This document shows positions 1 to 41,683 of a stretch of 41,683 nucleotides of DNA, piece by piece. The translations under genes were made by a program, and so were the position numbers. Source of the stretch: Candidatus Daviesbacteria bacterium (GTDB lineage Bacteria; Patescibacteriota; Microgenomatia; Daviesbacterales; UBA10151); contig DAIDIY010000014.1 in assembly GCA_027451625.1 (NCBI GenBank), positions 1-41,683 on the forward strand. Reading direction: 5' to 3'. Below the pieces are notes generated by a model, which saw only the letters and a list, made by a program, of their open reading frames with translations, was not told the origin of the DNA and made no database searches. Each line of letters opens with the position of its first letter. Positions within the stretch are counted from its first letter, which is position 1.

Positions 1-2170
<2,170 letters not shown>

Positions 2171-2183
<13 letters not shown>

Positions 2184-3619
2184 AGTTTTTCTAAATATAC
2201 TAAGTAAGGTGTCAATTCCTTGACTAAATCATCAGGGTTGGTCAGCTTAAATATTCCATTGGTGAGTTTTTGCAAAGCCTTGTCCTGGGATAACGCTACA
2301 ATCAATTTTTGTTTATGTGTTTTTAAAAAATCTAATGGCTTGTTTTGTAAAAACGGGGTGAAAATTAAGCTTAGAAGAACTGTTTGCACAGATTTTGATA
2401 TTGATGTAAGCGGGTCTTGACTGAGGATCTCCATAATCATTTGACTTTGTTTTAAAGTTAATTGAGCTTCTTGAGAGACCTCGGAACTAAATCTTGAAAC
2501 TGTCTCCAATTGTGCGGCTTGATTTAGGATCTGCTTAATTTTATATGCTAAATTATTTTGTAGTCTTTCTTGTGTTTGTTTCCCAACTCTAGAAACTGAG
2601 AGATTTAAGTCTATTGGGGGACGTTGGCCTTCGCGATAAAGATCTGCTTTAAACAACAAATGTCCGTCAGTCATTCCCATTAAGTTAGTCGGGATTAATG
2701 TAGTAAAATCGTTTAGATTGAGTTCTATTATCGGCAGAGCGGTAATAGATCCTCCTCCGGCTGTATCATTGAAATTACCGGCTCTTTCTAAAAGATGAGC
2801 ATGTTGGTAAAAGATATCTCCAGGGTATGATTCTTTTCCTGGAGATTTATTACCTAAAAGGGCAATTTCACGGTAAACTTTAGCGTGTGTTCCCATATCA
2901 TCTAAGATTACCAAAACATTTTTGCCTTGATGTTGAAAATATTCAGCTACCGTTAAAGTGGCATGAGGAGTTAAGTATATTAATGGGCTTATATCTGTTG
3001 AAGAAGTAGCAATGATTAAAGTGTGAGAAAGAGCCTTGTTCTCAGCAAGAATATTTATCAAGTTCTTAACCGATGTTATTGGTTTACCGATTGATCCATA
3101 AATGCAGATTGTTCCTGTATTTTTTTGATTAACAATTAAGTCGATTAAAAATCCTGTTTTACCAGACCTTGCATCGCCCATTATTAGCTCTCTTTGACCA
3201 AGTCCTAAAGGAATCAAGGTGTCGACTAAGGTGATGTTAGTATCAAACTGTTGTTTAATAAATTTACGATAGGAAATTCCCGGAGCCACTTTATCAATCT
3301 CTTCAACTTTTCCTAGAGAGTTTTTTTTCAGTGCTCCCTTACCGTCTATTGGTACTCCTAGGGGATTAACAGCCCTTCCTAATAGAAATTCTCCGGCTTC
3401 AATGGTCAGTTTCGAATTAGATTTTTTAAACATCATCCCTGGCTGAATTTCTCCTTCATCAAGAAGAAGGGCCTCAACTTCCTCTGGATACATAGCATTT
3501 ACTAAAGCACGAAGATTATTCTCGCTTGTTAGGAGATCGTTAATTTTTACAGTCGGTAATCCCTCTAATCTAATTAAAAAATTTTTAATGCTTTTAACGA
3601 TGCCTACTTCTTGATCCAT
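2171..3619 (-). CDS. atpA: F-type ATPase alpha subunit, short at the N-terminus
   Basis: Non-catalytic nucleotide-binding alpha subunit, 482 residues against about 500-510 in the family. The P-loop is GDARSGKT (residues 148-155) in place of the usual GDRQTGKT, and the arginine-finger segment SVSRVG is kept, as are PGDIFYQHAHLLERAG and GGGSITALPIIE. The protein begins about three residues before the first beta-barrel strand, so the roughly 20-residue N-terminal helix that docks delta in known enzymes is missing. The start cannot be moved upstream: the in-frame codons before the ATG are ATA and the delta stop TAA. It overlaps gamma by 13 bases. Identity is certain; the missing helix and altered P-loop suggest an atypical complex. 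Confidence 0.95.
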
Positions 3620-3622
3620 TAT

Positions 3623-4105
3623 TTATTTAATATAATTTCTAAGAACAGTTAAGATTGATTCCTTTTGATCTTCAATTTTTTTCCGAAGAGAGATGTCTTT
3701 GTATCTACCTTGCCAAATTAAAGCGCAGCCAGCTATCAAAGTAGGGTCAAGTTTAAAATCTACTAAAAAGTTAGGTCCATAATTGGATCTAACTTTTTGA
3801 GCGATAGATATTTTATCAGTTTTGGGAAGATCAACAGGTATATATATAATAAGGGGGGAAATCTCTTGGAGACCTTTTTTTAGCTGTTCAATATTTGTAG
3901 ATAAATTATCTTTTGAGAAAGACTTTAAAAAATCTTTACTAAGGCTCTCTAACCACATAGAATCGTCCGAACTAAATCTAGATAATAAATCTTTATTACC
4001 TTTAAAAATTTGAACGTCTAGGTATTCATCTAAGACTCTAACACGGCGTAATGCGTCTGAATATATGAAGGTGTTAGTAAGGAATAAAAGTAGAATGTCA
4101 GACAT
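3623..4105 (-). CDS. atpH: F-type ATPase delta subunit (OSCP-like), short
   Basis: Peripheral-stalk delta subunit, 160 residues against about 175-180. The C-terminal part has the family pattern: FLVDFKLDPTLIAGCALIW matches the typical segment around D-P-x-L-I-G-G, followed by a charged amphipathic helix. The N-terminal helical domain, which normally binds the N-terminal helices of alpha, is hard to recognise and begins with a hydrophobic LLLFLTN stretch. The gene sits between b and alpha as in most bacterial atp operons, with 2- and 3-base gaps, and its stop codon is in the same frame as the alpha start (TAA ATA ATG). The assignment depends on the C-terminal motif and the operon context. Confidence 0.78.
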   Translation of the reverse strand: MSDILLLFLTNTFIYSDALRRVRVLDEYLDVQIFKGNKDLLSRFSSDDSMWLESLSKDFLKSFSKDNLSTNIEQLKKGLQEISPLIIYIPVDLPKTDKISIAQKVRSNYGPNFLVDFKLDPTLIAGCALIWQGRYKDISLRKKIEDQKESILTVLRNYIK

Positions 4106-4107
4106 GT

Positions 4108-4851
4108 CTAGGTTATAAACTTTTCAACTTTAGCTTGTTCTAGTGCTTCATTTATAAGATCCATCTGGTCTCGCAAAGAGAGTTTTTTTGTTAATACTAA
4201 AGATAAAGTTCTCTCTAAAATGGCAACAACATTATCGTCAATAAGCATCATTTGCTGTTGCTTATATGAATCAATAAGTTGCCTTGCTGATTTTATCTCT
4301 AGTTCAATTGATTGAATACTTTGACGTTCAGTCTTAGCAAAAAAATCAGTTAAATCCTGCTCGAACTTTTCGATTAAATTATTGATTTTATCTTGAATAG
4401 AAGTTGTTGCCAATGTTTGGAGTTCATTAGTGGTAGTTTTTAAGTTATTTAAATAATTTGCGAAATCATCAGTTAATACAGAGATATCTGAAGATAGCTT
4501 AGTTTTTGTCTGATCAAATAATGTATTATATTTTTCTTGGTATGATTTTGTTGACTCTGAAATCGAATGAATATATTTAGATAGAATTTCTCCACGTTCC
4601 TTTTCAGATTCAGCTAGGATTTGATCCGATTTCCGAAATGCATCGAGTAAAACATCTCTAGAACGGCCGTATAAATTATTAAGATAAGTATTAGACCAAT
4701 CCCTGTCATTTTGTTGACTAGCATTATGCTCCTGTTTAATCCATAGAATAGTTGAAATTAAGGCAATTAAGCCAAAGATTATGGTTAAAAGATATGAAAG
4801 AGTTAGTAAGGGCATTAAAAAAAGAATACAACAACCATTAGCAAAATTCAA
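4108..4851 (-). CDS. atpF: F-type ATPase b subunit-like stalk protein, long form
   Basis: Membrane-anchored stalk protein, 247 residues against about 156-170 for usual b subunits. One hydrophobic segment (about residues 10-38) is followed by about 160 residues of charged, heptad-like helix expected to form a coiled coil, and then a C-terminal VVAILERTLSLVLTKKLSLRDQ segment resembling the delta-binding end of b. Translation may start at the ATG at 4851 or 12 codons later; neither has a clear Shine-Dalgarno sequence, and I kept the longer form. The extra coiled-coil length would give a longer peripheral stalk than in the standard enzyme. The 8-base gap to the c-like gene upstream and 2-base gap to delta downstream support operon membership. 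Confidence 0.75.
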   Translation of the reverse strand: MNFANGCCILFLMPLLTLSYLLTIIFGLIALISTILWIKQEHNASQQNDRDWSNTYLNNLYGRSRDVLLDAFRKSDQILAESEKERGEILSKYIHSISESTKSYQEKYNTLFDQTKTKLSSDISVLTDDFANYLNNLKTTTNELQTLATTSIQDKINNLIEKFEQDLTDFFAKTERQSIQSIELEIKSARQLIDSYKQQQMMLIDDNVVAILERTLSLVLTKKLSLRDQMDLINEALEQAKVEKFIT

Positions 4852-4859
4852 AAAGAAAA

Positions 4860-5693
4860 TTAAACTTTAATGATGATCAGAGCAGCAAGTACACCAAACG
4901 CAATCGTAATTATGGTAAATAAGATATTTAAGATTATAGAAGATAGGATTGCTTTTTCGGCTAATGGATTTCTTCCCATCGCCTCAATGCCTCTGGGAAT
5001 AGCTTTAGAAAAAACGAAAAATGCTGCTGATATGCTAATCAGGATAGTAAATCCGGATATAATATATTTGATAATTTGTAGAGCTCGTTGAGGATCTTGA
5101 GTTTGTGTTAAAGCAATAATAAAAGCATCTATCAAATGCGCCAGGGATCGAGATCCAGTAAGTTCGGCATATTCGATATGAATAGCTATGGGAATTTTAC
5201 CTATATGTACTTGCTGTGGTTTTCCTCCACCAGCAGGGACTAGGCTGACAACTTGGCTGTCAGCGAGGCTAAAGTTAGCCAAAGCAACTCCTACGACATA
5301 ACCTGAAGAAATTGCTTTTTGACCTTTTCCAGGAAAAGAAGATGAAGTGATATAATCTCCGGCTTTGATTGATCCATTTGTATCGATGACATTTACTTCA
5401 GCGGTACCGTTCCTAACGATAGGAATCCCATTTGCTCCATTTTGTTGGAGAACAAGGAGAGGGGTTTTTTGATAAATACCGAATAAATTAGGATCATAGG
5501 AAGTGCTAGATCGTACTATCCCTTGTGCAGTATTGTTTACCAAAATATCTCCATCAACAGCATTGGGATCTTGAATCTGATAAATATTAGCAATATCTGC
5601 TGAAGTAGCCTGAGCAAAAACTTTTAAATTTAGGCTGAAGAATACCAACAAAATCGAAATCGTTAATAGTAGTTTAGGATAAATCTTGGGCAT
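4860..5693 (-). CDS. c subunit-like membrane protein with secreted beta-rich domain; no proton-binding carboxylate
   Basis: First gene of the ATPase operon, 277 residues. Residues 1-28 are a signal peptide or anchor. Residues about 40-165 are a polar, Gly/Ser/Val-rich beta domain (GDYITSSSFPGKGQK, GYVVGVAL) resembling modules common in CPR surface proteins. Residues about 207-275 are two membrane helices joined by a loop, IPRGIEAMGRNPLAEKA, that closely matches the conserved Arg-Gln/Asn-Pro loop of ATP synthase c subunits. The predicted topology (beta domain outside, loop inside) agrees with c. However the second helix contains no Asp or Glu; the residue 20 after the loop Arg241, where c carries its ion-binding carboxylate, is Ile261. 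The first helix also lacks the Gly-x-Gly packing pattern. It may be a degenerate or repurposed rotor, or an anchor that evolved from one. Confidence 0.65.
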   Translation of the reverse strand: MPKIYPKLLLTISILLVFFSLNLKVFAQATSADIANIYQIQDPNAVDGDILVNNTAQGIVRSSTSYDPNLFGIYQKTPLLVLQQNGANGIPIVRNGTAEVNVIDTNGSIKAGDYITSSSFPGKGQKAISSGYVVGVALANFSLADSQVVSLVPAGGGKPQQVHIGKIPIAIHIEYAELTGSRSLAHLIDAFIIALTQTQDPQRALQIIKYIISGFTILISISAAFFVFSKAIPRGIEAMGRNPLAEKAILSSIILNILFTIITIAFGVLAALIIIKV

Positions 5694-6115
5694 AAATTGT
5701 TATTAATAATATAGTAATCAAAAAATAGTTTTATGCAAATGGTTTTTAAATTAGCAGATATTTGGGTAAACCCACGCAAAGTTTTTAAATACAAGTTTGT
5801 AGATATATTTTGATACGATCTAAATATATCAGAATATAGTTAATTAGATTAACGCACTGTGTGGAAATATAAAAAAGATAGTTTGGAAAAAGAATAATGC
5901 ATACTGATATATGTACTATATGTATCAAAATCAGTCATCGAATAAAACGATGGTGTGTGTAAAACTATGTGAAAAATGGAAAACTGTTTTTTAAAGATCT
6001 TTTAAAATAAAAGAAGTAAATTTGATAAAATTGTAAAAATAGGATGAAAGAATTTGCACTTTGAGGCATTTCTGATACAATTTACTCACTTAAATTGAAG
6101 TATACGGAGGCTATT
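5694..6115. other. Divergent intergenic region, ATPase operon / leuS
   Basis: This is a 422-base AT-rich gap between the divergently transcribed ATPase operon and leuS. It contains no open reading frame with coding character; in particular, no atpB (a subunit) is present where one would be expected upstream of c. A leuS promoter is recognisable at 6054-6081. On the minus strand, TTGCAT-like and TATATT-like elements lie just upstream of 5693. No strong hairpin was seen. Confidence 0.6.
6054..6081 (+). promoter_or_regulatory. leuS promoter
   Basis: A -35 box TTGCAC (6054-6059), a 16-base spacer and a -10 box TACAAT (6076-6081) preceded by TGA, an extended -10. Transcription should start near 6088, giving a leader of about 28 bases that carries a GGAGG ribosome binding site at 6106-6110. 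This is one of the few genes in the window with both a leader and a strong Shine-Dalgarno sequence. Confidence 0.7.
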
Positions 6116-8677
6116 ATGATTAAGTATCAACCTAAAGAACTGGAAGTAAAATGGCGTAAAAGATGGATAGATGAGAAGATTTACGCGTCTGATCTTACTA
6201 AGAATAATAAATTTTATGTCTTAGCTGAGTTTGCTTATCCATCAGGAGATTTGCATATTGGTCATTGGTTCACCTGGGGAGGTGCGGATATCTATGCACG
6301 GATGAGACGCATGCAGGGATATCAAGTTTTTTTCCCAAATGGTTTTGATGCGTTTGGTTTACCTGCTGAGAATGCTGCAATTAAAAGGAATATCCATCCT
6401 TTTGATTGGACTATGGATAATATTCGTAGAATGAAGGAGCAGTTTTTTTCTATGGGAGGGTCTTTTACCTTTGATCATCAGGTTATTACTTGTAAACCTG
6501 AATATTATAAATGGAACCAGTGGATCTTTTTAAAGATGAGGGAAAGAGGATTGGCATATAGAGAGAAGTATCTATCTAACTGGTGCGAAACATGCCAGAC
6601 TGTTTTAGCAAATGAAGGTGTTGAGTCTGGAACTTGTTGGCGATGCCATAATCCGATTGTCCAGAAAGATGTTGAGCAGTGGTTTTTTAAAATAACTGAT
6701 TTTGCTGAACGCCTAATTTGGCCTGAAAATCCAAAAGTTGATTGGCCTAAAGCTGTGAGAGATGCACAAAATGCTTGGATCGGAAAAAGCAAAGGAATGG
6801 TTATCTATTTTCCTCTGTTTGGCTCCAAAGACAATGAGTTTGATAAACAAGATTACATCGAAATTTTTACTACTCGTCAAGATACTATCTATGGAGTAAC
6901 ATTTTTAGTTCTCAGTCCTGAACACTATGTCGTAACTGAGATCTTAAATAAAAAGATTAAAGTTTCAAAAGCTAAATTAAAAGAGATTAGTGAGTATGTA
7001 AGTAAATCTAGAAAGAAATCAGAACTACAAAGGAAAGAAAGTAAAGATAAAACTGGGATTGATACCGGTTTAGAAGTGTTAAATCCGTTAACTGGCGAAG
7101 AAATACCTGTCTGGATTGCTGATTATGTTTTATCTGGTTATGGAACAGGAGCAATTATGGCTGTTCCTGCTCATGACAGCCGTGATTTAGATTTTGCTCA
7201 AAAATTTCATTTACCGGTAAAGACTGTCGTTTTACCGTTTGAAATTGGAATCTCAGGACAATCGAGTGGCTCAATTAGTGTGAAGTCTATCCGAAAAGAA
7301 AGAAAGTTAGATCTATATGAAGGCGAGGGGATTATGATTAATTCAGAAGGATTTACTGATCTGCCAACAGAGGATGCCAGAGAAAAGATATCACAGTACC
7401 TAGTCAAACACAATTTAGGTCAGGAAAAAACAACTTTTCATTTGCATGATTGGTCTATCTCGCGTCAACGATATTGGGGGACGCCTATTCCCATCTTATA
7501 TTGTAAGGGATGTTGGAATAAGTTTGAAGATAAGAAGAATAAATTACAAGGTAGAGATTATATAGTTCGAGATGGAGTAGAGATGGCTATTGTCCCTGTT
7601 CCTGAGAAGGATCTTCCAGTTGAGCTTCCCTACGATGTAGACTATACTCCGACAGGAAAGCCTCCTCTTGCAACTAACAGCAAATGGATGCATGTTAAGT
7701 GTCCAGTTTGCGGAGGTGAGGCACAAAGAGACACAGAAACAATGGATACTTTTATTGATTCTTCTTGGTATTTCTTTCGTTATTTAGACCCTAGCTTGGA
7801 TAACTCTGCTTTTGATATATCTTTAGCCGCTAAGATAATGCCTGTAGATATTTACTTTGGGGGAGCAGAACATACATTAGGTCATACCTTATACTCGCGC
7901 TTCTTTACTAAATTTTTCAAGACTTTAGATATTACAGACCTTGATGAGTTTGCGCGAAGGAGAATCAATCACGGTATAGTTTTGGGTCCCGACAATCAGA
8001 AGATGAGTAAGTCTCGAGGTAATGTTATAAATCCTGATGATGAGGTCAAGAAATTCGGAGCAGACGCGGTAAGAGTATATATGGCTTTCTTTATGCCTTA
8101 TGATGGAACTGGACCATGGGTTTCTGAACGCGTGTGGGGATCTTATCGTTTTTTAGAGAGAGTGTGGCAACTATACGAAAAAATTAATTTACATATTAGT
8201 TCAGCGAAAATAGATTTGTTGATGATGCATAAAACAATCTCTAAAGTAACCAAAGACATTAATAATATAAAGTTTAATACAGCGATATCTGCTTTGATGG
8301 AGTGGTTAAATTATTTGAACCAGAAAGATGCAGTAAGTAAAGAAGAATATAAAACATTTTTGTTGCTTCTTGCGCCTATTGCACCATTTATTACAGAAGA
8401 ATTATGGAATATGCTGGGAGAAAAATTTTCTATTCATCTTAAGAGATGGCCTGAATTTTCGTCTGAAGCTATTAAAACCAATGAAAGTAAGATTGCGGTT
8501 TTAATTAATGGTAAACCTCGTGGAGAAGTAATTATTTCTGATAATATATCAGAGGATGACAAAAAGGTATTAAGTATCGCTTTGGAGATCGAAAAGATTA
8601 AAGAAGCTATAGGTAAAAGGAAAATTATAAGGACTGTTTATGTTCCTGGAAAGATTATAAATCTGGTACTAGAGTAA
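6116..8677 (+). CDS. leuS: Leucyl-tRNA synthetase
   Basis: Class I aminoacyl-tRNA synthetase charging tRNA-Leu, 853 residues, full length for the bacterial form. HIGH is at residues 47-50 and KMSKS at 629-633. A four-cysteine zinc knuckle is formed by C157, C160, C174 and C177. The CP1 editing domain is recognisable from GTGAIMAVPAHDSRD, and the anticodon-binding and C-terminal domains follow. I chose the ATG at 6116 because GGAGG lies five bases upstream; the reading frame extends further upstream only through a TTG at 6095 that would place that ribosome site inside the coding region. It is transcribed on its own, divergently from the ATPase operon. Confidence 0.98.
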   Translation: MIKYQPKELEVKWRKRWIDEKIYASDLTKNNKFYVLAEFAYPSGDLHIGHWFTWGGADIYARMRRMQGYQVFFPNGFDAFGLPAENAAIKRNIHPFDWTMDNIRRMKEQFFSMGGSFTFDHQVITCKPEYYKWNQWIFLKMRERGLAYREKYLSNWCETCQTVLANEGVESGTCWRCHNPIVQKDVEQWFFKITDFAERLIWPENPKVDWPKAVRDAQNAWIGKSKGMVIYFPLFGSKDNEFDKQDYIEIFTTRQDTIYGVTFLVLSPEHYVVTEILNKKIKVSKAKLKEISEYVSKSRKKSELQRKESKDKTGIDTGLEVLNPLTGEEIPVWIADYVLSGYGTGAIMAVPAHDSRDLDFAQKFHLPVKTVVLPFEIGISGQSSGSISVKSIRKERKLDLYEGEGIMINSEGFTDLPTEDAREKISQYLVKHNLGQEKTTFHLHDWSISRQRYWGTPIPILYCKGCWNKFEDKKNKLQGRDYIVRDGVEMAIVPVPEKDLPVELPYDVDYTPTGKPPLATNSKWMHVKCPVCGGEAQRDTETMDTFIDSSWYFFRYLDPSLDNSAFDISLAAKIMPVDIYFGGAEHTLGHTLYSRFFTKFFKTLDITDLDEFARRRINHGIVLGPDNQKMSKSRGNVINPDDEVKKFGADAVRVYMAFFMPYDGTGPWVSERVWGSYRFLERVWQLYEKINLHISSAKIDLLMMHKTISKVTKDINNIKFNTAISALMEWLNYLNQKDAVSKEEYKTFLLLLAPIAPFITEELWNMLGEKFSIHLKRWPEFSSEAIKTNESKIAVLINGKPRGEVIISDNISEDDKKVLSIALEIEKIKEAIGKRKIIRTVYVPGKIINLVLE

Positions 8678-8758
8678 TATTAGCAGTCTATTCTATTAAT
8701 TGATAGAATTTTTAACTCGATCTTTAGATTGTCACTTCGAGATAATTATCTTCAGGAC

Positions 8759-8786
8759 TTGCTTTGAAAGTGATAATATTTATAAT
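8759..8786 (+). promoter_or_regulatory. Promoter for SprT-like gene, leaderless layout
   Basis: TTGCTT (8759-8764), 16-base spacer, TATAAT (8781-8786). Transcription would begin about three bases before the ATG at 8796. This decides the start codon, because a longer reading frame opening at a TTG at 8700 would begin upstream of the promoter. Confidence 0.6.
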
Positions 8787-8795
8787 ATTTTTATT

Positions 8796-9227
8796 ATGTC
8801 TAACTCAAAAGGTGGAGTAAGAGACAATGCCTGGCTTCTTTCAAGGCTAGATTACTTGTGGGGAACCTATTTCCCAGATGTTGCACAGATTAATCCAGTG
8901 TTTATATCATTTGGAAGGTTTGCTAGGCTCAGGTTTGGTTCGATTAAATTTAATTCAAAAGAAGGGAAAACGCATATAACTATTACAAGTATGTTTAAGG
9001 ATCAGCGAATACCACAGGAGGTTGTTGATCATACTATTGGTCATGAGTTATGCCATTATACCCACGGATTTTCTTCACCCCGTCGTCGTTTACATAAATA
9101 TCCACATTCAGGTGGAGTGATAAAAAAAGAGATGGATGAAAGGGGTATGTTACATTTGTATATGGCTTATAAAAAATGGTTAAAGATTTACAGGGAAGAT
9201 CTTAAGATTTATTACTTAAGTCGATAA
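8796..9227 (+). CDS. SprT-like zinc metalloprotease-type protein
   Basis: A 143-residue soluble protein with a zinc-metalloprotease signature HTIGHELCHYTHGF near residues 81-94 (HExxH: HELCH), followed by a conserved-looking PHSGGVIKKEMDERG segment that may supply the third metal ligand. The layout (short N-terminal helical part, beta strands, HExxH, then a second histidine region) resembles SprT-like or small M48-related proteins of unknown substrate. There is no signal peptide, so it is probably cytoplasmic. The start at 8796 follows a promoter ending at 8786; the 32 upstream in-frame codons overlap that promoter and are not counted. A protease fold is well supported, but actual proteolysis is not shown. 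Confidence 0.75.
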   Translation: MSNSKGGVRDNAWLLSRLDYLWGTYFPDVAQINPVFISFGRFARLRFGSIKFNSKEGKTHITITSMFKDQRIPQEVVDHTIGHELCHYTHGFSSPRRRLHKYPHSGGVIKKEMDERGMLHLYMAYKKWLKIYREDLKIYYLSR

Positions 9228-9346
9228 AAAAGAATCAATTTTTATCTTTTATATTTAATCTAGTTATAAAGAGATATCTTCGTTTATTAAGTTAAAGTTA
9301 CCTTTGTTTGTGTTTCTTTTAATACCATTGTGTCTTCTTTATTAAA

Positions 9347-9471
9347 TCGGGTAATCGAAGGCTTTATTTTCTTTTTTTAAAAAAGATTAATCCGAGCCTG
9401 ATAAAAAAAGACTACTTATTAGCAGGTATTAGAACTGTCTGCTAATCATATTATTTGTGCCTTAAGCAGTC
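9347..9471 (+). ncRNA. Candidate structured RNA
   Basis: Three helices can be drawn in 125 bases. Bases 9347-9356 pair with 9385-9395 (TCGG/CCGA and TAATC/GATTA around a small internal loop). Bases 9410-9418 pair with 9463-9471 with one A-C mismatch, and they enclose a hairpin of 9419-9425 with 9439-9445 (TTAGCAG/CTGCTAA). The segment lies in a gene-free gap that ends in a terminator-like hairpin. I do not recognise it as 6S, SRP, RNase P or tmRNA. AT-rich DNA forms helices by chance, so this stays a candidate; the strand is assumed from the downstream terminator. Confidence 0.3.
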
Positions 9472-9695
9472 CTATAAGATACAAGGAAATTAATTTTGGT
9501 AAAATATATCCTTGTGAAAGGAAGAATTGCTCTGTTAGCAGAAAATAATAAGTACTTATGATTTTTACAAATGTTTGTCAAAATAAGCTTTAGTTGAAAA
9601 TTAAATTATTTTAGATAAAAATACCAAAATTAATATTTCGAAGTTAATAATAAACTGATACTGATGATAATAGTTTTTTCAATTACTGAGGATCA

Positions 9696-9727
9696 TTTAG
9701 GATAAAAATTATATCCTAAAGTTTTTT
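9696..9727 (+). terminator. Rho-independent terminator-like hairpin
   Basis: A perfect 9-base-pair stem (TTTAGGATA at 9696-9704 with TATCCTAAA at 9712-9720), a 7-base loop, then G and six T. It lies far (about 470 bases) beyond the SprT-like gene and before argS, so it would end a transcript covering the gene-free gap. It contains only two G-C pairs, so it is a weak example. Confidence 0.45.
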
Positions 9728-9822
9728 GATGTTTAGTAGAAATAATTTAGACTGATATACTGGTAGGTTAGTTTTATGAATAGGGTCTGCGTATTTGATC
9801 TAAACTGTGTTATCATTATTTT

Positions 9823-11508
9823 ATGATTAGAGATATATTAACTCAGGATCTAAAAGAAGTGATAGAAGAACTAGGTTTTAAAAAGGTGAGTGATATAGTT
9901 CTATCTATTCCGAGAAATTTAGTATTCGGTGAGTACTCGTCAAATATAGCTTTGCAACTATCTAAAGAAAAATCAAAGTACAGTAATCATTCTCCGTTGA
10001 ATATTGCTAACGATATTAATCTAAAGATAAGTAAAAAAAACTATCTATCTCGAGTTGAAGTTGCTGGGCCGGGATTTTTAAATTTTTATATTAAAGATGA
10101 AGTACTACTGCAGAATCTAAAAAGTAATTTAACAACTTATAAAAAAACTAAAGGAAGGAAAATCCTAGTTGAGTATGGTAATGCGAATATTTTAAAAGAA
10201 GTTCATATAGGTCATCTTCGGACGTTTATTTTAGGAGAAAGTCTATCAAGGATTTTAACATTCACGGGAAATGACGTTTTTAGAGCTAATTATCAAGGAG
10301 ATATTGGTCTCCATGTAGCTAAAGCCTTATGGGGAGTTCAAAAATTAGGTATACCTAAAAACAGGTTAAACTTGGAAGAAAAAGCAGAATTTTTAGGAAG
10401 AGCCTACGCCTTAGGAAACACTAATTATGAAGCTGACCAAGAGGCAAAGAAGGAAATTGATCAATTAAACAATGAACTGTATAAAAATAATAGCTCAGTT
10501 GAAGATCTATACCAAAAAATGAAGCAATGGAGTATTGATTATTTTGATCAGTTCTATAAGTTAATGGGCATAAAATATGATCGATGTTTTTTTGAAAGTG
10601 AGACCTACAAAATAGGTAAAGAAATAGTTCTTAATAATTTGGAAACTATTTTTCAAAAAAGCGAAGGAGCCATTATATTTCCTGGAGAAAAATATGGACT
10701 CCATAATCGTGTATTTATTAATAGTGCAGGAAATCCTACATATGAAGCTAAAGAGGTTGGACTAGCTGATATTGAATATAAAGAATTTCCTTACGACTTA
10801 TCTATTCATATAGTAGGAAGTGAACAAGCAGGATATTTTGCGGTAGTGTTTAAAGTTTTAGAAATGTTATTTGATAATTTAAGGAATAAGAAATATCATC
10901 TCTTATATGGAATGATTGATCTAAAAGCTGGCAAAATGTCTTCTCGAACTGGTAATGTAGTCACAATTGATGATTTATTCAGAATAGTCTCTAAGCAAGT
11001 AAGAAAAGTAATGAGTGAAAGTAGACTTGAAATTAATGATCAAGTAGCTCAGCAAGTAGTATTAGGGTCGATTAAGTTTAGCTATTTAAAATTTTCTCCT
11101 TCTTCAAATATCATCTTTGATGTTGAAAAATCTGTTTCTTTACAAGGTGATAGCGGCCCATATTTACAATACACGTATGCTCGTATTCAATCTGTCTTAA
11201 AAAATACTTCTAATAATACAGATAATTTAGTTAAAGAAGGATTAGTTATTGAGAAGGAAGAAAGAGCATTACTTGCTCGTTTAGAATATTATGCTTTTAT
11301 TGTGGAGAGTGCTGCGTCTGAGTATCGACCGAATCTATTATGCGAGTATCTCTTGGATTTAGCTAAGGACTTCAATACTTTTTATCAAAAATATCGAATT
11401 ATCAACTCAGAGAAAGAGAAATTTAGACTAGTGTTAACTAAAACAGTTGGAGATGTTCTTAAAAGTGGGCTTAGTTTATTGAGTATTGAATCACCGGAAA
11501 AGATGTAA
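9823..11508 (+). CDS. argS: Arginyl-tRNA synthetase
   Basis: Class I synthetase for tRNA-Arg, 561 residues. The N-terminal additional domain is followed by the HIGH motif in KEVHIGHLRT, a catalytic Rossmann fold, a KMSKS-type loop KMSSRTGN, and the C-terminal DALR-type helical anticodon-binding domain that begins around GDSGPYLQYTYAR. It fits ArgRS better than other class I enzymes because of the N-terminal domain and the QYTYAR helix. It starts at an ATG six bases after a TATCAT -10-like box with no Shine-Dalgarno sequence, so it is probably translated from a leaderless mRNA. A tRNA-Arg(CCT) lies 1.9 kb downstream but in a different unit. Confidence 0.97.
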   Translation: MIRDILTQDLKEVIEELGFKKVSDIVLSIPRNLVFGEYSSNIALQLSKEKSKYSNHSPLNIANDINLKISKKNYLSRVEVAGPGFLNFYIKDEVLLQNLKSNLTTYKKTKGRKILVEYGNANILKEVHIGHLRTFILGESLSRILTFTGNDVFRANYQGDIGLHVAKALWGVQKLGIPKNRLNLEEKAEFLGRAYALGNTNYEADQEAKKEIDQLNNELYKNNSSVEDLYQKMKQWSIDYFDQFYKLMGIKYDRCFFESETYKIGKEIVLNNLETIFQKSEGAIIFPGEKYGLHNRVFINSAGNPTYEAKEVGLADIEYKEFPYDLSIHIVGSEQAGYFAVVFKVLEMLFDNLRNKKYHLLYGMIDLKAGKMSSRTGNVVTIDDLFRIVSKQVRKVMSESRLEINDQVAQQVVLGSIKFSYLKFSPSSNIIFDVEKSVSLQGDSGPYLQYTYARIQSVLKNTSNNTDNLVKEGLVIEKEERALLARLEYYAFIVESAASEYRPNLLCEYLLDLAKDFNTFYQKYRIINSEKEKFRLVLTKTVGDVLKSGLSLLSIESPEKM

Positions 11509-11541
11509 TTTTGGTTAATTGTTTTTTGATACAATAGATGT

Positions 11542-12636
11542 ATGTTCTTCGGTAGACATGAGAGTAAAAGGCGAGGAATGCCTTTACCATTCTTAATCCT
11601 ACGGTTATCTCTATCGCTTTTAATGCTTACGATCTTCATTTTAGCAGTGTATCAAGCGTATAAATATTTTAGTGGTACTGATCCTTTAAAATTTAATTCT
11701 AATCAGGCGGTGATTTCTTATTTGACTTCACAAAATTCTGCTAAGGTTATCCAGGATATTTTGTCATTTAAAATGCCAGCTAATTTTGCCGATTTGAAAT
11801 CTTTACTTAAAGACCCTCATAAATATTTTAATGGGCAGCCTCAAACATTAAATTTACCTACTCCTATGATAACACCTACTGTGATTAGACCGACAATAAC
11901 CCCTTCTGGAAAACGAATATTAAGATTTGCTCTAGTTGCCGATTCTCATACAGATATCACAGATCTTAGACTAGCTTTGTCTCAGGCAAAGGCAGAGGGA
12001 GCTAAGTTTGTAATCGGTTTAGGCGACTACTCTGATGTCGGTACTGTTAGCGAACTACAAGCATCGTATAAAGCATTTGTAGATTCAGGTCTTCCATTTT
12101 ATGTTACTGCTGGTGACCATGATCTTTGGGATCCTCGAAATAGAGGACTAGCTGCAGTGACTAATTTTGATCAAATATTTGGCACCCCTTATCAATCATT
12201 CGGAGATAGTAATATACAGTTTATCATAGTATATGATGGTGATAATTACTTGGGAGTCGATGATGCTCAAATGGAATGGTTAAAAGGACAATTAGATAAT
12301 TTAAAAAATCTTAAGCCGGTACAAACATTTGTTTTTTTACATGAACCTTTATATCACCCCTCATCAGATCATTACATGGGGAATAGTTCATCTTCAATAA
12401 AAAATCAAGCAACTCAACTTCGTAAAATGTTCAAGCAAGCAGGAGTGGGTGGAATATTTGCCGGAGATGTGCATTACTTTAGTCAGTATACAGATCCTTT
12501 GACTGCAGTCGAGATGACTGTAGTGGGCGCAGTTACTGAAGATCGAAATACTCAGACTCCCAGATTTGCCATTGTTGACGTTTATCAAAACGGAGGGTAC
12601 AATGTCACAGATATAGAGATAAAATCTCAACATTAA
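11542..12636 (+). CDS. Membrane-anchored calcineurin-like metallophosphoesterase
   Basis: A 364-residue protein with one N-terminal membrane helix (about residues 12-35), a Thr/Pro linker (PTPMITPTVIRPTITPSG) and an extracytoplasmic phosphoesterase domain. The five metal-binding motifs of the calcineurin-like superfamily are in order: ADSHTD, GLGDYSD, AGDHD (the usual GNHD replaced by GDHD), FLHEPLY and AGDVHYFSQY. The substrate cannot be inferred; purple-acid-phosphatase-like or nucleotidase activity is possible. A TACAAT -10-like box ends six bases before the ATG. The gene follows argS by 33 bases but probably has its own promoter. Confidence 0.88.
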   Translation: MFFGRHESKRRGMPLPFLILRLSLSLLMLTIFILAVYQAYKYFSGTDPLKFNSNQAVISYLTSQNSAKVIQDILSFKMPANFADLKSLLKDPHKYFNGQPQTLNLPTPMITPTVIRPTITPSGKRILRFALVADSHTDITDLRLALSQAKAEGAKFVIGLGDYSDVGTVSELQASYKAFVDSGLPFYVTAGDHDLWDPRNRGLAAVTNFDQIFGTPYQSFGDSNIQFIIVYDGDNYLGVDDAQMEWLKGQLDNLKNLKPVQTFVFLHEPLYHPSSDHYMGNSSSSIKNQATQLRKMFKQAGVGGIFAGDVHYFSQYTDPLTAVEMTVVGAVTEDRNTQTPRFAIVDVYQNGGYNVTDIEIKSQH

Positions 12637-12639
12637 AGA

Positions 12640-12667
12640 TTACAAATTATTAAATCTGTCTTATAAT
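12640..12667 (+). promoter_or_regulatory. ndk promoter
   Basis: TTACAA (12640-12645), 16-base spacer, TATAAT (12662-12667). AAGGAGAGG at 12668-12676 could act as a Shine-Dalgarno sequence for the ATG at 12688, although its spacing is long and its first bases would lie upstream of the expected transcription start. Confidence 0.55.
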
Positions 12668-12687
12668 AAGGAGAGGATATAAATAGA

Positions 12688-13194
12688 ATGATTCAGCAAA
12701 CTTTAGTAGTTATTAAACCTGACGGGGTAGAAAGAAATCTAATAGGAGAGATTATTAAACGTTATGAAGACGCAGGCCTTAAGATAGTTAAATTGAAGAT
12801 GATGCAAACAAACGATTCCCTAATGAAGCAGCATTATCCACATACAGATGAATATTTTGAAAGCATCGGTAAGAAAAGTGCAGCCGCTGGAGATAATATT
12901 ACTGATTTTATTGCTCAAGGCAGAAAAATTGTTTCTTCGTTAGTTGAATATTTACAGTCAGGACCAGTAGTGGCAATGGTTTTGGAAGGAGAGGAAGCTA
13001 TACCTCTGGTTAGGAAAGTAACAGGATATACGGATCCTGCTACTGCCGAAAAGGGGACAATTAGAGGTGATTTAGGAGAAGACACAATCTTAAAAGCCAA
13101 TAGCGAAGGTAGAGCAGTAAAAAATTTGATCCATGCTTCTGGTAATCTAGAAGAGGCAACCGCTGAGATTAAGTTGTGGTTTGGATTAATATAA
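12688..13194 (+). CDS. ndk: Nucleoside diphosphate kinase, long form
   Basis: Transfers the gamma phosphate between nucleoside di- and triphosphates through a phosphohistidine. It is 168 residues, compared with about 140 in most bacteria. The opening LVVIKPDGVERNLIGEII is typical, the Arg/Gly segment GTIRGDLG is present, and the active-site histidine lies in NLIHAS (the family usually has NxxHGSD). The extra length is an insertion of roughly 25-30 residues in the region SIGKKSAAAGDNITDFIAQG, after the helix that normally leads into the substrate site. It has its own promoter and is followed by an AT-only hairpin (13208-13230). Confidence 0.95.
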   Translation: MIQQTLVVIKPDGVERNLIGEIIKRYEDAGLKIVKLKMMQTNDSLMKQHYPHTDEYFESIGKKSAAAGDNITDFIAQGRKIVSSLVEYLQSGPVVAMVLEGEEAIPLVRKVTGYTDPATAEKGTIRGDLGEDTILKANSEGRAVKNLIHASGNLEEATAEIKLWFGLI

Positions 13195-13293
13195 TAGTTT
13201 TGTAATATATTATTTTATTTGAAAATAATATTCATTTGAATCCTTCATATCGGCATAAAATTCTCCAGGTAAAGTTTAAAGTAACGACTGAAA

Positions 13294-13322
13294 TTGCAAA
13301 GGTTTTTTTAAGAAGGTAGAAT
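13294..13322 (+). promoter_or_regulatory. Promoter of the tRNA-tRNA-sortase unit
   Basis: TTGCAA (13294-13299), 17-base spacer, TAGAAT (13317-13322). Transcription would start around 13329, only about three bases before the first base of tRNA-Pro at 13332. No other promoter is visible before the sortase gene. Confidence 0.65.
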
Positions 13323-13331
13323 GGAAGTGAT

Positions 13332-13404
13332 CGGAGAGTAGCTCAGTGGCAGAGCGCACGCCTCGGGCGCGTGAGGTTCGGAGGTTCAATTCCTCTCTCT
13401 CCGA
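13332..13404 (+). tRNA. tRNA-Pro (anticodon CGG)
   Basis: Complete cloverleaf: acceptor CGGAGAG with CTCTCCG, D stem GCTC/GAGC, anticodon stem CACGC/GCGTG with loop CTCGGGC (anticodon CGG), variable region, T stem GGAGG/CCTCT with loop TTCAATT, discriminator A at 13404. CCA is not encoded. The variable region appears to be six bases, and one T-stem pair is G-T. Confidence 0.95.
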
Positions 13405-13405
13405 C

Positions 13406-13479
13406 GTCCCTATAGCTCAGATGGATAGAGCATCCCGGTCCTAACGGGAAGGTCCCCAGTTCGACTCTGGGTAGGGATA
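13406..13479 (+). tRNA. tRNA-Arg (anticodon CCT)
   Basis: Complete cloverleaf: acceptor GTCCCTA with TAGGGAT (first pair G-T), D stem GCTC/GAGC, anticodon stem TCCCG/CGGGA with loop GTCCTAA (anticodon CCT, reading AGG), T stem CCCAG/CTGGG with loop TTCGACT, discriminator A. CCA is not encoded. It begins one base after tRNA-Pro and ends three bases before the sortase ATG. Confidence 0.96.
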
Positions 13480-13482
13480 CTT

Positions 13483-14190
13483 ATGGTATTATCTGGAGAT
13501 TTTAAAAAAGTTTTTCTACTTCGTTTTTTAGGATATGCTTTTATTCAAATTGGTCTTCTTTCTGCTCTACTAATTGTCGAGCCAGTGATTATTTCAGAAT
13601 TAAAATATCGTCTAGAAAATTTAGTGGGATATCATCATGTTTTACCAAAGATAGTAACGTCAATTAATCAGAATGGAGAATTATCAGCTTCTGTTTCTGG
13701 GTCAGAATCTTTCGGGAATTTAATCTTTGGTGGATCTAATATAATTACTCCGGTTGATACTAATTTTGGGATTGTTATAGAAAAGATTAATGCTAATTCT
13801 CGAGTGATAGATGTTGATGCTTCTAACGAACAAGAGTATACAGTAGCCTTGGGTAAAGGGGTTGCTCATGCAGAGGGAACAGCTTATCCAGGGCAGAAGG
13901 GTAATATCTTTTTATTCTCTCACTCAGTGCAGGCTCCATGGGAAGTTGTTAGATTTAATGCAGTATTTTATCTTTTGAGAGATTTAGTACCAGGAGATAG
14001 AATTGTAATGTTTTATAAAAATCGACGTTATGATTATATCGTATTCGATAAAACTATTGTTGATCCTTCTGATACTCATTTTTTAACTGATAGCTATAAT
14101 GAGTCAATTCTGACATTACAAACTTGTGATCCCCCAGGAACTTTAAGCCATCGTTTAATAGTTAGAGCTAGATTGGCTTCAAATAGCTAA
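13483..14190 (+). CDS. Sortase family transpeptidase
   Basis: A 235-residue membrane-anchored sortase. There is one N-terminal hydrophobic helix (about residues 12-35), then an extracytoplasmic beta-barrel with the catalytic triad of the family: His in LFSHSV, Cys in LTLQTCDPP and Arg in HRLIVRARL. It would attach surface proteins or act on pilus-like substrates, but no protein with an obvious LPxTG-type sorting signal is present in the window. The ATG is only three bases after tRNA-Arg, with no ribosome binding site, so its mRNA is probably released as a leaderless transcript by tRNA 3' processing. The sortase class cannot be assigned by eye. Confidence 0.92.
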   Translation: MVLSGDFKKVFLLRFLGYAFIQIGLLSALLIVEPVIISELKYRLENLVGYHHVLPKIVTSINQNGELSASVSGSESFGNLIFGGSNIITPVDTNFGIVIEKINANSRVIDVDASNEQEYTVALGKGVAHAEGTAYPGQKGNIFLFSHSVQAPWEVVRFNAVFYLLRDLVPGDRIVMFYKNRRYDYIVFDKTIVDPSDTHFLTDSYNESILTLQTCDPPGTLSHRLIVRARLASNS

Positions 14191-14201
14191 TGATTTATTG
14201 A

Positions 14202-14229
14202 TTGTCTTATTATAAAGTAGTGCTACAAT
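14202..14229 (+). promoter_or_regulatory. Promoter for PEGA protein, leaderless layout
   Basis: TTGTCT (14202-14207), 16-base spacer, TACAAT (14224-14229). The start codon GTG lies nine bases after the -10 box. The promoter supports the GTG start at 14239, for which no ATG alternative fits. Confidence 0.6.
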
Positions 14230-14238
14230 ATAAGAAAA

Positions 14239-15531
14239 GTGAATAAGAAGACTCTTGTTACTATAATAAGTTTGTTTTTAATAATTATTGCGGCAGCGAT
14301 AGCTGTTGTCCTGACAAAAGGATATACTTTCTCCCCAACTCAAGTCAAAGTCTTAGGAACAGGGATAATTTCTGTTACCTCTGTTCCAGATGGGGCCTCA
14401 GTGTATATTGATGGACATCTAACAACAGCAACTGATTCTACAGTATCTCAGCTTGCTCCTAAGGTTTATGATGTTAAAATTGTTAAGGATGGTTATATTC
14501 CTTGGGAAAAAAAGATAGATGTTAACGAAGGATTAGTTTCTGAGGTTAAAGCAACTTTATTCCCCGCATTGCCAACATTTTATCCTCTCACAACTAATGG
14601 TGCTGTCAATCCATCTTTATCGCCAGATGGACAAAAATTAGCATTTGCCGTACCTTTGTCCGTTGATTCAGGTGGAGTGAGGCAAAAAGGAGGAGTATGG
14701 GTGTGGACAATGAGTTCGCAACCAATTGCGTTTGCTCGAAGTGCTGAACCTCACCAGGTAGTAGTATCAGATGTGAATCTGGATTTCTCTAAAGGTAATT
14801 TTAGATGGTCTCCGGATTCGAAGCAAATGTTAATTTCAGTTCAAGCTGGAGGACAACCGGGAGATGCTGCAGCTAGGAATTATTTAGTTTCCGCTGATTC
14901 ATTTACTCCGACAGATAGTTTGCAAGATATTACTCCTCAAGTCCAATCAATTGTTCAAAGTTGGAGTGATGATCAAAAATCTAAAAATGACGCGCAGATT
15001 TCGGCGATTAAGAACAAACAAGCATTTGCAGTAGCATCTGAGTCTGCTGTTCTTTCCGTAGCCTCAGATTCAGCTTCATTAATAAATATTCCATCTCACC
15101 GAGAGCTTTTATGGTCACCTGATGATACAAAGTTTATGGTAATTAGCTCTCCTTCTCGACAATATGAGTCTAAGGGAGGTACTCCGTCAGTATCTCCTAA
15201 TCAGAAGTTGTCAGCTCAAGTTTATGATTTTGGAACAACTGGCAGTAAATCTACAGGACCAGTCAATGGCTATACAACATTTAAGCTATATAATCTTCCT
15301 TCAGCTGAAAAATATATGTGGCTTCCCGACTCTATGCATGTGATTCTAGTGGATAAAGATAAAATTTCTATATGCGAATTTGATGGAAGTAATGTGTCAA
15401 TAGTTTATGCCGGGAATTTTGAAGCAGGAGAAGTGTTCCCCTGGCCTGACTCATCAAGACTAGTTATGTTAACTTCATTCAATACTCCGACAGCTTCAAC
15501 TCCGAATCTGTTCGGTATCAACCTTAAATAG
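14239..15531 (+). CDS. Membrane-anchored PEGA domain / beta-propeller-like protein
   Basis: A 430-residue protein. It has one N-terminal membrane helix (about residues 5-27), then a PEGA domain (VTSVPDGASVYIDGH through KIVKDGYIPWEKKIDV, about residues 45-105) of the kind found in surface proteins. The rest is a region with repeated WD40/TolB-like strands: NPSLSPDGQKLAFAV, FRWSPDSKQMLIS, LLWSPDDTKFMVIS, YMWLPDSMHVILV. It faces outside the cell and is likely a binding or scaffold protein rather than an enzyme. It starts at GTG following a leaderless-type promoter. It ends 12 bases from the convergent glycosyltransferase gene. Confidence 0.85.
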   Translation: MNKKTLVTIISLFLIIIAAAIAVVLTKGYTFSPTQVKVLGTGIISVTSVPDGASVYIDGHLTTATDSTVSQLAPKVYDVKIVKDGYIPWEKKIDVNEGLVSEVKATLFPALPTFYPLTTNGAVNPSLSPDGQKLAFAVPLSVDSGGVRQKGGVWVWTMSSQPIAFARSAEPHQVVVSDVNLDFSKGNFRWSPDSKQMLISVQAGGQPGDAAARNYLVSADSFTPTDSLQDITPQVQSIVQSWSDDQKSKNDAQISAIKNKQAFAVASESAVLSVASDSASLINIPSHRELLWSPDDTKFMVISSPSRQYESKGGTPSVSPNQKLSAQVYDFGTTGSKSTGPVNGYTTFKLYNLPSAEKYMWLPDSMHVILVDKDKISICEFDGSNVSIVYAGNFEAGEVFPWPDSSRLVMLTSFNTPTASTPNLFGINLK

Positions 15532-15543
15532 AATATCCATTTG

Positions 15544-16692
15544 TTATCCAGATTTTTCCATTATAGTTGTTTTTTCGTTGTAGGTTTTTAGTAAAATATT
15601 GAGAGTTTCTGTGGCAGCTTTCTGCCAAGAGAATTTTTTGACATTTTTAAAACCTAAGTTGATAAGTTTTTCTCTAATTTTAAGGTTATCTAATTGTTCC
15701 ATCCCTTTCGTGATTAAATCTGGATTATTTGGTTTGACTAAAAGGGCAGTCTCTCCTGCAACTTCGGGCATACTAGAAGTATTAGATGTAAGAACTGGAC
15801 AACCACAAGCTTGAGCTTCTAAGATTGGGAGGCCAAATCCTTCGAACAAAGAAGGGTATAAAAAAGCATGAGCTGAACTCATTAAAGAAGAGAGTTCTGA
15901 TTCAGGAATAAATCCTGGAAAATATACTTTATCCTCAATGCCTAATTCTTTGGGTAATGAATAAATTTCATCCGATTTCCAGCCCTTAGAACCGGCTAAA
16001 ACCAACTTATAAGGCATATTGGTTTTTTGTATATATAGATAATAGGCCCGTATTAAGTTAAGTAGATTTTTTCGTGGCTGAATTGTACCTACAAATAAGA
16101 AATAATTATCTTTTTCTAGTTTGTACTTTTTGATAATTTTCTGGTTGAAACTTTGTTCAGGTTTGTTAAAGAGATTTAAGTCGACACCTTCATACACAAC
16201 AGAGATTTTACGAGAAGGAAGACCTATCTTATCTTGTAAATCACGTTTCGTACTATTTGATACCGCAATTATACGGGTGGCTTGTTTTAATTGATGATAA
16301 GTCATAAAAGAAAGATAAAGCCGTTGTTTTAATTGATGAGTTGCCGGTAAGTATTCAGCTCCTAGATCATGAACTGTAATTACTGTTTTTAATCCGGGTC
16401 TTTTCACAATAGGGAGAGTATGAGAGGGGATAAATAATAAATTTAAAGAACGATCTTTAAAAGTTTCTAATCCTAGGCCTATCTGAGTCCAAAGTCTGAT
16501 ATATGGAATAGTTCTAAACTTAAAGTTTTGAGGCCATTTATTAAAATTAATTTTGTTTTTAGGATGTAGGAAGATATGGTATGTATTACTTCGATCAATA
16601 TTGGCTAATCCTTCGATAATTTTAAAAGCATAATTTTCAGTCCCAGTTCGATTTTTAATAAAGGCGCGAGAACCGTCTATACCTATAGTCAT
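15544..16692 (-). CDS. GT4 family glycosyltransferase
   Basis: A GT-B fold glycosyltransferase (glycosyl transferases group 1), 382 residues. The N-terminal half carries SRAFIKNRTGTENYAFK, like mannosyltransferases of family GT4. The C-terminal nucleotide-sugar domain has FVGTIQPRKNLLNLI and the retaining-enzyme motif ending in PSLFEGFGLPILEAQACGCPV with the two conserved glutamates. There are no membrane helices, so it is cytoplasmic or peripheral. The donor and acceptor are unknown; cell-surface glycan or glycolipid synthesis is likely. It starts 12 bases after the mreB stop and is probably co-transcribed with mreB. Confidence 0.92.
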   Translation of the reverse strand: MTIGIDGSRAFIKNRTGTENYAFKIIEGLANIDRSNTYHIFLHPKNKINFNKWPQNFKFRTIPYIRLWTQIGLGLETFKDRSLNLLFIPSHTLPIVKRPGLKTVITVHDLGAEYLPATHQLKQRLYLSFMTYHQLKQATRIIAVSNSTKRDLQDKIGLPSRKISVVYEGVDLNLFNKPEQSFNQKIIKKYKLEKDNYFLFVGTIQPRKNLLNLIRAYYLYIQKTNMPYKLVLAGSKGWKSDEIYSLPKELGIEDKVYFPGFIPESELSSLMSSAHAFLYPSLFEGFGLPILEAQACGCPVLTSNTSSMPEVAGETALLVKPNNPDLITKGMEQLDNLKIREKLINLGFKNVKKFSWQKAATETLNILLKTYNEKTTIMEKSG

Positions 16693-16703
16693 AATATCTA
16701 AAT

Positions 16704-17720
16704 CTATTTTTTACTAATACTTCTTTTATATAAGTCTAAATTCTCAAGCGCTAATCCAGTACCTAGTGCTACGCACAATAATGGGTTCTCTGCTACATGA
16801 CATGGAACACCGGTTTGTTCAGTCATTAATCTATCCAGATTCATTAATTGTGAACTACCACCAGATAATACAATACCTTTATCTATGATATCAGCTGCTA
16901 GTTCAGGGGGGGTTTGTTCTAAGACTCCTTTTGCTGCACCGACTATCTTCATTAGTGTACCTTCAATCATCTCAGTTACCTGTTGAGAAGTCAGAACTAT
17001 GGTTCTAGGTAATCCTGTAGTGGCGTCTCTCCCCCTAACTTGAAGGCTTTTATTAGCTGTGTCTTTCACAAGAATAGCTGAGCCAATAGCGATTTTAACA
17101 TCTTCAGCCTGGTTTTCGCCGATAATCAATCCATATTTTTTCCGAACAGCAGATTGAATTGCTTCGTCTATCTTATTTCCGCCTACTCTTACTGAGTTAT
17201 GTACAACTACTCCTCCTAAACAGATAACAGCTGCTTCTGTTGTACCTCCACCAATGTCGATAATCATGTTACCAGATGGGTTAGCTATCGGAATTTGAGC
17301 TCCAATTGACGCTGCTAGTGGTTCATCGATTAAGTAAGCTGTTTTAGCTCCTGCTGAGAGAGCAGCATCTAACACCGCTCGTCTTTCAACTGAAGTTACT
17401 CCTGCAGGTACACAAATCATAACTTCAGGTTTAAATAATCTAGATGTGCCGCATACTTTATCTATAAAGTATCTAAGCATAGCTTCTGTAATCACATAGT
17501 CAGCGATTACTCCTTCTCGTAAAGGACGTGAAGCTGTAATATTACCGGGTGTTCTCCCCAACATTTCCTTAGCTTCATTTCCAACTGCTAAAACACGGTT
17601 GTCATCTGTTGAAACAGCAACTACGGTTGGCTCATTTAAAACAATACCTACCCCAGCTATATAAACTAAGCTGTTAGCAGTACCCAAATCAATGGCTATG
17701 CGCTTACCGAAGTTCAACAT
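16704..17720 (-). CDS. mreB: Rod shape-determining protein MreB
   Basis: Bacterial actin that organises lateral cell-wall synthesis, 338 residues, full length. The phosphate-1 motif IAIDLGTANSLVYI, the LNEPTVVAV strand, PLREGVIADY, the phosphate-2 segment MIIDIGGGTTEAAVI and the adenosine segment IVLSGGSSQL are all present. No mreC, mreD or rodA is adjacent. The partner in the operon is a GT4 glycosyltransferase, and WecG is divergent. The upstream region carries two copies of a TATAGT-containing element (see 17721-17909). Confidence 0.97.
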   Translation of the reverse strand: MLNFGKRIAIDLGTANSLVYIAGVGIVLNEPTVVAVSTDDNRVLAVGNEAKEMLGRTPGNITASRPLREGVIADYVITEAMLRYFIDKVCGTSRLFKPEVMICVPAGVTSVERRAVLDAALSAGAKTAYLIDEPLAASIGAQIPIANPSGNMIIDIGGGTTEAAVICLGGVVVHNSVRVGGNKIDEAIQSAVRKKYGLIIGENQAEDVKIAIGSAILVKDTANKSLQVRGRDATTGLPRTIVLTSQQVTEMIEGTLMKIVGAAKGVLEQTPPELAADIIDKGIVLSGGSSQLMNLDRLMTEQTGVPCHVAENPLLCVALGTGLALENLDLYKRSISKK

Positions 17721-17909
17721 ATTAAAAGTGTATAGGGACTAATGTATATAGAATACAGTCTTAATTTTGTTTTAATCGATATACGCTAATTACTATACGT
17801 AGTGTTTACTATACGTTACAAATAACCTGGTCACAAGATATCTTAAATATATCACACCTCATCGATGTTCGAATTACCCATTTGTTTATTACTGTGTTAA
17901 ACTTATTTT
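17721..17909. promoter_or_regulatory. Divergent promoter region of mreB and WecG-like gene, with a 16-base-spaced direct repeat
   Basis: ACTATACGT occurs at 17792-17800 and again at 17808-17816, exactly 16 bases apart, with a related ATACGC just upstream. Read on the minus strand each copy gives ACGTATAGT, with TATAGT as a possible -10 hexamer for mreB. On the plus strand TTACCC (17874-17879), a 17-base spacer and TTAAAC (17897-17902) lie 36 bases before the WecG-like ATG. Confidence 0.45.
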
Positions 17910-18716
17910 ATGGATAAGCCAACAGAGGTAAATATTTTAGGTGTTAAAGTAAATAAAGTTGATCTTGATTTAGCGACTAAGATAGCGGAGGAAATGATAA
18001 AAAGAAATAAAAAGTATTATATCGTTACTCCTAATGTTGAGTTTATAATGGCTGCTCAGAAAGATCCATGGTTTAAAGAATGCCTTAATAATGCAGATCT
18101 TGCAATCCCGGACAGTTCTCATTTTAGCTGGGCAGTGAATATAAGTCATTTAAAAGGAATATTGAAATTGTTTTATCTTCCTTTTGTCATTTTACCTCCT
18201 AATATTATTCCGGGTGAGCACATCCCTGTGACTACTGGTATTGATTTGTTATATTCGATTTGTAAGGAAGCTGATAAAAAAGGTTTTACCATAGGTCTAA
18301 TTGGAGGAGAAGAGGGGGTAGCAGAATCAGCTGCAGAGTGCTTAATGAAAGAATTTAAAAATATAAAAATTATTTATGCAAATTCAGGCCCAGTGGTTAA
18401 TGCAGATGGTGAGGTAGATTCAATTAATAAAAAATCAAATAACATACCCAATATTCCTATGCTAGATATATTATTTGTAGGATTTGGTCAGCTGAAGCAG
18501 GAAAAATGGATTGTTAAAAATTTAGACAAACTTTCAATTCTGGTTGCAATTGGAGTAGGAGGTGCGTTGGATTTTGTTTCTGGTAGGGTTATTCGAGCTC
18601 CATTATGGATTAGAAAACTTGGATTAGAATGGTTTTTTCGTTTAACCATTCAACCTTGGAGAATTAAACGACAACTAACGATCTTATCTTTTGTGGAGAA
18701 GATGTTATCTTCTTGA
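17910..18716 (+). CDS. WecG/TagA/CpsF family glycosyltransferase (GT26)
   Basis: A 268-residue GT26 enzyme that would add N-acetylmannosamine-type sugars to a lipid-linked acceptor. The family pattern is clear: ILGVKVNKVDLDLA at the start, YIVTPNVEFIMAAQKDPWF, the acceptor/catalytic segment ADLAIPDSSHFSWA, GLIGGEEGVAE, DILFVGFGQLKQEKWI and GVGGALDFVSGRVIRAP, ending in a WFFRLTIQPWR amphipathic helix typical of membrane docking. The usual Asp-Gly of the catalytic segment is Asp-Ser here; the aspartate itself is kept. About 40 extra residues follow that segment. It is divergent from mreB and has its own leaderless-type promoter. Confidence 0.92.
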   Translation: MDKPTEVNILGVKVNKVDLDLATKIAEEMIKRNKKYYIVTPNVEFIMAAQKDPWFKECLNNADLAIPDSSHFSWAVNISHLKGILKLFYLPFVILPPNIIPGEHIPVTTGIDLLYSICKEADKKGFTIGLIGGEEGVAESAAECLMKEFKNIKIIYANSGPVVNADGEVDSINKKSNNIPNIPMLDILFVGFGQLKQEKWIVKNLDKLSILVAIGVGGALDFVSGRVIRAPLWIRKLGLEWFFRLTIQPWRIKRQLTILSFVEKMLSS

Positions 18717-18796
18717 AAGCCAAGATACTAAAGATATTGCTTCTGTAAAAACCTATTCGTTCGCAGTTAGCAGATAATATAGTTGAGTGATAGTAG

Positions 18797-19009
18797 TTAA
18801 ATAGAGTTACCTTTTTGAGTAATACCTAAAATCCAAAGAACTGCCTCTTTTTTATATCTTCTATCTCCTCGCGAATTGATTCTAATAGCAGGAAGTTTTC
18901 CCCTTTTGCCCCATCTTTTAATAGTTAGGGGAGATACTCTTAATACTTCGGCGACTTCTTTAACTGTTAGCAAGTCAGGTAAATCTTCAAGTGATATCTT
19001 GTTTGCCAT
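18797..19009 (-). CDS. Small helix-turn-helix (excisionase/MerR-like) DNA-binding protein
   Basis: A 70-residue protein with an HTH_17-type winged helix: LLTVKEVAEVLRVSPLTIKRWGKRGKLPAIRI followed by a short wing, GDRRYKKEAVLWIL. Such proteins are transcription factors or excisionase-like architectural proteins. No integrase or other mobile gene is nearby, so a regulator role is more likely. It lies alone between the WecG-like gene (convergent) and the rplL terminator. Position on the minus strand downstream of rplJL could let it be reached by read-through, but a strong hairpin separates them. Confidence 0.85.
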   Translation of the reverse strand: MANKISLEDLPDLLTVKEVAEVLRVSPLTIKRWGKRGKLPAIRINSRGDRRYKKEAVLWILGITQKGNSI

Positions 19010-19103
19010 ACTATCAACTTTTATATCACATGATCTCAGAAAGTGTCAACCCCTGTTTGAAATAATTTGTGTATATTTATTGAATAGATGAAAATATTTT
19101 TTT

Positions 19104-19147
19104 AAAATTCCCTAAGAGATTATTAAATAATCATCTTAGGGAATTTT
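19104..19147 (-). terminator. Terminator hairpin after rplJ-rplL
   Basis: A 14-base-pair outer stem (19104-19117 with 19134-19147) containing CCCTAAGA/TCTTAGGG, with a partly paired AT-rich interior. It lies 57 bases after the rplL stop. On the plus strand the stem ends in a TTTTT run, so it may work in both directions. It is the clearest terminator in this part of the window. Confidence 0.75.
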
Positions 19148-19204
19148 TATCAATTCATCTAACTTAATTTATATTTTAAGTTAAATTTTAATTTTCGTAA
19201 AAGT

Positions 19205-19657
19205 TTACTTTAACTCTACTGTTGCTCCAGCTGCTGTGAGTTTATTTTTTGCTTCTTCAGCCGTTTCTTTATTTACACCTTCTAGTACAGGTTTGGGAGC
19301 AGCTTCTACTAAGTCTTTAGCTTCTTTTAGGCCAAGAGTTGGAACGATCTCTCTTACTGCTTTAATGACGGAGATCTTATTTGCTCCAGCATTAGTTAGA
19401 ACTACATTAAATGTAGTTTGTTCAGGAGCAGCTTCTGTTGGACCTGCATTTGCTCCACTTGGTGCGGCAACTGCCACAGGAGCAGCTGCAGATACTCCAA
19501 ATTTATCTTCGAGAGCATGAACTAAATCTGCTAATTCTAGAACTGAAAGCTTTTCGATAGATTCAATAATCCCTTCTAAATTTTTAGAGATAGCTTTAGT
19601 TCCTTTCTCTGTTGTATTTTCTTCATTCTTGGTTGTACTTTGATTGTCTTCTGCCAT
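19205..19657 (-). CDS. rplL: Large ribosomal subunit protein bL12 (L7/L12)
   Basis: Stalk protein of the 50S subunit that recruits translation GTPases. From the ATG at 19657 it has 150 residues, with a charged, Asn/Thr/Glu-rich extension of about 25 residues before the dimerisation domain ([20 protein letters not shown]), an Ala/Pro hinge, and the C-terminal domain ([39 protein letters not shown]). The frame continues upstream to a GTG at 19708, but the ATG gives a more typical beginning (MAEDNQ). It follows rplJ by 126 bases and is probably co-transcribed with it. Confidence 0.95.
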
Positions 19658-19783
19658 AGATTGTTTGAATAATTTTGACCAAATCTGAAATCCGAAATCA
19701 TTCAACACGGTTGAAAGTTTTAAATAATTTTAGACTTGATCTAAATAGCTATTCTATTCACCACCTTTCATCTTTTAATTAAT

Positions 19784-20311
19784 TTATGCTGATTTTTGGG
19801 TTTTAATTTGACTCAAAGCATAGACTAGATTCCTTAAATTTCCAGTTAATACTCCTTCTATACCTCGGATTGGAGCTACTAGAATTCCGACTACTTTAGC
19901 TTGAAGTTCAATCTTAGAGGGAAGAGAAGATAATTGATTAACATCTGATGCTGTCAAAAAATCAGTATTTAGGAACCCTCCCTTGATTTGGCCAATACCA
20001 AAATCCTTTAATGCTTTAACTAGAGATTTGATAGGTGAAATCTCGTCTGCATAAGCAAATAGGGTAGCTGTAGAACCCGATAATAACTGTGTGCTCTTAA
20101 TTTTACGATCAGTCTTTTCTAGGGATAAGTTTAATAAAGTATTTTTTGTAACAGTAAATTCGGCCTCTTGGATTTTAAGGGCTTTACGAAGTTCAGAGAG
20201 TTGAGTCATAGTCATACCTTTATAATCAGTGAAAATTACTGCATGAGCTCTGCTTAGTTTATCTGTAAACAATGACACTGATTCTTCTTTTTGTTGTCTA
20301 GTTTTAGCCAT
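19784..20311 (-). CDS. rplJ: Large ribosomal subunit protein uL10
   Basis: Base of the ribosomal stalk, 175 residues, normal length. The N-terminal domain is typical: KEESVSLFTDKLSRAHAVIFTDY, then GMTMTQLSELRKALK, and the NTLLNLSL segment. The C-terminal helix that binds L7/L12 dimers is at LTGNLRNLVYALSQIK. It heads the rplJ-rplL pair, which here is separated by about 4 kb from secE-nusG-rplK-rplA instead of following it directly as in many bacteria. Upstream lies an L10-leader-like RNA element that may allow L10 to repress its own synthesis. Confidence 0.96.
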   Translation of the reverse strand: MAKTRQQKEESVSLFTDKLSRAHAVIFTDYKGMTMTQLSELRKALKIQEAEFTVTKNTLLNLSLEKTDRKIKSTQLLSGSTATLFAYADEISPIKSLVKALKDFGIGQIKGGFLNTDFLTASDVNQLSSLPSKIELQAKVVGILVAPIRGIEGVLTGNLRNLVYALSQIKTQKSA

Positions 20312-20344
20312 AAATTAATCGTCGAAATAAAATTTAGCTTAAAT

Positions 20345-20409
20345 AAGTAGCACAGAGAAGATCCAGATTCTGGATAGCCTCAGTAAGATTTATGCCTTTT
20401 TTGCTACTT
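20345..20409 (-). promoter_or_regulatory. L10 leader-like RNA element upstream of rplJ
   Basis: Read on the minus strand, an 8-base-pair closing stem AAGTAGCA/TGCTACTT (ends at 20409 and 20345) encloses about 49 bases. These include ACTGAGGCT, a 6-base-pair hairpin (20361-20375) and CTTCTCTGTGC. The order, with GAGGC on one side and a CTCTGTGC-like segment on the other, resembles the autoregulatory L10 leader of other bacteria. It begins about 98 bases before the rplJ start and ends 33 bases before it. The match is by eye only. Confidence 0.5.
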
Positions 20410-20530
20410 ACTATCTTAAGCTATGTGTATTCTAAATTAATTGAGTTTATATTGTCAATAATCCTTATTAAACTACAGGATATAGTCTGTATAAATTATA
20501 GGTTGCTCTGTTGATAATTTTAAAGTATAG

Positions 20531-20558
20531 TTGACTCTGTACGCATTATTTTTATATT
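20531..20558 (+). promoter_or_regulatory. Promoter for acyltransferase gene, leaderless layout
   Basis: TTGACT (20531-20536), 16-base spacer, TATATT (20553-20558). The ATG at 20568 lies nine bases after the -10 box and there is no Shine-Dalgarno sequence. Confidence 0.65.
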
Positions 20559-20567
20559 CTAAACCTT

Positions 20568-21521
20568 ATGATTAAAGAAGGAGAATTAAATCCTAGGACA
20601 TTAAATACTCTTGCATTAGCAAGAAGAAGAAATAACACACTCCCTGCTTTCTTAAAGAATGGTGTTTATCGATCTGAGTCGAGGCTTTTAAGAACAATGA
20701 GAGATGGCTTATTTCGTCTCATATTTAGGGAAATTATAATAGAAGGAGCAGCAAACTGGGAGAGCGCAGTGGATAGTATTAAAGGTGGTGAAAAATATAT
20801 TTTAACTTGCAATCATACAACAGATGCGGATACGGCTGCGTTTGAAAGAGCGGTCGATCTAGCATCAAAAACACTAGGAACTAAACCGCGATTGACTTGG
20901 GTCGCAGGATTAAAAATGGATGAGAGAAATGGAACAAGAATTTTTGCTGAATCTGTCAATCGTGTATATGTTCCTACCCCACAAGATTTGACTAATATTA
21001 ATAAAGCTCGTAAAGATCCCCATTTAGGACTATCAGATAAAGAAAAGCTAGATTTTTACTACAAAAAAATTCATGAGTTTGGTAAAGAATCTTTTAGAGA
21101 AGCTAAATTGAGATTGGATAATGGGGATGTTCTTTGTTTGTTCCCAGAAGCTACTAGATCAAGGACCGGTTTGATAAATTTCGATATAGATGATATAGCA
21201 AAAGTTATGGTTGCAAATTTATTTCATCGTCTAGGAGATATACAAATTATTCCTTCTGCTGTATCTGGTCTGCATAGTTTTTTCCCTCCTGAAAACAACG
21301 AAAGGATCATATCTTCTTTTATCTTAGGCGGACTTAGGCTAAGACAAATTCGTCCTAAAATTGTTTTTGGAAGGCCTTATTCTTTTTCAGACTTAATTAA
21401 TGAGACTGCAAGTAAAAGGTGGAATATAGCTATGGCGAGGATTGCTCAGTTAAATCCAGAGAATATTGATCCTAAAGATACTTCCTTAATCACAAGTTTA
21501 ATAGCTGATTATAGTTATTAA
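20568..21521 (+). CDS. PlsC-like 1-acylglycerol-3-phosphate acyltransferase family protein
   Basis: A 317-residue acyltransferase of the glycerophospholipid family. Motif I, the catalytic HX4D, is in TCNHTTDAD (about residues 82-90), and motif III is FPEATRSRTG, where the usual Gly of EGTR is Ala. A substrate-site segment with IFAESVNRVYVPTP lies between them. It is longer than classical PlsC (about 240 residues), with an extra N-terminal segment of about 60 residues and an insertion before motif III. No strong membrane helix is evident, so it may be peripheral. It could acylate imported lysolipids or glycolipids. It ends seven bases from the convergent dockerin gene. Confidence 0.85.
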   Translation: MIKEGELNPRTLNTLALARRRNNTLPAFLKNGVYRSESRLLRTMRDGLFRLIFREIIIEGAANWESAVDSIKGGEKYILTCNHTTDADTAAFERAVDLASKTLGTKPRLTWVAGLKMDERNGTRIFAESVNRVYVPTPQDLTNINKARKDPHLGLSDKEKLDFYYKKIHEFGKESFREAKLRLDNGDVLCLFPEATRSRTGLINFDIDDIAKVMVANLFHRLGDIQIIPSAVSGLHSFFPPENNERIISSFILGGLRLRQIRPKIVFGRPYSFSDLINETASKRWNIAMARIAQLNPENIDPKDTSLITSLIADYSY

Positions 21522-21528
21522 GTTATCG

Positions 21529-22440
21529 TCAAAAGCTTTCATTGCTTCCTGGAAAATGATTCCATGTAGGTTTAATAAAACCTCCTATAGGAGGAGGAGT
21601 AACTATTATTGCAGAAGATGTAGCTGACGGGATGGGGGTTGGAGCTGTTGAATACCATACTCCTGAAGCTCCAGTTTGACCCATATTTTTTATTATAAAA
21701 GCTAGATCTAAGCTGTTAACAACACCATCTCCATTAATATCCGCTCGTGAATTAAAATTAGATTGTCCCGCAGTTGTACCGAAAGCATTCAGAGCTACTG
21801 CGTAATCTGCTGAATCAATAGTATTATCTTCGTTTAGGTCTCCAGGAATTAAATTAAGAGGTTGACCGTTATTCAAAACTGTTTCACCAGGTAAAACAGT
21901 AAATGTTGATGCTATGTCTATCTGAGCTGGACCTTTAATATATGCTGTATATATATCTCCTATGGTGAGTCCTGCTAAGCTAATATTTGAGAAAGCTCCT
22001 GAAGAATCAGTATTTATAGATAGAGTTAGTATGTAAGTTGGTTTTGTATGGGCTTGTCCAGAGGCAATACCAATAAATATAGGTTGATTTTGATTGCCTG
22101 TACGTCCTACGAATATGACTTTTCCAGAAAGAGTGGGACCAAAAGTAGGTACTGCTGGGGTAGGAGTATCAGTAGCAAGAGATTGGTCTGGGGTGGGCGT
22201 AGTAGCCGATTGAGTTGAATTTAAGAGAGTTTGTAGGTCCTGCAGAGGAGATGTTTGTGGAACTTCAGTAGCACTCTGTGTAGCATTATTAGTTGGTGGA
22301 ATAGGTGAAATTGTAGGTCCTGCAGCATGGCTACTAAATATTTGTGTTTGTTTAACCATATAAAAGGTTAGGGGTATACTAATTAAAATAATTATAAAAC
22401 CAACAATGAGAATAATTTGCTTCAATGAAAGACCTGACAT
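21529..22440 (-). CDS. Anchored protein with dockerin type I-like repeats
   Basis: A 303-residue exported protein. An N-terminal membrane helix (about residues 8-28) is followed by a Thr/Pro/Ser linker, a beta-sandwich-like domain (VIFVGRTGNQNQPIFIGIAS through VLPGETVLNNG) and then two calcium-binding dockerin-like repeats: GDLNEDNTIDSADYAVALNAFG and ADINGDGVVNSLDLAFIIKNMG. It ends in another Pro/Ser/Thr tail. In cellulolytic bacteria such repeats bind cohesins, but no cohesin domain is visible here; in CPR they may serve as calcium-stabilised surface modules. It is divergent from the flippase-like gene with only 49 bases between starts. Confidence 0.85.
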   Translation of the reverse strand: MSGLSLKQIILIVGFIIILISIPLTFYMVKQTQIFSSHAAGPTISPIPPTNNATQSATEVPQTSPLQDLQTLLNSTQSATTPTPDQSLATDTPTPAVPTFGPTLSGKVIFVGRTGNQNQPIFIGIASGQAHTKPTYILTLSINTDSSGAFSNISLAGLTIGDIYTAYIKGPAQIDIASTFTVLPGETVLNNGQPLNLIPGDLNEDNTIDSADYAVALNAFGTTAGQSNFNSRADINGDGVVNSLDLAFIIKNMGQTGASGVWYSTAPTPIPSATSSAIIVTPPPIGGFIKPTWNHFPGSNESF

Positions 22441-22489
22441 AATATATTAACAAGATAACATATAAAAAATATAAAACTCAAACGCTAAG

Positions 22490-23497
22490 ATGAAAAAAGT
22501 TTTACTAAAAGTTGGAATAAATACCTTATTAGGCATTATTCTAATATTTATTTGGAGTAGATTTGTTAATTTATTCCAAATAGTATCAATTTTAAAAACT
22601 ATAAAAATAGTATATCTATTATCTTTTTTTGTGCTAACTATTTTTTCTTCAATTTTACGATCCTTACGTTTCAAATTATTAATATCTATACCCAAAATTA
22701 CGCTTAAAGATTTAGTAATGTTAAATTTTATGAGTCAGTTTTTGTCGTTCATGATTCCAATTAGGGCTGGAGAGATTAGTAAAGGAGTCTATTTATCTTC
22801 AGAATTTTCTCTACCTCTTACTAAGACATTAGTATGGGTATTTATAGATCGTTTCCTCGATTTTTGGACAGTACTTTTTTTAATCCTAATTATTCTTTTA
22901 TTAAATCACACAATAGTCCCGCTTAAAGTTATTCTTGTAATACTTCTAATCTTTGTTGGATTTACAGTGATGTCTTTTTTCATTGTGTATCATCAGCATG
23001 TAGGAAGGAAAATTATATATAATTTTAGTTCAATATTTATATTTGAATCTATAAAGAGCCATTTTATAACTTTTTCAGATTCAATAATTTCTGGATTTGA
23101 AGTCTTGCATTACAGTTTTACAAAGCTTTCTCTTTTAATCTTAATCTCTATTTTTGCTTTTATTTCAGATGGTATAGTTTGGTTCGCGATTTTTTTATCA
23201 TTAAAAGAAAACTTTGGAATTATCAATAGTATTCTTGCCAATTTATTTTTATCCTTGACTTTTTTAATTCCATCCTCACCAGGTTATATAGGGACAGCAG
23301 AAGCTTCAGGGTTAATAGTTTTTAGTGGAATATTGAAGTTGAATACAAACTTAGCATCGGCTGGGACTGTTTTATTTCATGTTTTAAATTTAATTTTACT
23401 GCCTATTCTGGGAATCTCTGCAATTTATTTCTTAAAGTTTAACTTGGAATTAGTTTGGAAAAGGTTGATTAAGAAAGAAAAGAGTAATTTTAATTGA
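22490..23497 (+). CDS. Flippase-like / LPG synthase TM-type integral membrane protein (UPF0104 family)
   Basis: A 335-residue polytopic protein with about eight hydrophobic segments. The family signatures are an early SILRSLRFKLLI segment, MSQFLSFMIPIRAGEISKGVYL, and near the C-terminus FLIPSSPGYIGTAEASGLIVF. This family includes the membrane part of lysylphosphatidylglycerol synthase and glycan flippase-like proteins; no catalytic aminoacyl-transferase domain is present. It may translocate a lipid-linked glycan made by the nearby glycosyltransferases. TTAACA (22447-22452) and TATAAA (22470-22475), 17 bases apart, could form its promoter. Confidence 0.88.
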   Translation: MKKVLLKVGINTLLGIILIFIWSRFVNLFQIVSILKTIKIVYLLSFFVLTIFSSILRSLRFKLLISIPKITLKDLVMLNFMSQFLSFMIPIRAGEISKGVYLSSEFSLPLTKTLVWVFIDRFLDFWTVLFLILIILLLNHTIVPLKVILVILLIFVGFTVMSFFIVYHQHVGRKIIYNFSSIFIFESIKSHFITFSDSIISGFEVLHYSFTKLSLLILISIFAFISDGIVWFAIFLSLKENFGIINSILANLFLSLTFLIPSSPGYIGTAEASGLIVFSGILKLNTNLASAGTVLFHVLNLILLPILGISAIYFLKFNLELVWKRLIKKEKSNFN

Positions 23498-23534
23498 AGA
23501 GCTAGGATATATTTTATTTTGCTTTTTGTATAGA

Positions 23535-23563
23535 TTGACTAAGATATATGTAAGAGTTACTAT
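23535..23563 (+). promoter_or_regulatory. Promoter deciding the start of the unknown gene at 23571
   Basis: TTGACT (23535-23540), 17-base spacer, TACTAT (23558-23563). Transcription would begin at or next to the ATG at 23571, so the mRNA is leaderless. The reading frame opens further upstream at a TTG (23526), but that part lies upstream of and inside the promoter. Confidence 0.7.
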
Positions 23564-23570
23564 CAATAAA

Positions 23571-24272
23571 ATGGCTCTAATAGTTGAAACAGATCAGCTA
23601 AAGATTCCTAAATTAGTTACTGAATTAAGATGTTCACCACAGAATGAACCTCCATATAATCCAATATCTTTAATAGATAAGGGAATGAATTCAATACTTA
23701 ATGGTAGCCAAGTTAATCCGATTATGAGTGATTTCCTTGCCCCGAGTGAAGCTTTACTGTTATACCTTTGTTATAGAAAGATACTTAGTCCAGTTGAAGG
23801 AATAGGTGTGCCTGTAAAAGATGGGAAGGTTATAGTTCCAATGGCAGATTTCGAATTAAGACCTTATCAGTATCAAATTTTTCCTGTAGAAGGTCCTATA
23901 GAAGATCAAGATTACAGTGTAAAGATAACCCTTGGAACAGGAAGATTTTATAATCCATTATTTAGGATAGAAAATGGAAATAGTCTAGGTGATAATGAAG
24001 GACATGATTTAATTAAATTAACTCTGAAATGGATAGATGGAGATGTGTCAAGCACTGTCTTTAGATTTTCTCCAACAAGAATTAGTCGCCAAGATATTGG
24101 AGGTGAGCCTGTTTTTTCTTCTTTAGGAATGAAAGATCCCGAAAGGTTAAGTTATTTAGGTAAATGGCTGATGGAACGACCAAGGGATAGAAGGTTAGAA
24201 GAATATAGAGCTGCTTTGCAAGAGTTTAAGAGGACAGTAGCTCATATTCCACCTGTAGGTTCTTCAAGTTAA
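23571..24272 (+). CDS. Unknown soluble protein
   Basis: A 233-residue protein with no signal peptide, membrane helix or motif that I recognise. It opens MALIVETDQLKIPKLVTELR and contains a beta-rich middle (VPMADFELRPYQYQIFPVEG, YSVKITLGTGRFYNPLFRIENG) and a charged helical C-terminus (ERPRDRRLEEYRAALQEFKR). The coding character is good: it has a strong promoter immediately upstream and ends 21 bases from the convergent rplA. It could be a small lineage-specific cytoplasmic protein. No function is proposed. Confidence 0.7.
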   Translation: MALIVETDQLKIPKLVTELRCSPQNEPPYNPISLIDKGMNSILNGSQVNPIMSDFLAPSEALLLYLCYRKILSPVEGIGVPVKDGKVIVPMADFELRPYQYQIFPVEGPIEDQDYSVKITLGTGRFYNPLFRIENGNSLGDNEGHDLIKLTLKWIDGDVSSTVFRFSPTRISRQDIGGEPVFSSLGMKDPERLSYLGKWLMERPRDRRLEEYRAALQEFKRTVAHIPPVGSSS

Positions 24273-24293
24273 TCTAACAGGATTTTAATAAAA

Positions 24294-25151
24294 CTATTTA
24301 TTAAGTGAGTTAAAATCGATCTTAATTCCTGGCCCCATGGTTGGTGAGATAGTAATCTTTTGGATTTTAGATCGACCTATTGCAGTATATAATGCTTTTA
24401 AATTAGTGGTAATCTCTAGAGTAGGTTGATCTATTTTGCCTATAGATATATGTATTACTTTACCTTTTGGTTCGCTCTTATATTCAGACTTGCCTCCTTT
24501 TAGATCAGATATCATTTTAGCTAAATTTTGGGTAACAGTTCCATTCTTTGGGCTGGGCATAAGTCCTCGTGGACCAAGTATTCGAGCAGCTTTAGCTATC
24601 TTAGGCATCCACTCTGGAGTTGTTACTAAGACATCGAAGTTAATTTTCCCTTTAAGTATTTCTTCAATAGTTTCATCATTTCCATCTACATCAGCTCCAG
24701 CTTCTTTGGCATCTTTGCCAAAAGCAAGGATAGTTAGTTTTTTTCCTGCAGTAAAAGGCATCGTGACTAAGCCACGGATGCCAGTTGAGCTAGTATTTAA
24801 ATGAGCCTCCAAAGTGGAAATGAATTTACTATAAGAAACCTCTTTGGCAAGTTCAATAGCTTCATTTATGGGATAGTTTTTATTTCTATCAACCTTAGCA
24901 GCTACATGTTGGTATCTCTGGCTTCTTATCTTTCGTTGATTGGATCTTTTAATAGAAGATTTAGCATCAGGTCCTTTAGCTTTTATGTTTTTTTCGGAGT
25001 CGTTTTTTTCCAGTGATAACTTAGAATCTAATAAATCTTTATCTTCGGTTTTAACTTGACCCTCATGGCCTTTTTGTATCTCTTTCTTAGGTTCCTTTTT
25101 ATTAGATCCCAGGATTGAATCATCAATCAATTTTGTTTTTGTTTTTCCCAT
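24294..25151 (-). CDS. rplA: Large ribosomal subunit protein uL1 with long N-terminal extension
   Basis: L1 stalk protein, 285 residues against about 230 in most bacteria. The conserved part starts near residue 75 (SQRYQHVAAKVDRNKNYPINEAI) and includes the signature LGPRGLMPSPKNGTV and the C-terminal TISPTMGPGIKID. The first about 75 residues are Lys/Glu/Asp-rich and low complexity (KKEPKKEIQKGHEGQ), which looks disordered. Four bases separate it from rplK. It is the last gene of the secE-nusG-rplK-rplA unit and is convergent with the unknown gene at 23571. L1 is absent in some CPR lineages, so its presence here narrows placement. Confidence 0.96.
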   Translation of the reverse strand: MGKTKTKLIDDSILGSNKKEPKKEIQKGHEGQVKTEDKDLLDSKLSLEKNDSEKNIKAKGPDAKSSIKRSNQRKIRSQRYQHVAAKVDRNKNYPINEAIELAKEVSYSKFISTLEAHLNTSSTGIRGLVTMPFTAGKKLTILAFGKDAKEAGADVDGNDETIEEILKGKINFDVLVTTPEWMPKIAKAARILGPRGLMPSPKNGTVTQNLAKMISDLKGGKSEYKSEPKGKVIHISIGKIDQPTLEITTNLKALYTAIGRSKIQKITISPTMGPGIKIDFNSLNK

Positions 25152-25155
25152 AATT

Positions 25156-25581
25156 TTAACTTTGAACTTTTATTCCCATAGACCTGGCAGTACCAGCAAC
25201 TATTTTTTTGGCTGCTTCAATATTATCTGTGTTTAAGTCAGGTAATTTCGCTTCGGCAATTTTCTTTACCTGATCCTCAGTTAAGGTCTTAAATACTTCT
25301 TTACCGGCTGTTCCAGACCCTTTTTCTATACTTAGAGCTTTTTTGATCATCTCTGCAACTGGAGGTTCTTTAGTAATGAATGAAAATGTTCTATCCTCAA
25401 AGACTGTAATAACAACTGGAAGTATATTACCTGATTTTTCTTTTGTTTTTTCATTAAACGATTTTACAAAATCCATAATTGGTAGACCATGTTGACCTAA
25501 AGCCGGACCAACTGGAGGTGCTGCAGTTGCTGCTCCTGCGGGGATATTTAATTTAATAAACGTTTTTATCTTTTTTGCCAT
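25156..25581 (-). CDS. rplK: Large ribosomal subunit protein uL11
   Basis: GTPase-centre protein, 141 residues, normal length. The N-terminal domain has KLNIPAGAATAAPPVGPALGQ followed by HGLPIMDFVKSFN, and the C-terminal rRNA-binding domain ends in VAGTARSMGIKV. It sits between nusG (2-base gap) and rplA (4-base gap), the normal bacterial order. Confidence 0.98.
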   Translation of the reverse strand: MAKKIKTFIKLNIPAGAATAAPPVGPALGQHGLPIMDFVKSFNEKTKEKSGNILPVVITVFEDRTFSFITKEPPVAEMIKKALSIEKGSGTAGKEVFKTLTEDQVKKIAEAKLPDLNTDNIEAAKKIVAGTARSMGIKVQS

Positions 25582-25583
25582 AT

Positions 25584-26243
25584 TTATAGTTTATTTACTT
25601 GTAGAAAATCTAACTCTACAGGTGTCTCTCGTCCGAATATAGATACTAAAACGCGTACCTTACCTTTTTCTTTATCAACAGATTCTACTTTTCCGATAAA
25701 TTCAGCGAAAGGTCCATCGATGATTTTGACCGTATCTCCTTCAGAGAAAACACTTTTATAAGTTGGTTGTCCACCTTGTTCCATATAACGAACAATGGTC
25801 TGTACTTCATGTTCAGGTATGGGTGTTGGCTTGTTACTCATTCCTATAAACGAAGTTACTCCTTGAGTAGTTCTTACTGCAAGCCATGCTATGTCATCTA
25901 AAATCATTTTTACTAATATATATCCTGGAAAAATTTTTTCCTTTACAGTAGCTTTCTTGCCACCTTTTATTTCAATTCTCTCTTGTGTGGGTACTAGAAT
26001 ATCTAATATTTTATTCTCTAGATGCTCTGACTCTACTCTTTGTTTTAATGTTTGAGCTACTCGATTTTCATGTCCTGAATAAGTATGGACAACGTACCAT
26101 TTAGCTCCTGTAGAAGTACTTTCAGGAACAACGTCTGTATTTGGAGTCTCTGAATTAGTACCTTCTGTTTTGCTTGTTTGATCATCCTCAGAACCAGATT
26201 GACCATTTATATTAGGGTCTTCTTTTATTTTTTTGTCATCCAT
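25584..26243 (-). CDS. nusG: Transcription termination/antitermination protein NusG
   Basis: NusG binds RNA polymerase and links it to ribosomes or Rho. It is 219 residues against about 180. An acidic, Asn/Ser/Thr-rich extension of about 47 residues precedes the NGN domain, which starts at KWYVVHTYSGHENRVAQTL and contains EKIFPGYILVKM. The KOW domain (EGDTVKIIDGPFAEFIGKVE) is near the C-terminus. It is encoded between secE and rplK as usual. The extension has no recognisable domain. Confidence 0.97.
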   Translation of the reverse strand: MDDKKIKEDPNINGQSGSEDDQTSKTEGTNSETPNTDVVPESTSTGAKWYVVHTYSGHENRVAQTLKQRVESEHLENKILDILVPTQERIEIKGGKKATVKEKIFPGYILVKMILDDIAWLAVRTTQGVTSFIGMSNKPTPIPEHEVQTIVRYMEQGGQPTYKSVFSEGDTVKIIDGPFAEFIGKVESVDKEKGKVRVLVSIFGRETPVELDFLQVNKL

Positions 26244-26288
26244 ATTAGCTTAGATTTTATGGGCAAGATATTTAATAGTAATTTATTT

Positions 26289-26477
26289 CTATTTTTTAGT
26301 TAAAATTAAACTTAAAAGTTGAGTCATCAAATAGTCTAATCCTCCAACAAAAAAGCCTACAGCGATTGTAACTATGATAACAATAGCTGTAAGCCTCAGA
26401 GTAAGTTTGGATGATGGCCAAACAACTTTGTCTAATTCTATCTTAAATGAAGCTAAAAAGTCAATCACCTTATTCAT
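26289..26477 (-). CDS. secE: Preprotein translocase subunit SecE
   Basis: Small essential Sec translocon subunit, 62 residues with a single membrane helix (about residues 28-50). The amphipathic helix before it carries the family pattern FKIELDKVVWPSSKLTLRLT. It starts the secE-nusG-rplK-rplA unit, 45 bases before nusG. It was recognised from this motif and position together. Confidence 0.95.
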   Translation of the reverse strand: MNKVIDFLASFKIELDKVVWPSSKLTLRLTAIVIIVTIAVGFFVGGLDYLMTQLLSLILTKK

Positions 26478-26578
26478 GAAATTGTTTTTTGTATTTTAAA
26501 GATTTAATTCTTTTCAGACGAAACCTATTTTATCATAAAGTTATAATCTACTTAAGAAGGAAGGTTTTATCTTCTCAC

Positions 26579-28993
26579 TTAAGGGGTGTATGAGGCGAAT
26601 GGGTCTGCATAAGTATAAACTTCTCTTTGAGTTCCAGTAATTGGATCTCGTTCTACAATTTTTTTGTAGGATATCATTGTTTGAGGTTCAGAACCATCAA
26701 TAGCTAAATCTTTATGTCCATCAGGAGACATTTTTTCTACAATACCTTCTGGCCTTGTGAATTCTTCATCTGGAATCCCATTCAAAAGATTTGTCATAAT
26801 GTCATGCCAAATAGGAGTAGCTCCAGTGACCCCTGAGGTTATAGCCTGATTCATTGGAGAGTTGTCAAAGTTACCTGCCCATGCTCCAACGACATATTTA
26901 GGAGTATATCCAAAAGCCCAATTATCTCGTTTATCATCAGAAGTCCCAGTTTTTACGGCAACGCTAGGATGATTTGGAATAATAAGTTGAGAATTTGGTC
27001 CGAAGCCTAAAACACGAGCATTATTGTCTGATAAGACATTGCTTAGCATATATGTAACTTGTGGAGATAGAACTCTTTCTCCATGATCATGAATGTGGTC
27101 TTCTAACACATGTCCTTGAGAATCAGTAACTGTAAGTATTGGTTGAACTCGATTTCTAATTCCACCTGATGCGAGAGTTCCATATACTGTCATCATATCC
27201 GTCATTTTAACTCCAGCACCACCAAGGGTTAATGATAATCCATATTTTTTAGGTTGAGTAAAAGTTGTAATTCCCATATCCGACGCTGTAGCTAAAAAAG
27301 AAGGAATTCCAACGGCTGCTAATGTTTTAACTGCGGGGATGTTAATTGAAGAACCAAGAGCGTTCCTAATTGTTATGGGCCCATTGAAGCTACCATCGTA
27401 ATTGACAGGGGTATATGATTGCCCCCAAGGGTTGGAAAATGTTGTAGGAGTATCTAGTAGAACTGATCCTGGTGTAAAACCCTGTTTAAAAGCGGTAGCA
27501 TATGTCACCACTTTAATTGATGAACCCGGTGGTCTTATAGCTACAGTAGCATTAACATTTCCTCCATTTGGATCAAAGTAGTTTTTACTTCCTACCATAG
27601 CCAAAATTTCTCCTGTTTTTGCATCTGTTACCATAGCAGCTCCTTGACTTACATTTAAAGAAGATAGCTTATCGACTTCATCCGCAACAACTTTCTCAGT
27701 CATCTTTTGAATATTCAAATCTAAGGTAGTTATTACCCTGAGACCGCCCTCAGATACAGTTTTTTCTCCATATCTTTGGGCTAATATTGATTTGACATAC
27801 ATTACAAAATGAGGAGCTAGAATTGGATTTAAAGGGGGATTAATATTTAGTTCCTCAGCATAAGCTGTTTGGGCTTGTGCTTTTGTAATAAAATTATTAT
27901 CTACCATGTTTTGGAGAACCTCTTTCTGTCTTTGTTTAGCCTTCTCCGGATGAAGCCCGTAAGGAGAGTATTCACTTGGAGCGGCTGGGAGTCCTGCCAG
28001 ATAAGCTGATTGAGCGAGATCGAGTTGGTTGACTTTTTTACCAAAATACATCTCCGATGCAGCTTCTACTCCCCATGCTGGACCACCATAAGGTACTTCA
28101 TTAAAATACATGGTTAAAATATCCTTTTTGCTGTAAATCATTTCTGTCCAAAGTGCTAAGAGGATTTCTTTGATCTTTCTTTGGTAGGTTTGATCTGGAG
28201 ATAGGAGAGTATTCTTTATTACTTGTTGGGTAATAGTTGAAGCACCTTGGAGGTTTGGATTATGATCTATAAAATCTGATTTAGCTGCTCTAATTATTCC
28301 TAAAAGATCTATTCCATGATGAGTATAAAAGTTTTTATCTTCGATTGCGATAGTCGCATTAATTAGATTTTGCGGTACATCAGAGAGTTTTATTAAATCT
28401 CTATTTTTTTCATTATAAAACTGAAATAATAAATTACCATTTCGATCATATATTTTAGTGGTTAGTGGGCTGTTATCTGAGTTTAAATTATTAGGTGAGG
28501 GGAGTGATAGTGTTAACTTAATTACTTCAAATGTATAAAATCCTAATAATAACAAAACTATAACAGTTATCATCTTCCAATTGAATAGATTTAAAAATTC
28601 TTTGACCTGGATGATAATAATTTTTTTAGGAATAGATAATAAGTTTGAGATCCAAGCAGATAGATTATTTACAAATATTAAGAGTAGTCTAGGCGGGGAT
28701 AGAAAGAGATAAGAATGCAGTCCTACATTTCCTTTAGACTTAATGGCAATTGATTGAGAGGTAAAGGCTTGGTCTGAGGAACGAGTAATTTTTAAGGCTG
28801 GATTAGTACCAAATAAATTATTGATAGCAATCCTAAACAAAAATAAGACAAGAGTGCCTAATTTAATAATTAGAATAGTAATAATTAAGATTAATACATA
28901 TATAGGGAAAAGGAACGGAAGGATTTTAACAATAGAAGAAGCAGAAGATAAAAGTTTGCCTTTTCTCAATAATCTCTGTGTTCTTTTCGCCAT
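26579..28993 (-). CDS. Class A penicillin-binding protein (PBP1A type), with N-terminal extension
   Basis: Bifunctional peptidoglycan glycosyltransferase and transpeptidase, 804 residues. The GT51 domain has its catalytic Glu in AIEDKNFYTHHG (E218) and the second motif GASTITQQVIKN. The transpeptidase domain has SxxK in PGSSIKVV, SxN in LGSSINIPA and KTG in KTGTSDDKRDN. Before the usual single membrane anchor (about residues 141-160) there is an extra 140-residue segment with a strongly hydrophobic stretch (about 22-57), so topology differs from typical PBP1A. It makes the cell wall together with MreB-directed factors. TATAAG ends seven bases before the ATG; GAGGG just upstream could be a ribosome site. 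Confidence 0.96.
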   Translation of the reverse strand: MAKRTQRLLRKGKLLSSASSIVKILPFLFPIYVLILIITILIIKLGTLVLFLFRIAINNLFGTNPALKITRSSDQAFTSQSIAIKSKGNVGLHSYLFLSPPRLLLIFVNNLSAWISNLLSIPKKIIIIQVKEFLNLFNWKMITVIVLLLLGFYTFEVIKLTLSLPSPNNLNSDNSPLTTKIYDRNGNLLFQFYNEKNRDLIKLSDVPQNLINATIAIEDKNFYTHHGIDLLGIIRAAKSDFIDHNPNLQGASTITQQVIKNTLLSPDQTYQRKIKEILLALWTEMIYSKKDILTMYFNEVPYGGPAWGVEAASEMYFGKKVNQLDLAQSAYLAGLPAAPSEYSPYGLHPEKAKQRQKEVLQNMVDNNFITKAQAQTAYAEELNINPPLNPILAPHFVMYVKSILAQRYGEKTVSEGGLRVITTLDLNIQKMTEKVVADEVDKLSSLNVSQGAAMVTDAKTGEILAMVGSKNYFDPNGGNVNATVAIRPPGSSIKVVTYATAFKQGFTPGSVLLDTPTTFSNPWGQSYTPVNYDGSFNGPITIRNALGSSINIPAVKTLAAVGIPSFLATASDMGITTFTQPKKYGLSLTLGGAGVKMTDMMTVYGTLASGGIRNRVQPILTVTDSQGHVLEDHIHDHGERVLSPQVTYMLSNVLSDNNARVLGFGPNSQLIIPNHPSVAVKTGTSDDKRDNWAFGYTPKYVVGAWAGNFDNSPMNQAITSGVTGATPIWHDIMTNLLNGIPDEEFTRPEGIVEKMSPDGHKDLAIDGSEPQTMISYKKIVERDPITGTQREVYTYADPFASYTP

Positions 28994-29209
28994 CCCTCTT
29001 ATAGGTCCTTAAGATTAAGTAATTTTAAAACTGCTTAATAGTATTTTCTGAGGTCATTTTAGGCAGATTTTTAAAAATAGAAAAGTATCATTAAAAATAT
29101 CTTTATATATATAACAGTATCATAAGTGAGAAAAACTTTTATGTAGGCACAAATACTTACTACAGGGTTAAGATTTCAATGAGATCATCATCTTATATAA
29201 CTCTTTTTA

Positions 29210-29890
29210 CTAGTTAAATGAAAGAGTCGAGATGATTGTTAGTCCGATATTTTTTTGGCTATTATAATCAGATAAAGAATATGTCTCATCTTTAGTTAGT
29301 GGTGAACCGCTGCCAAATACGATATTGTAACCTTTAGGGAGATTTGTCATGTTTATAAATTTTTGTGAGTTTGAAGAAATTTCAGAAGCAGGAAATGTAC
29401 CGTCATATGTACTAACTGTTAACTTGGTCTGTTTGATTTGAAGATTCTGTTTAGTGAAGTTGACGACAGGATCAATTTTACCAATATATATTTCCAACGT
29501 GCCGCTTGAATTTTTAATCATAGTCTCGGTTGGGCTTAATGAAGTGACTTTCCAGTTTGAAGGATAATTGAAATAGTAGTCTTTGGTACTAAAATCTTTC
29601 CATACTGAAACATCAATTTGAGGAAGGGGTGCCGGGGTGGGGGTAAAGGAATAATTTTGGCTGTAAGAGATTAATACTCTTTGATGCCTCTTAGGTTGGG
29701 GAATTTTCGAAAACATAAAATAAATTATTATTCCAATGAATATTGGAATAATTGTAATTATGGCCTTTAACCGCAAAGGCCATTTATTCCGCATCCACAT
29801 AAGAATAAGTCCCGCAGGATAGAATAATATAAGTAAAATGACAGTAACTAATGTTCTGGTATCATTGTTGGTGTTTTGAAAATTATTCAT
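29210..29890 (-). CDS. Unknown anchored protein with PsbP-like C-terminal domain
   Basis: A 226-residue protein. Two hydrophobic segments (about residues 13-30 and 38-60) form a membrane hairpin or paired anchors. A short Pro-rich linker (FTPTPAPLPQ) leads to a beta-rich domain that starts YYFNYPSNWKVTSLSPTE. This tyrosine/tryptophan-rich opening is like PsbP-type domains seen on many CPR anchored proteins. No catalytic motif is visible. It lies last in the minus-strand series that includes two glycoside hydrolases and a transporter, 44 bases after the upstream gene. Confidence 0.65.
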   Translation of the reverse strand: MNNFQNTNNDTRTLVTVILLILFYPAGLILMWMRNKWPLRLKAIITIIPIFIGIIIYFMFSKIPQPKRHQRVLISYSQNYSFTPTPAPLPQIDVSVWKDFSTKDYYFNYPSNWKVTSLSPTETMIKNSSGTLEIYIGKIDPVVNFTKQNLQIKQTKLTVSTYDGTFPASEISSNSQKFINMTNLPKGYNIVFGSGSPLTKDETYSLSDYNSQKNIGLTIISTLSFN

Positions 29891-29934
29891 TTTGAATCGA
29901 GTTTAACTAAATTTTAAATAAATGTCCAATTGGT

Positions 29935-30960
29935 CTATTTGAATAACTTTTTAGCGAATTCCCAGTATTCGGGATGACCATGTTGGGCCATATAGGCCCA
30001 CCATTCTACTCCCCAAAAATATACTTCATTAAAACTGCTACTTTTTATAAATGTGATGTTATTCGAAAAATCTTTAAGGCTAAAATCATTTATTTGTTCG
30101 TTAATTGTTGATGTCGTTATTGCATCTTGAGTCCATGGCTCTGCTTGAAATTCAGTGATAATTGTCTTTTGGTTATGCGGGGCGAAAAATAATCTAACAA
30201 AAAAAGATTTAAGTTCGTACATAATAGGTGGAAATGGATATTGAATATATCCTAATGTGGGATTATATGCTTTACGATAAACACTTATACCTAAAATATC
30301 AGAAAGTTTCATTGGCGTGATCCAAGCTCGCCATTCTCCTGTATCTGTAATTATAATCGGCCGAGTATTATCCCAACTCCGGACATGTTTTATCTCTTCA
30401 GTTAAGAAATTTTTATCGGGAGGATCACAATTCCAGCCAAAATTTAACAGAGCTTCATTTTCTACTTGCCAACCCCAAATTTCTGGATGGCTATTTTTAT
30501 ATCTTTCTACAACCTTTTGCATGTACTCTAAAGCTTTAGTACGACGATCTTGTAATGAAAGTTTAGCTGCCCAATCAGGGATATGACATTCTGGCCATCG
30601 AGGTTGTTTAATACCTATTACTAGAAGGACCTTAATATGCCTTTTAGAAGCCTCTTTTAGCATGAAATCAATTTGCGAGAAATTATAGACACCGTCTTTT
30701 GGCTCAATAGTCGTCCAATAGGTTGGCAGGCGGATTCTTTGAACTTTTAGATCATCTAGGATACTAAGATAGGTCTTCTCCCAATCTAGACCAAGGTAAG
30801 TAGCGTGATCAGGAGAGAATGAGACTCCATACACTCTAGGCATTCTAGAGTACAGTAGAGATAAAACTTGTTGAAATCCAAAAATTACTAATATGACGAC
30901 AACTAGAGATAAAAATGTAATCATTCTTAAGTGCCCAGTAGATAAAACTTTACGCTTCAT
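29935..30960 (-). CDS. Anchored TIM-barrel glycoside hydrolase (clan A type)
   Basis: A 341-residue protein with an N-terminal membrane helix (about residues 12-33) and an extracytoplasmic (beta/alpha)8 barrel. Strand signatures of clan GH-A retaining hydrolases are visible: VQRIRLPTYWTTIEPKDGVYNF, the acid/base Glu in GWQVENEALLNFGW, and a nucleophile Glu in TIITEFQAEPW. The overall pattern is nearest to beta-galactosidase or cellulase-like families, but the exact GH family and substrate cannot be set by eye. The C-terminus (FWGVEWWAYM) fits the last barrel strand with a substrate-stacking Trp. It is in one run with an EamA transporter and a GH1 enzyme. Confidence 0.82.
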   Translation of the reverse strand: MKRKVLSTGHLRMITFLSLVVVILVIFGFQQVLSLLYSRMPRVYGVSFSPDHATYLGLDWEKTYLSILDDLKVQRIRLPTYWTTIEPKDGVYNFSQIDFMLKEASKRHIKVLLVIGIKQPRWPECHIPDWAAKLSLQDRRTKALEYMQKVVERYKNSHPEIWGWQVENEALLNFGWNCDPPDKNFLTEEIKHVRSWDNTRPIIITDTGEWRAWITPMKLSDILGISVYRKAYNPTLGYIQYPFPPIMYELKSFFVRLFFAPHNQKTIITEFQAEPWTQDAITTSTINEQINDFSLKDFSNNITFIKSSSFNEVYFWGVEWWAYMAQHGHPEYWEFAKKLFK

Positions 30961-31010
30961 TATATCGATATTATTTAAAAGTTAAAACTTTGCTCGAACT
31001 TGTAATGACA

Positions 31011-31925
31011 TTAAATCCTGACACTCATTGCAGCAGCCAGGATAAAAAGTCCACACCCAACTACTAATATCCCAATTAATTTTAGGAATATCTGGGAGAA
31101 GTGATGTTGTTCACTATAAACTTTTGGATAGCTTTTTCCCAAAATTATGCTAGCTATGAATAGAAAAATATATTGAATTCCTTGTAAAGAGTTAACTAAA
31201 GCTGGATTTGCAAGTGAGATTGAAAAAGTAATTAAAAGCTCTGAAGCACCTCCTGCAATCTGTCCAGATATAAATAAGGCACCAGCAGAAGATAGTAAGG
31301 ACCATTTAGAACCATTTTTTTGAGTTAAAATAATCCTTCTGGTTTTAGGATAAATAAAAAGTGATAATCCGATAGGTATTAATATTAATTTGGACCATGC
31401 AAAAACTACTAGAAAAGGTGCGTCCCGATACGCTTGTCTTAACAAGATATAAGCAAAAGAAAAAGATAAAGCTGATAATATTTCAAGAGACAATTCTTGT
31501 ATTTTTATTTTCCCTTTAAGATTGGGGATAATTAAAATTAAAAGCCCAGCGGTTAGAACAATCCCTGCTGACTTTTCAACAGGAGGAATCTGTTGGCGTA
31601 GATAACCATAATAAAAGATTAAGAAAATTGGAACTAAAGCTCCTATAATAGGAACAACTCGCGAGGCCAACCCCTTTTGTAATCCTTTGAACATTAAATA
31701 AGAACCAACTAGCCAGGAGATCATATAAGAGGAAGATAGCAAAAAAGTGGTAAGAGTAGGTGTTGGTAAAAAAGGAATTAAGAATAACACAATCAAGCTG
31801 TATATACTAAAGTAAAAGATATAAACGAGGGGATCTGGGAAGTAGTTAGTTAACATGAACTTATCAACTAAGATGGCTACTCCGTTTAAGATATAAGCTG
31901 TAATAGCAAAAGGAATATGCGACAT
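31011..31925 (-). CDS. EamA/DMT superfamily transporter
   Basis: A 304-residue membrane protein with about ten hydrophobic helices in two repeated halves, as in drug/metabolite transporters of the EamA type. Helix-boundary residues such as SRVVPIIGALVPIFLIFYYGY in the first half and NPALVNSLQGIQYIFLFIASII in the second match the family's repeat. Its substrate is unknown. It is encoded between two glycoside hydrolase genes, 25 bases after GH1 and 50 bases before the second hydrolase, so sugar or glycoside export or uptake is a reasonable guess. Confidence 0.82.
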   Translation of the reverse strand: MSHIPFAITAYILNGVAILVDKFMLTNYFPDPLVYIFYFSIYSLIVLFLIPFLPTPTLTTFLLSSSYMISWLVGSYLMFKGLQKGLASRVVPIIGALVPIFLIFYYGYLRQQIPPVEKSAGIVLTAGLLILIIPNLKGKIKIQELSLEILSALSFSFAYILLRQAYRDAPFLVVFAWSKLILIPIGLSLFIYPKTRRIILTQKNGSKWSLLSSAGALFISGQIAGGASELLITFSISLANPALVNSLQGIQYIFLFIASIILGKSYPKVYSEQHHFSQIFLKLIGILVVGCGLFILAAAMSVRI

Positions 31926-31950
31926 TTTATATTAAATTGAAATTTCTACG

Positions 31951-33249
31951 TTATAATATAGCTTCCATCTCTTTTTTAACATCAATTCCATGTCCTAAAA
32001 GCTTGAGCAAATTATGAGGAATTCCGTTAGATTCAATAATTTTTTTATAAACAAAAGCCGATGACCTAGGAATACGCTTCTGTGTCTGATAGTCAACCTC
32101 TATTAAACCAAAGCGTGGTTCAAATCCTTCAGCCCATTCAAAGTTATCAATTAGACTCCAATGTATATATCCTCTCACATCAGCTCCAGCTGCTATAGCA
32201 TGATAAATTTCAGTAAGATAAGAAAGAAGAAATCTTATCCGACGATGGTCATTTGTGGAAGCAATACCATTTTCTGTTATATAAATTGGTAATTGGTATG
32301 ATGTAAAGTCCATTAAAATTTCAAACATGCCCTGTGGATAAATTTCCCATCCTAAATCTGAAACTTCTTTTTTAGCTTTTCTAACATCAAAGAGTTGAGG
32401 GAGTTGAGATTTGCCTTCAAAATCGATATCTCGATTAAAATAATAATTTAAGCCCAAAAAATCATGAGTTTTACCCGTAAGTTGATAAAAAAAATGATTA
32501 CCAAAAAAATTCATCGACCATTCAAGAACGGTTTCTTTAATATTATCCTTATGTAAAGCATTGTAGCTAGACACATTATATGCAATCCCAACTTTTGCAT
32601 TTGGAATTACTTTATGTATTAAATCGTATGCTTTTCGATGGGCAGATGCTAAATTCCAAGTAACTTGAGTTGCTTTAAGAAAACTTTTTTGTTGAGGAGG
32701 CCAAGAACCTTCTATATACCCCCCCCACACTAGAACGTTGGGCTCATTAATAGTAATCCAGAAGTCAACAAGGGGAGATAGTGAGGGAATAATTGTCTTT
32801 ATAAATCGGATAAAATATTCTACTGTCTGAGAATTAGTCCATCCTCCTTTTTTTGATACCCATAGTGGTAAAGTAAAATGGTTTAATGTTAGCATTATTT
32901 TAATTTTTTTATCTTTTAAAGAGGACAAGATCTTCTTGTAGTGTTCTATCTCACTTGCTATGAAATCACCCTCTTCTGGTTCAATCCTGGCCCATTCAAT
33001 ACTGAGTCGATGAGTATTGTGTCCAAGTGAAGCCAGCAATTGGAAGTCATCCTCAAAAAGATTGTATTGATTGTCTGCTGACCCAGATCTTTTATCTATC
33101 GGCTGATGTTTTATTTCCCAATTCCACCAGTCTGAATGGATATTTTGCCCTTCGACCTGATGAGCAGAGGTTGCAGCTCCCCAAAGAAAATCCTTGGGGA
33201 ATAATAAAGACTGATGGTCATGTTTAGGAGAAAGTATAAAATTTTTCAC
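31951..33249 (-). CDS. GH1 family beta-glucosidase/beta-galactosidase
   Basis: Retaining glycosidase of family GH1, 432 residues, close to the usual 440-470. The opening FLWGAATSAHQVEG, the acid/base Glu in TINEPNV, the nucleophile Glu in YITENGIA, and the late HWSLIDNFEWAEGFEPRFGL are all diagnostic. There is no signal peptide, so it acts inside the cell on imported glycosides. It starts at GTG five bases after a TATAAT box (33255-33260, minus strand), a leaderless layout. A run of eight C (32719-32726) lies inside the coding region near the acid/base motif. It heads a possible operon with the EamA transporter and the anchored hydrolase. Confidence 0.96.
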   Translation of the reverse strand: MKNFILSPKHDHQSLLFPKDFLWGAATSAHQVEGQNIHSDWWNWEIKHQPIDKRSGSADNQYNLFEDDFQLLASLGHNTHRLSIEWARIEPEEGDFIASEIEHYKKILSSLKDKKIKIMLTLNHFTLPLWVSKKGGWTNSQTVEYFIRFIKTIIPSLSPLVDFWITINEPNVLVWGGYIEGSWPPQQKSFLKATQVTWNLASAHRKAYDLIHKVIPNAKVGIAYNVSSYNALHKDNIKETVLEWSMNFFGNHFFYQLTGKTHDFLGLNYYFNRDIDFEGKSQLPQLFDVRKAKKEVSDLGWEIYPQGMFEILMDFTSYQLPIYITENGIASTNDHRRIRFLLSYLTEIYHAIAAGADVRGYIHWSLIDNFEWAEGFEPRFGLIEVDYQTQKRIPRSSAFVYKKIIESNGIPHNLLKLLGHGIDVKKEMEAIL

Positions 33250-33304
33250 TATAAATTATAGTAGCAGAAAATTTCATGAAGAGTTAGATTAAAAATATAA
33301 AGTA

Positions 33305-33345
33305 GAGAAAAAACTACGTTACCCCCTCATATGAGGGGGTAACGT
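33305..33345 (-). terminator. Strong Rho-independent terminator
   Basis: A perfect 30-base palindrome (33316-33345) with five consecutive G-C pairs in each arm. On the minus strand it is followed, after AG, by a run of T (33305-33313). It ends the transcript of the small anchored protein gene whose stop is at 33369. Confidence 0.85.
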
Positions 33346-33353
33346 ATCCTTTC

Positions 33354-33377
33354 ACTCCTTAAATCAGTTTAAGGAGT
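33354..33377 (-). repeat. Second hairpin overlapping a stop codon
   Basis: Ten-base-pair perfect inverted repeat (33354-33363 with 33368-33377, 4-base loop) immediately before the terminator in the direction of transcription. The stop codon of the small anchored protein lies inside the first arm. Confidence 0.7.
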
Positions 33378-33629
33378 TATAGTTTCGCTAGGTCCAGGAG
33401 TTGCCGTCCCCAACCCTGGAAAGATAGCCGATGCCGGTGTAGGCGTGTCAGTTGGGGTGGTTGTTACACTATTTATAGTGCCAGGCCCCCCACCAACTCC
33501 AGGAGTACCGGAGTTAGAATAATTACTGGCTGCGGCTACCCAACCAAAATAAAATGCTACTGGCAAAAGAAGTAAGAATAACCACCAATAACTTCCCATG
33601 TTAAAACTGCGATAATCTCTATTCTCCAT
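33369..33629 (-). CDS. Small anchored Thr/Pro-rich protein
   Basis: An 86-residue protein with one membrane helix (about residues 14-36, WWLFLLLLPVAFYFGWVAAA) followed by a Gly/Ser/Thr/Pro-rich extracytoplasmic tail (TPGVGGGPG, TTTPTDTPTPAS) without folded-domain character. I set the start at the ATG at 33629 because GGGAGGTG lies just upstream, one of the best Shine-Dalgarno sequences in the window; the frame also opens at a TTG at 33644, which would put that site inside the gene. It is monocistronic with a strong terminator. A surface-coat or spacer role is possible, but no function is recognised. Confidence 0.75.
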   Translation of the reverse strand: MENRDYRSFNMGSYWWLFLLLLPVAFYFGWVAAASNYSNSGTPGVGGGPGTINSVTTTPTDTPTPASAIFPGLGTATPGPSETITP

Positions 33630-33739
33630 AATTTCACCTCCCAAAATAATCTTAAAACCTAACGGTCAAATCAAGATATTTGTTCTGTAAGAGAAGAGTA
33701 ACGTTAATAGAGTTATGCTACACAAATTAGAAATTGGAA

Positions 33740-33768
33740 TTTACTTATTCTCTCCGCAGTCATATTAT
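33740..33768 (+). promoter_or_regulatory. Promoter for anchored coiled-coil protein, leaderless layout
   Basis: TTTACT (33740-33745), 17-base spacer, TATTAT (33763-33768), six bases before the ATG at 33775. No Shine-Dalgarno sequence is present. Confidence 0.55.
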
Positions 33769-33774
33769 TAAATC

Positions 33775-34524
33775 ATGTGGAAATTTGTTCCTATTATTGT
33801 AGCGATTCTTATTATGGTTGGACTGATTGTGTATGTTCGGGTTGTAGTATTTAATGCTAATTCTCATCAAGATACAGGCAACGTCCTTCAAGATGTTACC
33901 TCAGGTCAAACTTTATCATCAAATGCTCCTTTGACTGATAGAGTATCAAAAATAGAATTAGTCCTGGTAGAGATCGCTCAACAGATTCAAAATTTAAAGA
34001 ATCAAGTATCAACATTACAAGGACAAAATCAACAGGCAATACCTGCAAATTTAGATAGTAGATTACAACTTTTAGAGACTACGGTTGCTGATCTTAACAG
34101 TCATGTTTCTGTCTTGGAGGGCACTCCCGTTCCACAGTCAACCTCTACTGTATCTACTACTCACTCAGTTGTGTATATGCCACTTTGGGGAAGTGGATCA
34201 GTGACTTCCTCTACATGGAGTACAGATTATAATTCTTATGATATTACTATCGATCCCGGAGATTATCCCGGTTATACTAGTATGCAACTTCAGGTTGAGC
34301 TTGAATCTTATCAAGGCAGCGGAACATCTTATGCTGAGCTCCAAAATACGACTGATGGTACTTCAGTCCTTTCGTCTTTAGTCAGTACAAGTTCTTATTA
34401 TTACACACTAGCAACTTCTTCCACATTTACACTACCTAGTAAAGGTACTTATCGGTTAGCTTTAAAAAATAATACTGGCTATCAGACATTATTTCAGAAT
34501 GCACGATTAAAGATTAATTATTAG
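33775..34524 (+). CDS. Unknown anchored protein with coiled coil and beta domain
   Basis: A 249-residue protein. One N-terminal membrane helix (about residues 3-27) is followed by a coiled coil (about residues 58-115: heptads in VSKIELVLVEIAQQIQNLKN and LQLLETTVADLNSHVSVLEG). The last about 115 residues are a Ser/Thr/Tyr-rich beta domain (YDITIDPGDYPGYTSMQLQVELE, TYRLALKNNTGY) resembling a jelly-roll. The design suggests a trimeric or dimeric surface stalk with a terminal binding head. No homologous family is recognised with confidence. Confidence 0.7.
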   Translation: MWKFVPIIVAILIMVGLIVYVRVVVFNANSHQDTGNVLQDVTSGQTLSSNAPLTDRVSKIELVLVEIAQQIQNLKNQVSTLQGQNQQAIPANLDSRLQLLETTVADLNSHVSVLEGTPVPQSTSTVSTTHSVVYMPLWGSGSVTSSTWSTDYNSYDITIDPGDYPGYTSMQLQVELESYQGSGTSYAELQNTTDGTSVLSSLVSTSSYYYTLATSSTFTLPSKGTYRLALKNNTGYQTLFQNARLKINY

Positions 34525-34555
34525 AATCAACTCGTTTTTGGATATCGAATAGACC

Positions 34556-34584
34556 TTGACTAAAATATCTTATCGAAATAAGAT
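34556..34584 (+). promoter_or_regulatory. Promoter with overlapping palindrome (candidate operator)
   Basis: TTGACT (34556-34561), 17-base spacer, TAAGAT (34579-34584). A perfect inverted repeat with 9-base arms and a 4-base centre (34565-34586) fills the spacer and the -10 box. Transcription would start at the ATG at 34592. The palindrome lacks a following T run, so an operator is more likely than a terminator of the upstream gene. Confidence 0.65.
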
Positions 34585-34591
34585 ATGAGCC

Positions 34592-35095
34592 ATGTCAAAG
34601 ATTGAATCTTCTCTAGCAGATTCGAAAATAGTTCTACCTTATACAGCACCTATTGTATGCGACAATAGTGATATTTATGTTTTAGGGAGAAGAGCTGAAT
34701 TATTTTCTATAGGAATTAATCCATTCAGGAGAGTGGATGAAGAATCTATATGTAAAGCAATCGTTGACCCTATAGAAAGTGGTGAGGTTAAAAAGGTGAT
34801 AGAATCAATTTTGAACATGGAGAAGGGGCACTCTCGTTGGGGTATCCAAGCAGAACTACCTACACATCCAGTTCTTATTAAAGGAAGCGGAATGAGACCC
34901 TCAATCATTGTTGTCCGTAGATTCTCGAATGGAGATAGAAGTGATCCTAGATTAGGTTTACAATTATCTTTTGAAGGTAGTGAAATCACAGGTGGAGAAC
35001 CTAGTAAAATAGCGCGCGTATATCTTACGGCTTATACTTCAGATTCAATAAGGCTCCCAATAAGCCGGCTTGATCACCAAGGGTTGCTAAGATAA
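34592..35095 (+). CDS. Unknown soluble protein overlapping the ROK kinase gene
   Basis: A 167-residue cytoplasmic-looking protein with no membrane helix or recognised motif. It contains SIGINPFRRVDEESICKAIVDPIESGEVKKVIESIL, a helical part, and a beta-rich C-terminal half (PSIIVVRRFSNGDRSDPRLGL, ARVYLTAYTSD). A textbook promoter and a start codon at the transcription start support a real gene. Its last 71 bases lie antisense to the 3' end of the ROK kinase gene. I do not propose a function. Confidence 0.65.
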   Translation: MSKIESSLADSKIVLPYTAPIVCDNSDIYVLGRRAELFSIGINPFRRVDEESICKAIVDPIESGEVKKVIESILNMEKGHSRWGIQAELPTHPVLIKGSGMRPSIIVVRRFSNGDRSDPRLGLQLSFEGSEITGGEPSKIARVYLTAYTSDSIRLPISRLDHQGLLR

Positions 35096-35825
35096 TTTTT
35101 GGTAGATGAGGAAAAAACGATCCTGTTTGGATAAAGTCTTGATTTAAAAGCTGAAGCGGAATAAACTTACTTACTCCTCCTCCTAAAATTATTACTTCAG
35201 GTGACCAAAACGCAACCATATTTGTAAGTCCTACAGCTAAGTCGTGACATATTTCTCGCCAAATTGCAGGATTATTTATCTGTGAGGCTTCTTGATTAAA
35301 TCGTTCGACAATGGATTCCCCGGAAACTTTTGATTCAAGATCGTGTCCTTTATCAATTATTTGATGTCCGGGCTCGAATCCAAGGCTTGCCCTATCGATT
35401 TTCTGGTCTGTCACTCTAGCTCCTCCGGCTCCTGTACCTATAGAGAGATAACCAACTATAGATGACTCCTTACCAGCTCCGAATACTGCTTCTCCTAATC
35501 CCTCCAATGCTGCGTCATTTTCTAAAATAACAGGGGAATGGAATAATTCTTCCAGTTTATCTTTTAAAGGTTGATTATTCCATGAGGAAAGATTCGGAGA
35601 GTTAAGCAGTTTTTCATTTGAGCTATTAAATAAGCCAGCTACAGCACCGCTTACTCTCAAGATAGGTCTGCCATTTAATATAACCGATACTTTATCTGAA
35701 AGAAGAGTAAGTTCTTGGTCTAAATCATCACTTGTTTTAAAAGTCTCAATATCGCCAAGTGTTTTACCGTCTTCTGATATGGATATTCGTGTATTAGTAC
35801 CTCCTATATCAAAAACTAAATCCAT
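35025..35825 (-). CDS. ROK family sugar kinase (glucokinase-like)
   Basis: ROK-family protein, 266 residues, likely phosphorylating glucose or another hexose with ATP. The ATP-binding opening LVFDIGGTNTRISI, the catalytic-base segment ILENDAALEGLGEAVFGAG (Asp in END), GYLSIGTGAGGARV and the segment GFEPGHQIID are present; the C-terminus ends GDQAGLLGALL as in the family. The CxCGxxGC zinc motif of many ROK proteins is absent, which shortens the protein. There is no DNA-binding N-terminus, so it is a kinase rather than a repressor. Its promoter shares a 13-base motif with zwf. Its gene lies beside the oxidative pentose phosphate genes. Confidence 0.9.
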   Translation of the reverse strand: MDLVFDIGGTNTRISISEDGKTLGDIETFKTSDDLDQELTLLSDKVSVILNGRPILRVSGAVAGLFNSSNEKLLNSPNLSSWNNQPLKDKLEELFHSPVILENDAALEGLGEAVFGAGKESSIVGYLSIGTGAGGARVTDQKIDRASLGFEPGHQIIDKGHDLESKVSGESIVERFNQEASQINNPAIWREICHDLAVGLTNMVAFWSPEVIILGGGVSKFIPLQLLNQDFIQTGSFFPHLPKIILATLGDQAGLLGALLNLKYKP

Positions 35826-35832
35826 AATAAAT

Positions 35833-35845
35833 ATTATAACCTAAA
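35833..35845 (-). promoter_or_regulatory. ROK kinase promoter element shared with zwf
   Basis: On the minus strand TTTAGGTTATAAT, with TATAAT as the -10 box (35833-35838), seven bases before the ATG at 35825. The same 13 bases precede zwf (39350-39362). No convincing -35 box was seen here. Confidence 0.55.
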
Positions 35846-35974
35846 TTAAAGTTAAATTTGCTCCTTGTTTTTGTAATTTAAATTATTACACTATATACAT
35901 TAATATATCACTTGGCTTTGTAAATGGTTAAATATATATTGAGTTATGCACTAGTGTTTTTTGATAGATAGTCT

Positions 35975-36838
35975 ATGAAACCATTGAATCTTACCACTAA
36001 AATTTTTCTTGATGGAGGTGATCCTCAAGAGACCAGAGAAGCAATAAGTCTTTTAGGCTTTTTGGACGGACAAACAACTAATCCAACACTAATTTCCAAG
36101 AATCCTCAAGCCCAAGAAAGACTATTAAGAGGTGAAAAGTTTTCTGAAGAGGAGATTTATGACTTTTATCGTCAGGTGGTTTCCGAAATTTCATCTTTAA
36201 TACCTCAAGGATCTATATCAATAGAAGTCTATGCTGATTTGGAAACTTCTGCCGAAGAAATGTTTAATCAAGGTAAGAAGATGAACCAGTGGATTAATAA
36301 TGCATGGATAAAATATCCAACAACGCATAAAGGTTTAGAAGCAGCTCAAAAATCTGTTTCTGAAGGACTGAGAGTAAACTTGACTTTAACATTTACTCAA
36401 GAGCAGGCTGCTGCAGTATATGGAGCTACTAAAGGTGTAGTAGGAGAAGGAGCTTTTGTCTCTCCATTTGTAGGAAGAATTGAAGATCAAGGTTTGAATG
36501 GTATGAGTCTTATAGACAACATTATGACTATGTATCGAAATGGAGATCACCATGTAAAAGTGTTGGTAGCGAGTGTGCGCTCTTTAGAGCATTTTTTATA
36601 CTCAATAAAATTAGGTGCTGATATAATTACCTCTCCAATGAAAATACTAAGAGAATGGGTTGAGGGAGGAATGATCATCCCCGATGATAATTTTTTTTAT
36701 TCTCCCAATAATTTAAAAGATATTCCTTACTTAGATTTAGATATAACTCGAAATTGGGAGGAGTTTAATGTAAATTCGGATTTAACGGTCAAAGGTATTG
36801 AAAAATTTGCTCAGGATTGGAACAGCTTAATTAAATAG
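35975..36838 (+). CDS. tal: Transaldolase
   Basis: Transfers dihydroxyacetone units in the non-oxidative pentose phosphate pathway; 287 residues. Family signatures: KIFLDGGDPQETREA, DGQTTNPTLI, the Schiff-base Lys in WIKYPTTHKGLEA, NLTLTFTQEQAAAVYGA, SPFVGRIEDQG and VLVASVRSLEH. It is longer than the 215-residue fructose-6-phosphate aldolase type and shorter than the TalB type. TTGAGT (35939) lies 36 bases before the start, but the -10 region is weak. It stands 64 bases upstream of the 6-phosphogluconate dehydrogenase gene on the same strand, so the two may be co-transcribed. Confidence 0.92.
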   Translation: MKPLNLTTKIFLDGGDPQETREAISLLGFLDGQTTNPTLISKNPQAQERLLRGEKFSEEEIYDFYRQVVSEISSLIPQGSISIEVYADLETSAEEMFNQGKKMNQWINNAWIKYPTTHKGLEAAQKSVSEGLRVNLTLTFTQEQAAAVYGATKGVVGEGAFVSPFVGRIEDQGLNGMSLIDNIMTMYRNGDHHVKVLVASVRSLEHFLYSIKLGADIITSPMKILREWVEGGMIIPDDNFFYSPNNLKDIPYLDLDITRNWEEFNVNSDLTVKGIEKFAQDWNSLIK

Positions 36839-36902
36839 TTAAGTATCTCTAAAGTAGGCTTTTTTAATAACTTTAGATAAGACTTATTTACAAGTATAAA
36901 AG

Positions 36903-37811
36903 ATGAAACTAGGTTATATAGGATTAGGTAAAATGGGTAAAAATATGGTTTTAAGACTTCATGAGAAGGGGATTGAAGTTGTCGCTTGGAATAGGTCCAT
37001 AGAACCCCGTATGGAAGTAGCTAGAGTTGGCGTATCTACTGTAGAATCGATTGAAGAGTTAGTAAAAAGATTAGAAAAACCACGAATAATTTGGTTAATG
37101 TTAACGGCAGGTGATACAACAGATGAATATATTGATATTTTGGAAGGCCTACTTTCTCCTGGAGATTTAATAATTGATGGCGGTAATTCTTTTTATAAAG
37201 ATACATTAAGAAGAAGAGAATTATTGTATAAAAAAAGAATTCGTTTTATGGATATTGGAACTTCTGGAGGACCTGATGGGGCAAGAAATGGGGCTTGCTT
37301 AATGATAGGTGGGGATAAAGAAGATTTTCAAAAAGTGCTGCCAATAATAGAAGCTGTTGCTGCCCCAAAAGCATTTGGATATTTCGGTCCGTTAGGTGCG
37401 GGACATTTTGCGAAGATGGTTCATAATGGTATAGAGTACGGTATGATGGAGGCAATTGGTGAGGGAGCTGCGATTTTAAAAGAATCTGGATTTGAATTAG
37501 ATTTACCTGAAATATTTCGAGTATATAATAACCACTCAGTGATTGTTTCCAGACTTGTTGGTTGGGCTAATGAAGCTTTGGAAGAAGACCCTAACCTAGA
37601 TGATATTTCTCCTGTAATAGGACATACAGGTGAGGGAGAATGGACAATCCAAACTGCTGACGAGGAAGGGTTATCGGTTCCTGTAATTAGAGATTCTTTT
37701 TTAGTTAGAGTTAATTCGGAGGATGAATCTAAAAATCCTAAAGTGGTATTTCGTAATAAGGTAATATCGGCGATGAGAGGAAAATTTGGACATCATCTAG
37801 TAAAAAAGTGA
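36903..37811 (+). CDS. gnd: 6-phosphogluconate dehydrogenase, decarboxylating, short form
   Basis: Converts 6-phosphogluconate to ribulose 5-phosphate. It is 302 residues, the short form without the long C-terminal domain of the E. coli enzyme (about 468). The coenzyme fold opens LGYIGLGKMGKNMVLRLHEKG, and WNRS at the end of the second strand has the Asn-Arg typical of NADP-type enzymes. The substrate segments GGNSFYKDT, DIGTSGGPDGARNGACLMIGG, the catalytic Lys region FAKMVHNGIEYG, and HTGEGEWT are present. It follows tal on the plus strand and is convergent with zwf, which makes its substrate's precursor. Confidence 0.95.
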   Translation: MKLGYIGLGKMGKNMVLRLHEKGIEVVAWNRSIEPRMEVARVGVSTVESIEELVKRLEKPRIIWLMLTAGDTTDEYIDILEGLLSPGDLIIDGGNSFYKDTLRRRELLYKKRIRFMDIGTSGGPDGARNGACLMIGGDKEDFQKVLPIIEAVAAPKAFGYFGPLGAGHFAKMVHNGIEYGMMEAIGEGAAILKESGFELDLPEIFRVYNNHSVIVSRLVGWANEALEEDPNLDDISPVIGHTGEGEWTIQTADEEGLSVPVIRDSFLVRVNSEDESKNPKVVFRNKVISAMRGKFGHHLVKK

Positions 37812-37896
37812 ATTTAGTGCAGATTAGTTTATAAAGATACTGTACGATTATTCTCACCTATTATTTTTATTAAATTATGAGATTTGATATTCATCT

Positions 37897-39339
37897 CTAA
37901 ACAGCACAAAAAACGTTTGAAGGAATTAACCAGCAATGATTTTCCCTAGCAATCATTTCATCGGCTTCCCTTGGACCGTATGTTCCTGGTTGATAAATGG
38001 CAGGTTTTTTATGCTCTGCTTCTAATTGGTCTATAAATTTCCATTCAGCTTCAATCTCTTCAGAATCATTAAAGAAGGTAGCATCTCCGCGGATCGCATC
38101 CACAATTAATCTCTCGTAGGGATCTGGTAGCTCTGAAATATTAGTTTTGTAGCAAAATTGCATGAAGGTAGGTTCTAATTCAAGACTGTGTCCAGGAATT
38201 TTAGATAGTATCTGCAATCCAATACCTTCATTGGGTTGAATACGATAAGTTAAAATATTTGGTTCGTTACCACATTTTAGATGAGAAAATAATCTATTAG
38301 TTGGATTCTTAAAGATAATCGATATCTCAGTAGTAGTCTGAGTTAGTTTTTTGCCTCCTCGGACAAAAATAGGTACTCCTTTAAATCTTTCATTTTGTAC
38401 TTCAGTCTTAAAAGTAAAAAAAGTATCTGTTTGTGAGTTCGGTTTAACATGTTCTTCACGTTGATAACCACTATACTGTCCTAAGACTAAACTTTTAGGA
38501 TAAGCTTTAAGTGAGTGCAGTACCTGAATTCTTTTAGCAGTAACTTCTCGATTAGTGAACTCACTCGGTGCATCCATTGTTGCAAAAGTAATCATTTGCA
38601 AAAGATGATTTTGACCGACATCCTTTAGTGCACCGACTGAATCATAATATCCGCCACGTTTACCAATCCCAAAATCTTCTAATGCAGTAATTTCGATATG
38701 ATCTATATAATTCCTATTCATTACTGGCTCAAATAAGCCATTACCAAAACGGAATGCTAAGATATTTTGTAAAGTTTCTTTTCCTAGATAATGATCAAGC
38801 CTATATATTTGATCTTCACGAAAGAATTTAGTAAATAGGCCGTTTAGTTCAATAGCTGAACGAAGGTTTGTACCTATAGGTTTTTCTATCATGATGCGTG
38901 TCCAACCTTCATTTTCACTACTTAAACCGCTTTGATCCAAACATTTAAAAATCTCCGCATATAAATGAGGATATGTAGCGAGATAAAAAATTTTATTATG
39001 GCTATTTGATCCCTGACGAGATAATGTATGAAGAAAGTTTTTAAGTTTAGGATAAAATGTTGGATCTTCAATGTGACCATCAAGATAATAGAACGTTCTT
39101 TGAAGTTTCCTTAATATTTTTTCATCAATAGGGTGTTGGTGGTGCTTGTTTTCAGAATGTAGAGTTTGAGATAAAAATTTATCGAATTCTTCTTTGCTTT
39201 TTGGGGATCGGGCAATCCCGATAATTGAAGTATTCTCCGGAAGTAATCCCTTTGAACAAATATCATAAAGAGCTGGAATTAATTTTAATTGAGCTAAATT
39301 AGATGTAATGCCAAAGATAATTAAAGTGAAAGAATCCAT
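37897..39339 (-). CDS. zwf: Glucose-6-phosphate 1-dehydrogenase
   Basis: First enzyme of the oxidative pentose phosphate pathway, oxidising G6P to the lactone with NAD(P)+; 480 residues, full length. The substrate site YRLDHYLGKE, the segment MIEKPIGTNL and VGQNHLLQM are diagnostic. The coenzyme fingerprint near the start reads FGITSNLAQLKLIPALY, where most family members have G-A-S/T-G-D-L-A, so the second Gly and the Asp are replaced by Ser and Asn; coenzyme preference may be affected. It is divergent from the DUF2795 gene and convergent with gnd. A TATAAT box in a motif shared with the ROK kinase lies ten bases before the ATG. Confidence 0.96.
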   Translation of the reverse strand: MDSFTLIIFGITSNLAQLKLIPALYDICSKGLLPENTSIIGIARSPKSKEEFDKFLSQTLHSENKHHQHPIDEKILRKLQRTFYYLDGHIEDPTFYPKLKNFLHTLSRQGSNSHNKIFYLATYPHLYAEIFKCLDQSGLSSENEGWTRIMIEKPIGTNLRSAIELNGLFTKFFREDQIYRLDHYLGKETLQNILAFRFGNGLFEPVMNRNYIDHIEITALEDFGIGKRGGYYDSVGALKDVGQNHLLQMITFATMDAPSEFTNREVTAKRIQVLHSLKAYPKSLVLGQYSGYQREEHVKPNSQTDTFFTFKTEVQNERFKGVPIFVRGGKKLTQTTTEISIIFKNPTNRLFSHLKCGNEPNILTYRIQPNEGIGLQILSKIPGHSLELEPTFMQFCYKTNISELPDPYERLIVDAIRGDATFFNDSEEIEAEWKFIDQLEAEHKKPAIYQPGTYGPREADEMIARENHCWLIPSNVFCAV

Positions 39340-39349
39340 CTACCCCTCG

Positions 39350-39362
39350 ATTATAACCTAAA
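39350..39362 (-). promoter_or_regulatory. zwf promoter element shared with ROK kinase
   Basis: On the minus strand TTTAGGTTATAAT, -10 box TATAAT (39350-39355). CTGAAA lies 17 bases upstream of it as a possible -35 box. GAGGGG between the -10 box and the ATG could act as a ribosome site but overlaps the likely transcription start. Confidence 0.6.
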
Positions 39363-39482
39363 CTTAGATTTTTTTCAGTATCTTTGTGTCTAAAAATATT
39401 CAGTTTTTAACAATTTTCTTATGAAATAATCAACTTTTGTTTACTTAGCTTTGTAAAAATAAGGACGAAAGGAGGAAAAAAC

Positions 39483-39704
39483 ATGGATGATAATTCTAAT
39501 GACATAAATCAAAGCATGGTTAATCCTGTGCAGGTTCAGAAATTTTTATCAGGAGTAAATTATCCGGTGAGTAAAGAAGACTTAATTAGAAAAGCAAAAG
39601 AAGAAGGAGCTGATGAGAATGTCATAAAGACATTAGAAGATATACAGCAAGAGGAGTTTAACTCTCCTGCAGATGTCTCAGAAGCGATTGGAAAAATAGA
39701 ATAA
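39483..39704 (+). CDS. DUF2795 family small protein
   Basis: A 73-residue acidic protein. The family pattern is clear: VQKFLSGVNYPVSKEDLIRKAKEEGADENVIKTLEDI followed by FNSPADVSEAIGKI. DUF2795 proteins are small helical proteins of unknown function that are common in CPR and Actinobacteria. A strong ribosome site GGAGG (39471-39475) lies seven bases before the ATG, unlike most genes here, so it is likely well expressed. The direct repeat of the family sequence to nucleic-acid binding is unproven. Confidence 0.88.
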   Translation: MDDNSNDINQSMVNPVQVQKFLSGVNYPVSKEDLIRKAKEEGADENVIKTLEDIQQEEFNSPADVSEAIGKIE

Positions 39705-39783
39705 TCACAGGTAGACATCTTTTTTTAAATATCAAAGAGTGATATTTGATATACAGTGGATGGTTAATAACTATCCACTGTAT
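39671..39783 (+). terminator. Hairpin cluster after the DUF2795 gene
   Basis: Three inverted repeats follow each other. AGATGTCT near the end of the DUF2795 gene can pair with AGACATCT (about 39713-39720), followed by seven T, but the loop is long. ATATCAAA/TTTGATAT (39729-39736 with 39745-39752) is an 8-base-pair hairpin. The strongest is a 15-base-pair stem (39751-39765 with 39769-39783, one G-T pair, 3-base loop) without a T run. They probably end or stabilise the DUF2795 mRNA; the last could instead be an operator for pgi. Confidence 0.5.
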
Positions 39784-39835
39784 GAAATCCTTAATTTACT
39801 AATAAGATTGCATTGGATTTAAACTTAAACTTAAA

Positions 39836-39864
39836 TTGACCAAGGGGTAATTTTATGTCAAACT
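39836..39864 (+). promoter_or_regulatory. Possible pgi promoter
   Basis: TTGACC (39836-39841) and, after 17 bases, a weak -10 CAAACT (39859-39864), six bases before the ATG at 39871. The -35 box is good; the -10 box matches the consensus in only three positions. The spacing to the ATG is the same as in the better leaderless promoters of the window. Confidence 0.4.
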
Positions 39865-39870
39865 ACGTTT

Positions 39871-41232
39871 ATGATGAAATTCTCTTTAGACAATTCAAAT
39901 GTTCCTGTAAATAATCTTCAAGATACGGCTCGTACTTTAATCCCTTATTTAAATCGCTTACAACAAGTAATGGAAGTGAAAAATTATGAGACTGACGAAA
40001 GTTCACTTAATTTACCATTTGATGAGAATCTTTTAGCAGAAGTAATCTCTTTGAAGGAGAGAAAAGTAAATTCTAACTTAAAATATGTTATTGATGTGGG
40101 GATAGGAGGCTCTAATTTAGGTACTAAAGCAATTTATGATGCTACATGGGGAGCTTTTGATGCTCTTCAACCGGCGAGATCCCCAAAAATTATATTTTGT
40201 GATACTACAGATCCTGAATTTATATATTTTTTAAACAGATTTTTAGACAATAATATCTCCACTCCCGAAGAAATTATAATTAATGGAATCAGTAAATCGG
40301 GAACTACAACTGAAACAGTTTTTAATTTAGAGATGATCATAAAAACTCTTTTTAAGAAATCTTCAGAATATATTAATAGATTAGTAATTACTACTGACGA
40401 AAATTCAAAAATGTGGGAGAGAGCACATAATTTAAATATAGATATGCTCTCTATCCCCAAAATAGTAGGAGGCAGATACTCAGTATTCTCAGCGGTTGGA
40501 CTTTTCCCACTCGCATGTGGAGGTGTTGATATACGAACTCTTCTTGATGGTGCTAGAAGTATTTGTAAGCAACTTCTTCAATCAGATGTGCTACAGATAT
40601 CACCGTTGATGTCTTCTGTGGTTTTATATCTACAAAACAAACAGGGTAAGAACATTCATGATAGCTTTTTCTTTCATCCAGAATTAGAATCAGTGGGTAA
40701 GTGGTATCGTCAACTAACTGGCGAGAGCCTTGGGAAAGAGAAAGACTTAGATGGTAAAGAAGTTCATGCCGGAATTACCCCTACCATCTCTGTAGGGTCT
40801 ACTGATCTGCATTCCGTAGCTCAGCTCTATTTAGGAGGACCTACGGACAAGATAACGACTTTTATCTACTCAAGAAAACCAAGATTCGATTTAACATTAA
40901 CGAACTTTGATTTAGAGGGAAAAAATTTAGATAAAGAAAAAATTTTTATTGAATTAATTCCATCTCTTGAAGGTAAAAAAACTTCTGAAATTATGAATGC
41001 CATATTCGAAGGTACAAAAAATACTTATCAAAATCATAAGTTGCCATTTATGGAGATTTCATTAGAAGACCTATCGACACAATCTTTAGGAGAATTTTTA
41101 CAATTTAAAATGGTAGAGATGATGTTTTTGGGTAAACTTTTGAATATTAATACATTTGACCAGCCAAATGTAGAAGACTACAAAATAGAAACAAAAAAGA
41201 TATTGGAACAAAACATTGCTTTCATAGAATAG
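39871..41232 (+). CDS. pgi: Glucose-6-phosphate isomerase
   Basis: Interconverts G6P and fructose 6-phosphate; 453 residues, the bacterial length of the shorter Bacillus-like type. VIDVGIGGSNLGTKAIYDA, the phosphate-binding INGISKSGTTTET, and GGRYSVFSAVGLFPLA are diagnostic; the catalytic Glu is in the loop around FHPELESVGKWYRQL and the His in STDLHSVAQLYLGGP. A second in-frame ATG follows immediately at 39874. It completes the G6P branch point with zwf in the same cluster. Confidence 0.97.
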   Translation: MMKFSLDNSNVPVNNLQDTARTLIPYLNRLQQVMEVKNYETDESSLNLPFDENLLAEVISLKERKVNSNLKYVIDVGIGGSNLGTKAIYDATWGAFDALQPARSPKIIFCDTTDPEFIYFLNRFLDNNISTPEEIIINGISKSGTTTETVFNLEMIIKTLFKKSSEYINRLVITTDENSKMWERAHNLNIDMLSIPKIVGGRYSVFSAVGLFPLACGGVDIRTLLDGARSICKQLLQSDVLQISPLMSSVVLYLQNKQGKNIHDSFFFHPELESVGKWYRQLTGESLGKEKDLDGKEVHAGITPTISVGSTDLHSVAQLYLGGPTDKITTFIYSRKPRFDLTLTNFDLEGKNLDKEKIFIELIPSLEGKKTSEIMNAIFEGTKNTYQNHKLPFMEISLEDLSTQSLGEFLQFKMVEMMFLGKLLNINTFDQPNVEDYKIETKKILEQNIAFIE

Positions 41233-41403
41233 AAAAATTAACGCTAGGCTCGAAAGTCTAATTGAAGTCATATAGAAAGAAGGATTTTAGGACTTTGGAA
41301 TGGGTAAAGAATTAAGTATCCAGCTTCAGCATGGAATAAGTCATGACCTTTTTTATTAAGTTCTGATAATGACAGAGATATTCCTTGTGGATAATTTTTA
41401 CAG

Positions 41404-41474
41404 CAGGGGTGCACGGACTCGAACCGCGAAAAGCAGTTTTGGAGACTGCTGTGATGCCATTTCACCACACCCCT
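41404..41474 (-). tRNA. tRNA-Trp (anticodon CCA)
   Basis: Complete cloverleaf on the minus strand: acceptor AGGGGTG with CACCCCT, D stem GTGA/TCAC, anticodon stem GCAGT/ACTGC with loop CTCCAAA (anticodon CCA), T-loop GTTCGAGTC, discriminator G. CCA is not encoded at the 3' end. It is alone, between pgi and the anchored protein at the window edge. Confidence 0.96.
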
Positions 41475-41566
41475 AGAAGTTTTTACCCTTAGTTTATTTT
41501 AAAGAGACCTCCTGAATTATAAATGAAAAATGTCCAGTAGTAAAATTCAAAATACTTGTTTTGATA

Positions 41567-41595
41567 TTGACTTGTAAGTCTTGATATATCAAGAT
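41567..41595 (+). promoter_or_regulatory. Promoter with overlapping palindrome, for the partial gene at the window end
   Basis: TTGACT (41567-41572), 17-base spacer, CAAGAT (41590-41595), seven bases before the ATG at 41603. A perfect 14-base palindrome CTTGATATATCAAG (41580-41593) covers the end of the spacer and most of the -10 box, as at 34565-34586. Confidence 0.6.
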
Positions 41596-41602
41596 AAATT
41601 AG

Positions 41603-41683
41603 ATGGGAACTAGGGGATTTGGATCAATATTGGTATTAATATTGCTTTTGATAGGACTCGTGGCAGGTGTATTTTTGATACAG
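41603..41683 (+). CDS. Start of an exported/anchored protein, cut by window edge
   Basis: Twenty-seven codons before the window ends. The translation is a short basic start (MGTRGF) followed by a hydrophobic helix (SILVLILLLIGLVAGVFLIQ), the kind of N-terminal anchor that begins many surface proteins in this genome. The frame is open to the last base. A promoter with the same leaderless spacing lies directly upstream, which supports a real gene. Nothing can be said about function. Confidence 0.6.
   Translation, partial: MGTRGFGSILVLILLLIGLVAGVFLIQ

Follow-up and report, generated by a model that had tools for sequence, protein, structure and literature searches.

Results

An atp-ordered operon with a putative ion-free rotor in CPR bacteria

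In the window (the whole 41,683-nucleotide stretch of DNA analyzed here), we identified an operon, designated X, whose products we consider, with slightly better than even confidence, to form an F1-type ATP-hydrolyzing rotary motor that moves no ions and puts its work into the cell surface. We further propose, tentatively and with somewhat less than even confidence, that a c-type ring freed from ion transport acts as an output shaft through the membrane, that its outer collar drives or winds giant surface fibres, and that this arrangement was inherited across much of the CPR independently of the mycoplasmal F1-like machines. At the level of sequence, our analyses showed homology of the first protein, Xc, to subunit c, the operon itself, the loss of the ion-binding acid and of subunit a, intact catalytic sites, independence from the canonical Fo and linkage to fibre genes. 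No description of such a cluster in Patescibacteria was found in the open-access literature searched.

The window corresponds to contig C14 of a 1.15 Mb genome (98% complete). Most of the nearest named relatives of this genome belong to Candidatus Daviesbacteria (Microgenomates, CPR). The X operon has the order Xc-b-delta-alpha-gamma-beta-epsilon, with Xc first and all of its genes in the window on the minus strand. Xc (4860..5693, 277 aa) combines a signal peptide, a predicted extracellular beta domain and a c-type hairpin without the ion-binding carboxylate. It is followed by Xb (4108..4851), a stator-like protein with an N-terminal TM helix and a long coiled coil, assigned by position and anatomy; its true start is probably the internal ATG at 4815. 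Xb had no Pfam atpF match, and 79 of 84 Xb homologues carry a TM helix. Next come Xdelta (3623..4105), OSCP/delta-like with a PF00213 match just below the Pfam cut-off (E 2.4e-4), the F1 alpha-like Xalpha (2171..3619; PF00006, E 9e-61), the F1 gamma-like Xgamma (1290..2183; PF00231, E 2e-30) and the F1 beta-like catalytic subunit Xbeta (1..1321; PF00006, E 1.5e-62), which is cut by the contig end.

Xepsilon and the fibre gene found downstream in relatives would be expected beyond that end. A search of the same genome with a relative's epsilon as query gave no match, and another of its contigs (C48:1-6587, L062) starts partway through a giant fibre ORF that carries the beta domain and may be the missing downstream neighbour across an assembly gap. 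Because the epsilon query came back empty and C48 starts in mid-ORF, the rest of the operon probably lies in that gap. The genome also encodes a separate canonical atp operon on contig C7, with a, a c carrying Glu at its ion-binding site, b, delta, alpha, gamma and beta, and with epsilon further downstream. There, canonical atpC lies ~3 kb from atpD (L002:8617-11757), with unrelated genes between them, most on the opposite strand.

The catalytic machinery of X is intact. The Walker A Lys, the catalytic Glu, the Arg next to it and the Walker B Asp of Xbeta were conserved in 92/92 sequences, and the Arg finger of Xalpha in 102/102, so that the Walker A/B, catalytic Glu and Arg finger features expected of an F1 are all present. 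A peripheral stalk is likewise represented, delta by its OSCP match and b by position, TM helix and coiled coil only.

Xc joins a secreted beta domain to a hairpin homologous to subunit c

An earlier note, made from the letters of this DNA, had described Xc as a signal peptide, then a beta-rich domain, then a helix-loop-helix, and both sequence and an AlphaFold2 model (mean pLDDT 92.5) bore this architecture out. The signal peptide (5610..5693, minus strand) covers residues about 1-28 and ends in VFAQ; the model places a helix at residues 6-20, and A27-Q28 are >90% conserved in alignment A1. The beta domain (5160..5594, minus strand) runs from residue 34 to about 176-178 (34-176 in the model). 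It is thus present as claimed, at ~145 residues by AlphaFold2 rather than the ~125 first estimated. Two C-terminal TM helices complete the predicted membrane architecture: helix 1 (4971..5093, minus strand; residues 201-241, from AlphaFold2 and Foldseek) and the hydrophobic helix 2 (4866..4967, minus strand; residues 243-276, from the alignment and AlphaFold2). They are joined by the loop GRNPLA (4959..4976, minus strand; residues 240-245), the counterpart of the loop by which subunit c docks on F1, within the helix-loop-helix sequence GIEAMGRNPLAEKA (residues 235-248). Canonical subunit c has its loop inside the cell and both ends outside. Given that topology, the signal peptide would place the beta domain outside the cell.

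The earlier note had also likened the hairpin to that of subunit c and staked this on a relation to AtpE detectable by profile search. That relation was found. A PDB profile search returned c subunits only (12/12 matches, best E 0.0016); 16 of 77 family members matched PF00137 (best E 3.3e-4) and 48 of 77 matched the NCBIfam subunit C model PRK07159 (best 2e-5). HHalign of Xc against AtpE gave a probability of 92.6% and a score of 42, compared with at most 18 in 30 column shuffles, and Foldseek matched the hairpin to c subunits at TM scores reaching 0.86. The two-helix hairpin also has the polar R-x-P loop typical of subunit c. We therefore regard homology of the C-terminal hairpin to ATP-synthase subunit c as established from sequence and predicted fold. 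The window protein taken alone stayed under every Pfam and NCBIfam cut-off, which leaves room for a hairpin that is a convergent two-helix anchor with a chance RNP loop. We hold this to be very improbable, since profile searches give c subunits only and many family members match c models, the HHalign score lies above all shuffles, the fold matches, and Xc stands where an operon of atp order has its c gene; taken together, the profile, fold and gene-order results reject it.

The acid required for ion binding is lost throughout the Xc family

Ile261 (4911..4913, minus strand) lies at +20 from the loop Arg241, the site of the ion-binding Asp/Glu in canonical subunit c. It is non-acidic, as first noted, and the membrane part of helix 2 contains no Asp or Glu. 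The earlier note had predicted that homologues always lack the acid, allowing that Asp/Glu in their second helix would make this copy simply mutated or misread. Among 129 distinct CPR homologues, the Asp/Glu expected in mid-helix 2 was absent at +20 in every one (I 45, V 27, L 27, A 13, F 8, G 5, T 3, M 1), and only two had a Glu at +14. A mutated or misread single copy of subunit c is thereby ruled out. RNP was present in the loop of 129/129 distinct homologues, 109 of them with GRNPLA itself and the others with close variants. With the loop almost invariant and the acid absent, Xc has therefore kept the part that docks onto the F1 foot and lost the part that carries ions. Elsewhere in helix 2, Asn256 (4926-4928; +15 from the loop Arg) is 88% conserved among nearer homologues.

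The Gly-rich packing motif of helix 1, earlier described as gone, proved reduced instead: small residues are kept at -21, -12, -6 and -3 from the loop Arg, and bulky residues occur at -23, -18 and -16. These bulky residues could forbid a normal tight ring, which counts against the motor reading.

X is an old, widespread lineage independent of the canonical Fo

Xc and its operon occurred in about 34 of 57 near relatives, and full-length Xc in about 60 of 381 phylum-wide genomes from at least 25 families (counted from the table). Named bearers include Daviesbacteria, Levybacteria, Roizmanbacteria, Woesebacteria, Gottesmanbacteria, Amesbacteria, Curtissbacteria, Shapirobacteria, Sungbacteria and Pacebacteria. 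As had been anticipated, homologues stand first in such operons, the full c-b-delta-alpha-gamma-beta-epsilon order being found at 64 of 91 X loci; in deep lineages the order is mostly the same and the acid is likewise absent from Xc. One apparently stand-alone X-type c of 81 aa (L223) turned out to be merely a contig-end truncation. In a tree, Xbeta sequences from 42 loci formed a monophyletic group (support 0.991), separate from the canonical beta of CPR bacteria and of E. coli, and X thus fits one old lineage, as judged from this phylogeny.

No atpB-like ORF was present in any of the 91 X loci examined, and X genomes carry at most one atpB copy. Among the 54 X genomes outside the set of 57 near relatives, exactly one atpB was found in 31 and none in 23, each of the latter being at least 92% complete. 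Six X-bearing near relatives (G014, G017, G023, G026, G044 and G046) lack both a and c. In all, 29 X-bearing genomes, about a third and most of them >92% complete, are without subunit a. X therefore cannot depend on the canonical Fo and is retained where the ion-driven enzyme was lost.

These distributions bear on the idea that Xc and the X-type F1 are accessories of the ordinary ATP synthase, entering a mixed ring or borrowing the canonical subunit a. The canonical operon is indeed present in most X genomes of the window's own family. Yet 29 X genomes lack subunit a, those of the near set also lack canonical c, canonical operons also occur in genomes without X, and alpha, beta, gamma, delta, b and epsilon are all encoded by X itself. 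We judge the idea highly unlikely, a shared subunit a or mixed ring being largely ruled out by the X genomes without subunit a. The loss of atpB and of the ion-binding residue might otherwise mark a functionless, decaying duplicate of the atp operon; the retention of ORFs and catalytic residues in about 100 homologues across at least 25 families, and of X where the canonical operon is gone, refutes this and leaves it a negligible probability.

The outer domain of Xc resembles phage appendage domains and recurs in giant proteins

Foldseek searches with the Xc ectodomain returned phage preneck-appendage and tail proteins in BFVD (best E 8e-10) and phage capsid shell proteins in the PDB, and the domain matched PHROG virion families. 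Despite this phage-like fold, a viral origin of the whole of Xc was rejected, no relative being found in a viral contig collection. The same beta domain also occurs in these genomes within giant ORFs, the longest of about 4,500 residues. Separately, a 299-aa protein (L120:18036-18935) carries the beta domain without the hairpin and follows a fibre gene adjoining an X operon.

The X operon of Microgenomates often adjoins the gene of a giant surface protein. In relatives, this protein has an N-terminal MerR-type HTH, one TM helix near residue 80-220 and tail-fibre-like repeats, and some giants carry an S74 chaperone. Such HTH-TM-fibre proteins (e.g., L028:1166-9619 and L038:16127-19901) contain up to thousands of residues of repeats; that a DNA-binding domain should be connected across the membrane with an outer fibre is already unusual. 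One fibre gene adjoining an X operon (L034:1-2484) has an intein/Hint module within it (PF14890, E 1e-22).

A fibre-like or beta-domain giant lay within 4 kb of 68 of 113 X operons, a set that includes some loci twice and in which many of the others are cut by contig ends. In X genomes, 22 of 39 HTH-fibre ORFs were near the operon, compared with fewer than one expected, although kinship within the family inflates this figure. The giant lies downstream of the operon in Daviesbacteria and divergently upstream in Levybacteria, Woesebacteria and Amesbacteria; such differences in layout speak for the neighbourhood having arisen more than once. Against a fibre role stand genomes with HTH-fibre giants and no X (G003, G006, G012 and G019), the many X loci with no recognizable fibre nearby, and the deep family f101, in which the X operon is accompanied by other secreted or anchored surface proteins instead of fibres. 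Clusters of this family (L205-L207 and L213) hold two Xc paralogues each, and one of the extra surface proteins appears DUF916-like by eye, with a C-terminal TM helix.

The linkage of X to fibre genes could also be explained if X were an assembly or export machine, in which ATP hydrolysis by F1 powers conformational cycles of Xc that help giant fibres cross the membrane, trimerize and fold, without any enduring mechanical output. The beta domains of Xc and of the giants are alike in kind, the Xc domain is near phage appendage domains, and some fibres end in an S74 intramolecular chaperone. We nevertheless consider this unlikely: the fibres have their own TM helix or signal, and S74 chaperones need no ATP; the full rotary stator (b and delta), which a chaperone does not obviously need, has been kept; and lineages with other surface proteins carry X as well.

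In one Sungbacteria family, a similar HTH-TM module is fused to Xc itself (HTH-TM-beta-hairpin) in 4 of 6 genomes (L147:8894-10636, L249, L250 and L251), and a fibre protein of the family starts with the same HTH (47% identity). This fusion would put a cytoplasmic HTH on the rotor-like Xc and is hard to square with free rotation. It is easier to accept if Xc forms a ring or pore gated by ATP, or serves as a static anchor in the membrane, with F1 as a regulated switch and not a turning motor; loss of the ion site together with the reduced packing motif could mean a wider or immobile ring. Such a static or gated assembly seems to us distinctly unlikely given that gamma, epsilon, b and delta are all kept, that no part of Xc is better conserved than its F1-docking loop, and that a purely hydrophobic helix 2 does not suggest a water-filled pore.

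Discussion

A proposed route from ATP to the cell surface

We favour the motor reading of X described at the outset. In F1, ATP hydrolysis turns gamma-epsilon. In X, alpha3-beta3 would hydrolyze ATP and turn gamma-epsilon, on whose foot a ring of Xc hairpins would be seated through the RNP loops, as their conservation suggests, and b and delta would brace the head against torque. Lacking both subunit a and the carboxylate, such a ring could not carry H+ or Na+; with no ion exchange between ring and a, the work must go elsewhere. Torque or conformational change would then be relayed across the membrane to the beta domains on the outer side of Xc, which may act on surface proteins: the HTH-TM-fibre giants in Microgenomates and other surface proteins elsewhere. 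Mechanical work on surface fibres is favoured because the only new part of Xc is its ectodomain and the only recurrent neighbours of X are surface proteins. The Xc ring, its rotation, the collar, the contact with fibres and the biological use are what we infer here. The likely use is to move attachment fibres on a host cell, to extend them or to release them, or else gliding powered by ATP. Against the motor reading, b would have no subunit a to hold on to in the membrane.

In many CPR bacteria, F1 genes are part of a cluster that is unable to use an ion gradient for ATP synthesis, and X may be misread in surveys based on counts of F1 genes. X would represent a c-type ring put to a use unrelated to ions and offers a handle on ATP use at the surface of tiny bacteria.

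Comparison with known rotary ATPases and phage proteins

X shares with canonical bacterial F1Fo the gene order, all F1 subunits, the peripheral stalk and a c-type hairpin with the RNP loop. It differs in having no subunit a, no carboxylate on c, a secreted domain on c and a beta clade of its own. The alpha and beta of the window fell below the NCBIfam atpA and atpD cut-offs, the beta gene being incomplete at the contig end. Like the N-type (alternate) F1F0, X forms a second atp-like operon in the same genome. N-ATPases, however, pump ions with a and c, and their b and delta are fused or delta is missing. Against the NCBIfam alt_F1F0 alpha and beta models, the window proteins scored 363 of 750 and 393 of 752, below both thresholds. 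ProAD reported 20 F/N-ATPases with acid-less c subunits and required subunit a (PMC11738941), and X as described here would not be counted there for that reason; surveys of this kind, requiring alpha, beta, gamma, a and c, miss X (ProAD, PMC11738941).

The earlier note had called an ion-free c-ring coupled to an ATP-driven stalk a new type of machine. This must be tempered, since F1-like ATPases that lack ion-pumping parts and work for surface proteins are known from mycoplasmas (PMC3369863, PMC12994834); the separate ancestry and recognizable c-type rotor of X still set it apart. The nearest analogue in kind is the MIB-MIP-associated Type 3 F1-like X0 ATPase of Mycoplasma (the MSC_0619/0620 cluster, MMCAP2_0575-0581), which, like X, is an extra F1-like ATPase beside the normal one with no known ion-pumping subunit. 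It is needed for a surface antibody-cleavage system (PMC3369863, PMC12994834, PMC8406192, PMC11864180). In its Protein 5 (MSC_0620, MMCAP2_0577), a signal peptide is followed by a large domain and, at the C terminus, by two TM helices with a short loop and no charged residues (PMC3369863, PMC12994834). This is the plan of Xc, the two being compared by published description only. Protein 5 has been reported as non-homologous to Fo subunits, and X raises the question of whether it is a disguised c-like subunit. Type 3 differs in having seven genes in another order, a 12-TM Protein 1 and a small soluble Protein 2, and no b or delta; the X clusters contain no genes for Protein 1 or Protein 2, and c, b and delta are present in atp-operon order. 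The window alpha and beta scored 260 against a cut-off of 520 and 358 against 570 with the NCBIfam MSC_0619 and MSC_0618 models.

The Type 2/G1-ATPase of Mycoplasma mobile (MMOB1610-1670) serves gliding, its work being thought to pass across the membrane to giant surface legs (PMC8406192, PMC11864180, PMC12994834). It thus resembles the proposed X as an F1-like ATPase with work passed to the surface, and differs in its twin F1, the N-terminal extension of beta and the lack of b, delta or a known c homologue. Against the Type 2 NCBIfam model, the window alpha scored 331 with a cut-off of 600. Both alpha and beta are well under the curated mycoplasmal cut-offs and closer to canonical atpA and atpD.

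Outside the ATPases, the beta domains of phage preneck appendages and tail fibres share the fold of the Xc ectodomain, which in Xc is led by a signal peptide and set on a membrane hairpin. X falls outside the F1Fo ATP synthases (no a, no acid), the N-ATPases and the mycoplasmal families, and is best classed with the non-ion-translocating F1-like kind, as a form of separate ancestry with a recognizable c-type rotor.

Follow-up and report, generated by a model that had tools for sequence, protein, structure and literature searches.

A tRNA-Pro, tRNA-Arg, and sortase unit

The 41,683-nucleotide contig analysed here (the window, meaning the whole of this stretch) belongs to a Candidatus Daviesbacteria genome (G000; 1.15 Mb, 98.45% complete, the window being one of its 51 contigs). 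The genome falls within the Microgenomates, very small bacteria that are for the most part uncultured. Two tRNA genes and a sortase gene follow one another closely on its forward strand, and the locus has the following features.

13294 to 13322, forward strand: promoter-like site TTGCAA-17-TAGAAT, matching 9 of 12 consensus bases
13332 to 13404, forward strand: tRNA-Pro(CGG), identified by ARAGORN, Rfam, and reading by eye
13406 to 13479, forward strand: tRNA-Arg(CCU), identified in the same three ways
13480 to 13485, forward strand: the junction, consisting of the spacer CTT and the start codon ATG; the spacer has no room for a Shine-Dalgarno (SD) sequence
13483 to 14190, forward strand: sortase with an N-terminal membrane anchor, identified by profile matches and aligned residues

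The two tandem tRNAs score 61.5 and 58.4 bits with Rfam (gathering score 29), and a single C separates the end of the first (13404) from the beginning of the second (13406). Both have an A as the discriminator base and neither encodes CCA; in G000 as a whole, 8 of 43 tRNAs end in CCA at the ARAGORN boundary. The sortase ATG at 13483 is 3 nt (CTT) past the tRNA-Arg discriminator A13479. These are the distances given in the original prediction, one base between the tRNAs and three before the ATG. Since the next in-frame start codon (GTG) is 102 nt inside the ORF, the start of the sortase is not in doubt.

The site TTGCAA-17-TAGAAT ends nine bases ahead of tRNA-Pro, which is compatible with a start site 2 to 3 nt before the tRNA. 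It had been described as a clear promoter. The site is present, but with only 9 of 12 bases matching, and with eight promoter-like sites in a pattern scan of 13150-14300 where 4.1 are expected by chance, it is weak by itself and does not stand out, as a pattern, from chance in this AT-rich stretch. The same scan found no terminator-like site in the junction region and, downstream of the tRNA-Pro promoter, no forward-strand promoter-like site until the sortase begins. The tRNAs and the ORF thus share a strand with no terminator or promoter between them, as in a tRNA-mRNA operon, and the three genes likely form one transcription unit, as had been proposed. The start codon stands directly behind the tRNA 3' end, as in tRNA punctuation, and the 3-nt spacer is compatible with a leaderless gene. 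The spacer and the clean scan agree with the prediction that neither a ribosome site nor a second promoter precedes the sortase, whose message would be leaderless or nearly so. No unusually stable fold was found across the junction (z -0.40 against shuffles). Downstream of the sortase, the promoter-like TTGTCT-16-TACAAT (14202-14239) ends 9 nt ahead of the GTG of the next gene, which encodes a PEGA protein and may also be nearly leaderless.

The sortase ORF encodes 235 amino acids and matches PF04203 (80.3 bits, cut-off 26.6; E 1.3e-22) and TIGR01076 (47.9 bits, above the cut-off of 39.35). His147, Cys215, and Arg224, which we take to be the catalytic residues, are invariant in 16 aligned rows. 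The NCBIfam subfamily cut-offs for sortase classes C, D, E, and GN were missed (51.3 of 160, 48.0 of 165, 42.0 of 160, and 19.3 of 158 bits, respectively). A general rule that sortases sit behind tRNAs fails for the other two sortases of G000: the second (C2:15014-15837; L002:1501-2319) has a divergent tRNA-Arg(UCU) upstream, and the third has no tRNA within its locus. Feedback through AGG codons, which tRNA-Arg(CCU) reads, is ruled out, as the sortase gene contains no AGG codon.

Conservation of the junction

To follow the junction through the family, we searched 45 genomes from 32 genera; a search of the order gave the same 45. Six (G005, G011, G012, G019, G036, and G040) had no orthologue by score and were excluded, leaving 39 orthologues, among them that of G037 at 192 bits. 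Start codons were set by rule (the last ATG, else another start, before the conserved N-terminus), and gaps were counted between the tRNA end given by ARAGORN and the ATG so selected. A same-strand tRNA-Arg(CCU) lies upstream of the sortase in 35 of the 39 genomes, at 0 to 9 nt in 27 and at 27 to 777 nt in eight. The remaining four have the tRNA pair upstream on the opposite strand (G022, G024) or 2 kb downstream (G021), or a contig that starts 393 nt upstream of the sortase (G017). Among all loci read in the family and class, a contig edge also limits the upstream sequence in G154 (156 nt) and G131 (197 nt). The junction is therefore conserved in relatives, the check proposed with the original prediction, and a linkage private to the window genome is ruled out. 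The surroundings vary: 22 of the 27 tight family loci have a divergent tRNA-Pro (42 to 46 nt from tRNA-Arg in 10 of these), whereas tRNA-Pro and tRNA-Arg are in tandem in the window, where the unit begins with tRNA-Pro; in most family members the tRNA of the junction unit is tRNA-Arg.

Elsewhere in the class, 54 loci were sampled from the 56 best-scoring of 136 genomes searched (all but G090 and G069). Of these loci, 31 have a tRNA-Arg or tRNA-Pro on the same strand within 250 nt upstream, and the junction is tight (0 to 10 nt) in 13, behind tRNA-Arg in 10 and tRNA-Pro in three; in G070 the sortase ATG directly follows the encoded CCA. A phylum search provided 27 loci for viewing, 23 of them outside the class. 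Twelve of these 23 have a tRNA in the viewed stretch and none has an apparent tight junction, with distances measured to the matched part of the sortase rather than to a start codon; the nearest same-strand tRNA is 177 nt before the matched part (G278). A tRNA-Leu(CAA) lies within 1.5 kb upstream of the matched sortase, on either strand, at seven of the 23 (L351, L353, L355, L356, L357, L359, and L361).

Other tRNA-to-gene gaps and the surrounding gene block

As a control, we used 176 ARAGORN tRNAs from the fetched stretches of G000, G007, G029, and G174, 78 of which are followed by a same-strand gene (longest-ORF calls). A 3-nt tRNA-to-gene gap is not usual for these genomes. With CCU tRNAs left out, 12 of 74 gaps are 10 nt or less, seven of them in G174. 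In the three family genomes, such gaps occur at 5 of 49 other tRNAs, whereas the sortase gap is this short in 27 of the 35 family loci with a same-strand tRNA-Arg(CCU) (Fisher p 3e-10, only a guide because the rows are related). When the downstream proteins were compared among the four genomes, only two gene pairs recurred behind the same tRNA: Arg(CCU) with the sortase (4/4) and Thr(CGU) with a PF09136 protein (3/4). G000 has two other close pairs by simple ORF calls, tRNA-Pro(GGG) (C46:26582-26655) 1 nt before a 129-residue ORF and tRNA-Cys(GCA) (C48:37253-37324) 5 nt before a 336-residue ORF; neither recurs in the comparison genomes.

The tRNA-sortase linkage belongs to a wider conserved block. 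A PEGA relative adjoins the sortase in 73 of 93 loci, including 37 of 39 in the family, and NDK and MreB are often also near this pair. Because the block is syntenic, adjacency alone proves little, and the case for selection on the linkage itself is weakened even though the linkage is conserved; it is the shortness of the gap, and the fact that it turns up repeatedly, that call for explanation. A serious rival to any functional account is neutral compaction with inherited synteny: the block of NDK, tRNAs, sortase, PEGA protein, and MreB is old, and in a small genome of leader-free genes a gene may come to lie against a tRNA by drift, to no functional effect. The persistence of the PEGA neighbour and the tight gaps at other tRNAs favour this account, but the excess of short gaps at the sortase and the recurrence of only two pairs do not. 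We regard it as rather unlikely to be the whole explanation.

Start signals

SD words precede the sortase in 4 of 40 tight loci and 1 of 53 others. The 53 non-tight loci, however, have a second signal. A -10 box with five or six matching bases is located 11 to 14 nt before the AUG in 14 of them, peaking at 12 to 13 nt, where 1.9 are expected and at most seven were obtained in 500 shuffles. These 14 orthologues have a candidate leaderless promoter; the other 39 have no start-adjacent box of that quality. The predominance of detached loci without one moves some weight from a processing model to compaction. None of the 40 tight loci has a box of even four matching bases at this place, an absence that is partly forced (0.09 expected) because tRNA sequence occupies the position. 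In 27 of 39 tight loci a -10 box lies ahead of the junction tRNA, where 8.1 are expected and 300 shuffles gave no more than 16, so that the relatives provide better support for a promoter than the window site alone. We read the sortase as a gene that probably works without a leader, either from its own start-adjacent promoter or from a tRNA promoter followed by a cut.

The start-adjacent boxes of the many orthologues without a tight junction also raise the idea that the sortase promoter is located inside the tRNA genes, with the primary transcript beginning at or near the AUG. The missing boxes at all 40 tight loci speak against this, as does the clean forward-strand scan from the tRNA-Pro promoter up to the sortase in the window, and we consider it very improbable.

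For a broader view of start signals, 96 genes with an unambiguous ATG were kept from G000, G007, G029, and G174, and 165 were skipped. SD words were found at 5/30, 0/9, 1/16, and 2/41 of these genes, respectively, and start-adjacent -10 boxes at 6/30, 1/9, 4/16, and 16/41; the window alone has SD words at 2 of 14 genes and a start-adjacent box at 1 of 14. Leaderless starts therefore appear to be widespread, with G174 the clearest case, and many genes have neither signal. The absence of a ribosome site at the sortase, though correctly predicted, is ordinary in these genomes, where few surveyed genes have one.

An SD sequence might also be contributed by the tRNA itself. The sequence AGGGA at 13473-13477, the 3' strand of the tRNA-Arg acceptor stem, is 5 nt before the ATG and could act as an SD site if an uncut tRNA-sortase RNA were translated with tRNA-Arg unfolded. 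This would also explain the short gap, and AGGG or GGGG occurs with good spacing near the end of many tRNA-Arg genes. However, the G-rich stretch is paired within the tRNA, the CGGCGC ends in G004, G015, and G018 have no G run, and SD words are few at surveyed genes. The tRNA-Pro (G128, G145, and G164) and tRNA-Thr junctions also lack a G run, which rules out an SD inside the tRNA as a general mechanism. Translation of an uncut RNA in this way is improbable, if slightly less so than a promoter inside the tRNA genes.

History of the junction

A quick tree was constructed from 90 sortases, leaving out the fragments G063, G057, and G037; G002, whose sortase is in two frames, is a long-branch outlier. 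At least 23 changes of the tight state are required on this tree, and supported branches force 11 of these. The tight tRNA-Pro junctions of G128, G145, and G164 represent three separate events. A state that is gained or lost this often is dispensable, as compaction would have it. Among pairs taken independently from supported branches, an average of 2.7 of 11 combine a -10 box with lost tightness and none show the opposite; with so few pairs, this association is not significant.

Three loci retain parts of a second tRNA-Arg in the space that separates the sortase from the intact tRNA: its 3' half in G038 and G118, and an 18-nt tRNA end in G130 (loci L114, L163, and L168). Such leftovers suggest how a new tRNA may replace an old one and leave the end of its predecessor beside the gene. 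The duplicated 3' parts are as tRNA replacement or an integrating element might leave them.

The 3'-processing nuclease

RNase Z had been named as the enzyme that cuts behind the tRNA, and this part of the original prediction was not supported. There was no match to the RNase Z model TIGR02651 at E 0.001 in G000 or G070, and the two PF12706 matches in G000 are RNase J, encoded on contig C35, and a metal-dependent hydrolase nearest PRK00685, below the cut-off of that model. The RNase Z of mitochondrial-type punctuation was thus not found in G000 with these two models. TIGR02651 matches are RNase J in G007 and G174, and frames of RNase J length, identified as such from their length, in G022 and G029. 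None of 59 class genomes passed the TIGR02651 cut-off, which only 9 of 14 control genomes passed; weaker matches occur in 38 of the 59 class genomes, many of them in frames the size of RNase J and some in frames of 255 to 324 amino acids. A PF01743 nucleotidyltransferase, a family of CCA-adding enzymes and poly(A) polymerases, is present in all six genomes searched. RNase J or another endonuclease is a candidate for the cutting enzyme.

A second pair with a membrane protein

A tRNA-Thr(CGU) in G000 (L025:1501-2386) is followed by the gene for a membrane-anchored, Ig-like protein. The protein has one membrane anchor, recognized by eye, and a Glucodextran_B (PF09136) domain. It is present in 93 of 101 class genomes, and a same-strand tRNA-Thr lies upstream in 24 of 30 loci examined (L287-L316). 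Of the 29 loci used (G103, without an ATG, was dropped), 11 are tight (0 to 12 nt), all behind tRNA-Thr. Start-adjacent -10 boxes occur at 0 of 11 tight and 6 of 18 other loci, one of the 18 having an SD word. The A of the start codon is also the A of the encoded tRNA CCA in G174. This pair behaves like the tRNA-sortase pair.

A proposed processing model

The anatomy of the unit, the gap common to relatives, the absent ribosome site, and the -10 boxes of relatives are read directly from the DNA, and a course of expression can be proposed for them. RNA polymerase would start just before a tRNA (tRNA-Pro in the window, tRNA-Arg in most family members) and continue through it into the sortase. 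The transcript would then be cut between the tRNA and the AUG as the tRNA 3' end matures, freeing a sortase mRNA with 0 to 9 nt ahead of its start codon. This mRNA would be translated without SD contact, as many messages here seem to be, and the cutting nuclease would be something other than a recognizable RNase Z, with RNase J or another endonuclease as a candidate. On balance we lean slightly towards this account, in which the tRNA promoter drives a sortase gene that is leaderless by nature and tRNA 3' processing sets the 5' end of its message.

A wider and more tentative reading, about as doubtful as compaction and perhaps a little less so, is that tRNA punctuation is a device of the Microgenomates. 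Evolution would have co-opted tRNA 3' ends, more than once and with different tRNAs, to generate leaderless mRNAs that begin at the AUG and encode envelope proteins, namely the sortase behind tRNA-Arg or tRNA-Pro and the anchored Ig-like protein behind tRNA-Thr. Expression of surface proteins would then be coupled to the making and maturing of tRNAs. Because RNase Z was not found in G000, this reading calls for a different nuclease, with RNase J as a possibility.

Comparison with known systems

In animal mitochondria, tRNAs directly border genes, and their excision by RNase P and an RNase Z of the ELAC2 type makes leaderless mRNAs, which is known as tRNA punctuation. The sortase junction is similar in that a tRNA directly borders the gene and its excision would give a leaderless mRNA. 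It differs in that RNase Z was not found here, in that two conserved junctions rather than a whole genome are involved, and in being read from DNA sequence. Among bacteria, thrU-tufB of E. coli is a tRNA-mRNA operon. The yifK-argX locus of Salmonella is likewise described as a tRNA and protein gene sharing a processed transcript (PMC3879156). There, however, the mRNA of yifK precedes the tRNAs and has an SD (PMC3879156), whereas the sortase follows its tRNA and has no room for a leader.

Propionibacterium acnes is reported to have no obvious tRNase Z, yet endonuclease cuts were mapped there at tRNA 3' ends (PMC3848588), which makes it a precedent for such cuts without this enzyme being evident. 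It also has many leaderless mRNAs; most of its tRNAs are transcribed singly, and the excerpt does not tie leaderless mRNA to a tRNA cut (PMC3848588). A -10 box close before the start codon has been described as a sign of leaderless mRNA in bacteria (PMC5397173). Many detached sortase orthologues have such a box, and the tight loci have a tRNA 3' end in place of it. The excerpt of that paper, on non-SD and leaderless genes, does not mention candidate phyla (PMC5397173). Among the matches listed from open-licence PMC papers, titles and the beginnings of abstracts contained neither a bacterial leaderless mRNA made by tRNA processing nor a conserved tRNA-sortase junction.

For annotation, the junctions mean that an ORF whose start codon abuts a tRNA is not necessarily miscalled in this class. 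Two questions become testable, namely how the 5' ends of leaderless genes arise, and which nuclease completes tRNA 3' ends where RNase Z is not found. Relatives in which a start-adjacent -10 box takes the place of the tRNA can serve directly for comparison. If the transcript is cut as proposed, the sortase unit would parallel, in bacteria, the mitochondrial messages whose ends are defined by tRNAs.
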